42,722 bases of DNA from Bdellovibrionales bacterium. Lineage in GTDB: Bacteria > Bdellovibrionota > UBA1018 > CAIMNF01. Shown here one piece after another: positions 1 through 42,722 of the stretch; position 1 is the first letter of the stretch, and every line of letters begins with the position of its first letter. Both the position numbers and the translations under genes were made by a program. The stretch covers positions 1 through 42,722 of the forward strand of contig JAGWXK010000010.1 in NCBI GenBank assembly GCA_018969905.1, written 5' to 3'. The notes beneath the pieces are model-generated. The model was not told where the DNA came from. It did no database searches and saw only the letters and a list, made by a program, of their open reading frames with translations.

Positions 1-2
1 CA

Positions 3-299
3 AGGCCTGCAATCACGGGTGGAAATTATTTTGTGGGCGAAAATCAGGTTCTTTATTCCATTACGCATGAGGGAAAAGTGATCCAGAATCCCGAGATCAA
101 GGTTTCAGCCTCCCCCATCGTGACGGGATACAGTGTGATGAAGTTTGAGGACGGGCTGATTTCAGCAGTGGATGCGGACGGGCAGGTGCACCCGCGTCTC
201 ATCCGGGTTTCCACCACCGGTGTCAGGGTGAAGGTCATGAATACCCTGGATGTGGATTTGGATCCGGTTTCGTTTTTTGTTCCGAGAATTTTGAACTGA
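3..299 (+). CDS. 3' end of an unknown protein (5' partial)
   Basis: The frame is open from the left edge with no stop upstream of the GTG at 33, so this is most likely the last 98 codons of a gene that begins outside the window. The visible part alternates short hydrophobic and polar stretches typical of beta-rich secreted or surface proteins and ends in PRILN. I recognise no domain. The TGA stop is 13 bases before the next start, and the Shine-Dalgarno sequence of that next gene follows directly, so the two genes are probably co-transcribed. Confidence 0.6.
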   Translation, partial: RPAITGGNYFVGENQVLYSITHEGKVIQNPEIKVSASPIVTGYSVMKFEDGLISAVDADGQVHPRLIRVSTTGVRVKVMNTLDVDLDPVSFFVPRILN

Positions 300-312
300 G
301 GAGGAAGGGTTC

Positions 313-1992
313 ATGAGTAAGTGGCTTTTGGTTTTCAGTTTTTTTGCATTCAGCCCCGCAAAAGCTTCCGTGGTTCTCAATATCGAGGAGGCCATGGCGA
401 ATTTGCTCGGTCATCCCGCAAAAGTGATGAATGTTCATGAGTCGCGGGCGCTCGGGATCGACAAGGAACGGAAAACGCGGTTTCATCCCTGGAGTGGAAG
501 CTACTGGCCGGACATTCTTGGCGGAATCGCAAACCACTACCGGGATCATAAAAAATTCGGAAACCAGTTTTTGTTTGCCCTTCGATACGGAGTTGCCAAG
601 GGAAGGGTTCGCCGGGACTTCAGGAATGTTTCGGAGAACATTCTGAACTTCAATCAATCCGAGCTCGACCAGAAGCTCTCCCCGTCTGAAAAGTACGATC
701 TGCTGCTCGGAGATCTCGATTTCAAATTCACTCGAGCAATTCTCGACGATGTGGATTTCCGGGCTAGGCATTTGAAACGATCGAAAATGAAGGATGGATC
801 GGATCACTCCGATGAGGATGATTTTGAAGGCATCAATAACAATTTTCACTATGCGGATGTTCAGTCGAGCTATGCGCGCTTTGACAATGATGTGGCCTAT
901 CGGTACTGGAAGCCGAGAAAAGACAGCCTTTCGTACTGGTTCGGCATTTGCGATGGTTGGTCACCCGCTGCCATCTATCTTCCACGACCTGTTCGTGCCG
1001 TTACGGTAACCGGAGCACTCGGACACAAGATCACGTTTTTCCCTGATGATTTGAAGGCTCTTGGTTCTTACCTTTTCGCAAGGACCAACAACGACTACAT
1101 GACCACCATGAATTATCAGTTTGCAGGCCGTCCGTGTGCCGAGCGTGGAGAGCCGAACAGTGATTCCGTGGGGTTTGTGCGTGATTTCAGGTGCAACGAT
1201 GTGGATGCGGGAGTTTGGCACCTGGCACTCTTGAACCGGATCGGGGTGGATCGTGTGGGGCTCATGATGGACATCGACAACAACAAAAAGATCAACAACC
1301 ATCCAATGGGGTCCTATGAGCTCAAGTATTTCAATCCTGCAACCGGCAAAGAGGGAAGCATGAAGGAATCCATCGCCCCGAGGTTTACTGTGGTCGACGG
1401 ATATGCCAAACGAAGGAATCCGAAGGCGGTCGCTTTGCTTGGAGTCAAATCGACCGTGAATTTCCGATATTATCAGTGGCCCGAGGAAAGCCGCGATCGA
1501 GTGAATGACGGACCGGAATATGACAAATTCCAGGAAAGGACCTATGTCTATGACCTTGAGCTTGATGAGAAGGGCAACATCCTCGGTGGTGAGTGGGGCG
1601 ATCGGTCCCAGGAAACGGATCTTGATTCCGTAGCCTATACAGACCAGCCGGATTTCATTTGGATGGCGCCGCCCGGACTTCTTCCTTATTCTGAACAGTC
1701 GGTATTCACAAGTCTTGGAACTCCGATTGATCCAAACAACCCGAGACCCTTTGGAAACATGAAATGGGCATGGAACGGAAAAGAGCCGCTTCCTGATGAC
1801 TGGATGCTGGCGGCCCGTTCGGATGCCATGTGGAGGGAACCGATACCGGGGATCTTGGTGGACATTGAAGGTGAGTCAAGCCCGCAGGTTATGCCGGTGG
1901 AGGCAAGAGACTCGCTCATGAAGTCCGCTCAGCCTCTCTCCAATATCGTGTACTATTTGTTTGATCAGGCGAGAACCCTGGAGCAGAAGTAG
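313..1992 (+). CDS. Secreted transglutaminase-elicitor-like protein
   Basis: 559 aa with an N-terminal signal peptide (hydrophobic residues 4-18, AKAS near the cleavage site). The start ATG at 313 has a GAGGAAGG ribosome binding site just upstream. The centre holds W-F-G-I-C213-D-G-W-S-P-A followed by PRPV, which resembles the catalytic cysteine segment of the transglutaminase-elicitor family (the Phytophthora elicitor-type transglutaminases and their bacterial homologues). H303 in GVWHLALLN and the region D319-IDNN...NHPMGSYEL resemble the histidine and aspartate parts of such a fold. If this is right, the protein would cross-link or hydrolyse glutamine side chains outside the cytoplasm. The assignment is from motif resemblance only; length and export fit. 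Alternative: another papain-like secreted protein. The gene lies 13 bp after an unknown gene and faces nadA. Confidence 0.5.
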   Translation: MSKWLLVFSFFAFSPAKASVVLNIEEAMANLLGHPAKVMNVHESRALGIDKERKTRFHPWSGSYWPDILGGIANHYRDHKKFGNQFLFALRYGVAKGRVRRDFRNVSENILNFNQSELDQKLSPSEKYDLLLGDLDFKFTRAILDDVDFRARHLKRSKMKDGSDHSDEDDFEGINNNFHYADVQSSYARFDNDVAYRYWKPRKDSLSYWFGICDGWSPAAIYLPRPVRAVTVTGALGHKITFFPDDLKALGSYLFARTNNDYMTTMNYQFAGRPCAERGEPNSDSVGFVRDFRCNDVDAGVWHLALLNRIGVDRVGLMMDIDNNKKINNHPMGSYELKYFNPATGKEGSMKESIAPRFTVVDGYAKRRNPKAVALLGVKSTVNFRYYQWPEESRDRVNDGPEYDKFQERTYVYDLELDEKGNILGGEWGDRSQETDLDSVAYTDQPDFIWMAPPGLLPYSEQSVFTSLGTPIDPNNPRPFGNMKWAWNGKEPLPDDWMLAARSDAMWREPIPGILVDIEGESSPQVMPVEARDSLMKSAQPLSNIVYYLFDQARTLEQK

Positions 1993-1998
1993 GAGGGC

Positions 1999-2034
1999 AT
2001 CCGAAGTCTCGCGCATCCTGGCTGGGCTTCGGAT
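1999..2034. terminator. Possible bidirectional terminator hairpin
   Basis: A perfect 8-bp inverted repeat (ATCCGAAG at 1999-2006, CTTCGGAT at 2027-2034) lies in the 41-bp gap between the converging transglutaminase-like gene and nadA. There is no clear T tract on either side and the loop is 20 nt, so intrinsic termination is uncertain. Confidence 0.3.
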
Positions 2035-2954
2035 CAGTTCGACCACTCGAGCATCCGCGTCAGAGCGAGGTGCGCTCCGGCTCGGACTGATTCTGGAACC
2101 ACAACCTCAGGTCCACCGGTTTCGATGCAGTCCGCAAGTTTCTCAAGCGTGTTCAATTTCATGAACGGACATTCATTGCAGGCGCAGTTCTGAGTCGGAG
2201 GAGCCGGAATCAGGGTTTTCCCCGGTGCCTTTATTCTCATTTGGTGCAGAATTCCGGCTTCCGTTGCAATGATGAAGGTTTGTTCCGGGCTCTCGATCAC
2301 GAACTTCAAAAGCTGACTTGTGCTTCCGATGAAGTCAGAGAGCTTGAGAAGGGACTCCTCGCATTCGGGATGCGCAATCAATTTGGCATCCGGATTTGTA
2401 GTCTTCAGCTCGACGATTTTTCGATCGGAAAACGTTTCGTGCACGATGCAGCTTCCAGGCCAGAGGGACATCTCCCGGCCCGTCTTTTCCATGACCCAGC
2501 GACCCAGGTTCCGATCCGGCGCAAAAAGAATCGGGCGATCCTTGGGAGCTTTTTCAACGATTTTGAGCGCGTTTGAGGAGGTGCAGATCACATCACTCAT
2601 TGCTTTGATCTCGGCGGAACAATTGATGTAGCTGATGACGAAATGGTCGGGGTTCGCTTCCTTGAACGCTCGAAAGCGCGCGGGGGGGCAAGAGTCAGAT
2701 AGCGAGCACCCTGCTCTCAGGTCAGGTAGAACTACTCTTCTGGTCGGATTCAGGATCTTTGCTCCTTCGGCCATGAAGTGAACGCCGGCAAAACAGATCA
2801 GGTCGGCTGTGGAGCGTTGGGCGGCTCGCGCAAGTTCAAGACTGTCTCCGATGAAATCCGCCACATCCTGGATCTCGGAATCCTGGTAATAGTGCGCAAG
2901 AATCACCGCATTTTTTTCACGTTTCAGTCGTTCGATTTTTTCCAAAAGATCCAT
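2034..2954 (-). CDS. nadA: Quinolinate synthase NadA
   Basis: 306 aa, the normal length for NadA. It condenses iminoaspartate with dihydroxyacetone phosphate to quinolinate in de novo NAD synthesis and carries an oxygen-sensitive [4Fe-4S] cluster. Diagnostic segments: N-terminal ILAHYYQ and [38 protein letters not shown], a PGSCIVHE cluster cysteine, [18 protein letters not shown], and C-terminal [13 protein letters not shown] with the third cluster cysteine. All three ligand regions are present, so the enzyme should be active. No nadB or nadC lies next to it. It diverges from thiB with only 58 bp between the starts. Confidence 0.95.
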
Positions 2955-3012
2955 GACTTGATTTGGTATTTCAGGGTTGCAAGTCCGTCAAGGCATCGTT
3001 AACGTCTGGGCC

Positions 3013-4017
3013 ATGAAATGGCTTTTCTTTTGGCTTGCTGCAACCATTGCGGCGGTCTCAGGCTGCACGCGGTCCGGGGATATTGGGCCTGCGCTCGTGG
3101 TGCTCAGTTACTCGAGTCTCGGTGCCACCGGAGGATTTCTGCCGAAAGTTGCAGAGCGGTTCAAAGCCCATAGCGGATGCGCGCTTCGGCTTGAGACCAC
3201 TCTTGGGGCAACACAGATGGTTGCTCTTCTTTCGGATCCGAAGTTGAGGAGCTCGATCGATGTGGTCATGGGAGTGGACGAGCTGCTTCAGGAACGGTTG
3301 AAAGGGGAGTGGGTTACGGATGATTTTCCCTGGCTCAAATTGGGCGAAAGACTTCTTCCAATGCTCTCGGAACGGGTGAGGCCCGGATGGATTCCAATCG
3401 ATTTCGGTGCGCTCACGTTCATCTATCGGAAATCGGCATTGAAGGGAATTGCCCCTCCCAAATCATTGAAGGACCTTCTGTCTCCCGGTCTGCGGAAGAA
3501 GTTCATCCTGCAGGATCCCAGGGCCTCGTCTCCTGGAATGCTCTTCTTTTTATTCTCCCAGGATTTTGTAAGGATTTCCGAGCTTCGTTCAGCCTGGCTT
3601 GCGCTTGCTCCGAGCTGGGACTCAAGTTACCAGATGTTTCTTTCGGGTGATGCTCCGATGGTGTGGAGCTATCTTTCCTCGCTTGCATATCATGCATCCA
3701 AAGGGGAATTGTCCGATTACGGTGCCGTATTTTTTGAAGAAGGTCTTCCTCTTCAGGTTGAGGGCATGGGAATTGTAAGACAAGACCGAGACAACCCCTG
3801 CGTCAGGAAATGGATTGAGTTCATGATGAAGCCCGAGGTTCTTGCAGAAATTGCCGAGAAGCAATGGATGTGGCCCGCATTCCGGGATGTGAGATTGCCG
3901 CGATTTTTTGATCAGGTTCCACAGATCGGAAAGTCCGCACGATTCAACCTGGACGTGAAGTCATTGGATGGGTTGCTCTCCAGATTCGGGAAGGAGATTC
4001 AGGGTGCGGATCGCTGA
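3013..4017 (+). CDS. thiB: Thiamine-type ABC transporter substrate-binding lipoprotein
   Basis: 334 aa from the ATG at 3013. I prefer this to the upstream TTG at 2977 because it gives a clean lipoprotein signal (MKWLFFWLAATIAAVSGC, lipobox VSGC). Family segments match the ThiB/TbpA type: SYSSLGATGG at the start, P-I-D-F-G-A-L-T-F-I-Y-R-K, PKSLKDLL, ILQDPRASSPGM, and MVWSYLSSLAYH followed by EEGLPLQVEG. It should capture thiamine (or a close analogue) in the periplasm and deliver it to ThiPQ. Thiamine is an inference from family resemblance; ferric-ion binders of the same fold are the alternative. Its 3' end overlaps thiP by 14 bp. I see no TPP riboswitch in the 58-bp leader. Confidence 0.8.
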   Translation: MKWLFFWLAATIAAVSGCTRSGDIGPALVVLSYSSLGATGGFLPKVAERFKAHSGCALRLETTLGATQMVALLSDPKLRSSIDVVMGVDELLQERLKGEWVTDDFPWLKLGERLLPMLSERVRPGWIPIDFGALTFIYRKSALKGIAPPKSLKDLLSPGLRKKFILQDPRASSPGMLFFLFSQDFVRISELRSAWLALAPSWDSSYQMFLSGDAPMVWSYLSSLAYHASKGELSDYGAVFFEEGLPLQVEGMGIVRQDRDNPCVRKWIEFMMKPEVLAEIAEKQWMWPAFRDVRLPRFFDQVPQIGKSARFNLDVKSLDGLLSRFGKEIQGADR

Positions 4018-5425
4018 GAGAACGCTTCTTGCCCTTCCGGCGCTTGCTCTTCTTTCTTACGTGGTGATGGGAGTTTCTTCCCTTGTTTTTTCCGGATCTT
4101 TTCGGTTTTCTTTGATGATGGAGCATCTTTTGAGCTCCGAGCTGCGGTATACCGTACTCCTGACCCTCAAGTATGCTTTTCTTGGCCTGGCTTTTTCGTG
4201 GGTTTTGGCGTGGAGTCTCCTTCTGATCCTTCGAGGAGGGGGGACTTCGGTATTCAGGTTTTTTTCGGTTCTACCGGGTATGGCTTATGCCCTTTTGGTC
4301 CTTCTTGTCTTGAGATTGCTAAAAACGGAGTCGCCCTATTCAATGAGATCGGTTCTGATGGCTTGGACCATGGCTGGAGTGCCTTTTCTCTGCGGTGGAA
4401 TCTCCGAGGGGATCCGGGACCTTGGGCCGAAGTCGAAAGAGGCGTTACGAGCTCTCGGGGCTGGACCGGTTCGCGCATTTTTTCACCATGAATTCCGGGG
4501 TACTCTTCCCCTGCAGGGGGCGCTTCTTCTTCAGCAGTTCTGGTTTTTCCTTACGAGCTTCTCGCTTGTGATGATTTTGAGTGGAGGACCGCCCTGGGAA
4601 ACCCTCGAGGTTGCAATCTACTCGGCGATGAGACTCGGGCAGACGGATGTGTCCAAAGCGGTCGCGATTGGGTTGGTCCAGGCATCGATTTTGGCCCTGG
4701 TCAGGATGGGATTGATTTGGGTCAGGAGCGCTGCCGGAAGTCGGGGCATTTCGGAGGGCTATCGTGAATCAAATGATTCTGGGGGTTGGTTTGGAATCCT
4801 TGCTGTCCTTGTGCTCTGCCTCATGGGAGCGATCTGGCTTGCGTTTCGGATCGAGAATGCCGGGGATTTCATTGCTCCCTTGCTCCTGACAATCATTTTG
4901 GGGGGGTGTGTGGCGGGATTCACTCTGATTTTCTCGGTTTCCAGCTATTTCTCGGGCTTTCGATCCATCAGCATTCTGGGAGCCTGGTTCTCTCCCCTGT
5001 TGCTCTCTCTTTCTGTCTGGAGTCTCACCGGGCTTGTGGTTTCACCTTTTCTGAACGTCGCTCTCATTCAAACCCTGTTTTTCGCCCCGTGGTTCTCACA
5101 AATCCTGTTCCCCCTTTTGGATCGGGCTCAACGTGCGGAGATGGAAGCGGCCAGGGTCTTTGGTGCCGGAAAGGTTCGTGCTTTTTTCGAGGTGGAGTGG
5201 CCAAGACTCCAGGGAGGGGTACGCAGGGTTCTCGGACTTGTGTTTGCGCTTTCCGCAACGGAAGTGAGTTCGGTCATGCTATTTTCGCGTGGCGATTTCG
5301 ATACGCTCGCGAGCTATTCCCAAAATCTGTTTGCAAGATTCAGGATCGAGGAAGCGTCTTTTGGAGTGTTGGCCATGCTTCTCGTTTCTGCGATTGCGCT
5401 GACGATCGGGGAGAGACGGGCATGA
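4004..5425 (+). CDS. thiP: Thiamine-type ABC transporter permease (two fused domains)
   Basis: 473 aa from the GTG at 4004, chosen because AAGGAG sits at 3991-3996 with 7-nt spacing; a longer frame opens at 3968 but has no such site. Two tandem permease domains, each hydrophobic with about six membrane segments, as in ThiP. Each has its EAA loop that docks the ATPase: KEALRALGAG near residue 145 and MEAARVFGAG near residue 380. Somewhat shorter than E. coli ThiP. The stop overlaps the thiQ start as ATGA (5422-5425), which points to translational coupling. Confidence 0.82.
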   Translation: MRIAERTLLALPALALLSYVVMGVSSLVFSGSFRFSLMMEHLLSSELRYTVLLTLKYAFLGLAFSWVLAWSLLLILRGGGTSVFRFFSVLPGMAYALLVLLVLRLLKTESPYSMRSVLMAWTMAGVPFLCGGISEGIRDLGPKSKEALRALGAGPVRAFFHHEFRGTLPLQGALLLQQFWFFLTSFSLVMILSGGPPWETLEVAIYSAMRLGQTDVSKAVAIGLVQASILALVRMGLIWVRSAAGSRGISEGYRESNDSGGWFGILAVLVLCLMGAIWLAFRIENAGDFIAPLLLTIILGGCVAGFTLIFSVSSYFSGFRSISILGAWFSPLLLSLSVWSLTGLVVSPFLNVALIQTLFFAPWFSQILFPLLDRAQRAEMEAARVFGAGKVRAFFEVEWPRLQGGVRRVLGLVFALSATEVSSVMLFSRGDFDTLASYSQNLFARFRIEEASFGVLAMLLVSAIALTIGERRA

Positions 5426-6096
5426 GTGTGCTTCGGATGCGTGATTTCAGGGTAATGCTACCCGTGTTCTCGGTGACCTGTGATGATCTCTCTGTAGGGC
5501 CCGGGGAATGGCTTTTGGTGCGTGCGCCGAGTGGTTTTGGCAAATCCACTTTTTTCCGTGGAATTCTCGGTCTTGAGAAAACGGAAGGAGAGTTGATCCT
5601 GGGGGAAAAAAAAATGAGCATCCTTCCGGTTCACAAACGCAACTTCGGGGTCGTGTTTCAGGAGCAATTGCTGTTTCCCCATTTGAATGCGATTGAGAAT
5701 TCCCTGTTCGGGGTCCGACTTCGAAGGCGCCCGACAGGAACGGATTGGAATCGGGCGAAGGAGGCTTTTTCAGCTCTTGATTTGGAACATCGAATGGAAG
5801 CCCCCTTGAATGAGTTGTCTGGCGGGGAGCGTCAGAGAGTTTCTCTCATCCGAGCCCTGCTGTTTGATCCGGATTTGCTCTTGCTCGACGAGCCTTTCCG
5901 GGGCCTTGATTCCGCGTTGATTGAAAAGTGCCACATGTTGTTGGAGCGTCAGCTTTCGCGAAAAGCAGTCCCTGTGGTATGGATTACCCATCAAAATGAA
6001 TTTGAGCCACAACGCAAAAGTGTGCTTTACGGGGGAGAGTTGAATCATGGTCGCCGACATTTCCGATACCATTCTGGGCAGTCTCAAGCGGATTAA
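5422..6096 (+). CDS. thiQ: ABC transporter ATPase of the thiamine-type importer
   Basis: 224 aa starting at the ATG of the ATGA overlap with thiP. The frame is open much further upstream (to 4786), but that part is the shadow of thiP. Visible motifs: Walker A APSGFGKS (35-42), Q-loop Q80, signature LSGGERQ (132-138), Walker B LLLLDEP (152-158) and H-loop H190. It powers uptake through ThiP. The last 50 bases overlap the first ArsA-like gene, so its C-terminal tail (about residues 208-224) lies in sequence shared with that reading frame. Confidence 0.85.
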   Translation: MSVLRMRDFRVMLPVFSVTCDDLSVGPGEWLLVRAPSGFGKSTFFRGILGLEKTEGELILGEKKMSILPVHKRNFGVVFQEQLLFPHLNAIENSLFGVRLRRRPTGTDWNRAKEAFSALDLEHRMEAPLNELSGGERQRVSLIRALLFDPDLLLLDEPFRGLDSALIEKCHMLLERQLSRKAVPVVWITHQNEFEPQRKSVLYGGELNHGRRHFRYHSGQSQAD

Positions 6097-6964
6097 TCTG
6101 ATCTCGGGCAAGGGAGGAACGGGACGAACCACTCTGGCAGCATCGATCGCAAGAGCTTCTGCCAAGGAGGGAAAGAAAACCCTGCTGGTTGAGATAGAAG
6201 ATGATTCGGGTTGGGATTCCGCCCTTGCCCGGAACTTCGGATTAAAGCATTTTCAAATCGAGCCGGAGATGCTCGACACCCATTTGTACGGGCTGTGTCT
6301 CTCGGCTGAAACGGGACAGGAGAAGTTTCTGACGTCGTTTCTCAAGGTGAATGCGTTGAGCCAGATGATCATGGGAAATCAGGGAGTGAAGTGGTTTCTT
6401 GAGGGAGCCCCGGCATTTCGTGAGATGGGGTATTTTTATCATCTATTGCTTCAGATGCGGGGGGATTACGACCGGATCATCATGGATCTTCCTGCAACCG
6501 GGCACTTCATCGGACTTGCCCGCCTTCCGAAGTTATTGCTCAAGATGATTCCTTTTGGACCAATTGCGGATCGAATGAAGGAGGGGCAGCGCTATTTGTA
6601 CGATGAGGAGACGACCTCGGTCTTCATCGCCACTCTCCCTCAGACGCTTCCGGTAAGTGAGGCCATCGAGTTGAAAATGGAACTCTCAAAAGAATCCTTG
6701 CCTCTTGGAGGATTCATCTTGAACAGGGCCCCCTTCAATCCCTTTACCGAAGCCGAGGAGCAGATTCTCTTTTCTCTCAGCCAAAAGAGCAAGACCCAAA
6801 ATCTGATGGTGGAAATTGAAAGAATCCGTCGCTTTCGTGAGGCGAGGAATCGCCTGCACGAGGAAATGAAAACTGCGACCGGATGCAGGTTGTTTGTTGC
6901 CCCGGAAGTGTTTCAGCCGGAAGCCGAGGCGGAGTTCGGTTATCGCATTCGAGTGCAAGCATGA
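6047..6964 (+). CDS. ArsA/Get3-like ATPase, subunit with Arg in the P-loop
   Basis: 305 aa; ATG at 6047 preceded by GGGGGAGAG. The deviant Walker A is G-K22-G-G-T-G-R27-T-T: the signature lysine (K22) of the MinD/ArsA class is present but the nucleotide-binding P-loop lysine is Arg. D147LPATGH resembles the ArsA DTAPTGH signature. This family hydrolyses ATP as dimers to move or chaperone anions or membrane proteins; the substrate here is unknown. The gene overlaps thiQ by 50 bp and the next ArsA-like gene by ATGA, so the two ATPases are surely co-translated and probably form a heterodimer. A related two-gene ArsA-like arrangement is known in actinobacteria. Confidence 0.8.
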   Translation: MVADISDTILGSLKRINLISGKGGTGRTTLAASIARASAKEGKKTLLVEIEDDSGWDSALARNFGLKHFQIEPEMLDTHLYGLCLSAETGQEKFLTSFLKVNALSQMIMGNQGVKWFLEGAPAFREMGYFYHLLLQMRGDYDRIIMDLPATGHFIGLARLPKLLLKMIPFGPIADRMKEGQRYLYDEETTSVFIATLPQTLPVSEAIELKMELSKESLPLGGFILNRAPFNPFTEAEEQILFSLSQKSKTQNLMVEIERIRRFREARNRLHEEMKTATGCRLFVAPEVFQPEAEAEFGYRIRVQA

Positions 6965-8043
6965 GAGAATCACTTGCCGGGTTGATTGGCAGCAAACGCT
7001 GCATTTTGGTTTGCGGGGGAGGGGGAGTCGGAAAGACCACCATTTCGGCAAGCATTGGGATTGCGGCTGCTCGGATCCGGAGCCGGGTTCTTGTGCTCAC
7101 CATTGATCCCTCGCATCGACTTTTGCAAGCTTTTGGCTATCCGGACGCACTCTTGCATTCGGGAGGTGAGCCCTTGGAGTTGTCGAAGCAGGTAAAGGAG
7201 ACACTTCTTGTACCGGCATCGGCAAGCCTTTCGATCGCAGTTCTGAACCCAAGATATGTGATTGACGGAATCGTGGATCAAACTCTGAGCTCTTCAAAGG
7301 CCTCCATCCTCCGAAAGACGGTCCTCTACCGGGAGATGACCCAGATGATTCATGGGCTGCAGGAGTACACTGCGTATGAGTGGGTGACTCGGATGATCTC
7401 TGAGGACCGGTATGATTTGATTGTTCTGGACACTCCTCCGGCCTTTCATGCAAAGGAGTTCTTCAATGCTCCCGAAAAGATCAAAAATCTCATGGAAAGT
7501 CGTGTTTTTCAGATTTTTCTCCCAAAAACCGGTTCCTGGTTCAAATCCGTGATTTCCTTTTCCTGGGTGGAACGACTTCTGGGTGAGGGTTTGTTCCGCG
7601 AGAGCGTCCTGTTTTTTGAAACCTTCTTTTCGCTTCGGGATCGCATTCTTGAACGCTGTCAGGCCTTGGCGGCGTTTTTCAAGAGCGATACAGTCGGCGT
7701 GGTTGCGGTGGGTACTCCTGAATCCACCCCGAGTCTGGAGCTTGAGGGGCTTTCCGGCTTTTTGAGAGGGAAGGCCATTCCACTTCGTGCGATTGTCATC
7801 AATCAAATCGAAATGCCTGATCCGGCCCCCGTGGATTCTGCTGTGTGGAGAGGGCTTTCCCCTGAATTTCAGGAGAAGCTCAAAAAGCTGTCAGAGCATC
7901 AGCAAGCGCGTTCTGAGCGTTGTTTTTCGGCTTTTCAGAGGCTCCAGAAGGTCTATGCCGGGGTTCCGGTCGTTCCGGTGCCGATGTGCTATGACCGGGA
8001 TGGTTTTGAAATCCTTCGGAATAATTCTATTACATTAATTTAG
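6961..8043 (+). CDS. ArsA/Get3-like ATPase, subunit lacking the signature lysine
   Basis: 360 aa from the ATG at 6961 inside the ATGA overlap with the preceding ATPase. A longer open frame reaches back to 6883, but that start lies within the upstream gene. Walker A reads C-G-G20-G-G-V-G-K25-T-T: the P-loop lysine K25 is present while the signature lysine position is Gly20. LTIDPSHRLLQAFG matches the ArsA segment after strand 2, and DTPPAFHAKEFF sits where DTAPTGH is expected. This is the reverse of its partner, which keeps the signature lysine and loses the P-loop lysine. It ends the thiB-to-ArsA gene chain; the next gene begins 46 bp later behind its own signal peptide. Confidence 0.8.
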   Translation: MRESLAGLIGSKRCILVCGGGGVGKTTISASIGIAAARIRSRVLVLTIDPSHRLLQAFGYPDALLHSGGEPLELSKQVKETLLVPASASLSIAVLNPRYVIDGIVDQTLSSSKASILRKTVLYREMTQMIHGLQEYTAYEWVTRMISEDRYDLIVLDTPPAFHAKEFFNAPEKIKNLMESRVFQIFLPKTGSWFKSVISFSWVERLLGEGLFRESVLFFETFFSLRDRILERCQALAAFFKSDTVGVVAVGTPESTPSLELEGLSGFLRGKAIPLRAIVINQIEMPDPAPVDSAVWRGLSPEFQEKLKKLSEHQQARSERCFSAFQRLQKVYAGVPVVPVPMCYDRDGFEILRNNSITLI

Positions 8044-8089
8044 TTTAATTTGCTTGCCATCCTGCCCGGGCCCTGCTAATTCACTCTCC

Positions 8090-8992
8090 ATGATGAAACG
8101 AAATTCATGGATTGCAGCGTTGGTACTGGTGTTCGGGGTTTGTTCATGGAGTGGAGAGGCATCTGCCGTGGTCCGTCCCGCCGATTTGAACTCAAGCGAG
8201 CTTGAGCGGGTACAGCAGGTGATTTCTACGGAAATCCGCGCCGATCTTTCAGCAAATCTGGAGGAGAATCTTCTGAAGGTGTCCAAGGAGAGCGGAGGAG
8301 GCGACCCTACCTGGGGAGGATTGCTCAAGGGTGACCCCATGAGTCCGGAGACCCGGGATGTGATTTCAAGTGGACTTTATCAAGTGCTCTTTTCGGCCAT
8401 GAGGGAGAAGGGGGTCTACCTGAGTGAGGCCAAATTCAAGGCAGCAGTCGGTAAGGTACTTGAGTATTCGACAAGGCTTGGAATTTATCCTTCGGCTCTT
8501 ACGGTCGGTTACATGGGAAGGCTACAGGCCGTGGTCGGTGGGTCCGTGGGAAATCAGTTCAACGTGTACTTTGATCGCGGAAAGTTGAAAGCATCGGGTT
8601 ATTCGATGTTCGGGGCTCATGTCGGATACGCGGAGATGAGCAAGATACAGTTTTATGTTTCATTTTGTTTTGGTACCTGCTTCGGAGGTGATGCGTCGGG
8701 ATGGTATGTGGGCTTGGATGCCTGTGGAAGCATGGGAATCGGAGGGGATTTTTTTGTAGAAGCGGGAGTGGATGTCACGGATCTGGTCAAGGCATCCATG
8801 ATCGGCCTTCCCTATTCAGTCAAAGACTTGTACCAATCCAAGGCAATTTATCTTGGGATGGGGTTTGATGTGGGGCAGGGGGTGGGAGTGTCAGGGGATG
8901 TATTTTACTACACCCACGACTTTGATCTGATGCTGATGGATTCCCGGCAGAAGCCAAGCTCTTCAACGTTTCAAAAGCTCAGGCTGAGGTGA
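8090..8992 (+). CDS. Secreted protein of unknown function
   Basis: 300 aa from the tandem ATG codons at 8090/8093, chosen because MMKRNSWIAALVLVFGVCSW...GEASA gives a good signal peptide with cleavage after ASA. An upstream TTG at 8054 would bury that signal. The mature part begins with a charged helical region (about 25-110), then a glycine- and aromatic-rich half (about 130-290) with alternating residues suggestive of beta strands, as in an outer-membrane or lipid-binding barrel, including a C-F-G-T-C pair. No family recognised. The 3' end overlaps the converging MATE gene by 14 bp. Confidence 0.7.
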   Translation: MMKRNSWIAALVLVFGVCSWSGEASAVVRPADLNSSELERVQQVISTEIRADLSANLEENLLKVSKESGGGDPTWGGLLKGDPMSPETRDVISSGLYQVLFSAMREKGVYLSEAKFKAAVGKVLEYSTRLGIYPSALTVGYMGRLQAVVGGSVGNQFNVYFDRGKLKASGYSMFGAHVGYAEMSKIQFYVSFCFGTCFGGDASGWYVGLDACGSMGIGGDFFVEAGVDVTDLVKASMIGLPYSVKDLYQSKAIYLGMGFDVGQGVGVSGDVFYYTHDFDLMLMDSRQKPSSSTFQKLRLR

Positions 8993-10349
8993 TTCCTCTG
9001 CCATCGGGCAAGGGTCGGCAACGCCTCCGTACCGTATTCTGGTAGCGGAACCACAGGAGGAGCGCGACAGTGAAAAGCCCGACCGATAGGCCAATCCAGA
9101 GGCCCTCGATGCCGAGTCCGAAGGTGAAGCACAGGGCAAGTCCCAGTGGAGCGCCGACTGCTCCATGGCCGATTGCGTTCACTTCGGCTTGAACTCTGGT
9201 TTCGCCAAAACCTCTCAGGCAACCCGACAGAATCACCTGGAGCGCATCTCCGAATTGGAAGAGTGCAGTGATCAGCAGAAGACGGGCTCCGATTTCAAGG
9301 GTCGAGGGGTCGCTGGTAAAAAAACGGAGGATCGGGTCTCGGAGTCCATAAATGAGGAGGCATCCGAGGAATGCGTACAGGAACCCGAACTTCAAGGTTT
9401 GTTTCCCGAGTTCACGGGAGCGAAGGGCGTCTCCCTCCCCGAGAGCCCGGCTCATCGTCAGTGCGGCCGCCGAACCCATTCCTGCGGGAATCATGAAGGC
9501 AAAACTCGCAAGGCTGATGGCGATCGCATGGGCGGCGTTTTCCGGGGGAGGGAAGCCTGCGGCTATGGTGCCGGCCAGAATGAATGCGCCGATTTCAAAA
9601 AACATTTGCAGGGAGGTAGGGACACCGAGCTTGAGAATGGTCTTCATTCGGAGCTTCCATGGGATTTGCGAACTGAATTCAGGAAATGCAATCTTGCCTC
9701 GAGCGGTTTTGGTCCGGAAAAGAAGAAACGCGAGAATTCCAAACCTTGAAATCACGTTCGACCAGGCGGATCCCGCCATGCCCAGAGCCGGAAGGCCGGC
9801 GTGGCCATAGATCAGTGCCCAGTTGAAAAAAATATTCACCACATTTCCGAGAAGAAAGGCAAGGGTGGTGTCGTGAGAATGTCCTCTGGCTTGCAGTTCC
9901 ACACGAAGAAGCGGCGTGAGAAACACAGGAAGAAAGCTCAAGGAAAGGACGGCGCTGAAATGAGCAACGCCTTCGTGAATGGTCGGATCAATTCCAAAGA
10001 GGAATCCAAACCGAGTCAGAAGGGTGAGGCCTGCCATGCTGACAAGAGAGAGAATGAGAATCAAAAATGCACCTGAAAAAAAATAGGAATCTGCTTTTTT
10101 TTCATCCTTCTCGCCCAATGAGTGCGGGATTAGAAATTCCAGGCTCGAGAAGATTCCAATCCCGAGGATCATGAACCAGGCAAAAAAAGATGTGGAAGTG
10201 CCGACGGTTGCGGTGGCACGGCTTCCAAGATCCCGGCAAAAAAGGAGGTCTACCACCTGCATGAGGGCTTGTCCGAAAAAAGTCCCCACGCTGTGAAGGA
10301 GCACTGCTCGGTATTCTGGGGCGGCGCGAAGGGGGTTTGGGTTTGACAT
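8979..10349 (-). CDS. MATE family efflux transporter
   Basis: 456 aa, the usual length for a 12-helix MATE protein. It would export cationic drugs or metabolites in exchange for Na+ or H+. Typical segments: the N-terminal helix with GQALMQVVDLLFCRDLG, LLRVELQARGHSHDTTLAFLLGN, LPALGMAGSAWSNVISR, LKLGVPTSLQMFFEIGAF at the start of the second half, and FGDALQVILSGCLRGFGETR. The two halves are pseudo-repeats, as expected. The C-terminus is basic (VRRRCRP). It is preceded by an AT-rich stretch (10350-10405) that probably holds its promoter. Confidence 0.88.
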   Translation of the reverse strand: MSNPNPLRAAPEYRAVLLHSVGTFFGQALMQVVDLLFCRDLGSRATATVGTSTSFFAWFMILGIGIFSSLEFLIPHSLGEKDEKKADSYFFSGAFLILILSLVSMAGLTLLTRFGFLFGIDPTIHEGVAHFSAVLSLSFLPVFLTPLLRVELQARGHSHDTTLAFLLGNVVNIFFNWALIYGHAGLPALGMAGSAWSNVISRFGILAFLLFRTKTARGKIAFPEFSSQIPWKLRMKTILKLGVPTSLQMFFEIGAFILAGTIAAGFPPPENAAHAIAISLASFAFMIPAGMGSAAALTMSRALGEGDALRSRELGKQTLKFGFLYAFLGCLLIYGLRDPILRFFTSDPSTLEIGARLLLITALFQFGDALQVILSGCLRGFGETRVQAEVNAIGHGAVGAPLGLALCFTFGLGIEGLWIGLSVGLFTVALLLWFRYQNTVRRRCRPLPDGRGITSA

Positions 10350-10591
10350 AATGATTATGTAATAAGTTTAACTTAATTTATAAAATAAAAAACAATAATT
10401 AACACTTATCCACGAACTCTGGCAAATTCGCACCATACAAATTTTGTGGGAGCACTGCTCACCGCAATCACACTTACAGATGACCTGGGAAGGATGAGTT
10501 TTATCCTCCCCCTCCCCCAATCCCAACAAAGCTTGTTTTTCCCAGTTCATCTGTAGACTTTCAGTCCCAGAAATCCACCCGCTCCCTGCTG

Positions 10592-12148
10592 TTATTTGGA
10601 TGAGCTTTTTTCAAGGCGAACTTGCAGATGAAAAAGTTGCTCGAAAAGTGACTTTTTTTGTTCGAATCGAAGAAGTTCAAGATCGCACGGTGTTCTGCTT
10701 GCGAATCTGATTTCCAGAGTCGAGCCTCGACGCTTGATTCTTTTGAGCTTCATGGTTTTTTTGTGGGTGCGGTCGCATGCGTCCGCCATCTGCAAGAGGG
10801 CGAGAAGGGTAAGGAAAGGCTTCCTGAGTCCATCTTTCTTTGGGTATGGGATCTTCTTTTCGTTTTTCTTTTCAAGAAGTTTTTCTTCCTTGTGAAAACG
10901 GCACAAGCCTGCGATCAAGCCAGCTTCCCATCCGTGCATGCCGACAAAGTTTGCGTTTTTGACCATGTATTCGGAGTGTTCTGCATGATGCGCATGACTG
11001 ATGACCTCGCCCGAGTCGTGCAGGAGTGCTGCGGCACCAAGGTAGGGGCGCCACTCGGACTTCAATTTGTGGAACGGTTTTAAGGCATCAAACAGGAATT
11101 CGGCATGCTCTCGAACCGTATTCGCATGCGTGGCATCCACGCCCCAGGCACTGATTCTTGTTTCAATTTCCTCAAACGAGAATTGGCTTGACCGGGCTTT
11201 TTTGTTTGTAATGCGGGCCAGCTCGTCCTCGAGGATTCCATCTCGTAGGGCGAACTCGGTGGAGCGGATGGTTTTTGCCTTCAGCATTTGAGCGAGCTCA
11301 TCGAGTAGGATTGCACCTGCCAAAATCAAATCAACCCGTTTGGGCTCCATTCCGTTCATGGCAAGCAATTCGGCCGTTGTTTTGTTTTTGATCTGTTCCA
11401 CGACTTTTGAGAGGTGTTTAGACTCAAAAGGCAGGTTTCCACGATCCTTGTCGCGATTAACCAGTTTTGCCAAGGCGATGATGCTCCCCGAGGAGCCTAT
11501 GATGGTGGGGGCTTTTGGCCATGATTCAATCAGGAGCTTTGGAAGAACAACGCTCTTGATGAATTGTCTGAGTTCACTTACCGGGTCGTTCTGGTTTTTT
11601 TTGGTCTGGGCGGGGGGCTGGGTTTTTAGAAAAACCTGTTGGAGTTTTGCGACTCCAAGGTTGAAGCTATGAGAGCGGAGAACGGTGCGCCCCTTGCAGA
11701 TGGAAACTTCCGTGCTGCCTCCCCCGATGTCGATCAGGGCAAATACGCCTTTTGGGAGCCCCGGCTGGTTATTCAAGACTCCTTTTGCAATCAGGGAGGC
11801 TTCTTCGGCGCCGGTGATCATTCGAAATTCAATTCCCGTTTTCTTCTTCAATTCAAGCAGGAATGTCTCTCCATCAGACGCGTCCCTGATTGCAGCTGTT
11901 CCAAAAGCGACACAGCGGTCCACTGAAAGCGCTTCCATTGTGGAATGGAATGATAAAGCGGCTTCGAGGGTGCGTCTTTTGCTTTCTTCGCTCAGTTTTC
12001 CATTGAGAAAGAGATCCTGGCCCAGGCGGACCATCGTTTTTTCCCTGTAAAGACGACGATGCTGGTGAGTGCCTTTGCGACTCGCGCTCACCTCGTGGAT
12101 GTCAAACCGGATGGAGTTGGTCCCAAGATCAATGATTGCTATTCGCAT
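10592..12148 (-). CDS. Exopolyphosphatase / pppGpp phosphohydrolase family (Ppx/GppA)
   Basis: 518 aa. The N-terminal half is the ASKHA phosphatase domain: IDLGTNSIRFDI (5-16), FGTAAIRDASD, and IDIGGGSTEVS near residue 140. The C-terminal half has an HD-type region with LLHDSGEVISHAHHAEHSEYM, the Ppx/GppA C-terminal extension. It removes terminal phosphates from polyphosphate or pppGpp; which one cannot be told from sequence. Unusually rich in lysine at the C-terminus. Last gene of the mazG-coaE-small basic protein-ppx run on the minus strand, 28 bp downstream of the small gene. Confidence 0.88.
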   Translation of the reverse strand: MRIAIIDLGTNSIRFDIHEVSASRKGTHQHRRLYREKTMVRLGQDLFLNGKLSEESKRRTLEAALSFHSTMEALSVDRCVAFGTAAIRDASDGETFLLELKKKTGIEFRMITGAEEASLIAKGVLNNQPGLPKGVFALIDIGGGSTEVSICKGRTVLRSHSFNLGVAKLQQVFLKTQPPAQTKKNQNDPVSELRQFIKSVVLPKLLIESWPKAPTIIGSSGSIIALAKLVNRDKDRGNLPFESKHLSKVVEQIKNKTTAELLAMNGMEPKRVDLILAGAILLDELAQMLKAKTIRSTEFALRDGILEDELARITNKKARSSQFSFEEIETRISAWGVDATHANTVREHAEFLFDALKPFHKLKSEWRPYLGAAALLHDSGEVISHAHHAEHSEYMVKNANFVGMHGWEAGLIAGLCRFHKEEKLLEKKNEKKIPYPKKDGLRKPFLTLLALLQMADACDRTHKKTMKLKRIKRRGSTLEIRFASRTPCDLELLRFEQKKSLFEQLFHLQVRLEKSSSK

Positions 12149-12176
12149 GGGTTCTCTGTCGGGAACCTGTCGGGGA

Positions 12177-12323
12177 TCAGCGAGCCCGGTTCAGTTTGCG
12201 CTTTTTTGTCTTGCGCGATCGGGCCTGATCAATCTTGTGAGGGCGAAGGGATGGATTTTTCTTGTGTTCACTTGCGCGATCGAGTTTTTGTTTGGTTCTT
12301 TTTACACGGAGTCGAGTTGCCAT
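12177..12323 (-). CDS. 48-aa highly basic small protein
   Basis: An intact ATG-to-TGA frame of 48 codons (ATG at 12323-12321, TGA at 12179-12177) fills the gap between coaE and ppx/gppA. Twenty of 48 residues are Lys or Arg, spread over the whole length, with the C-terminal stretch RSRKTKKRKLNRAR. The composition resembles small ribosomal or nucleic-acid-binding proteins. It starts 13 bp after the coaE stop and ends 28 bp before the Ppx start, so it fits the operon spacing. No good Shine-Dalgarno is seen, and I recognise no family. It could be an artefact of a basic-codon gap, but a clean frame that exactly fills the intergenic slot favours a gene. Confidence 0.5.
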   Translation of the reverse strand: MATRLRVKRTKQKLDRASEHKKNPSLRPHKIDQARSRKTKKRKLNRAR

Positions 12324-12336
12324 GGTTTAGGGGGTA

Positions 12337-12918
12337 TCATGAGGTCTTCATTTGTTCCAGAACTTTCAAGACCCGCAACCTCAAATCCTCAATGCTTCCG
12401 CTGTTGTCAATGACCGCATCCGCATGAGGGATGCGGAAAGCATCCGGATTTTGGGCGTTGATCATTTGAAGTGCGGCCTCTCTGGATAATCCGTCCCTGT
12501 GCATGATTCTTGCGATTCGGTCCTCCAGGGGTGAGGTGACAACGATCACTTTTGCGAAATCCTTTGCCCGGCCGGACTCAATCAGAAGACTTGCCTCGTA
12601 AAGAAGGAATGGGGCACCCGGATTGAGTCTCGGGGCTTCCAGGAAGGCGAGCTCACTCTTTTTTTGGATCAAGGGATGAAGGATCGCCTCAAGATCCCGC
12701 TTTGCGGATGGATCGTGAGTGAGGAGATCGCGAAGAACTCCGGGGTCAGTGGTCTTAAATCGTTTGAGTAGAGGAGCCTCCGCCTCGCCCCCGGGAGCGC
12801 GAAGAGTGCGCGCAATGCGGTCGGCATCAATGATGGGAATCGAGCCGAGTTCATGAAAAAGTCCGGCAACGGTGGATTTTCCGGTGCCAATTCCTCCGGT
12901 AAGTCCGATTCTTTTCAT
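12337..12918 (-). CDS. coaE: Dephospho-CoA kinase CoaE
   Basis: 193 aa. It phosphorylates dephospho-CoA, the last step of coenzyme A synthesis. P-loop GGIGTGKST at residues 8-16, then IIDADRIAR (substrate-binding DAD), HPLIQKK and the lid region RIMHRDGLSREAA, followed by the usual INAQNPDAFRIPHADAVIDNSGS. All catalytic regions are present and length is normal. It overlaps the mazG stop by 4 bp (ATGA), so its translation is coupled to mazG. Confidence 0.95.
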   Translation of the reverse strand: MKRIGLTGGIGTGKSTVAGLFHELGSIPIIDADRIARTLRAPGGEAEAPLLKRFKTTDPGVLRDLLTHDPSAKRDLEAILHPLIQKKSELAFLEAPRLNPGAPFLLYEASLLIESGRAKDFAKVIVVTSPLEDRIARIMHRDGLSREAALQMINAQNPDAFRIPHADAVIDNSGSIEDLRLRVLKVLEQMKTS

Positions 12919-13778
12919 GCGTCTTTCCGTTCGATTGCCTTTGCCTCATCCCAATAACGGTCCATTTCGGCTAGACTCACCTTTTCCGGGGAGGTGCCCG
13001 ATTCATGAAGGCGGGTTTCGACATGCCGAAAGCGGGATTCGAACTTTCGAAGAGTTTGCCGGAGCGCGCTTTCTGGATCAATTTTTGTAAGGTGCGCGAT
13101 GTTGCACACACAAAAAAGAACATCACCCAGTTCGGCTTCGATCTTGGCCCGTCTGGAGTCATTGAGAGGGGCTTGGTCTTCGAGTTCACGTCTGAGTTCC
13201 CGAACCTCCTCTTCCAGCTTTCCAATGGGGCCGTTCAAGTCGGGCCACTGAAAACCGACTTTTGTGACTTTTGAAATCACTTTGTCCGTTCGAAGAAGCG
13301 GAGGAAGGGATCGGGGGATGGAATCAAATACACTGGTAAGGCCGTTTGTTTCGCCTTTTTCCTGTTTTTTGATCTGATCCCAGTTTTTGAGCACTTCCGC
13401 GGATCCACTGACGGCAACTTCACCAAACACATGAGGGTGGCGCCGGATGAGTTTCTCGTTCAGGGTCCTTGCGATCGCCTCAATGGAGAGTTCAGGGTTG
13501 GTTTCGGTGGCGATCTCCGCATGAAGGAGAATCTGAAGCAGCAGATCTCCCCATTCCTCCTTGAAAGATGAGGATATCGTGGGAGATGTAAGTTCTTTTT
13601 CGTCAGGAATCTGATCGAGAACGTCCAATACTTCATAAGCCTCCTCGATCAGGAACTTACGGAGGGATTGATGGGTTTGTTCCCGATCCCAAGGGCATCC
13701 GCCCGGACCGCGGAGTCGAGCTACGGTTTTCATTACTTCTGAAAATGCGAGGACTGAGGCTTCGTGATTGTAGGGCAT
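12915..13778 (-). CDS. mazG: Nucleoside triphosphate pyrophosphohydrolase MazG
   Basis: 287 aa with the two tandem MazG domains. It hydrolyses NTPs to NMP and pyrophosphate, a housekeeping function linked to nucleotide-pool cleaning and ppGpp control. Diagnostic: ARLRGPGGCPWDREQTHQSL, KFLIEEAYEVLDVLD with the EExxE metal site, EEWGDLLLQILLHAEIA, RRHPHVFGEV, and in the second domain KLEEEVRELRREL and EAELGDVLFCVCNIA. The start at 13778 leaves only 26 bp to the divergent ybeY. An internal ATG at 13733 (MKTVARLRGPGG) would still keep the whole first domain and leave more promoter space, so the start is uncertain. Confidence 0.93.
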   Translation of the reverse strand: MPYNHEASVLAFSEVMKTVARLRGPGGCPWDREQTHQSLRKFLIEEAYEVLDVLDQIPDEKELTSPTISSSFKEEWGDLLLQILLHAEIATETNPELSIEAIARTLNEKLIRRHPHVFGEVAVSGSAEVLKNWDQIKKQEKGETNGLTSVFDSIPRSLPPLLRTDKVISKVTKVGFQWPDLNGPIGKLEEEVRELRRELEDQAPLNDSRRAKIEAELGDVLFCVCNIAHLTKIDPESALRQTLRKFESRFRHVETRLHESGTSPEKVSLAEMDRYWDEAKAIERKDA

Positions 13779-13804
13779 GGTGTAGATTTGTTACCATAGG
13801 TTCC

Positions 13805-14317
13805 ATGGTATCGAAACCCGTGGCACTGAAAGAGATTGAGACCTATGCCCTGACAGCAGTCCAGAAGTGGCTGAAGCGGGTGCTGAAGGAGCCAAAAGTG
13901 CGTGCCCGACTGGTAAAATGCGAGGCGGATGCCTACCAGGTTGATCTCTCGGTTTGCGGGAGCTCGAAAATGAGCCATCTCAACAGCACTTTTCGAAAAA
14001 AGACCAAACCCACCGATGTACTGAGTTTTCCGACCCCTGAACTATTCCAGCGGCAGGGGCTTCTCGGAGATCTTGTGCTTTGCGGTCCGGTCGCGGTGAA
14101 GCAGGCAAAAGAACAGAGGCACACGTGGAAGCGCGAAGTGGATGTATTGATCGTTCACGGGCTCTTGCATCTTTGTCATTTCGACCACGAAGACTCTCCG
14201 AAAGAGGCGGAGCTCATGGCGGACCTGGAGTCCCGCGTACTGGGATCAGGAAAAAGGGCTGGAAAATCAAAAGGTCTTGTGAAGCGCGCCAGTCAGACTC
14301 GCCATTTGAATAAATAA
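13805..14317 (+). CDS. ybeY: Endoribonuclease YbeY (16S rRNA 3' maturation / ribosome quality control)
   Basis: 170 aa from the ATG at 13805; the frame opens earlier at 13745, but that part would overlap mazG. YbeY is a zinc RNase needed for 16S rRNA processing. NSTFRKKTKPTDVLSFP matches the family, and the zinc site is H118-G-L-L-H122-L-C-H-F-D-H128, which keeps the three ligand histidines (usual pattern HGxLHLxGYDH). The usual Gly-Tyr before DH is His-Phe here. The tail after residue 145 is lysine-rich. Its last 25 bases overlap the converging gene at 14293. Confidence 0.9.
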   Translation: MVSKPVALKEIETYALTAVQKWLKRVLKEPKVRARLVKCEADAYQVDLSVCGSSKMSHLNSTFRKKTKPTDVLSFPTPELFQRQGLLGDLVLCGPVAVKQAKEQRHTWKREVDVLIVHGLLHLCHFDHEDSPKEAELMADLESRVLGSGKRAGKSKGLVKRASQTRHLNK

Positions 14318-14703
14318 AGGGGGGCTAGGCTTCCATCGTATTTCGACTCGCAATACGGATGTTCCATCCCTTCCGAGTCGATCAAAACCCTCAGCCGTTG
14401 ATTGAGCTTCTGGCATGCCGCCGCATCAGGGTTCTCCGCGGTCTGAAGTTCCCTTGCCGAGAGCTTCACCGGGCTAAATCGGTTTCGAGAGATGATCGAG
14501 CGGATTTCGCAAGCTTTTCCGTCATTGAGTGAAAAACAATCCGAGGAAAGAAACGCCTTAAGCCGATGGTCGTAACAGAGTTTGACGGCAGAATCCCTCT
14601 TGTTCAGAACCATGGATTTCCCTTTGCATGCGAGAGCAAGGTCACTCCCGAAGGGGAGGGTCAAAAGTGTCACACCCAGCAAAGTCTTTATTCCATTTTT
14701 CAT
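14293..14703 (-). CDS. Small exported protein of unknown function
   Basis: 136 aa from the ATG at 14703, chosen over the ATG at 14724 because it gives a compact signal peptide (MKNGIKTLLGVTLLTLPFGSDLALA). The residue after that is Cys, but A-L-A-C is a poor lipobox. The mature part has several cysteines (ACKGKS, KLCYD, SSDCFS, KACEIRS, AACQKL, YCESKYD), which suggests disulfides in the periplasm. No family recognised. Its end overlaps ybeY by 25 bp, so the two are expressed against each other. Confidence 0.6.
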   Translation of the reverse strand: MKNGIKTLLGVTLLTLPFGSDLALACKGKSMVLNKRDSAVKLCYDHRLKAFLSSDCFSLNDGKACEIRSIISRNRFSPVKLSARELQTAENPDAAACQKLNQRLRVLIDSEGMEHPYCESKYDGSLAPLYLFKWRV

Positions 14704-14868
14704 AGTTTGAGCCTCTGTGTGCACTCGATTCCTAAAAACTAAAGAACCTGATGCACTCTTTTATTTTACCGTGTCGAGTTCGACATGGCAATACCTTATC
14801 AAAATGGTCTTTTTTTAAACGAATTCCATTGATCATTGAATTCTTGATGCCCTCCTTTCTGTTCCGAA

Positions 14869-14898
14869 TTGCAGCCTGTAGCCCTCGGCTGCTACACT
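14869..14898 (+). promoter_or_regulatory. Possible sigma-70 promoter for prfB
   Basis: TTGCAG (14869-14874) and TACACT (14893-14898) are separated by 18 bp and stand just before the prfB ATG at 14908, so a transcript from here would have almost no leader. Matches are partial. A GCAGCC/GGCTGC inverted repeat overlaps the spacer. Confidence 0.25.
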
Positions 14899-14907
14899 CC
14901 AGAGCCT

Positions 14908-16051
14908 ATGAGCAGAATGGAAGCCTTTGAGATCCGGAAAACCCTTGGGGAAATGAAAGCGAAGCTTGATTTCCTCCGAGGTTCACTTTGACTTAGCCCA
15001 TAAAACAAGGCGAATTGAAGAAATCTCCCACATGGAAACCCAGGAATCGTTCTGGGCGGACAATAAAAAAGCAAAAGTACTCTCCCAGGAAAAGTCACGA
15101 CTCGAATCTGAGGTGAATGGCTTCAAGGAGCTTGATCTCCTTTTTTCAGACGCCGAAACCATGTTTCAAATGGCGGAGGAAGAGAAGGATGACGGGCTTT
15201 TGCAGGAAGCCTCCGACATGATTGCGCCTCTTGCGGTGAAGTTCGAGGAAGCAGAGCTTAAAAAAATGCTCTCTGATCCGATGGATCCGAAGAATGCCAT
15301 TGTCACCATCAATGCGGGCTCGGGTGGAACCGAATCGCAGGACTGGGCACAGATGCTGTTTCGGATGTATCAGATGTGGGCGAAGGCCCACTCGTTTGAC
15401 CTGAAGGTCATGGATGTGCTCCCGGGCGAAGAGGCCGGCATCAAGAACGTGGCCTTCACGGTGAATGGCCAAAACGCCTATGGATTATTGAAAAGCGAAG
15501 CGGGAGTTCACCGACTCGTTCGCATTTCACCCTTTGACTCAAACGCAAGACGACACACCTCGTTTACGAGCGTGTTTGTTACGCCCGAGGTGGATGATGA
15601 TTTCGAAGTCGTGATCAATCCGGCCGATCTCAGGATCGATGTGTACCGCGCGGGTGGAAAGGGCGGACAGGGCGTGAACACGACCGACTCTGCGGTCCGG
15701 ATCACCCACAATCCATCCGGCATTGTGGTCACGTGCCAGCAAGAACGATCCCAGATCAAAAACAAGGATCTGGCCATGAAGGTTTTGAAATCCCGTCTCT
15801 ATGAGCGCCACTTGGAAGAAGAGCGGAAAAAAATGGACGCGATCGAGAACTCAAAGAAGGAAATCTCCTGGGGTTCGCAGATCAGATCCTATGTGCTTCA
15901 CCCGTACAAGATGGTGAAGGACCATCGCACGGGCTTCACTTCGTCGAGTGCCGATGTGGTGCTGGACGGAGACCTTGACGGCTACATGAAGTCGTATCTT
16001 ACGTGCAAAGTTACGGGCAACTGGGCGCGCGGCGGAGACGATCTCGAGTAA
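14908..16051 (+). CDS. prfB: Peptide chain release factor 2, expressed by programmed +1 frameshift
   Basis: RF2 recognises UGA and UAA stops. The first 27 codons (ATG at 14908, ending L-R-G-S-L) run into an in-frame UGA at 14989-14991. A +1 shift at CUU-UGA-C continues as D-L-A-H-K to the stop at 16051, 380 aa in all (E. coli RF2 is 365). The shifted frame holds the stop-codon-reading tripeptide S207-P-F in VRISPFDSNARRHTSF and the catalytic GGQ (252-254) in AGGKGGQGVN. An annotation that starts at an ATG-like codon around 14966 would miss the true N-terminus. Expression should be autoregulated: low RF2 slows UGA termination and favours the shift. The dus gene follows after 3 bp. Confidence 0.96.
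14977..14992 (+). promoter_or_regulatory. RF2 programmed +1 frameshift site
   Basis: Codons CGA GGT TCA CTT TGA followed by C: the slippery CUU, the in-frame UGA and the poor-context C are as in E. coli prfB. The internal Shine-Dalgarno stimulator is weaker here (GAGG, in CGAGGT, instead of AGGGGG), with similar spacing to the CUU. Confidence 0.93.
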
Positions 16052-16054
16052 TTC

Positions 16055-17065
16055 ATGGAAAGTGTTTTATCCAGACTTTCTCCTCATCCGGTCATGCTTG
16101 CGCCGATGGTGGGGCTCACACATTATGCGGTTCGGCGTGGTGTGCAGGGGTTTTTGCCTGAGGGTGCGCGGGTCCTCTGGCCCACCGAGATGCTGAATTC
16201 GCGAAGAATTCCGTCCCAACACGAAAGCGAAACCCCCGAGATCAATTTCAAAGACCACGAGTGGGGGTTGTGTCCCCAGCTTTTGGCCAATGATGAAACC
16301 TTCATCCGGCTCTCCGTGAAGCGGCTTGAGTCCTGGGGTGCCTCGGCCATCGATATCAACATGGGCTGCCCCGTTGAGAAGGCGCTTCGGCACAACTACG
16401 GAGTCGCACTCATGGGCGATCCAAAGTACGCACAAGAAGTGGTTGCTCACACGGTTGAAAGTGCCACAGTGCCGGTAAGTGTGAAGCTCAGAGCCGGGCT
16501 TGAGAGCAAGGATTTTGATTATCTACATGGGTTTGTGGCGGGCCTGATCGATGCCGGGGCCTCGTGGGTTACGATTCATCCGAGAACTGCCGAGCAAAAA
16601 CGAAAAGGTGTGGCCGATTGGAATTTGATTCGAAGGTTGAAGGCGAGATTTCGCGAGGAAGGGCGCCCGGTTGAGATCATTGGCAATGGGGATGTGCAAT
16701 GTTTTGATGACATTGAAGCCATGTTTCAGGAATCGGATTGCGACCGGGTCATGGTGGGGCGGGCCATGATGGCAAAGCCCTGGCTCATCCGCAATGAGCC
16801 GGAGCCGGATGCGGAGACCCAAGGTGCCTGGTACGGAGAATTTCTGCTTCGCGTACTTTCCGAGATGCGCGAGCATTATTCTTGGGATGCGGGACGCAGG
16901 CGCATGCTCTTTTTGATTGTATGGGGCAAGCCTTGGATTGAGTTCGGGGAATACCTTCAGGGGCGGATTCAGGCGGCCCGCGACTATGCTGAAATGGAGG
17001 CTGCCATCCTGAAATTTTTCAGCCAGCCCCAAAGGATTTTGAAGCGCTCGAGCCTCAGAGGCTAG
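16055..17065 (+). CDS. tRNA-dihydrouridine synthase (Dus family)
   Basis: 336 aa. Flavoenzyme that reduces uridines in the tRNA D-loop using FMN and NADPH. Family motifs in order: MLAPMVGLTHYAVRR (the APM..VTD region), ATEM-equivalent PTEML, QLLANDETF, IDINMGCPVEKALRHNYGVALM with the catalytic Cys of MGCP, VSVKLRAGL, VTIHPRTAEQKRKGVADW, IIGNGDV, and MVGRAMMAKPW. In this protein AxxD is replaced by T-H-Y. Subtype (DusA, B or C) is not safely assigned, though the motif spacing is closest to DusB. It follows prfB by 3 bp and is likely co-transcribed. Confidence 0.9.
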   Translation: MESVLSRLSPHPVMLAPMVGLTHYAVRRGVQGFLPEGARVLWPTEMLNSRRIPSQHESETPEINFKDHEWGLCPQLLANDETFIRLSVKRLESWGASAIDINMGCPVEKALRHNYGVALMGDPKYAQEVVAHTVESATVPVSVKLRAGLESKDFDYLHGFVAGLIDAGASWVTIHPRTAEQKRKGVADWNLIRRLKARFREEGRPVEIIGNGDVQCFDDIEAMFQESDCDRVMVGRAMMAKPWLIRNEPEPDAETQGAWYGEFLLRVLSEMREHYSWDAGRRRMLFLIVWGKPWIEFGEYLQGRIQAARDYAEMEAAILKFFSQPQRILKRSSLRG

Positions 17066-17114
17066 GGCGGAATCTCCTCGTAAAATTTGGCAAATTTCGC
17101 TACCATCTGCCCCC

Positions 17115-18749
17115 ATGATCCACTTCACAAATGTCCGCAAACAATATGGTGAGCAGGTCCTCTATCGGGATGCGAGTTTTCAGGTCCGCCCCGGAGACAA
17201 GATCGGGCTTGTCGGCCCGAACGGGGCCGGCAAAACTACAGTGTTTCGGATCATCACCGGGTCCGAGGGAACCGAGGGTGGCTCGGTGAGTTTCTCGGAC
17301 AAGCTCGTCATCGGATATTTTTCACAGGATGTGGCCGAGATGAAGGGCCGCTCTGTTCTTGAGGAAGTAAAAGCAGGAGTCGGGCGTGTGTCCGAGCTCG
17401 CGCGATTGATTGCAGAGTGCGAGCGGAAGCTTCAGGGCCAGGAAGGGGAGCTTTCGGATGATGAGATGATGAAGGTGGTCGAGCAGTACGGAGAGTACCA
17501 GCTGGAATTCGAGGCTCGCGATGGGTATACGCTTGAGCCCAGGATCAAGGAGATCTTGAGCGGTCTTGGATTTGAGCAAGGTGATTTTGATCGCAGTGTC
17601 GATGCATTCTCGGGCGGATGGAAGATGCGGATTGAGCTCGCAAAGATCCTTGCGCTTAAACCCGATGTGCTGCTCGCCGATGAACCCACCAACCATCTCG
17701 ATTATGAATCGATTGTCTGGCTTGAGGAGTGGTTTCAGAACTTCAAGGGCGCGATCGTCATGACCAGCCACGACCGGGAATTCATGAACCGGATTGTGAA
17801 CCGGATTGTTGAGGTCGCAAACAAAACGATCACGGTCTATTCCGGAAATTATGATTTCTATCTGCGGGAGCGGGAGATCCGGCGCGAGCAGCTTCTTTCG
17901 TCGGCAAAAAAGCAGCAGGACATGCTCGCAAAAGAGGAAGAGTTCATTGCAAAGTTCGCGGCCCGGGCCTCTCATGCAGCCCAGGTTCAGAGCAGGGTGA
18001 AGAAGCTTGAGAAAATCGAGCGAATCGAGATTCCAGCCGAAGAGCGAACGCTCAAATTTGATTTTGCGACTCCTCCCCGGAGCGGAACCGAGGTGGTGAA
18101 ATTCCAGAATCTGGCAAAGATTTACTCCCGCACCGATGGCACAAAAAAGGCGGTTTTTGAGAAACTCACAGGTCAGGTGCAGCGCCTCGACAAGGTGGCG
18201 GTGGTAGGAGTGAACGGGGCCGGAAAGTCGACGCTGCTCAAGATTATGGCAGGAGCACTCGATCCGACCGATGGCAGTTGTGTGGTGGGACCCAGCGTGC
18301 GCGTGGGATATTTCAGTCAAAGCTCGCTTGAGGTGCTGGATCCGACCAAGACCATCTATGATGAGGTTGCGGATCGGATTCCCGGAGCCACGATTGGATT
18401 TGTTCGAAATCTGCTTGGTGCCTTCATGTTCAGCAATGATGATGTGAACAAGAAGATCGGGATTTTGTCAGGTGGCGAAAAGAGCCGGGTGGTGCTTGCG
18501 ACCATTCTCGCAACTCCAGTGAACTTTCTGGTGCTCGATGAGCCGACCAACCATCTGGATATCAAATCCCGGGAGACCTTGCTCGATGCGATCAAGAACT
18601 TTGAAGGAACCGTGGTGATGGTGAGCCACGACCGTCACTTTTTGAAGTCGATTGCAACCCGGGTGTTTGAGATTGATCATGGATCGCTTCTGCCGTATGA
18701 GGGGAATTTTGAATATTACCTCTCGAAGACCACCCGGTTTGCTCATTAA
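17115..18749 (+). CDS. ABC-F family ribosome-associated ATPase
   Basis: 544 aa with two ABC domains and no membrane segments, the layout of EttA/Uup/YbiT-type translation factors. First domain: Walker A GPNGAGKT (34-41), signature FSGGWKMR, Walker B with ADEPTNHLD. Second: GVNGAGKS, LSGGEKSR, VLDEPTNHLD, then MVSHDRHFL. Between them lies a charged helical linker (about residues 240-330) that inserts toward the P-site tRNA. Such proteins relieve stalled or unusual translation complexes, and some give antibiotic resistance. The exact subfamily is not clear. Its last 158 bases overlap an antisense receiver-domain gene. Confidence 0.92.
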   Translation: MIHFTNVRKQYGEQVLYRDASFQVRPGDKIGLVGPNGAGKTTVFRIITGSEGTEGGSVSFSDKLVIGYFSQDVAEMKGRSVLEEVKAGVGRVSELARLIAECERKLQGQEGELSDDEMMKVVEQYGEYQLEFEARDGYTLEPRIKEILSGLGFEQGDFDRSVDAFSGGWKMRIELAKILALKPDVLLADEPTNHLDYESIVWLEEWFQNFKGAIVMTSHDREFMNRIVNRIVEVANKTITVYSGNYDFYLREREIRREQLLSSAKKQQDMLAKEEEFIAKFAARASHAAQVQSRVKKLEKIERIEIPAEERTLKFDFATPPRSGTEVVKFQNLAKIYSRTDGTKKAVFEKLTGQVQRLDKVAVVGVNGAGKSTLLKIMAGALDPTDGSCVVGPSVRVGYFSQSSLEVLDPTKTIYDEVADRIPGATIGFVRNLLGAFMFSNDDVNKKIGILSGGEKSRVVLATILATPVNFLVLDEPTNHLDIKSRETLLDAIKNFEGTVVMVSHDRHFLKSIATRVFEIDHGSLLPYEGNFEYYLSKTTRFAH

Positions 18750-19125
18750 GTGGCCGTTGCCCCGTGAGGGTACGAAGGCCATCGACGAAGTCCTGCAATC
18801 CGAATGGCTTTTGAAACACGAGCTCTGCCCCACGCGCGAGGGCTGCGATTTCACTCAGGTTCGGGTTTCCCGAAAGAAGAATGCCTGTGGGAATCCTGGC
18901 TCCGCATTTTTTGAGCCGCTCAATGAGCTCAATTCCGTGCCCATCCCTTATGGTTTCGTCGCAGATGATGGCGTTAATTTCAAGCTCGGCCACTTGTTTG
19001 AGTGCACTACGGATGGTGTCCGCGCGGTGTGGGGAAAACCCCATGTTGGAAACATGTTCGCACAGAAGCTCTCCCATGTCGGGATCGCTGTTGACGATTA
19101 GAACTGAAAAATGCCTTTGGCCCAT
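18592..19125 (-). CDS. Response-regulator receiver protein with a novel C-terminal tail
   Basis: 177 aa; ATG at 19125 follows a strong GGAGGTGTT ribosome site. Residues 7-122 are a receiver domain: VLIVNSDPD with acidic pair D14/D16, phosphoacceptor D56 in IICDETIRDGHG, S85 in ILLSG and K106 in FQKPF. No DNA-binding or enzyme output domain follows. The polar, Ser/Gly/Gln-rich tail (123-177) lies antisense to the end of the ABC-F gene, so either the real stop was lost or the two genes have grown into each other. A stand-alone receiver would act by protein contact. Its histidine kinase is not in the window. Confidence 0.8.
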   Translation of the reverse strand: MGQRHFSVLIVNSDPDMGELLCEHVSNMGFSPHRADTIRSALKQVAELEINAIICDETIRDGHGIELIERLKKCGARIPTGILLSGNPNLSEIAALARGAELVFQKPFGLQDFVDGLRTLTGQRPLNEQTGWSSRGNIQNSPHTAEAIHDQSQTPGLQSTSKSDGRGSPSPRFLQSS

Positions 19126-19326
19126 AACACCTCCAAAGTGGACTCGAGGCCACCCTAACCGTTCTTGGGCGGATTAAAGCTGATAAAGATCATGTTTTTG
19201 CTTTTTTCCGGTTCTTTTGGAGTCATTCGATTTTTTCGGGCTCCGTGGGGCATTTTGTCCACTGACCAAGCCGGGAATCGATTCATTCGGTTTAGGCGTG
19301 GCATATGAATTGCGTTTGGTCATGGT

Positions 19327-21783
19327 GTGGATTCCCGACTTTTGGTTTCAGGTATCTCCGAATTTACTGCCCAAAAACGTCTCGAGGAGGAGGGGCAGAA
19401 TGTTCTTCCTCATAGCGGTGCAAAACCTGTCGGAAGGCTGATCCTTGAGGTCCTTACCGAACCGATGGTTCTGCTGCTTTCTGTCTGCGGAATTCTCTAT
19501 TCCCTGATTGGTGAGCCAGGAGAGGCGCTCATGCTTTTGGTGTCACTGGTGCTTATGGTCTTGATCACGCTGGTTCAAAGTTTCAGGTCCGAAAGTGCCC
19601 TTGGAAAGCTTCGGGAACTCGCAGCCCCGCGCGCGCTTGTGGTTCGGGATGGAGAAACCAAGAGAATTCCCGGGTCCCAGGTGGTGCGGGGGGATCTGAT
19701 TCTTTTGAATGAGGGGGACCGGATCCCCGCAGATGGCATGCTCACCGAGGGGGATGCGCTCCTTGTGGACGAGTCCTTGCTCACCGGCGAGTCTGCAGCG
19801 GTCGCAAAAGACCAGGCCCATTCTAAGCTTTTTGGGGGTACCGTTGTCGTGCAGGGACATGGAGCAATGGTGGTGGAGCGCACAGGGCAGGCAAGTGAGC
19901 TGGGAAGGATCGGCGTGTCCCTCATGCCGGTGGGTATGGAGGGAACCACACTTCAGCAGGAAGTAAGAAGGCTGGTTCGCACGGTTTTCGTGATTGCAGT
20001 TTTTGTGAGTTCGGTACTGGCATTTGTCTACGGTCATCAACGTCATGATCTCAGCGGAGGTCTGCTTTTGGGCCTCAGTCTCGCCATGGCGATCCTGCCA
20101 AATGAGATCCCGGCGGTGCTCACGATTTTCTTTGCGATGGCCTCCGCCCGGATGTCGAGGTTCGGAGTGATTTCAAGAAATCCTGCCGCAATCGAGAATC
20201 TTGGTTCCGTGAGTGTTCTTTGCGCCGACAAAACCGGGACACTCACCTTGAATCAAATGAGTGTGGATACCATCTGGACACAAAGTGAGGAGTGGCGAAG
20301 GCCTGAGCAGAGCCAGTTTTCGGAACTGCCTGAGGCTGTTCACGAGGTGATGGAATATGCCGTTCTCGCATCCCGTACGGACACCGTGGAACCCATGGAG
20401 CTCGCCGTTCATTCCCTTGCAAATCTCACCTTGAAACAAACGGAGCATTTGCATCCCGAGTGGATTTCGGTTCGCGAATACCCCATCCGGCAGCGCTTCA
20501 TGATGAGTCAGGCATGGAAAGGCTTGCAGAGTGAAAAGCATGTGATCGGAGCAAAAGGGGCCCCTGAAGCGGTTCTTCCGCTTTGCAGCCTGAAAGCGGG
20601 CGAGCTTGATGCGATCCAGGCCAAAGTGAGAGCTCTTGCGGATTCCGGTCTTCGGATAATCGCAGTTTCGAAGGCCCACCTCCCTGATTCGAATTTGCCG
20701 GAACAGCAGGAGCAAATTGTTTTTGAGTTTGTGGGGCTTCTTGGACTTAAGGATCCGCTTCGCTCGGAGGCGAGGAAGTTCGTGGAGGAGTGCGAGCGGC
20801 TCGGAGTCAGGGTGGTCATGATGACAGGGGACCATCCGGCGACAGCACTTGCGATTGCGCGGGAACTCGGGCTTGAATCCGGAGCCCACGCCATCGGGGG
20901 AGTGGAGCTTGATCAACTCTCGGATGCCGATTTGAAGGAGCTGTTACCAAAAGTACGGGTCTTTTCGAGGGTGAAGCCGGAGCAGAAACTTAGAATTGTG
21001 AAAAGCTATCAAGCTTTGGGCGAGCAGGTCGCCATGACGGGGGATGGAGTGAATGATGCCCCGGCGCTGAAACGTGCGAACGTGGGAATTGCCATGGGGG
21101 CACGGGGTACGGATGTCGCGAGGGAGGCTGCGGATCTTGTGTTGGTTCGGGATGATTTCGGATCGATCCTTGCCGCGATCAAACTTGGTCGCGAAATGAG
21201 AGAAAATTTAAGAGATGCCTTCCGTTACATTCTGTCCATCCATCTCCCCGTGATCGGCCTTTCCATTCTTCCGGTTCTTTTGAATCTTCCCCTGATTTTG
21301 CTTCCGGTTCATATCGCCTTTCTTCACATCTGGGTAGAGCCTGTTTCCTCGGTTGCCTTTGAGGGAGAGACGAAAAGAGGAGGCAATCTTGGAGTCCGGG
21401 CGGCTCCTTTGTTTGATTCCAGGGTGCTCGGTGAAACCTTGTTTCGAGGAGGGCGAATCCTCGCAGCACTGCTCGTTGTGTATGTGTTTGCCTGGTACCG
21501 GGGGAAGGGCGAGTGGGATACGCGTGGGCTTACCTTTACCACGCTCTTATTCTCGAATTTGGGCTTGCTTCTGCTCCCCGTGGTGCGAAAAAGTGAAAGA
21601 AAACCCGTCTGGATCGGGATCGGTCTTGCAACCCTTCTGAGTCATTTTGTGATGCTGAAGATTCCGGTTGCGCGGAATCTTTTGAAGGTCAATCCCCTTC
21701 ATCCGGTGGATATTCTGGTGTGCGTGCTTTTCGGGGTGATCTTTTCGATGGCGCCCATTCGCGCAATTTTCAAGAAAGCATGA
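19327..21783 (+). CDS. Cation-transporting P-type ATPase
   Basis: 818 aa from the GTG at 19327. The N-terminus GISEFTAQKRLEEEGQN matches the cation-ATPase N-terminal domain, so the start is close to right. Order of parts: two early membrane segments, actuator loop with LLTGESAAVAKD, membrane pair, phosphorylation D301-KTGT, nucleotide-binding domain, MTGDGVNDAPALKRANVGIAMG, and a C-terminal membrane block. The ion-site helix has LPNEIPAVLTIFFA where Ca-type pumps read PEGLP and another clade reads PEEFP. The transported ion is unknown. It diverges from the receiver gene with a 200-bp gap in which I see no further gene. Confidence 0.88.
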   Translation: MDSRLLVSGISEFTAQKRLEEEGQNVLPHSGAKPVGRLILEVLTEPMVLLLSVCGILYSLIGEPGEALMLLVSLVLMVLITLVQSFRSESALGKLRELAAPRALVVRDGETKRIPGSQVVRGDLILLNEGDRIPADGMLTEGDALLVDESLLTGESAAVAKDQAHSKLFGGTVVVQGHGAMVVERTGQASELGRIGVSLMPVGMEGTTLQQEVRRLVRTVFVIAVFVSSVLAFVYGHQRHDLSGGLLLGLSLAMAILPNEIPAVLTIFFAMASARMSRFGVISRNPAAIENLGSVSVLCADKTGTLTLNQMSVDTIWTQSEEWRRPEQSQFSELPEAVHEVMEYAVLASRTDTVEPMELAVHSLANLTLKQTEHLHPEWISVREYPIRQRFMMSQAWKGLQSEKHVIGAKGAPEAVLPLCSLKAGELDAIQAKVRALADSGLRIIAVSKAHLPDSNLPEQQEQIVFEFVGLLGLKDPLRSEARKFVEECERLGVRVVMMTGDHPATALAIARELGLESGAHAIGGVELDQLSDADLKELLPKVRVFSRVKPEQKLRIVKSYQALGEQVAMTGDGVNDAPALKRANVGIAMGARGTDVAREAADLVLVRDDFGSILAAIKLGREMRENLRDAFRYILSIHLPVIGLSILPVLLNLPLILLPVHIAFLHIWVEPVSSVAFEGETKRGGNLGVRAAPLFDSRVLGETLFRGGRILAALLVVYVFAWYRGKGEWDTRGLTFTTLLFSNLGLLLLPVVRKSERKPVWIGIGLATLLSHFVMLKIPVARNLLKVNPLHPVDILVCVLFGVIFSMAPIRAIFKKA

Positions 21784-21796
21784 TAGGATCCTGTTC

Positions 21797-22237
21797 ATGA
21801 TTCATTATCCACTTTCCTTCAAAGTAAGTTCATCTGCCACTCAAGGGATCCAAGCAAGCTGGTCCACCCGTGCCGATGCGATGCCGGAGCCGGTTTTGAT
21901 GGCGATTCCCCCTGAGTTCGAAGGGCCAGGTGGCGGTTTTTCGCCCGAGGATATTTATGCCTTTGCACTCATGAACTGCTTCATTGCGACCTTCAAGGTG
22001 ATTGCCGAGAAATCAAAGCTCGAATACAAGACACTTCACACTGAGGCCACGCTTACCGTGGATCGCAATGAGTCCGGAGTGCCATGGATGAAAGCCCTTC
22101 ACCTCAAAGTGGAGTTGGGAGGGGCCCAGGATCAGGATCGAACGAAGCGCCTGCTTGAGAAGACCTCGCAATCCTGCATGATCCTGAATTCAGTAAAGAC
22201 CGAAAAAACCTTCGAATTCCTTGTTATGGGATCGTAA
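21797..22237 (+). CDS. OsmC/Ohr family peroxidase-like protein
   Basis: 146 aa, right length for OsmC-family proteins, which reduce organic hydroperoxides using two cysteines. C61 sits in SPEDIYAFALMNCF (family core with the peroxidatic Cys) and C127 in QSCMILNSVKTE (second Cys). Starts 13 bp after the P-type ATPase stop, so probably cotranscribed. A thiol-reducing partner is not seen nearby. Cellular role: cytoplasmic peroxide detoxification, by family inference. Confidence 0.85.
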   Translation: MIHYPLSFKVSSSATQGIQASWSTRADAMPEPVLMAIPPEFEGPGGGFSPEDIYAFALMNCFIATFKVIAEKSKLEYKTLHTEATLTVDRNESGVPWMKALHLKVELGGAQDQDRTKRLLEKTSQSCMILNSVKTEKTFEFLVMGS

Positions 22238-22279
22238 CGACAATCGAAGAAGTGGACCCCGCCTCAGGGACAATGTGAT

Positions 22280-22714
22280 ATGCTGATCGGCATGAGAAAC
22301 CAGTTGATCTTCATGCCGATTTTTGGACAAGTAGGGCTCACTCTTGTGGTCTGGCTCTGGCTCTATGTGACCAGGCTTTCCCACATGTACAAAAGGAAAA
22401 TCGATCCCGAGACTCTCCGGGATGAATCCGGTTATGCGTTGCTAAAGGATGTGGTGAATCCTTCCGATAATTTCGAGAATCTTTTTGAAATGCCGGTGCT
22501 GTTTTTTGCGCTTGGTGCTTTTGTGATTCTTTCCGGAAAATCGGACTCAATTTTTGGTTTCTGGATGTGGGGCTTTGTGTTGCTTCGGGCCATGCATAGC
22601 ATCATCCATTGCACTTACAACCGCATCGCTCACCGGTTTGCAGCCTATTTCATTAGCTCCCTCATTCTATGGGGGCTTTGGATCAGGCTTTTTTGTTTGG
22701 TTACGGAAATCTGA
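22280..22714 (+). CDS. MAPEG-family membrane protein
   Basis: 144 aa with four predicted membrane helices. VVNPSDNFENLFEMPVLFFAL followed by LRAMHSIIHCTYN and HRFAAYFISSLILW is the glutathione-S-transferase-like MAPEG signature (Asn-Glu-Arg-His-rich core). Family members conjugate glutathione or act in lipid-peroxide detoxification, which fits its neighbour OsmC. Start ATG at 22280 or a second in-frame ATG at 22292 (MRNQLI), both short of the first helix. Confidence 0.85.
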   Translation: MLIGMRNQLIFMPIFGQVGLTLVVWLWLYVTRLSHMYKRKIDPETLRDESGYALLKDVVNPSDNFENLFEMPVLFFALGAFVILSGKSDSIFGFWMWGFVLLRAMHSIIHCTYNRIAHRFAAYFISSLILWGLWIRLFCLVTEI

Positions 22715-22727
22715 GACCTAGAATAAA

Positions 22728-22745
22728 AAACGGTTTTCTCCGTTT
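22728..22745. terminator. Bidirectional intrinsic terminator
   Basis: A 6-bp stem AAACGG/CCGTTT with TTTTCT loop, preceded by an A run and followed by ATTT, lies in the 30-bp gap between the converging MAPEG and secreted-protein genes. It suits termination from both sides, though the stem is short. Confidence 0.45.
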
Positions 22746-23296
22746 CATTTCACGAAGCGGATCAGGGCTCCGGCCTGAAATCCGGCCTGAAAATTGAACT
22801 CAGAGATGGTATAACCCCGAAAACCTTCACTATTCCTTAGGCTGTATCCCGCGTTCGCATAGATGGTGAACACCCTGGTTCCTGCGCAATCTGTGAATTT
22901 CAGAATGTCCCGATGAGAGTCACCGCCGGAATCAAAAGTACTGATGGATTTCTCGAGACAATATGTTCCCGGGCTCAGAGCATAATCACTCGAGAAAAAA
23001 CCTGGATCGGTTTCAATCAGGGCATCCTCAACATCGGTCCTTAGGTTGAGTTGGGAATGAAAAGAGGCGAGGAATCCCTCAAATGATGACGGTGAGCAAT
23101 CTCCGTCTTCAAAGGTGCAAAAGTGGAGCTGTTGTTCATGTGCGTCATCATTGATGGTGCCGAGCTGAATTTGCTGGTTGACCTGCAAACGTGCTCCATC
23201 CGGTAGGTCGCGTAGAAGGGTGGAGCCTGGATATGGAGTTTGGGCATGAGCCGTTGAAAGAACAAGAGAGAGAATGAGGGTAATCATGGCGCGCAT
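22745..23296 (-). CDS. Secreted protein of unknown function
   Basis: 183 aa from the ATG at 23296, chosen because MRAMITLILSLVLSTAHAQ is a typical signal peptide; an upstream start at 23341 would add MQIKNLFLLINFYAT. Four cysteines appear in the mature part (HFCTFED, GDCSPSS, TYCLEKS, TDCAGT), probably forming disulfides. The C-terminus is aromatic and glycine rich (YTISEFNFQAGFQAGALIRF), suggestive of beta structure. No family recognised. It lies just downstream of the inverted-repeat element at 23351-23540. Confidence 0.6.
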   Translation of the reverse strand: MRAMITLILSLVLSTAHAQTPYPGSTLLRDLPDGARLQVNQQIQLGTINDDAHEQQLHFCTFEDGDCSPSSFEGFLASFHSQLNLRTDVEDALIETDPGFFSSDYALSPGTYCLEKSISTFDSGGDSHRDILKFTDCAGTRVFTIYANAGYSLRNSEGFRGYTISEFNFQAGFQAGALIRFVK

Positions 23297-23350
23297 AGTA
23301 GCATAAAAGTTGATTAAAAGAAACAAGTTTTTAATTTGCATTTAACAAAC

Positions 23351-23540
23351 TGCCCCCGAAGAATGGGTATGGTGGAAAATTACGATCTTGGAATTCATTG
23401 AATTCAAATGGGTTTGGTCGACTCTCGCGAGTCCGGATTGACGACAGCGAGGCCGCAGGACGCGGCTCGGAGGCCAAACTTATTTGAATTCAAGGGATTC
23501 TCTCATCGCTCTTTTAGGCCATACCCATTCTTCGGGGGCA
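23351..23540. mobile_element. 190-bp inverted-repeat (MITE-like) element
   Basis: The ends are a perfect 22-bp inverted repeat (23351-23372 and 23519-23540, beginning TGCCCCCGAA). Further in, a second inverted pair (about 23399-23418 and 23473-23492, core TTGAATTCAAAT) matches at 18 of 20 positions, and the sequence between the two pairs matches at 14 of 25. The centre holds smaller hairpins (GACTC..GAGTC, GCCGC..GCGGC). No transposase or obvious target duplication is seen. The right end supplies the last eight codons and the TAA of the TPM gene. It could also be a REP-like or regulatory structure instead of a transposable element. Confidence 0.65.
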
Positions 23541-24290
23541 GCTTGATTGATAAAGGCAAATAAGGTTGGAATCACCAAAAACATGAATTTTCCCGTGCCA
23601 GGCCAATTTCCGAATTACTGAAATTACGAATCCAAAGAAATAGAGTAGGCAAAGGAGCCAAAAGAGAAGATTGTACAAAGCCGTTTCTTCCTCCTTTTTG
23701 TTGCTTGACCTAACCCTTTCCTCGCGCAATTCAGCGAGGATTTTGGAGGGGTTCTCTTGATCCTGAAGAGTGTCCGTCCCGGAGGGCTCATGTTTCGCCG
23801 CCATCACGGAAAATTGCCGGATCGCTTCTTGAATCCCTTCAAAATACCGGCCGGATTTCATGTATGGCTTGAGAATGGTTTCCTGCAGCCTTTTGGTTTG
23901 TGAATCCGTAAACAGCTCCTCGAGCCCGTAGCCCACCTCGATTCTCATTTTTCGTTCATTCGGTGCGACGATCAAAAGAAGGTCATTGTCCTTCCCCTTC
24001 TCGCCGAGCTTCCATTTTTGAAAGACATCATTTGCAAAACTCTCAATGGTGGTTCCCTGTATTTTGGCAGGAAGGTGGACAGCAAGCCATACGTCATCCT
24101 GAGTCCTGAGGCGGGCGATCTCTTTCCTCAGCTCTTCCTCCTGGCTTGAGGATAGAACCTGAGCCTCATCTAGAAGATCCCCTTGAAAAGCCGGAATATT
24201 TGTTCCTGAGGAGGCATGGGCGCCCGGCATGCCTGTCAGGAGCGAGGGAATCACAAAGGAGAATGCGAGGCGTAGTAAGATGGAATCCAT
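23514..24290 (-). CDS. TPM-domain (DUF477) exported membrane protein, C-terminus replaced
   Basis: 258 aa: signal peptide (to about ASS at 28), then a TPM domain (about 36-160) with DEAQVLSSSQEEELRKEIARL, IESFANDVFQKWKLGEKGKDNDLLLIVAPNERKMRIEVGYGLE, and LKPYMKSGRYFEGIQEAIRQ. A membrane segment (about 205-230) anchors it so that the domain faces the periplasm. TPM proteins are found in photosystem repair and envelope roles; function here unknown. Relatives usually end in a Ser/Gly-rich tail. Here the last eight residues (CPRRMGMA) are encoded by the 190-bp repeat element, so the protein has probably been truncated and re-terminated by it. Confidence 0.8.
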   Translation of the reverse strand: MDSILLRLAFSFVIPSLLTGMPGAHASSGTNIPAFQGDLLDEAQVLSSSQEEELRKEIARLRTQDDVWLAVHLPAKIQGTTIESFANDVFQKWKLGEKGKDNDLLLIVAPNERKMRIEVGYGLEELFTDSQTKRLQETILKPYMKSGRYFEGIQEAIRQFSVMAAKHEPSGTDTLQDQENPSKILAELREERVRSSNKKEEETALYNLLFWLLCLLYFFGFVISVIRKLAWHGKIHVFGDSNLICLYQSSCPRRMGMA

Positions 24291-24441
24291 GGAATCAGAG
24301 TCGCATGGGATCCGAAAAATTCGAAGCAGGATCGAAGTTTTTCCGTCGGTTTCAGGACCTGAAGAAACCCCACTTGTCCGATGGGCACAGAGTCCTTTCA
24401 GGGTTGATTTTATGCTGTTTGCGGGAAGGCAATCCTGAGCT

Positions 24442-25341
24442 TTATCTTGTGGAAAGAGTCAGCGTGCGCGCCAGATGATCCACAAATGACCGTACTTTTG
24501 GCGCAAGATAGCGCTGGGACGGAAAAACGGCGTGGATCGGAATTTCGGGCGAAGTCCACTCGGGAAGCACGTGAACGAGCTTTTTTGAGCGTACTGCTTC
24601 ATTCATCAGGATCGTAGGGCTAAAGGTGATTCCCAGGCCCGCGATGGCGGCGGTTCGCAGGGACCATTGATTGTTCGAGATCATTCTCGCCTGCACTTTG
24701 AGCGATCGCTCGGTTTCACCTTTGAGCAGCGTCCACTCGGAGTGGTGACCGGGCCGGTTGAAAATCAGCGCCGGAACCTGTTTTAGTGTCTCAATTTTTC
24801 GGATCGGATATTGTTTTAAAAATTCCGGACTTGCATAGAGTCCGTAGCGGAGCGAGCCAAGTTTTCGGCTCGAAAGGGTCGAGTCGTCGAGCGCCCCGAT
24901 CCGGATGCCTACATCAAATCCCTCATGCACAAGGTCGATGAATCGTCCACTCAGTTCAAGCTCCGCCTGAACCTGCGGGTGGAGCTTGAGATATTCGGTG
25001 AGTTTTGGCATCACGAACTCCGTGCCGAACTCCACCCCTGCCGCGATCCGAAGAAGTCCGGAGGGATCGCGCGTGGTGCTGGTCACCGCGGCCACGGCCT
25101 CATCACTCGCGCCTAAGATCCCGAGCGCGCGATGGTAGAAATCGCGGCCAATCTCGGTTGTCCGGAGGCTACGGGTGGTCCGAATCAGGAGTTGCACACC
25201 CAGGGATTCTTCCAGGAGGGCCACATTCCGGCTTACCGTGGCTTTTGATGCCGTGAGCTTTTTTGCGGCGCCGGTGAAGCTTCCTTCCTGAACGACCAGG
25301 CAGTAGTGGGAGAGGGATTCAAGATCAAGAACAGGTTTCAT
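24442..25341 (-). CDS. LysR-family transcriptional regulator
   Basis: 299 aa, standard LTTR length. N-terminal winged helix (LESLSHYCLVVQEGSFTGAAKKL, SKATVSRNVALLEESLGVQLLIRTTRSLRTTEIG) and a C-terminal periplasmic-binding-like effector domain (RIAAGVEFG, LVHEGFDVGIRIG, SSRKLGSLRYGLYASPEFL). Transcribed away from the NAD(P) reductase at 25436, the classic LTTR arrangement, so it likely controls that gene and itself. The inducer is unknown. Confidence 0.92.
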   Translation of the reverse strand: MKPVLDLESLSHYCLVVQEGSFTGAAKKLTASKATVSRNVALLEESLGVQLLIRTTRSLRTTEIGRDFYHRALGILGASDEAVAAVTSTTRDPSGLLRIAAGVEFGTEFVMPKLTEYLKLHPQVQAELELSGRFIDLVHEGFDVGIRIGALDDSTLSSRKLGSLRYGLYASPEFLKQYPIRKIETLKQVPALIFNRPGHHSEWTLLKGETERSLKVQARMISNNQWSLRTAAIAGLGITFSPTILMNEAVRSKKLVHVLPEWTSPEIPIHAVFPSQRYLAPKVRSFVDHLARTLTLSTR

Positions 25342-25416
25342 ATTGTTTCACTTTTTAAAACAGATTGGATTAAATTCAAGGACTAATTCTTTTTTTGAAA
25401 CCATGTAGGCTGAAAC
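25335..25416. promoter_or_regulatory. Candidate LysR operator region
   Basis: In the divergent intergenic region, GTTTCA occurs at 25335 and 25345 and its complement TGAAAC at 25396 and 25411, a dyad arrangement centred near 25373. An ATTA-N11-TAAT dyad (25369-25387), the size of LTTR boxes, sits at that centre. Function is inferred. Confidence 0.3.
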
Positions 25417-25435
25417 CCTGTTGAAAGGAATCCCT

Positions 25436-26086
25436 ATGAAGCTTGGATTTATCGGAATCGGAAACGTGGGCGGGACATTGGCGGAGCGGCTTGGTGCAAA
25501 GGGGCATTCCATTTTTCTAGGCGCACGCGACCCGTTGAGTGCGGATGCAAAGGAGCTCGCAGCAAAGATCGGCTCTCATGCCAGTGTTCATTCGGTACAG
25601 GAAGCGGTGGACCTATCCGATGTGGTCTTTCTTGCAACGCCCTGGAACGGAACTCGCGAGATCGTTCAAGGTCTGCGGGGGCTTGATCACAAGATTCTGA
25701 TCGATTGTACCAACCCGCTCCTTCCGAATCTTGCGGGTCTCGAGGTGGGACTCAATGACTCGGGCGGGGAGAGAGTTCAGGCCTGGGCGCCGAAGGCACG
25801 GGTGGTGAAGGCGTTCAATACGGTGGGTTTCAACATCATGGCAAATCCGGAGCTTGAGGGTAAAAAAGTGGTCATGTATTTCTGCGGGGATGATGCGGAC
25901 GCAAGATTCCAGGCAAAGCGCCTGATCGAGGATGTGGGTTTTGAGCCGGTGGAGGCGGGTCCACTTTCCTCGGCACGACTTCTGGAGCCTTTCGCGCTCC
26001 TCTGGATTTCAACTGCGTACAAGTTCGGCTTTGGCCGCGATTTTGCATTTTCAATGGTTCGTGGAGGAAGCCTTGGGCCAAGCTGA
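25436..26086 (+). CDS. NADPH-dependent F420-reductase-like / NAD(P)-binding oxidoreductase
   Basis: 216 aa from the ATG at 25436, preceded by GAAAGGAA. The N-terminus KLGFIGIGNVGGTLAERLGAKGHSIFLGAR is a Rossmann GxGNxG fold with an Arg suited to NADP. VVFLATPWNG, LIDCTNPLLP and VVKAFNTVGFNIM match the NADP oxidoreductase, coenzyme F420-dependent type (PF03807) group. The physiological substrate is unknown; F420 itself is not implied. Divergent from LysR, so probably its target. Confidence 0.85.
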   Translation: MKLGFIGIGNVGGTLAERLGAKGHSIFLGARDPLSADAKELAAKIGSHASVHSVQEAVDLSDVVFLATPWNGTREIVQGLRGLDHKILIDCTNPLLPNLAGLEVGLNDSGGERVQAWAPKARVVKAFNTVGFNIMANPELEGKKVVMYFCGDDADARFQAKRLIEDVGFEPVEAGPLSSARLLEPFALLWISTAYKFGFGRDFAFSMVRGGSLGPS

Positions 26087-26177
26087 GAACATTTCAGAAC
26101 AGAGCTTGCGATCGTTCTTTTTGCTCTCATTCCTGTTTACTACTTTTTCCCACTCAAAAACTAAAAAGGAGAACCCC

Positions 26178-26948
26178 ATGAGTCTGATGAATTCGAATTC
26201 CACAAATCCCCTAAAGCCCAAAAAAATCGCAATCGTGATTGCCAATCCTGCCACCTCTTCCACGACCGGGTGGCCGGTCGGGTTTTGGTGGAGTGAGCTC
26301 ACTCATCCATACTTTTTGTTCAAGGAAGCGGGCTATGCGGTCTCGATTTTCAGCCCCGACGGCGGGAGCTGTCAGGCGGATGGAATGAGCGATCCGCGTG
26401 ATCCAAGCGGCTATTCCGCAAACGACCTCATCACGATGGGTTTTGTGAACACTCCAAGCCTCCTGTCTTTGAATGCGAACACGAAGCCGGTGGCTTCGGT
26501 GAATCTCCACGACTTTGATGCAATGGTGGTCGCGGGCGGTCAGGCGCCCATGTTCAACTTCGAAGGAGCAAGGACCTTGCAGGCCAAATTTATGGAGTTT
26601 TACGATTCCGGAAAGCCGGTCGCGGCTCTCTGTCACGGAGTATCACTACTTCGGTACCTTAAGTCCAAAACCGGGGAGCCCCTGGTCCGCGGCAAAACCA
26701 TTACCGGGTTTGCCAACAGCGAAGAGGATTTTGCGGATCGCGCCGTTTGGCAGATGAAGATTCTTCCGGAAGGCAAGCCTCTTATGCCGTGGCGAATCGA
26801 AGATGAGCTGAAAAAACTTGGTGCAAATTTCGCGACTCAAGGGCCGTGGCGAGAATTCGCCGTGCGCGATGGCAACCTGATCACGGGGCAGCAGAATTTT
26901 TCGGGGGCCGCAACCGCAAGGCTTGTGATCGAAGCCTTGGGGCGGTGA
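26178..26948 (+). CDS. DJ-1/PfpI family protein (Hsp31-like glyoxalase/chaperone)
   Basis: 256 aa from the ATG at 26178 with AAAAAGGAGA just upstream. The nucleophile elbow is A-A-L-C152-H153-G, and E40 in WWSELTHPY is placed like the conserved acid. GYAVSIFSPDGG and VVAGGQAPMF are also family segments. Members act as glyoxalase III, deglycase or holding chaperones; which one applies is not known. It follows the reductase by 91 bp and may share its regulation. Confidence 0.85.
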   Translation: MSLMNSNSTNPLKPKKIAIVIANPATSSTTGWPVGFWWSELTHPYFLFKEAGYAVSIFSPDGGSCQADGMSDPRDPSGYSANDLITMGFVNTPSLLSLNANTKPVASVNLHDFDAMVVAGGQAPMFNFEGARTLQAKFMEFYDSGKPVAALCHGVSLLRYLKSKTGEPLVRGKTITGFANSEEDFADRAVWQMKILPEGKPLMPWRIEDELKKLGANFATQGPWREFAVRDGNLITGQQNFSGAATARLVIEALGR

Positions 26949-27043
26949 GAGGCCTGGAAAGTGTGATCTGGTTCCTTGGGGCAGCGGAGAGGCGCAACTG
27001 AAGCGGGCTTTACTCGCAAGTGAATTCCCGCTAGGATTTTTCC

Positions 27044-27646
27044 ATGACGAAATCCGATGAGGAAATTCAGGCGTCGCTTGCGCCCCCGGGCGCGGGGATT
27101 CCCTTTCTTGACCGCATGCTGGGGCGTTACCTCTTAAAGCCGTTCGTATTGCGAAGGACTTCATGGTCCGAGGCCGAAAGGCGGTTTCAAAAGGCGCATG
27201 AAAAATTCAAGCGCGAGCTTGCGCTCTGCCCGATCGAGTCTTTAACGAAGCGAGTTTTGGTGCCACCCCAGAAGGGCCTTGAAGATAGCTCGCGTTATTG
27301 GTCGGCTGCGATGTGTGCACGCCACCTGACAATTGTGGGCCGTGAGATCGAGGAGTTGATCGGTAAGCTCACACGGAACGAGGAGATCCATAAAGCCGCG
27401 GATACGGGTGCGGTGAAGCCTGAAATAGCAAAAAATGATCCAAAAAGTATTGAGGAATACGCCGCATTTGGGGATTTTCTTTTTGAGCGTTTGAAGAAAA
27501 TACTTGGAAATCCGGATGCAAAAGTCACATTCAAACACCCTTGGTTTGGTATGATGACCGCACAAGAGTGGGCTTCGCTTTATTCCGTACACACTTATGT
27601 GCATCTGGAGCAATTGAAGGCGATCCTAAAGGGCATTCGTTCATGA
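27044..27646 (+). CDS. DinB-like (DUF1569-type) protein
   Basis: 200 aa. A four-helix DinB-type layout is suggested by SRYWSAAMCARHLTIVGREIEELI and, near the end, KHPWFGMMTAQEWASLYSVHTYVHLEQLKAILKGI, with His at ARHLT, HTYVH likely as metal ligands. Many members are thiol-transferases or of unknown function. The stop overlaps the start of the next gene (ATGA), so the pair is translationally coupled. Confidence 0.7.
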   Translation: MTKSDEEIQASLAPPGAGIPFLDRMLGRYLLKPFVLRRTSWSEAERRFQKAHEKFKRELALCPIESLTKRVLVPPQKGLEDSSRYWSAAMCARHLTIVGREIEELIGKLTRNEEIHKAADTGAVKPEIAKNDPKSIEEYAAFGDFLFERLKKILGNPDAKVTFKHPWFGMMTAQEWASLYSVHTYVHLEQLKAILKGIRS

Positions 27647-28113
27647 AAGCGCAAATGTTGCTAAAGCTCATCCGTTTTTGGCCTCCCTATCTTGGAGCGG
27701 GCGTGCGCGTGGTGTCGGCATCCGCTGATCTCAGGGCAATTGAGGTCGAGATGAATCTCAGGTTTTGGAACAAAAACTATGTTGGCACTCATTTCGGAGG
27801 TTCGCTGTATTCCATGGTGGATCCGTTTTTGATGTTGATGCTGATGGAAAACCTGGGTCGGGATTATGTGGTCTGGGACAAGTCGGCTTCCATTCGATTT
27901 AAAAAGCCCGGGAGGGGAAGGGTGCGCGCGGTAGTCCAGATCGATCAAGTTAGAATTGACGAAATTCGAGCTGGTGCTGATCAAGGGCCCAAGGTCGAAC
28001 CGGAGTTTTTGATTCAGATTCTGAATGATGCAAGTGAGGTCGTGGCGGAGGTAAGTAAGGTCCTGCATGTGAGGCGAGCTCAGAATTCGGGGCCAAAGAC
28101 TCCCGCACCCTGA
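27643..28113 (+). CDS. DUF4442 hotdog-fold thioesterase-like protein
   Basis: 156 aa from the ATG of the ATGA overlap at 27643. NYVGTHFGGSLYSMVDPFLMLMLMENLGRDYVVWDKSASIRFKKPGRG is the DUF4442 pattern (hotdog thioesterase superfamily with HFGG and VWDK). The substrate is unknown, possibly an acyl-CoA. The frame starts further upstream at 27541 only because it runs through the DinB-like gene in another frame. Confidence 0.8.
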   Translation: MKAQMLLKLIRFWPPYLGAGVRVVSASADLRAIEVEMNLRFWNKNYVGTHFGGSLYSMVDPFLMLMLMENLGRDYVVWDKSASIRFKKPGRGRVRAVVQIDQVRIDEIRAGADQGPKVEPEFLIQILNDASEVVAEVSKVLHVRRAQNSGPKTPAP

Positions 28114-28189
28114 GCGGGGAGCTGCTTTCGATCGGTGTCTTGATGTTCACTCTTTTTCAGCTTTTTTCCAAAAGAAAGGTTCTCACGAT

Positions 28190-28636
28190 ATGAATGTCTC
28201 CGAGGTCTTCTTTACCGCAGGAAACGCCTTGATCCTTCCCTGCTGGGCACTATTGATCTTTTTTCCAAATTCAAAGGCCACCCGGATTTTGTTTGAGCGC
28301 GAGCTCGTGATTCCGGCGCTGGTTCTTGCGGTATTGTACGGAGGAGTTGCGATTCCCGGCTTGATGTCGAACCCTTCGGGATTTGCGGCTCTCATGAAGC
28401 CGACGCTTCAGGGCGTGAGTGGATTGCTCTCCTCGGAGGGCGGCGCCTCAGCCGGCTGGATTCACTATCTTTGCTTTGATCTTCTGATCGGAGTTGCAGT
28501 CTGGAAGACCGCAAGAAAAGAGGGTCAGCGCTTTCTTTGGGTGAGTCCGGTACTCGGGCTTGTCCTGATGCTTGGGCCCCTAGGCTGGTTGGTGCATCAA
28601 AGTGTATCCGGTATTTTGCACGTGGTGCGGAAGTGA
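28190..28636 (+). CDS. ABA4-like (DUF4281) membrane protein
   Basis: 148 aa with four membrane segments. WIHYLCFDLLIGVAVWKTARKEG followed by WVSPVLGLVLMLGPLGWLVHQ is the ABA4-like signature; in plants a member is involved in neoxanthin formation, in bacteria the role is unknown. Start ATG at 28190, after a gap of 76 bp. Ends in VRK, with the stop forming half of a hairpin shared with the converging hydrolase. Confidence 0.75.
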   Translation: MNVSEVFFTAGNALILPCWALLIFFPNSKATRILFERELVIPALVLAVLYGGVAIPGLMSNPSGFAALMKPTLQGVSGLLSSEGGASAGWIHYLCFDLLIGVAVWKTARKEGQRFLWVSPVLGLVLMLGPLGWLVHQSVSGILHVVRK

Positions 28637-28652
28637 CTACGATCACTTCCGC
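28627..28652. terminator. Hairpin spanning two convergent stop codons
   Basis: A perfect 10-bp stem (GCGGAAGTGA and TCACTTCCGC, loop CTACGA) contains both stop codons, because both proteins end in R-K-stop with the codons CGG AAG TGA. No U run follows, so Rho-independent termination is not assured. Confidence 0.35.
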
Positions 28653-29743
28653 TGAAGCGTAAGGTTCGAAACGGCACCGCCCAAATAGGGTTTTAGTCCC
28701 GCTGTCGTAAGGAGGCTTGCCGCTGCTGGGTCTTTTTTCAAACAGGAATTGAAAAACAAAAGGCCCGCCGCCCGGACCACTTTTTGAACATCGGCGCGAT
28801 TTGCGGAGCTTCGGCCGTGCTGCGAGCCTCCCGTGGAATCCGTGAAATCAAGATGGGCGGCATCGGTGAGCCAAAGAAAAAGGTTTTGGTCCTTCATCGG
28901 GGGCCAAAGATTGAAGGATTCCAAGCGTGCTACGGCCGGATCTCCATTTTGTTGCTGATCTTTTGTGCCCGAGATTCCGAGAATCGGAATTCGGATCGAG
29001 GAATAGCTCTCCTTCAAAAAAAACGGATCCCCGGGCCCCTGGGGGGAAAGCGCGATTCCGCACTTGACCCTTAAATCTGAAAGATCAGGCCCAAGACCCG
29101 AGCCCGGCTCGATTTTGGGTTCAATCCAATCCAGTGCCGGGCGCGCGCCACTTACGGCGAGCACCGTGTAGGCTCCGAAGGAGTGGCCCATGACTCCGAC
29201 ACGACTCAAATCAAATCGCCCCTTCAGTTTCGGATCGGCCTGATTCCACTCGCTTGCCTGATCGAGGGCGAAGGAAACATCCTTGGGCCGCCCGAGCACT
29301 TCGCCTGAGTCGTGGATCATTTTTTTCAGATTGTGAAAAATCCGGATTCCCTCTTTCATCCGGTCCGTGTTGCTTCCCGAATGTTCAAGACAAAGAACGG
29401 CAAAGCCGTGACTTGCGAGGTGATGGGCTTGGGCATAATGGGTGTCGCGATTTCCGCCGGCACCATGCGAGATGACCACCACCGGATAGGGGCCACCGCT
29501 TGCAGGGAGATGGAGCTTTAGGGAAAGCGCCCGGCCTTTAACCGCGGTTTTCTCCTGTCGGAAGCGCCTGAAGAGTCTTGGTCGATCCGGTGTTTTTACC
29601 GTTTCACGCGAAGAATCCACCCGATCCCGAAAGTCCAGAACCTCGACGGGAAGAGGGCCCACGGCTGAAAAATCGGGATTTGGCGCGGCCAAAGTCGGGA
29701 CGGACAGAAGGAACAGGGCGAGAAGAGGAAGCGTGGTTTTCAT
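28643..29743 (-). CDS. Exported alpha/beta hydrolase (PAF-acetylhydrolase / dienelactone-hydrolase-like)
   Basis: 366 aa with a signal peptide (MKTTLPLLALFLLSVPTLA). PVVVISHGAGGNRDTHYAQAHHLASHGFAVL provides the oxyanion strand, nucleophile GHSFGA is near residue 192, and HLDF in the C-terminal part may hold the His of the triad. The predicted lid and size resemble platelet-activating-factor acetylhydrolase-like serine hydrolases. The substrate is probably an ester, in the periplasm or envelope. Three bp after the glutaredoxin gene, so the two share a transcript. Confidence 0.85.
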   Translation of the reverse strand: MKTTLPLLALFLLSVPTLAAPNPDFSAVGPLPVEVLDFRDRVDSSRETVKTPDRPRLFRRFRQEKTAVKGRALSLKLHLPASGGPYPVVVISHGAGGNRDTHYAQAHHLASHGFAVLCLEHSGSNTDRMKEGIRIFHNLKKMIHDSGEVLGRPKDVSFALDQASEWNQADPKLKGRFDLSRVGVMGHSFGAYTVLAVSGARPALDWIEPKIEPGSGLGPDLSDLRVKCGIALSPQGPGDPFFLKESYSSIRIPILGISGTKDQQQNGDPAVARLESFNLWPPMKDQNLFLWLTDAAHLDFTDSTGGSQHGRSSANRADVQKVVRAAGLLFFNSCLKKDPAAASLLTTAGLKPYLGGAVSNLTLQRK

Positions 29744-29746
29744 TAT

Positions 29747-30109
29747 TCAAAGACCCGCCAAAAACGCGTTGATGTCGCTTGATTCATACATCCATTTTTC
29801 GGCGCCCGTTTCATCCGTGTACCGAAGGCACGGAACCTGATCGAGCTTTCCACCTTTCATGAGTTCTGCGTGGTGGCTTGGATCCGCATTGATTTCCTTC
29901 AAGGGGATTTCGATGGCGAGCCTTTTCATCTGGCGACGGACCTTCACACAAAAAGGGCAGGCATGAAGGTGGTAGAGGGTCCAGGTCGATAGCTTCTGAT
30001 CGAGTTTTGCTTGGGCCTCGGGTGCGCGGGTCACGGTGGGGGCTGGCGTGAAGAGGCGGTCAAAGGTGAGAATGAAAAATCCAAGAATCTTGCGAATGAG
30101 AGTCATCAT
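29747..30109 (-). CDS. Glutaredoxin-like protein with N-terminal membrane helix
   Basis: 120 aa from the ATG at 30109; a longer frame reaches ATG 30127 and the start is unsure. Residues 1-18 (MMTLIRKILGFFILTFDR) are hydrophobic and probably anchor the protein. Then a thioredoxin-fold domain with WTLYHLHACPFCVKVRRQM (CPFC redox centre), GGKLDQVPCLRY (cis-Pro) and a C-terminal ESSDINAFL helix as in glutathione-S-transferase N-terminal domains. Likely reduces disulfides with glutathione. Confidence 0.85.
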   Translation of the reverse strand: MMTLIRKILGFFILTFDRLFTPAPTVTRAPEAQAKLDQKLSTWTLYHLHACPFCVKVRRQMKRLAIEIPLKEINADPSHHAELMKGGKLDQVPCLRYTDETGAEKWMYESSDINAFLAGL

Positions 30110-30215
30110 GGAAGGGGAGGGTAGCATGATGAGTTGACGGGTTGAAGCATTTCCGCATTATTTCCTGAGCTCATGGTTCCAGATTCGGAATGAGTTCAAT
30201 TTGATAACCTCGAGA

Positions 30216-31388
30216 TTAAAGTTTTGAGTTCCAGCCCGGATCAGTGCACATCGCCATAAATGCGGCCCTCCATGCATTGATCGCCCTGACTTGTGCCGCA
30301 CTCGGGGAGTTTGGTCCAACCATCACCTGATAAGTTGACCCTGTTGGACCGAATTGCCATTGAATTCCTGAACTCCCATCGCAGTTTCCCTCTAGTTCGA
30401 CGCGCTCAGCGTCGCTCATTTGATCAATGATTTGATCGCTCTTTCGGATGAGGCCCAAGAGCTCCTCAAGGAATCCCGATACAGGCGGCCCAAGTTTATT
30501 CACCGGAATCAATGCTTCGGGAAACCAACTTTGAATTGATTTTGTATCAATCTCGAAAACTTCTTCAACCCAGTCGAGCAGTTTTTCGAGGGTACTTGAA
30601 GTCTCTGGGGCTTTTACGTCACCAGACGGGATGCTTTTTTGGGAGTCGTTTGGATGTTCAGTCGAGGATGTCGTCCTTGAAGCCGGGGCACGAGGGATGG
30701 TGCCCCCAGGGTAAAACATTTGGTAGAGGCTGTTGAGATCGCTGTAGTTCGGGGCTGTTAGGGAGCACCAGTTCGAGGTTCCATGCTGTCCGAGGGTCGA
30801 AATATTTGAAGTCTCCTTGGACTCAACCCTGACTTCACTCAGGACATCTGAGTTGGGCTGTTGAGGCACGATCGGCGATCGAATTCGGCTCATGGCGGGT
30901 GCGAATATAATGGCCGGGGCTTGGGTCAATTTGCGGCAAAGACGATGGAGGAGTGCGGCTCTGCCTAAGGCGGGCGCAGGAAAGAATTCTCCCTTGGAGT
31001 ATTCCGTTCTCAAGTCACAGCTGTTGTAGTGAATCGTGCCTTGCGTGTTTCCCTTGTTGGAGTTGAGGTTTGAGTTGATGGAGTTGGGTGGATTGGATGC
31101 CTCATTGTTTGGATCACACGTTCCTCCTGTTTCGCCGTATCGATTTAAGAAAAATAGTGATGAACCTGTTTGCCCTACCAAACTGATGGTTCCGCCCGAA
31201 GCCATGAAGGGACTTAAGGGCATCATGGATGCGCCCGGGAGAACATCATCAAGAAGCCCGAGAATCTCCCGAGCGTCCATCATTCGGTGACTTGGCCAGT
31301 CCTCCGCGTAAAGAGTTGAAGAGGGCAGGATGAGAACCCAGAGGAAGCATTTTTTCAAAAAAGGATGGGTTGATTCAAAAAATCTCAT
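30216..31388 (-). CDS. Exported protein of unknown function, last gene of the cytochrome/DUF1501 operon
   Basis: 390 aa from the ATG at 31388, chosen because MRFFESTHPFLKKCFLWVLILPSSTLYAED is a signal peptide; the longer frame from 31499 overlaps the DUF1501 gene. The middle (about 85-260) is low complexity, rich in Ser, Asn and Pro (for example SNPPNSINSNLNSNKG), and has a few cysteines. The C-terminal part is helical with EKLLDWVEEVFEID and EELLGLIRKSDQIIDQM. No domain recognised. It begins 19 bp after the DUF1501 stop, with AAGGAC upstream, so it belongs to that operon. Confidence 0.6.
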   Translation of the reverse strand: MRFFESTHPFLKKCFLWVLILPSSTLYAEDWPSHRMMDAREILGLLDDVLPGASMMPLSPFMASGGTISLVGQTGSSLFFLNRYGETGGTCDPNNEASNPPNSINSNLNSNKGNTQGTIHYNSCDLRTEYSKGEFFPAPALGRAALLHRLCRKLTQAPAIIFAPAMSRIRSPIVPQQPNSDVLSEVRVESKETSNISTLGQHGTSNWCSLTAPNYSDLNSLYQMFYPGGTIPRAPASRTTSSTEHPNDSQKSIPSGDVKAPETSSTLEKLLDWVEEVFEIDTKSIQSWFPEALIPVNKLGPPVSGFLEELLGLIRKSDQIIDQMSDAERVELEGNCDGSSGIQWQFGPTGSTYQVMVGPNSPSAAQVRAINAWRAAFMAMCTDPGWNSKL

Positions 31389-31407
31389 TTCGATTCCGTC
31401 CTTGATT

Positions 31408-33189
31408 CTATCCCTCGGGAGTGCCCAAAGGGGTGAGGTTGTTTGAATTCGCCACAATTTTTCCGTTTGCAATCTCCAGTAGACTTTTCTGGCGGCCATT
31501 CAGGGTGGCAAGGTCCTCAGGGATTGCAGTGCCGGCATAGAATAAGTTGGCAATCGAAGTACCGAGGTCTTTGAAGCCCAATCGGTGGCCGTCAATGACC
31601 ATCACCGAGCCCCCTTCGCCGCTATATCCGGGGTAATTCTCGGATTGGGTGGCCCATTTGGTTTGTCCGTAAATTTTGAAGCCTTCGATTTTGCCCGAAA
31701 ATAGGGCGGAAAAAGAACCTTGGTCGTTATGGTCGCTTCCGGTGCCGTCGGGTTTGTGAGTTCGGGAAAACTCGGTTGAAAGATGAATCAAGGTTTGGCC
31801 CCAGAGATTGTCACTGATCAATGCCCGCTTCAGTTCAAGCAAAAGAGTGTTCACTGCGGTGTAGAGTGCTGCAGCCCCGAAGAGATTAGGCACCGCTCCT
31901 ATCGAGTGCGCGTCTGATTGAATCACTCTCATAAATCCACTCCCCTGGTAATTCAAATTGAGGGAATCCCCAAGACCCATTTGAAATACCGAAGAAAAAT
32001 TCCGCCTTATGGCGACTTCAATCAAGGCGAAGCGATAAGCAAGGGATTGATGCAGGGTCGCGCCGGTGAGTAAGACTCTGGGATTCTGGGCCGAAAATCC
32101 CGTCATGGCTCCGACATGGGTGATTGTGGGATTTCCTGCCTGAGGGGTTGTCAACCCTGCAAGGGATGAGGAAAGCACTGAGGATCCTGAGTCTTCCGTA
32201 GCTGACCCATCCAGTTTGCCAATCAGGGCAAGGTAGCGTTGAGAGGTATTGATGAAGTCTTGGAGGCTGTCAGCATAGCTGTTTTGATCCACAATGAGTC
32301 GCGCTTGTGAGACCAAGTCATAGACGAGTTCAATCGATGGCAGCTTTTGCTTCTGGTGATTCTTCATGGCAATAAGAGCACGATTCATGGGTTCCCGAAG
32401 TTCTTGGAACCATTTTCTGCGGGCTGCGTTTCCGCATTCGCTCGGATTCATGGAGTTCAAGCTTGATGATGAGTCTTCCAGTCGGCATCCTGGAAGAAAT
32501 GGATGAAGGAGATCTTGAAGCGCTCCTTGATCATCGCCGCCTCGGGCGGTCATCGTTCCTTGGTTTGATCTGAAGTTTCGATTTCCCTTTGTGCCAACAA
32601 TTGCAGGAATCAGAAGCGAATTCCGATTTGCAATGTATCCTCCAATGGTCCGTCCGCCGGGTGCCGGATCAAGGACAAGGCTGGCGGCGAGCGGGTGGGC
32701 CGGATTACTTTCAAGTCCGTACAGGAGAAGGCAGTGATTCGAAATCAAGTCCTTCATTGGTCTGGGGCTTCCATTTGAGGTCGGAATCATGCTTTCCCAA
32801 AGAATAGGCATCCGATAAATATCATTGCCTGCTCCAACCTGTGTGCGCACCAAGTACAAGGATTGGCCACTCAGAACTCTTTCGTTGGAAGCATTTGCTT
32901 CGGTAGAGGGGTGGACAGAGGTCGCGTATCCTGGAAATTTATAGGGCCTCGAAAGATCGCTCAGATTGTCTACCTTGGCGGTAGGGCTCAGGTAACTCCC
33001 GAGTGGACAGAGGCCGCCCCCGATCGAGAGATCGACAAAAAATTTTAGATTTCCGTCCGAGAGACCCTGCGCATTCGCGCGCCCCGATCCAAGGATTGAA
33101 GCCTGTGAACAGAGGATTGCAAGTTCAATTGCGGAAGATAGGAATTCACGACGGGGAGCCGAAAAATTCGGATTAAACGACCGTTTCAT
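31408..33189 (-). CDS. DUF1501-type protein with twin-arginine signal
   Basis: 593 aa from the ATG at 33189. The N-terminus carries a Tat-like motif R-R-E-F-L (SAPRREFLSSAIELAIL), so it is exported folded. The C-terminal part has LIHLSTEFSRTHKPDGTGSDHNDQGSF, the DUF1501 core (EFGRT...GtDHg), a sulfatase/phosphatase-like fold of unknown activity. The start overlaps the upstream cytochrome stop as TAATG, and an upstream frame (to 33219) is only overlap. DUF1501 genes next to cytochrome-type proteins are common in planctomycetes. Possibly acts with the cytochrome on a periplasmic substrate. Confidence 0.75.
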   Translation of the reverse strand: MKRSFNPNFSAPRREFLSSAIELAILCSQASILGSGRANAQGLSDGNLKFFVDLSIGGGLCPLGSYLSPTAKVDNLSDLSRPYKFPGYATSVHPSTEANASNERVLSGQSLYLVRTQVGAGNDIYRMPILWESMIPTSNGSPRPMKDLISNHCLLLYGLESNPAHPLAASLVLDPAPGGRTIGGYIANRNSLLIPAIVGTKGNRNFRSNQGTMTARGGDDQGALQDLLHPFLPGCRLEDSSSSLNSMNPSECGNAARRKWFQELREPMNRALIAMKNHQKQKLPSIELVYDLVSQARLIVDQNSYADSLQDFINTSQRYLALIGKLDGSATEDSGSSVLSSSLAGLTTPQAGNPTITHVGAMTGFSAQNPRVLLTGATLHQSLAYRFALIEVAIRRNFSSVFQMGLGDSLNLNYQGSGFMRVIQSDAHSIGAVPNLFGAAALYTAVNTLLLELKRALISDNLWGQTLIHLSTEFSRTHKPDGTGSDHNDQGSFSALFSGKIEGFKIYGQTKWATQSENYPGYSGEGGSVMVIDGHRLGFKDLGTSIANLFYAGTAIPEDLATLNGRQKSLLEIANGKIVANSNNLTPLGTPEG

Positions 33190-35318
33190 TAGTTGTCCTC
33201 CGCACCGCTTTGAATCCAATCATGGATCGCGGCTTGAATTTCATTGCTCAGGTAAGGTCCACCCATGGGCATTCGAGGATCGCTTGTGCCTGTGATTCTT
33301 TTGTAAAGTTCGCTGTTTTCCGGGTGATTCGGGCTGATAAGATTGCCGAAGTTCAGAAGATAGGCATGGGAAGGTTGGTTTAGGTGGGGGGCGTTTCCGT
33401 CTTGACCATGACAAGATTGACAGTGAGGACTGAATACATAATTCCGAATGTGTGACAATCTTGGCGATAAGGCGTAGTTAAATGTGCTCGAATAGGTATC
33501 ACTTGCGATGCCATCAATGACTTGAACCGTAACGGCGAGTTCAGGACTCCCCGCGGGGAGCGGCGGAGTTGTGCAGTTTATGCTTGAGTCGTTGAAACTG
33601 TTAACAACGCAAGGTTCGGTACCCAGGAAGACCTCAGTCGAGGCGCTGAAGTTGGCTCCCTCTATTGTAATTTGGGTCCCCCCTTCGACCGAGCCTGCTG
33701 AAGGTGAAATGGACGAGATTTGCACATCATTGGATTGGAATCGTTTCCAAGAGCGCGAGCGAAAATATTCAGTTGCGAAAATCTTCTTGATTGCCCATTT
33801 CGGGTCGCCATTGGCCTTGAATTCGGCGGTCAATGCCTTGAGATACTCCCACATTTCGCTGTGGAGCGCAGGGCTTCCCGAAGGTAGATTGGGAAATGAA
33901 TCGGCATCGGATTCGAGTTGGATGCCTGAAATCATGGAAAAGTATCGAACCAGACCGCAAAAATAGTAATCATCTTCATTGGCGAGGGTCTGACCAAGAG
34001 CCTGAAGCTGGGTTGAGGAATCGGATTCAAGTGAGATGGGAATCAAGGACTCCCGGTAACCTCCGTCGATTGCAGAGGTATAGGCGAGTCGGGCAGAACC
34101 TGATCTTCTGAAGAAATTCGCATCCGAGGATGATCTCCAGTAACTTTGGCCCTGAATTACAGGTCCTTCATAGCGATTGATGAAGTGATGAAACCCTGTG
34201 AGATCAACATTGCCAGTGTTGGTCTCAAGGCCACTTGGAATCAAAGGATAGTTTTTCCAGAGGTGGGTTAAAGAGATGTTTCGCAGGCTTGAGGAAAGCG
34301 GATCGGAGTTTGAATGGCAGGCTAGACACTGAAGGTTCTTGCGGAAGCTCGGAATCGCAGAATCCGAGCCGGTCAGAATGTCATTGTTCGGAATCTGTGA
34401 TTGCTTCAGGTAGGGGCCCTTTTTACAAAGCGCGGTATTCATGAGTTCATGCGACCATCGCCTGGCCATGACCAATGCCCCATCGGATTTTCTGTCATAG
34501 GGTAGACCTAAATTCAAAAGCAAGAACGCAGGCTCTCCCAGGTATCCCGCTCCCAGGGTTCGCTGCCAAAGAATCGAATCGCTGGAGGAATCGATATTGC
34601 TTGGAACTCGTCCTGCTGAGCCATAAAAATGAATTGAATCGTTTGGAAAGGTGGTTTTAATCCCCCGAAGTAGTCCGCGGTCCACGCCTCTCAGTAAAAT
34701 CCCATGGGGCTCTTCTTCTGCATTTGCAAGACTTTTTGGGTCGTAAACCTGAAGAACGGTAACGGTGAGCTCCGGTTGACTTAGTGCCTGAAATGGATTT
34801 TCAGGGATTACTCTAAGATTTCCCCAATGGCTGGATACAGACTGATCACGAATGATTCGGAGCATGGAAGATTCGGTAACCGCCAGGCGAAAGTTTGATT
34901 TTAAGAATGCCCAGGTGAAATATCCAGGAGCAAGGCTTGAATCATAGGTCAATCTTGCAAACCCTGTATCGTCGAGCACTTTCCTAAAGTCGTCGTTCTT
35001 GAAAAATGATTCATGAAATTGTTGAATCCTACGGGCAACCTGCTTGGCCTCCTCCGGAGTGATGTTTTGCTTTGCGGTGGAAATGAAACCAGAGGTCGTG
35101 AGAATCTTTGGCGAATCCACAAGATCGTTACACAAAGCAAGAGCCGAAGTGCGGCTTTGAATCGATGCACGGCGAGGATCTTTGGGGGAGAGTCGCAGGT
35201 TGAACACGCTAAAGCACCGGGTAACCAATTCCTGTGGATTAATTGGATCCACCACTGCGGCGAAAGTATCACCGAGAGCGATAAAAACGAGTATAGAGAA
35301 GCAAGCGAAACGATTCAT
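33189..35318 (-). CDS. Exported di-heme cytochrome c-like protein with IPT domain
   Basis: 709 aa from the ATG at 35318 with signal peptide MNRFACFSILVFIALGDTFAA. Two heme-c motifs are visible: CLACH (residues 331-335; 34314-34328) and C-terminal CQSCHG (633-638; 33408-33422) followed by R-M-P-M-G-G, a Met that could be the axial ligand. Between them, about residues 535-620, lies an immunoglobulin-like IPT/TIG domain (ISSISPSAGSVEGGTQITIEGANFSASTEVFLG). The C-terminal part resembles planctomycete cytochrome-C-like domains with PNHPENSELYKRITG and an IQSGAEDN end. It starts the operon with DUF1501 and should act as an exported electron carrier or oxidoreductase. Its substrate is unknown. Confidence 0.78.
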   Translation of the reverse strand: MNRFACFSILVFIALGDTFAAVVDPINPQELVTRCFSVFNLRLSPKDPRRASIQSRTSALALCNDLVDSPKILTTSGFISTAKQNITPEEAKQVARRIQQFHESFFKNDDFRKVLDDTGFARLTYDSSLAPGYFTWAFLKSNFRLAVTESSMLRIIRDQSVSSHWGNLRVIPENPFQALSQPELTVTVLQVYDPKSLANAEEEPHGILLRGVDRGLLRGIKTTFPNDSIHFYGSAGRVPSNIDSSSDSILWQRTLGAGYLGEPAFLLLNLGLPYDRKSDGALVMARRWSHELMNTALCKKGPYLKQSQIPNNDILTGSDSAIPSFRKNLQCLACHSNSDPLSSSLRNISLTHLWKNYPLIPSGLETNTGNVDLTGFHHFINRYEGPVIQGQSYWRSSSDANFFRRSGSARLAYTSAIDGGYRESLIPISLESDSSTQLQALGQTLANEDDYYFCGLVRYFSMISGIQLESDADSFPNLPSGSPALHSEMWEYLKALTAEFKANGDPKWAIKKIFATEYFRSRSWKRFQSNDVQISSISPSAGSVEGGTQITIEGANFSASTEVFLGTEPCVVNSFNDSSINCTTPPLPAGSPELAVTVQVIDGIASDTYSSTFNYALSPRLSHIRNYVFSPHCQSCHGQDGNAPHLNQPSHAYLLNFGNLISPNHPENSELYKRITGTSDPRMPMGGPYLSNEIQAAIHDWIQSGAEDN

Positions 35319-35388
35319 CCCTATTCCCATTATCGGTTGATTAGAATCGGAAAATAAGTGTGTCTTTTCTGACCTGTCATCAAAAATG

Positions 35389-35425
35389 AAAAGCCACCGA
35401 AACCTTTGGCTTCAGTGGCTTTTTA
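35389..35425. terminator. Terminator A, last of the tRNA-Ser tail array
   Basis: Stem AAAAGCCAC...GTGGCTTTT with a CCTTTGG inner stem, flanked by A and T tracts, so it can act in both directions: stop of the minus-strand tRNA-array transcript and of any plus-strand transcript. Confidence 0.7.
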
Positions 35426-35428
35426 AAA

Positions 35429-35652
35429 TGGCGGAGAGAGAGATTCGGCCAAGCGCTCGTCGCGCCATCCGGGCGCTCCTCCGCCTGGCTTCAGGTACAT
35501 CCTGTACCTGGCTGCACATTTGGTGCAGTCGCACTTTTCGGCCATAGTGGCCTCAAAGCCTCGCCATCCTTTCGCTCGCATCAAGCTCGCTCAGCCTGCA
35601 CTGCAGGCCGGTCTGCTCGCTCCTCATCTCTCTCTTTACCCGCTGTGCAAAA
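35429..35652 (-). repeat. tRNA-tail repeat unit 1 (structured, about 224 bp)
   Basis: Minus-strand reading ends with a near copy of the tRNA-Ser 3' end, complement of TGGCGGAGAGAGAGATTCG at 35429-35447 (2-bp shorter run than the tRNA). It shares about 30 bp at this end with unit 2 and has a homologous opposite end (ATCTCTCTC...AAAATTAAAA). Extra hairpins unique to this unit: CAGGTAC/GTACCTG (35492-35510), CTGCAC/GTGCAG (35512-35528), GGCCA/TGGCC (35540-35552) and CCTGCA/TGCAGG near 35600. No credible ORF. Confidence 0.65.
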
Positions 35653-35654
35653 TT

Positions 35655-35691
35655 AAAAAGGCCTCCTGGCAGATGCCCGGAAGCCTTTTTA
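35655..35691. terminator. Terminator B between tail repeats
   Basis: Stem AAAAGGCCTCC...GGAAGCCTTTT with short loop and A/T tracts at the two ends; directly follows unit 2 in minus-strand orientation. Confidence 0.7.
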
Positions 35692-35694
35692 AAA

Positions 35695-35852
35695 TGGCGG
35701 AGAGAGAGAGATTCGGCCAAGCGCTCGGGCTCACTTCACGTTCGCCCTCCGCCTGGCCACCTCGCAAACCTCTGACTCGCGTCACGCTCGTCAGCAGGCC
35801 GTAGGGCCTGACGGTCTGCTCGCTTCGAATCTCTCTCTCCCCGCCCCGAAAA
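35695..35852 (-). repeat. tRNA-tail repeat unit 2 (structured, about 158 bp)
   Basis: Contains an exact 21-bp copy (35695-35715) of the tRNA-Ser 3' end at 35896-35916, including CCA on the minus strand. Its two ends form a 20-bp inverted repeat (35696-35715 with 35826-35845, 19 of 20 paired), so the RNA should close as a long stem with a hairpin CAGGCC..GGCCTG in its loop. Unit 1 is the related copy. I see no credible ORF. Confidence 0.7.
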
Positions 35853-35857
35853 TTAAA

Positions 35858-35892
35858 ATGCCCCCGGAACCGTTGGCTCCGGAGGCTTTTTT
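35858..35892. terminator. Terminator C immediately downstream of tRNA-Ser
   Basis: GC-rich stem GCCCCCGGA..TCCGGAGGC with loop around CCGTTGG and T tracts toward both sides (TTTTTT at 35887-35892). In minus orientation it lies 3-4 nt after the CCA of tRNA-Ser. That it is followed by two more tail copies with terminators suggests some transcripts read through it. Confidence 0.7.
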
Positions 35893-35895
35893 AAA

Positions 35896-35985
35896 TGGCG
35901 GAGAGAGAGAGATTCGAACTCTCGAGGGATGTTACTCCCTGCACCCTTAGCAAGGGTGTGGTTTCGACCACTCACCCATCTCTCC
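35896..35985 (-). tRNA. tRNA-Ser (anticodon GCU)
   Basis: 90 nt. Acceptor stem GGAGAGA pairs with TCTCTCC, discriminator G, encoded CCA (TGG at 35896-35898 on the plus strand). The anticodon loop in the CACCCTT-GCT-AAGGGTG arm gives GCU for AGC/AGU serine codons. The long variable arm (AGGGAGTAACATCCCT region) and the T-arm with GTTCGAATC are as expected for a class II serine tRNA. Confidence 0.93.
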
Positions 35986-36007
35986 GTTGGTCGATTCGAT
36001 CCTTCCG

Positions 36008-36036
36008 ACGCTATCAAAGCTTGACCCCTGACGCAA
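36008..36036 (-). promoter_or_regulatory. Possible promoter for tRNA-Ser
   Basis: On the minus strand TTGCGT (36036-36031) and TAGCGT (36013-36008) are separated by 17 bp and end 22 bp upstream of the tRNA 5' end. Each hexamer matches the sigma-70 consensus in about half its positions. Confidence 0.3.
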
Positions 36037-36083
36037 GAGGAGGGTTGCAAGGGGAGCCGGGCTTTCGTAGACTGAAGCCACTT

Positions 36084-36704
36084 ATGAAGAAAAGCCTCTT
36101 GATTCCGCTCGGATTGGCACTTTTTTGCGCAAACCATGCCTGGGCAGGGTCCTGCGAGTACCGGGTCGATCCATCCTCGATCCAGGTGAACTGGACGGCC
36201 TTCAAAACGATGCAAAAGCTTGCGGTAAAAGGCTCGTTTACGGAGCTTTCCGTGATCGGAGAGCTTCAGGCGGGGAGCCTTGAGTCCTTGCTCGGGCAAC
36301 TCGAAGCCGAGATCGACATCAAAAACGAAAGCCTGATCCGGACCGGAAATCCGGGGCGTGACCTTACGATTTTTCAGCATTTCTTCAGCAATTTTAAGAA
36401 AAAACCCTTGATCAAAGGCGAAATCAAAAAGCCCGTCGGCAATGATCGGGAGGGGACTTTCGGGCTTAAGCTCACCATGAACAAGAACTCAAAAGAAATT
36501 CCGTTCCGCTACACGCTTTCCGAGGCAGGAGTTTTTGAGGCGCAAGGGGCGATCGATGTCCTTGATTTTGCCTTGGATGGAGCACTGAAGGATTTGAACC
36601 GCACCTGCGAGGTTCTTCATCGGGGCCCGGACGGGGTTTCCAAGACCTGGTCCCAGGTTGAACTGAAACTGGTGGCACGAATCGGAAAAACCTGTTCGCC
36701 ATGA
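36084..36704 (+). CDS. YceI-like periplasmic protein
   Basis: 206 aa from the ATG at 36084, where MKKSLLIPLGLALFCANHAWA gives a signal peptide; the frame begins earlier but inside the tRNA region. SSIQVNWTAFKTMQKLAVKGSFTEL and the later PLIKGEIKKPVGND, LTMNKNSKEIPFRYTLSE agree with the YceI/lipocalin-like beta barrel that binds isoprenoid or lipid ligands in the periplasm. First gene of a plus-strand operon; ATGA overlap with the creatininase-like gene. Confidence 0.75.
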   Translation: MKKSLLIPLGLALFCANHAWAGSCEYRVDPSSIQVNWTAFKTMQKLAVKGSFTELSVIGELQAGSLESLLGQLEAEIDIKNESLIRTGNPGRDLTIFQHFFSNFKKKPLIKGEIKKPVGNDREGTFGLKLTMNKNSKEIPFRYTLSEAGVFEAQGAIDVLDFALDGALKDLNRTCEVLHRGPDGVSKTWSQVELKLVARIGKTCSP

Positions 36705-37603
36705 TTGCTTCATTCGCCCTCCTTCATCCTCGGGATCTGGACACTCTTCCTAAAGAGCTCACCGTGGTTTTGTTTCCCGTCGGAGGGCTTGAGCAGCATG
36801 GTCCGCATCTGCCCTTTGGAACCAAGCTTTTGCAGGCGGAAGTGATGGCCCGAAAGCTTGCCGAGGGCCTGGAGAAGCGGATGCCAGCCTGGAACTTTGT
36901 TTTGATGCCGCTCATTCCGCTTACGGTGGATGGAGTGACCAATCGCTTCGCTCTTCCTGTGCGACCGCACGTCGTTCGAGATGCGGTGGTGGATCAAGCC
37001 GAGCACCTGAAGAGGCTTGGGTTTAAGAACTTTATTGTGGTGAATTCCCATCATACACCCAAGCAAATCACAGCGCTTGAAGATGCGGCAAAACTGGTAA
37101 ATGGCAGACTCGGGTGGATGGGTCGTAAATTCCAAATGGTCTCCATCAGTGGTGCATTGGTGGATGCGAAGACGGTGTTTGAATCCCCAATGATCGCTCT
37201 TCCCGATGAACACGGGGGGGAGCGGGATACCTCCTTCATGTTGGCAAATGATCACTCGGCGGTTTTGACAAACTACCGTGATCTCCCTGAGATTCCGAGG
37301 CCAAAGGCAAGCGTTCTCAGGTTCTTTGATTATCTGAATCACCGGATCGATGGGTACTGGGGGCGGCCATCCCATTCATCAGCACAAAATGGTGAGACCG
37401 ATTTTTCCACCGAGATGAACCTCCTTGTCGAGCGCCTGCTCCCGTGGCTTGAAAAGGGGCAGGGAAGCAGCCAGTTTTTGTCGGCTTACCGGTTTTTTCC
37501 ATTCAACGGAAGCTTTTTCAAGGCATACATTCTCTCAGTGATCCTGTTTGTGATGATGATGGTCTGGGCAGTTTGGAGCATGCGAGATGTATTTGAACCT
37601 TAG
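36701..37603 (+). CDS. Creatininase-family protein with altered metal site and C-terminal TM helix
   Basis: 300 aa. The family motif reads G-G-L-E31-Q-H33-G-P-H-L-P-F-G-T-K42: E31 and H33 are kept, but the aspartate that normally follows GT is lysine. The second motif is V-N-S-H117-H-T-P-K rather than NGHGGN; H171-G-G-E174-R-D-T-S stands for HAGxxETS. Residues 272-293 form a hydrophobic helix absent from ordinary creatininases, so the protein is probably membrane-tethered. Metal-dependent amidohydrolase chemistry is therefore doubtful. The stop overlaps the next gene by 17 bp. Confidence 0.75.
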   Translation: MIASFALLHPRDLDTLPKELTVVLFPVGGLEQHGPHLPFGTKLLQAEVMARKLAEGLEKRMPAWNFVLMPLIPLTVDGVTNRFALPVRPHVVRDAVVDQAEHLKRLGFKNFIVVNSHHTPKQITALEDAAKLVNGRLGWMGRKFQMVSISGALVDAKTVFESPMIALPDEHGGERDTSFMLANDHSAVLTNYRDLPEIPRPKASVLRFFDYLNHRIDGYWGRPSHSSAQNGETDFSTEMNLLVERLLPWLEKGQGSSQFLSAYRFFPFNGSFFKAYILSVILFVMMMVWAVWSMRDVFEP

Positions 37604-38354
37604 GCTCAGCATCCGGATGGTCGTTCTTCTTCTGCTGGCTGGCTGTTCCTCACCGCAAGTCACAAAGGTTTTGTCTCCGGTGGAGCAAATCGCTGTCGAC
37701 TCGGAACGGGCAGCGGGACTTGCAAATGATTTTCGGAAGAAAGTGCGATTTGTCAGGGTTCCCAGGCTTGAACGGTTTCTTTCACGCATGGGAACTCGTT
37801 TGGCCGGAGCATCCAGGGATTTTCCCCTAGAGCGCGTCGAAGTGAAGATCCATTATGATTCTTCACCAGATCTCAGGCGGGCATTTTCCTTTCCCGGAAC
37901 CCTCGTGTCACTTCCCCTCGGTTTTTTGCGACAAGTGGATTATGAAAACGAACTGGCGGCCGGTATTGCCTATGAGCTTGGGCATGTGATCAACCGGCAT
38001 CTGGCCAATCGTATTTTTTCGGGTGGGGACCAGAACCCGAATCAGGTGGCCATGTTTGGGGATTCGAGTGTGTTTGAATGGGATCGGGATGAACGTGCGC
38101 GTTCAATCAAGGTTGGAACGGAGTTGCTGTATTATGCGGGTTATGATGTGCGGGGAATGGCGTCAATATTTCAGCGGAATCATCGGTTTTTCGGAAATCC
38201 GGATACCGATTCAAATCAAAAGGAAGTAGAATTCAATGTACGGGAGGCTCAGAGGTCAAGAAGCGGCCTTTTGCCACCTGTAAAGCCCATTGTGAGGAGC
38301 TCGGAGTTCATTCAGTTCAAGAGGGAGCTGGGGCGGGTTCAGGGATCAGAATGA
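37587..38354 (+). CDS. M48-like lipoprotein with inactivated zinc motif
   Basis: 255 aa with a lipobox (LLLLAGC at about residue 20), so an outer-membrane or periplasmic lipoprotein. The M48 layout (ELAAGIAYELGHVINRHLANR, then AGYDVRGMASIFQR) is clear, as in LoiP/BepA-type proteases. But the zinc motif HExxH reads Y129-E-L-G-H133: the first His is Tyr (codon TAT at 37971), and the usual E..AD..G downstream is also altered. It should not be an active protease unless another residue serves; a folding or adaptor role is plausible. Overlaps the creatininase stop and the amgK start (ATGA). Confidence 0.8.
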   Translation: MYLNLRLSIRMVVLLLLAGCSSPQVTKVLSPVEQIAVDSERAAGLANDFRKKVRFVRVPRLERFLSRMGTRLAGASRDFPLERVEVKIHYDSSPDLRRAFSFPGTLVSLPLGFLRQVDYENELAAGIAYELGHVINRHLANRIFSGGDQNPNQVAMFGDSSVFEWDRDERARSIKVGTELLYYAGYDVRGMASIFQRNHRFFGNPDTDSNQKEVEFNVREAQRSRSGLLPPVKPIVRSSEFIQFKRELGRVQGSE

Positions 38355-39433
38355 AGATCAAAACTGTTTTGGATGAGGTGAAGTCGGCGATGGATGCACA
38401 GGTGAGAGAAGAGCAAGGCATGCAGACCTTTATTGAGCGCTCGCGCGCAATCCAGTCCATCGAAAAAATGCCGGGGGATGCGAGCACACGTCGCTATTAT
38501 CGGATCAAAACCAGAGACGGGGATCAGGGCTTGCGCACCCTGGTGGTGATGGCGATGGAACCTTTTGAGGAGAGAGGCGGAAGTATCCCGTTCCTCTGCA
38601 TCCAAAAACATCTGAGACGCAACGGTGTTGATGTTCCGGAGGTTCTGGACTTCGATGCCCGTCAAGGCTTCATTCTGCTTGAGGATCTCGGGGACACGAC
38701 GCTCCTGAGGAGCCTGCAGGATGTGGCAGATCGCGCGCAGGAACGGCTATTTTTCGAGAAGGCGATTGATGCGGTAGTGAACCTTCATGTGGCAACGGGC
38801 CCGATTCATGCGGATGAGGTGGAAAAAAACGTCATCGATGGCTTCAAACTCCGCTTTGACGAAGAAAAGCTGCTTTGGGAGGTGAATTTCACCATCGAGC
38901 ATTTCTACGAAAAACACCTGCAGCGGAACATTACCGTTCAGGACCGGAAAATCATGAATGACGGATTTAAAAGGATCTGTGCTGAGCTTGCTGCAGAGCC
39001 CACTGTTTTTACCCATCGGGACTATCACAGTCGCAATATCATGGTGACCGGATCCGGACGCTATGCAATGATCGACTTCCAGGATGCACGGATGGGGCCC
39101 GCCCAATATGACCTGGCTTCCCTGCTGAGGGACAGTTACTACCAGCTCGATGAGGCGCAGATTCATCACCTAACGCGCTACTACATGGAGCAGATGAAGA
39201 AACGGGGTGCACCTGTCCAGGATGAAGCCCGTTTTGACAGGTTGTTTGATCTGATGGCTGTGCAACGTAACTTCAAAGCAATCGGAAGTTTTGCATCCTT
39301 TTTGAACCGAAGGGGAAATCCCGCATACCTAAAGTTCATTGGAAATACGTTCGAAAACATCCGTAGGAATCTTTTGAAGTATCCCGAGTTTTCAAGGCTG
39401 AGAGAGGTTCTCTATCACTACTACTATTTCTAA
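38351..39433 (+). CDS. amgK: Aminoglycoside-phosphotransferase-fold sugar kinase, AmgK-like
   Basis: 360 aa. Kinase motifs: H222-R-D224-Y-H-S-R-N229 (Brenner catalytic loop) and D242 in MIDFQDARMGPAQYDLASLL. N-terminal ATP site region GDASTRRYYRI. In Pseudomonas, AmgK phosphorylates MurNAc/GlcNAc at C1 in the anhydro-sugar-independent peptidoglycan recycling route, and is encoded beside murU, as here. Support for the name comes from this pairing and general similarity to the family, not from a substrate test. ATGA overlap with the M48-like gene, and 4 bp before MurU. Confidence 0.75.
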   Translation: MKIKTVLDEVKSAMDAQVREEQGMQTFIERSRAIQSIEKMPGDASTRRYYRIKTRDGDQGLRTLVVMAMEPFEERGGSIPFLCIQKHLRRNGVDVPEVLDFDARQGFILLEDLGDTTLLRSLQDVADRAQERLFFEKAIDAVVNLHVATGPIHADEVEKNVIDGFKLRFDEEKLLWEVNFTIEHFYEKHLQRNITVQDRKIMNDGFKRICAELAAEPTVFTHRDYHSRNIMVTGSGRYAMIDFQDARMGPAQYDLASLLRDSYYQLDEAQIHHLTRYYMEQMKKRGAPVQDEARFDRLFDLMAVQRNFKAIGSFASFLNRRGNPAYLKFIGNTFENIRRNLLKYPEFSRLREVLYHYYYF

Positions 39434-39437
39434 AGGC

Positions 39438-40289
39438 ATGGTGCTTGCGGCAGGACTCGGGACCCGGCTTAGGCCCTTTACGGAACGAACGCCAAAACCC
39501 CTGATTCCATTGTACGGAATTCCCTGCATCGAATTCGTACTGCTTTCCCTGCAGAAAGCTGGAGTTCGGGAGGCAGTGGTAAACATTCATGCCCATGCAG
39601 ACCAGGTCAGGGCCCATCTTCACTCGTCTGCCCGAGGGTCTCTTCAGATTGCAATCAGTGATGAATCAAGGCTTCTTTTGGGAAGCGCCGGAGGGATTCG
39701 GCATGCTCTTCCGCTTCTTGGAAAAGAAGCGTTCTTTTCGATGAACGCCGATGTCCTGCATCTGGCTCCGCTCGAGGACCTTGCGAGACGTCACCAAGCC
39801 CTAAGAGACCAACACAATGTACTGATGACCCTGGTGCTCGCCTCTGGAGAGGCATTGGCAGGGCAGGACGGTGAGTACAGGGAAATCGTTGCAAATGACT
39901 CAACCGGACTCATTGAAGGTTTTGCCGAGAAGAAGCGAGGTGTGCCTTTTTTTACCGGCACCGCGGTATTTGAGCCTGATGCGTTCCGGCATCTGCCTTT
40001 GGGGGTACCCGCAGAATTTGTTCCAGAGGTTCTGCAGCCCGCGATTCGGGCGGGGAGAGTGGGCTTCTTGAGATCTGACGCTGTTTGGCTCGACATCGGG
40101 TCTCCTGAGCTCTGGTTTCGGGCAGAACAAAGGATCCGGGAAATATTGAGCTCAGGCAGGATTCCAGACTTCCTCGCAAACAGGCTCAAACACTCGGATC
40201 CAAGCTTTGGAGGAAGATTCGAGCTTGGCAAAAAGCGAATCCGATTAGACGATACGGTTCATGAGATTGAGGATTTTCGGGATTCCTAG
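39438..40289 (+). CDS. murU: Nucleotidyltransferase, MurU-like
   Basis: 283 aa. The N-terminus MVLAAGLGTRLRPFTERTPKPLIPLYG is the nucleotidyltransferase signature (GxGTR, TPKPLIPL), and FSMNADVLHL holds the metal-binding Asp-Xaa-Asp-like site. With AmgK it should convert MurNAc-1-P to UDP-MurNAc. Longer than P. putida MurU (about 223 aa) through the C-terminus. The ATG at 39438 begins right at the first strand and upstream in-frame residues (SITTTISKG) also fit the family, but no ATG, GTG or TTG is found there. Overlaps the next gene by 29 bp. Confidence 0.75.
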   Translation: MVLAAGLGTRLRPFTERTPKPLIPLYGIPCIEFVLLSLQKAGVREAVVNIHAHADQVRAHLHSSARGSLQIAISDESRLLLGSAGGIRHALPLLGKEAFFSMNADVLHLAPLEDLARRHQALRDQHNVLMTLVLASGEALAGQDGEYREIVANDSTGLIEGFAEKKRGVPFFTGTAVFEPDAFRHLPLGVPAEFVPEVLQPAIRAGRVGFLRSDAVWLDIGSPELWFRAEQRIREILSSGRIPDFLANRLKHSDPSFGGRFELGKKRIRLDDTVHEIEDFRDS

Positions 40290-40950
40290 GTTGTCCCTAT
40301 TTTTTGCGGGATTGTTTCCATCCCTCACCTGGTGCGCATTTCATCCCCTCTCCTTGGTGTACCGAAGGGAGGACTTCATGTGGGTTTGCGGACTCGGCAT
40401 TCTTGTTGCGCTCCTGTTCTCGACGCTGATTCGCAGGGGGGTCTTTTTGTTTCGATATTTTCTTTATCTTCTCTTTCTGGTGGAAATCGGGGTGGCGCTT
40501 GTGGGTGCCGTGCTCGATCGGGATTTTGTTTCTCTTGGAATTGCACTGCTGGCGTTTTTTGGATTCACCTGGATTGCTCTGTGGCTTGAGCGAAAAATAG
40601 GCTCTGCCGCGCTCAACCCGGACCATGTCTGGTACGAAGGGGATCCTCGGTTGATTCCCGGAATAAAGGCATGGGTTCGTGAGGGAGATGTTTGTCTAGC
40701 CGCCCGGGTGCGCAGGCTTGATGAGGGAGGATTCTTTTTGTTCCTTGATCAACCCTTTTCATTCAAGCCGGGGGGCATTCTGGGTGTCGAGATGTCATCC
40801 GAAAATCGTAATGTTGCGGGCGATGCCAGAATTACCGCGCATTTCTCGGGTGAAAAGATGGGGTTGGGGCTTCAGTTTTTGCCAAAAGACCTTTATCATT
40901 TCGGCGATTATTCGGCATTGGTGCAGGAATTACGAGGTAAAGGTTTATGA
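40261..40950 (+). CDS. Membrane protein with PilZ-like C-terminal domain
   Basis: 229 aa: three to four hydrophobic segments (about 8-30, 36-57, 60-83, 86-105) followed by a cytoplasmic beta-rich domain (120-225) with RRLDEGGFFLFLD and MGLGLQFLPKD. The pattern is similar to PilZ, which binds cyclic-di-GMP, but the RxxxR and DxSxxG residues are not seen, so nucleotide binding is doubtful. It may work as a protein-binding version. Overlaps murU by 29 bp and the lipoprotein gene by 4 bp (ATGA). Confidence 0.5.
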   Translation: MRLRIFGIPRLSLFFAGLFPSLTWCAFHPLSLVYRREDFMWVCGLGILVALLFSTLIRRGVFLFRYFLYLLFLVEIGVALVGAVLDRDFVSLGIALLAFFGFTWIALWLERKIGSAALNPDHVWYEGDPRLIPGIKAWVREGDVCLAARVRRLDEGGFFLFLDQPFSFKPGGILGVEMSSENRNVAGDARITAHFSGEKMGLGLQFLPKDLYHFGDYSALVQELRGKGL

Positions 40951-41420
40951 ATTTTTTCAGGAGCGGGAGTCGGACTGTGGCGCTTGCGATGGTCGTTGGG
41001 ACTCTTTGGGGATGCACAAAAGCACCGGGAGAGAGTTCTCCTGCGAAGGTGCTTGAGAATTACATCAAGATCAGCTTCAGTTTGAGTGGAGTTCAGGATC
41101 GGAAGCGAATGGAGGAGCTCCTTACTGGAGACACCCTTGCGCGATTGATGTCCTGGAGTGACGATCAGTTCACGAAGGCTTTTTTGGAATCACCCAAAAG
41201 GTTCCAGGGTTTAAAAATTCTTGAAAATCGCAAGGTGAGCGATCTGGAGGCCGCCTTGACTTATGAGCTTTCCTTCGATGAGGGACCAAAAGACAATCTT
41301 ACCCAGATTACTCAGAAAAAGCTTTGTTCCGTGGTCAAGGTCGACGGTCTTTGGAAGATCAAGGAAGTTCGCAGCATTCGCGAATCCATTGAGTACTTGA
41401 AGGAATTCACTCTTCCTTGA
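40947..41420 (+). CDS. Small lipoprotein of unknown function
   Basis: 157 aa, signal peptide ending in LWGC (residues 20-23). The rest looks like an alpha/beta NTF2-type or DUF4878-like domain: residues 35-80 helical, then EAALTYELSFDEG and SVVKVDGLWKIKEVR strands. Probably in the inner leaflet of the outer membrane. ATGA-coupled to the PilZ-like gene. Confidence 0.65.
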   Translation: MNFFRSGSRTVALAMVVGTLWGCTKAPGESSPAKVLENYIKISFSLSGVQDRKRMEELLTGDTLARLMSWSDDQFTKAFLESPKRFQGLKILENRKVSDLEAALTYELSFDEGPKDNLTQITQKKLCSVVKVDGLWKIKEVRSIRESIEYLKEFTLP

Positions 41421-41430
41421 AAGCGATGTC

Positions 41431-41973
41431 ATGATCCGGTTTCTGATGAGTCTGTTCTTCTTTTTTTCCTTTCCGATTCTCCTGATTGCTCTTGTTTTGG
41501 GTTCTTTTTGGTTTCTGGTGGCTGGACTAGCCTCAGGGATCTTCGGGATCCTTTATTTTTGGCTCAATTCTTATTCCGAGTTCTTGCTTCGAATTCGCCC
41601 GTATCGACTCCATGAGGAAATTCAGACCAGGTTGCGGGCACTTTGGCGGGAGGACGGGCCGGAGCGGATGGGTGTCGAGTTTTTGGGGTTCCGCACTACG
41701 GCTTCTGAATTCAAGGTTTGGGTCCACTCTCCAGGTAAAGTAGGCATTTTTCTGAGTCAGGGGCTCCTCGAGTCCGCGACGGATCAGGAAATCCGATCGG
41801 CGTTTCGAGGGGTGCTTGAAATGAGACTTCGGGAGGTTCGAAAACGAAACCGTATGTTTTCGGTGCGTCTCAGACTGGATCGCTGGAAGGGGCAGGAGGA
41901 GGAGTTCCGGTATTGGTTTCTCTCCTTTTGGCTTTATCCCCTTGAGAGACTCCTGAAAATTGCTAAGATCTAG
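41431..41973 (+). CDS. M48-like membrane protein lacking the HExxH motif
   Basis: 180 aa. Two N-terminal membrane helices (about 8-48), as in HtpX-type M48 proteases, and then GIFLSQGLLESATDQEIRSAFRGVLEMRL, which aligns by eye with the segment preceding the HExxH of HtpX (GLL....EL.AVL.HE). Here the positions of HExxH read R-G-V-L-E. Too short for a full protease. No other recognisable domain. The relation is by eye only and could be chance. Confidence 0.45.
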   Translation: MIRFLMSLFFFFSFPILLIALVLGSFWFLVAGLASGIFGILYFWLNSYSEFLLRIRPYRLHEEIQTRLRALWREDGPERMGVEFLGFRTTASEFKVWVHSPGKVGIFLSQGLLESATDQEIRSAFRGVLEMRLREVRKRNRMFSVRLRLDRWKGQEEEFRYWFLSFWLYPLERLLKIAKI

Positions 41974-41975
41974 GC

Positions 41976-42230
41976 ATGTTGCCGAAAATCGATCTGACCA
42001 CTTTTTTTCTTTCTGTTTCCCAAGCCGCGATGCAGTCCATGGATTCCGCGTCCAGGGACCTGGAAATTGCAAAGCACAACATTGATTTGCTCGAACTCAT
42101 GCACGAGAAAACTCATGGGAATCGCTCAACTGAGGAGGATCAGCTCCTGAATCATCTGCTGTTCCAGCTTCGAATGACCTTTGTATCAGCTGAAAAGGAA
42201 TCGAAAGGCGGCGCATCGCATGGAAAATAA
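41976..42230 (+). CDS. DUF1844 protein
   Basis: 84 aa. KIDLTTFFLSVSQAAMQSMD followed by AKHNIDLLELMHEKTHGNRSTEEDQLLNHLLFQLRMTFV is the DUF1844 pattern, a small helical protein of unknown function found mostly in deltaproteobacteria, planctomycetes and acidobacteria. Starts 2 bp after the M48-like gene and overlaps the next gene by 11 bp. Confidence 0.8.
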   Translation: MLPKIDLTTFFLSVSQAAMQSMDSASRDLEIAKHNIDLLELMHEKTHGNRSTEEDQLLNHLLFQLRMTFVSAEKESKGGASHGK

Positions 42231-42722
42231 AATCACGATTCCAAAAACAGGCACAGATCGAAAACAGATTCTTTCCAGACTTGAAGAGAATCGCAAGGGC
42301 GATAGCAAATGGCACGAGGGTCGGACTTTCAGTCTTGTCTATCACGAGAGCGATGAACACACGGAGTTTCTGAAAAAAGCCTACACCACCTATTTTCATG
42401 AAAATGGACTCAACCCGGGCGCGTTCCCTTCCGTTCGAAAATACGAGGCCGAAGTGGTGTCCATGGCGGCGCACTTGCTTGGAGGCGGAGAAAGGGCTGC
42501 GGGCTCGATGACCTCCGGGGGCTCCGAGAGCATCATGATGGCGGTCAAGACCCACCGGGATTGGGCTTTTGAAACAAAGGGGATATCAGCGCCTGAAATG
42601 ATTTTTGCGGTCACCGCGCATCCGGCCTTTGACAAGGCTGCGCATTATTTCGGGGTGAAGCCCGTGAAAGTGCCGGTTGATTCCCATCAGTGCATGGATC
42701 TTGATTCGGTGAAGGACATGAT
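42220..42722 (+). CDS. Sphingosine-1-phosphate-lyase-like PLP decarboxylase (3' partial)
   Basis: The first 167 codons, cut by the right edge. ENGLNPGAFPSVRKYEAEVVSMAAHLLGG, GSMTSGGSESIMMAVKTHRDWA and AHPAFDKAAHYFGVKPVKVPVD closely match the N-terminal and PLP-binding parts of sphingosine-phosphate lyase/group II decarboxylases. The PLP lysine lies beyond the window. It would cleave phosphorylated sphingoid bases or decarboxylate an amino acid; the former fits organisms that make sphingolipids. Starts at an ATG that overlaps the DUF1844 stop by 11 bp, so it belongs to the same operon. Confidence 0.85.
   Translation, partial: MENKITIPKTGTDRKQILSRLEENRKGDSKWHEGRTFSLVYHESDEHTEFLKKAYTTYFHENGLNPGAFPSVRKYEAEVVSMAAHLLGGGERAAGSMTSGGSESIMMAVKTHRDWAFETKGISAPEMIFAVTAHPAFDKAAHYFGVKPVKVPVDSHQCMDLDSVKDM

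Follow-up and report, generated by a model that had tools for sequence, protein, structure and literature searches.

Behind the tRNA-Ser(GCU) gene, on the minus strand of a 42,722-nucleotide stretch of DNA from a Bdellovibrionales bacterium (the window), lie two tandem structured repeats that, on the sequence evidence, represent a TLR family not described before and found mainly in Bdellovibrionota. With a probability of roughly 0.6, these are tandem tRNA-linked repeats, conserved in structure, that are produced as RNA by read-through from the tRNA and probably bind protein. A little-understood repeat plan of E. coli is then far more widespread, recurring in predatory bacteria and beyond, behind many tRNAs and behind tmRNA.

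Anatomy of the tRNA-Ser(GCU) Locus

An earlier note on this DNA had proposed the minus-strand order tRNA-Ser(GCU), terminator C, unit 2, terminator B, unit 1, terminator A, and ARAGORN, Rfam, a pattern scan and inverted-repeat analysis recovered exactly that order. Here T denotes the tRNA tail from T-loop position 56 through CCA, rcT its reverse complement, and R1 a covariance model built from 25 units; the plan of a unit is rcT, structured core, T. The features, all on the minus strand, are as follows.

35896-35985 (-): tRNA-Ser(GCU), the host gene whose 3' tail is copied (ARAGORN; Rfam RF00005, 55.8 bits)
35850-35886 (-): terminator C, hairpin and T-rich tract between tRNA-Ser and unit 2 (pattern scan at 35860-35886; sequence)
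35824-35845 (-): unit 2 5' arm, rcT, reverse complement of the tRNA tail over 21/22 positions (inverted-repeat analysis)
35716-35823 (-): unit 2 core, type A, with two-hairpin stem P2, stem P3 and tandem G.A motifs (R1, fold, covariation)
35695-35715 (-): unit 2 T copy, the tRNA 3' tail including CCA, exact over 21 nt
35650-35692 (-): terminator B, hairpin and T tract (inverted repeat 35653-35692, 89%)
35620-35640 (-): unit 1 5' arm, decayed rcT (inverted-repeat analysis)
35448-35619 (-): unit 1 core, hairpins added to the type-A frame (R1, fold)
35429-35447 (-): unit 1 T copy, 19 nt
35389-35423 (-): terminator A (pattern scan)

The 21-nt 3' tail of tRNA-Ser, CGAATCTCTCTCTCTCCGCCA, thus recurs exactly in unit 2 and as a near copy in unit 1, where the CT run is two bases shorter, as the earlier note had read it. 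The closing inverted repeat of unit 2 (35696-35715 with 35826-35845, 19/20 complementary) and the complementarity of its rcT arm to the tRNA-Ser gene itself (21/22 at 35897-35918) likewise held, and in folding this arm could pair with the tRNA's own tail or with the copied tail. The fold of unit 2, at -99 kcal/mol (z = -9.7), consists of a long closing helix and two side domains, and that of unit 1 reaches -105.1 kcal/mol (z = -6.1), no shuffle being as stable in either case; R1 matches unit 2 at 35704-35834 with 120.6 bits and unit 1 at 35436-35631 with 62 bits. Unit 1 had been described as the same frame with a decayed stem and added hairpins, and the extra hairpins are seen in both the fold and a hairpin scan. 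Two of them carry GGA pentaloops (35492-35510, AGGAT; 35462-35476, CGGAT; AGGAU and CGGAU as RNA), whereas the conserved loops of unit 2 are GUGAC and GUGAA, with GGA in neither. Over a 62-nt block that includes the tail, terminators A and C agree to about 84%, so the tail is repeated together with its terminator as one module. Beside the locus, the window holds on the minus strand (30216-35330) a gene block with TIG, PSCyt1-like and DUF1501 domains; such blocks are more typical of Planctomycetes and Verrucomicrobia, and this one stands in a Bdellovibrionota genome.

A Family That Follows tRNA and tmRNA Genes

In a DNA search of the genome to which the window belongs, the core of unit 2 reappeared, at 95% over 114 nt, behind tRNA-Arg(ACG) on another contig, where the arms match tRNA-Arg and not tRNA-Ser. 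In relatives, which by their named genome records are Bdellovibrionota, the same core lies behind Cys, Asp, Trp, Lys, Met, Val and other Ser and Arg tRNAs. The placement behind tRNA-Ser was correctly observed in the earlier note, which overlooked many other tRNAs and tmRNA as hosts. R1 finds matches in 47 of 291 Bdellovibrionota genomes, 79 distinct matches in all (counts that are not phylogenetically independent), and 61 of these 79 lie downstream of a tRNA, on its strand and within 900 nt, across 28 anticodons; 53 of the 61 sit no more than 170 nt from the tRNA. Several matches with no visible tRNA are cut by contig ends, and another (L159) has a host tRNA that is partly hidden by N in its record.

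What is held in common between loci is the core, and what is local is the pair of arms, both of which are matched to the neighboring tRNA. Of the 61 units, 41 reproduce 12 nt or more of their own tRNA's tail without a mismatch, and none does so for the tail of another isotype. Similarly, the mean complementarity of the arm, not counting the generic TCG, is 6.7 to the own tRNA and 1.6 to other tRNAs, and none of 2000 permutations attains the observed sum. In most type-A units 111-114 nt separate rcT from T, whichever tRNA is the host; the duplicated stretch runs from T-loop positions 56-58 to CCA or slightly beyond. A chance origin of the copies is excluded by the recurrence of exact 21-nt copying at unrelated tRNAs. 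Beyond the 61, two tmRNA (ssrA) loci are hosts, one in the relative G002 with three tandem units (L190, 155-504 and downstream) and one in the window's own genome with a single unit (L191, contig C6); at both, the units copy the tmRNA 3' end exactly.

In a survey of two genomes, exact tail copies of at least 12 nt stand downstream of 3 of 31 tRNAs in the window's own genome and 12 of 40 in G002, several of them with other core types. The tRNA-Arg(ACG) locus of the own genome (L004) carries tandem units of two core types. A second core type, AAAAATGCC-AGGAG-GGCATTTTTGCACAAACCGCAG, with CAGGANG hairpins in the same rcT/T frame, is seen at L087, L092, L060, L112 and L191, too few sequences for a model of its own. 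In several species of one genus (L113, L068, L075, L091, L092) a hairpin of 100-130 nt, variable in its stem and conserved in its apical part, stands between tRNA and unit, and it seems to travel with the units. The Leu-UAG site is empty in G000 (L115) and filled in the sister species G002 (L091), and given that the junction is the tRNA 3' end, the spacer hairpin belongs to the insert; precise deletion of a unit through recombination of its two T copies would leave an identical picture. Some tRNAs of close relatives have no unit, and thus no single unit is essential. At a further locus (L167, 1450-2700) an ORF resembling an AbiEii-type toxin gene is immediately followed by the tail end CGCACCA and this in turn by a unit, the remainder of the tRNA-Leu gene not being visible within that locus.

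The family extends, sparsely, beyond Bdellovibrionota. A control search of another phylum, that of a genome titled Eremiobacterota, found units in 2 of 148 genomes, behind tRNA-Met and two tRNA-Ser genes with exact tails, and a metagenome-assembled genome titled Marinamargulisbacteria has four matches, at least one of them behind tRNA-Gly with an exact tail; these assignments are those of the record titles, in which binning errors are possible.

Evidence for an RNA and Its Likely Path

The earlier note had looked to covariance across relatives, and it is found. In the R1 alignment 96.1% of cells are paired, compared with 76.7% in shuffles, and 19 of 27 pairs have changed on both sides in a compensatory manner (139 such cells against 40 in shuffles), no shuffle attaining any of five measures. 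Tandem G.A steps and NKGAN pentaloops recur across units, and the G.A motifs and fixed hairpin loops point to an RNA. Likewise, hairpins with NGGAN pentaloops number 34 on the tRNA strand of unit regions, 4 on the antisense strand and 4 in shuffled sequence, an approximately 8-fold difference that, the sequences being related, is to be read as a bias and not as a test of independent events; it points to CsrA as a candidate partner of some units. In one relative (G042) a unit lies between tRNA-Trp and an ORF with a secE-like start, with no terminator in between, and is consequently inside a transcribed stretch.

Each unit would accordingly be a compact RNA of about 130-150 nt (longer for unit 1) closed by the rcT/T helix. 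In the window, the likeliest source of such an RNA is tRNA transcription that continues past terminator C, and in the family at large tRNA and tmRNA promoters would drive unit expression in the same manner. That terminator C separates tRNA-Ser from unit 2 counts against this explanation. The unit RNA would then most likely be excised by the enzymes of tRNA 3'-end maturation, with the T copy as their signal. Folding of the whole read-through transcript by itself joins rcT, in most loci, to the tRNA's own tail and not to the copy; no switch is read from this fold because the tRNA folds first and is modified.

Once freed, the RNA most likely acts through a protein bound at the conserved hairpin loops. 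Where units have GGA pentaloops, as unit 1 does, CsrA would be the best candidate, and it would not be one for those with GUGA loops, such as unit 2. It is a plausible predicted partner of the former because GGA pentaloops can bind Csr/Rsm proteins (PMC4005645) and because csrA is universal here (21 of 21 relatives). CsrA as a universal ligand was rejected, since most type-A loops do not contain GGA: the two conserved loops do so in only 5 of 25 and 12 of 25 units, and most read GUGAN or similar. An exact CsrA SELEX site in unit 1 of the window was also dropped, the sequence there being CAGGAUG, one base shorter.

Origin, Spread, and Competing Explanations

The most serious competitor, possible though improbable, is that these are selfish, non-autonomous repeats with no function for the host, tolerated only behind tRNA-like 3' ends, and that their fold serves their own spread. 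Patchy presence and the empty and filled Leu-UAG sites would be expected of such repeats, as would cores that differ between sister species behind one and the same tRNA, the two core types in tandem at tRNA-Arg of the own genome, and the pattern of intact proximal and decayed distal units. The repeats nevertheless lie on the tRNA strand wherever a tRNA is seen, their loop bias is confined to one strand, and no integrase or other candidate enzyme tracks them: G042, with 8 matches, has no match to a reverse transcriptase or a Y1 transposase, and neither reverse transcriptase (PF00078) nor Y1/RAYT transposase (PF01797) correlates with unit content as a mover. Viral spread was rejected, the core pattern having no match in IMG/VR, and tRNA-primed (PBS-like) priming was rejected because the complementarity is anchored at the T-loop and not at CCA. 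The occurrence of the same core behind different tRNAs with rebuilt ends may reflect adaptation after insertion, whether by selection or by template switching, or rebuilding of the ends at insertion. Tentatively, TLRs might be a cross-phylum class of small elements that insert behind any gene with a tRNA-like T-arm/acceptor end (tRNA, tmRNA) and rebuild both ends from the local tail, one as a direct copy and the other as its reverse complement, by a mechanism unlike known transposition or integration.

A further proposal, of doubtful standing, concerns the arms and is compatible either with an RNA unit or with a selfish repeat: rcT may have arisen incidentally, through template switching of DNA synthesis at imperfect inverted repeats that writes the local tail into the 5' arm, with no selection for pairing. 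The arms are anchored on the T-loop side and extend variably, as such copying would predict, and homogenization of arms by this route is known (PMC8604942). Many arms, however, have GA/GA in place of the Watson-Crick TC/GA step, as in GGGACGAGAA with GAGTCCC, and this is the tandem G.A motif that also occurs within the core and that template copying would not create.

The alternative that the earlier note itself had raised, namely ordinary att-site duplications left by integrative elements whose tyrosine recombinases use T-loop-to-CCA tRNA ends, has become very improbable: tRNA and tmRNA 3' ends are classical integration sites, the tRNA 3' end is directly duplicated here, and the duplicated stretch has the expected span (T-loop 56-58 to CCA or just after), but the matches are 100-150-nt units with no gene in them, tRNAs whose tails differ are followed by near-identical cores, an att duplication does not include rcT, no integrase gene was found beside tRNA-Ser(GCU), and the only three tyrosine recombinases found in the genome have no tRNA in their fetched 2-kb loci, for which reason it was rejected as the main account. 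For annotation, the warning is that a tail duplication behind a tRNA is not necessarily an att site.

Structurally conserved repeats acting as RNA thus remain the preferred reading. With their strong covariation and host-tracking ends, they provide many natural variants by which a regulatory RNA coupled to tRNA synthesis, a protein sponge and a mobile element could be told apart.

Comparison with Known Systems

Like CsrA sponges of the CsrB/CsrC type and the E. coli RNAs RrA, RrB and RrF, some units present GGA in hairpin pentaloops; unlike CsrB/CsrC-type sponges, only some units do so, with few such loops each, and in unit 2 of the window GGA is missing from both conserved loops. Among those E. 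coli RNAs, RrB belongs to the TLRs, arises by read-through and binds CsrA (PMC8144298). The RtT/RttR RNA of Rfam is one processed product of the E. coli tyrT-tyrV TLR array and resembles the window units in plan and in a tandem G.A hairpin. No Rfam family matches the units, and the RtT family has no match at any locus even at E up to 1.

TLRs have reportedly been known from E. coli since 1978, from the work of Egan and Landy in that year and later of Rudd in 1999. The E. coli set comprises 22 copies at ten loci, the 3' 18-19 bp of which are identical to the upstream tRNA or rRNA gene, and its function is unknown except for three 5S-linked copies, which arise by transcription past a terminator, are processed, and are bound in vitro by Hfq and CsrA, whereas the 19 tRNA-linked copies are not predicted to bind CsrA (PMC8144298). 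Tail copies of the 5S type were not seen downstream of 5S in G002 or G055. Unlike E. coli TLRs, Bdellovibrionota units stand behind 28 anticodons and tmRNA, often have a much longer arm, and have a core with no recognizable sequence homology. R1 has no significant match in the ten E. coli TLR loci, although an unfiltered search of the tyrT stretch gives weak but correctly placed scores of 9-12.6 bits, three of the best four being 106-nt matches at the 178-nt period of the tail repeat. Because R1 misses E. coli TLRs and Rfam has no match, the window units are filed as TLRs by plan and not in the RtT family.

The likeness in plan to E. coli tyrT that the earlier note had pointed out proves stronger than it claimed, for the tyrT and tyrV units of K-12 are themselves rcT-core-T, with a GGGGAAGGATGAGAA arm and an exact AATCCTTCCCCCACCACCA tail. 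Their rcT arm reads GGGGAAGG(A/G)TGAGAA, that of lysQ/lysV covers 8 nt and that of the arg units is weaker; a short reverse complement of the local tail is visible at the 5' end of the Tyr and Lys TLRs (L239, L248, L250). The Arg, Lys and Tyr units of K-12 have the stretch GGCCCGAAGGG(C/T)GA in common, and each has its own tail. In both groups, then, units lie directly downstream of a tRNA gene, in E. coli also of an rRNA gene, on its strand, their 3' ends copy the upstream gene (over 21 nt in unit 2 and 19 nt with a 2-nt gap in unit 1), they occur in tandem (one to five per locus in E. coli, two in the window, three behind ssrA of G002), and their cores are common to different tRNA loci, with a local rcT-like arm in tyrT, tyrV, lysQ, lysV and weakly arg. 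The plan, including its locally matched ends, is common to Bdellovibrionota units and E. coli TLRs.
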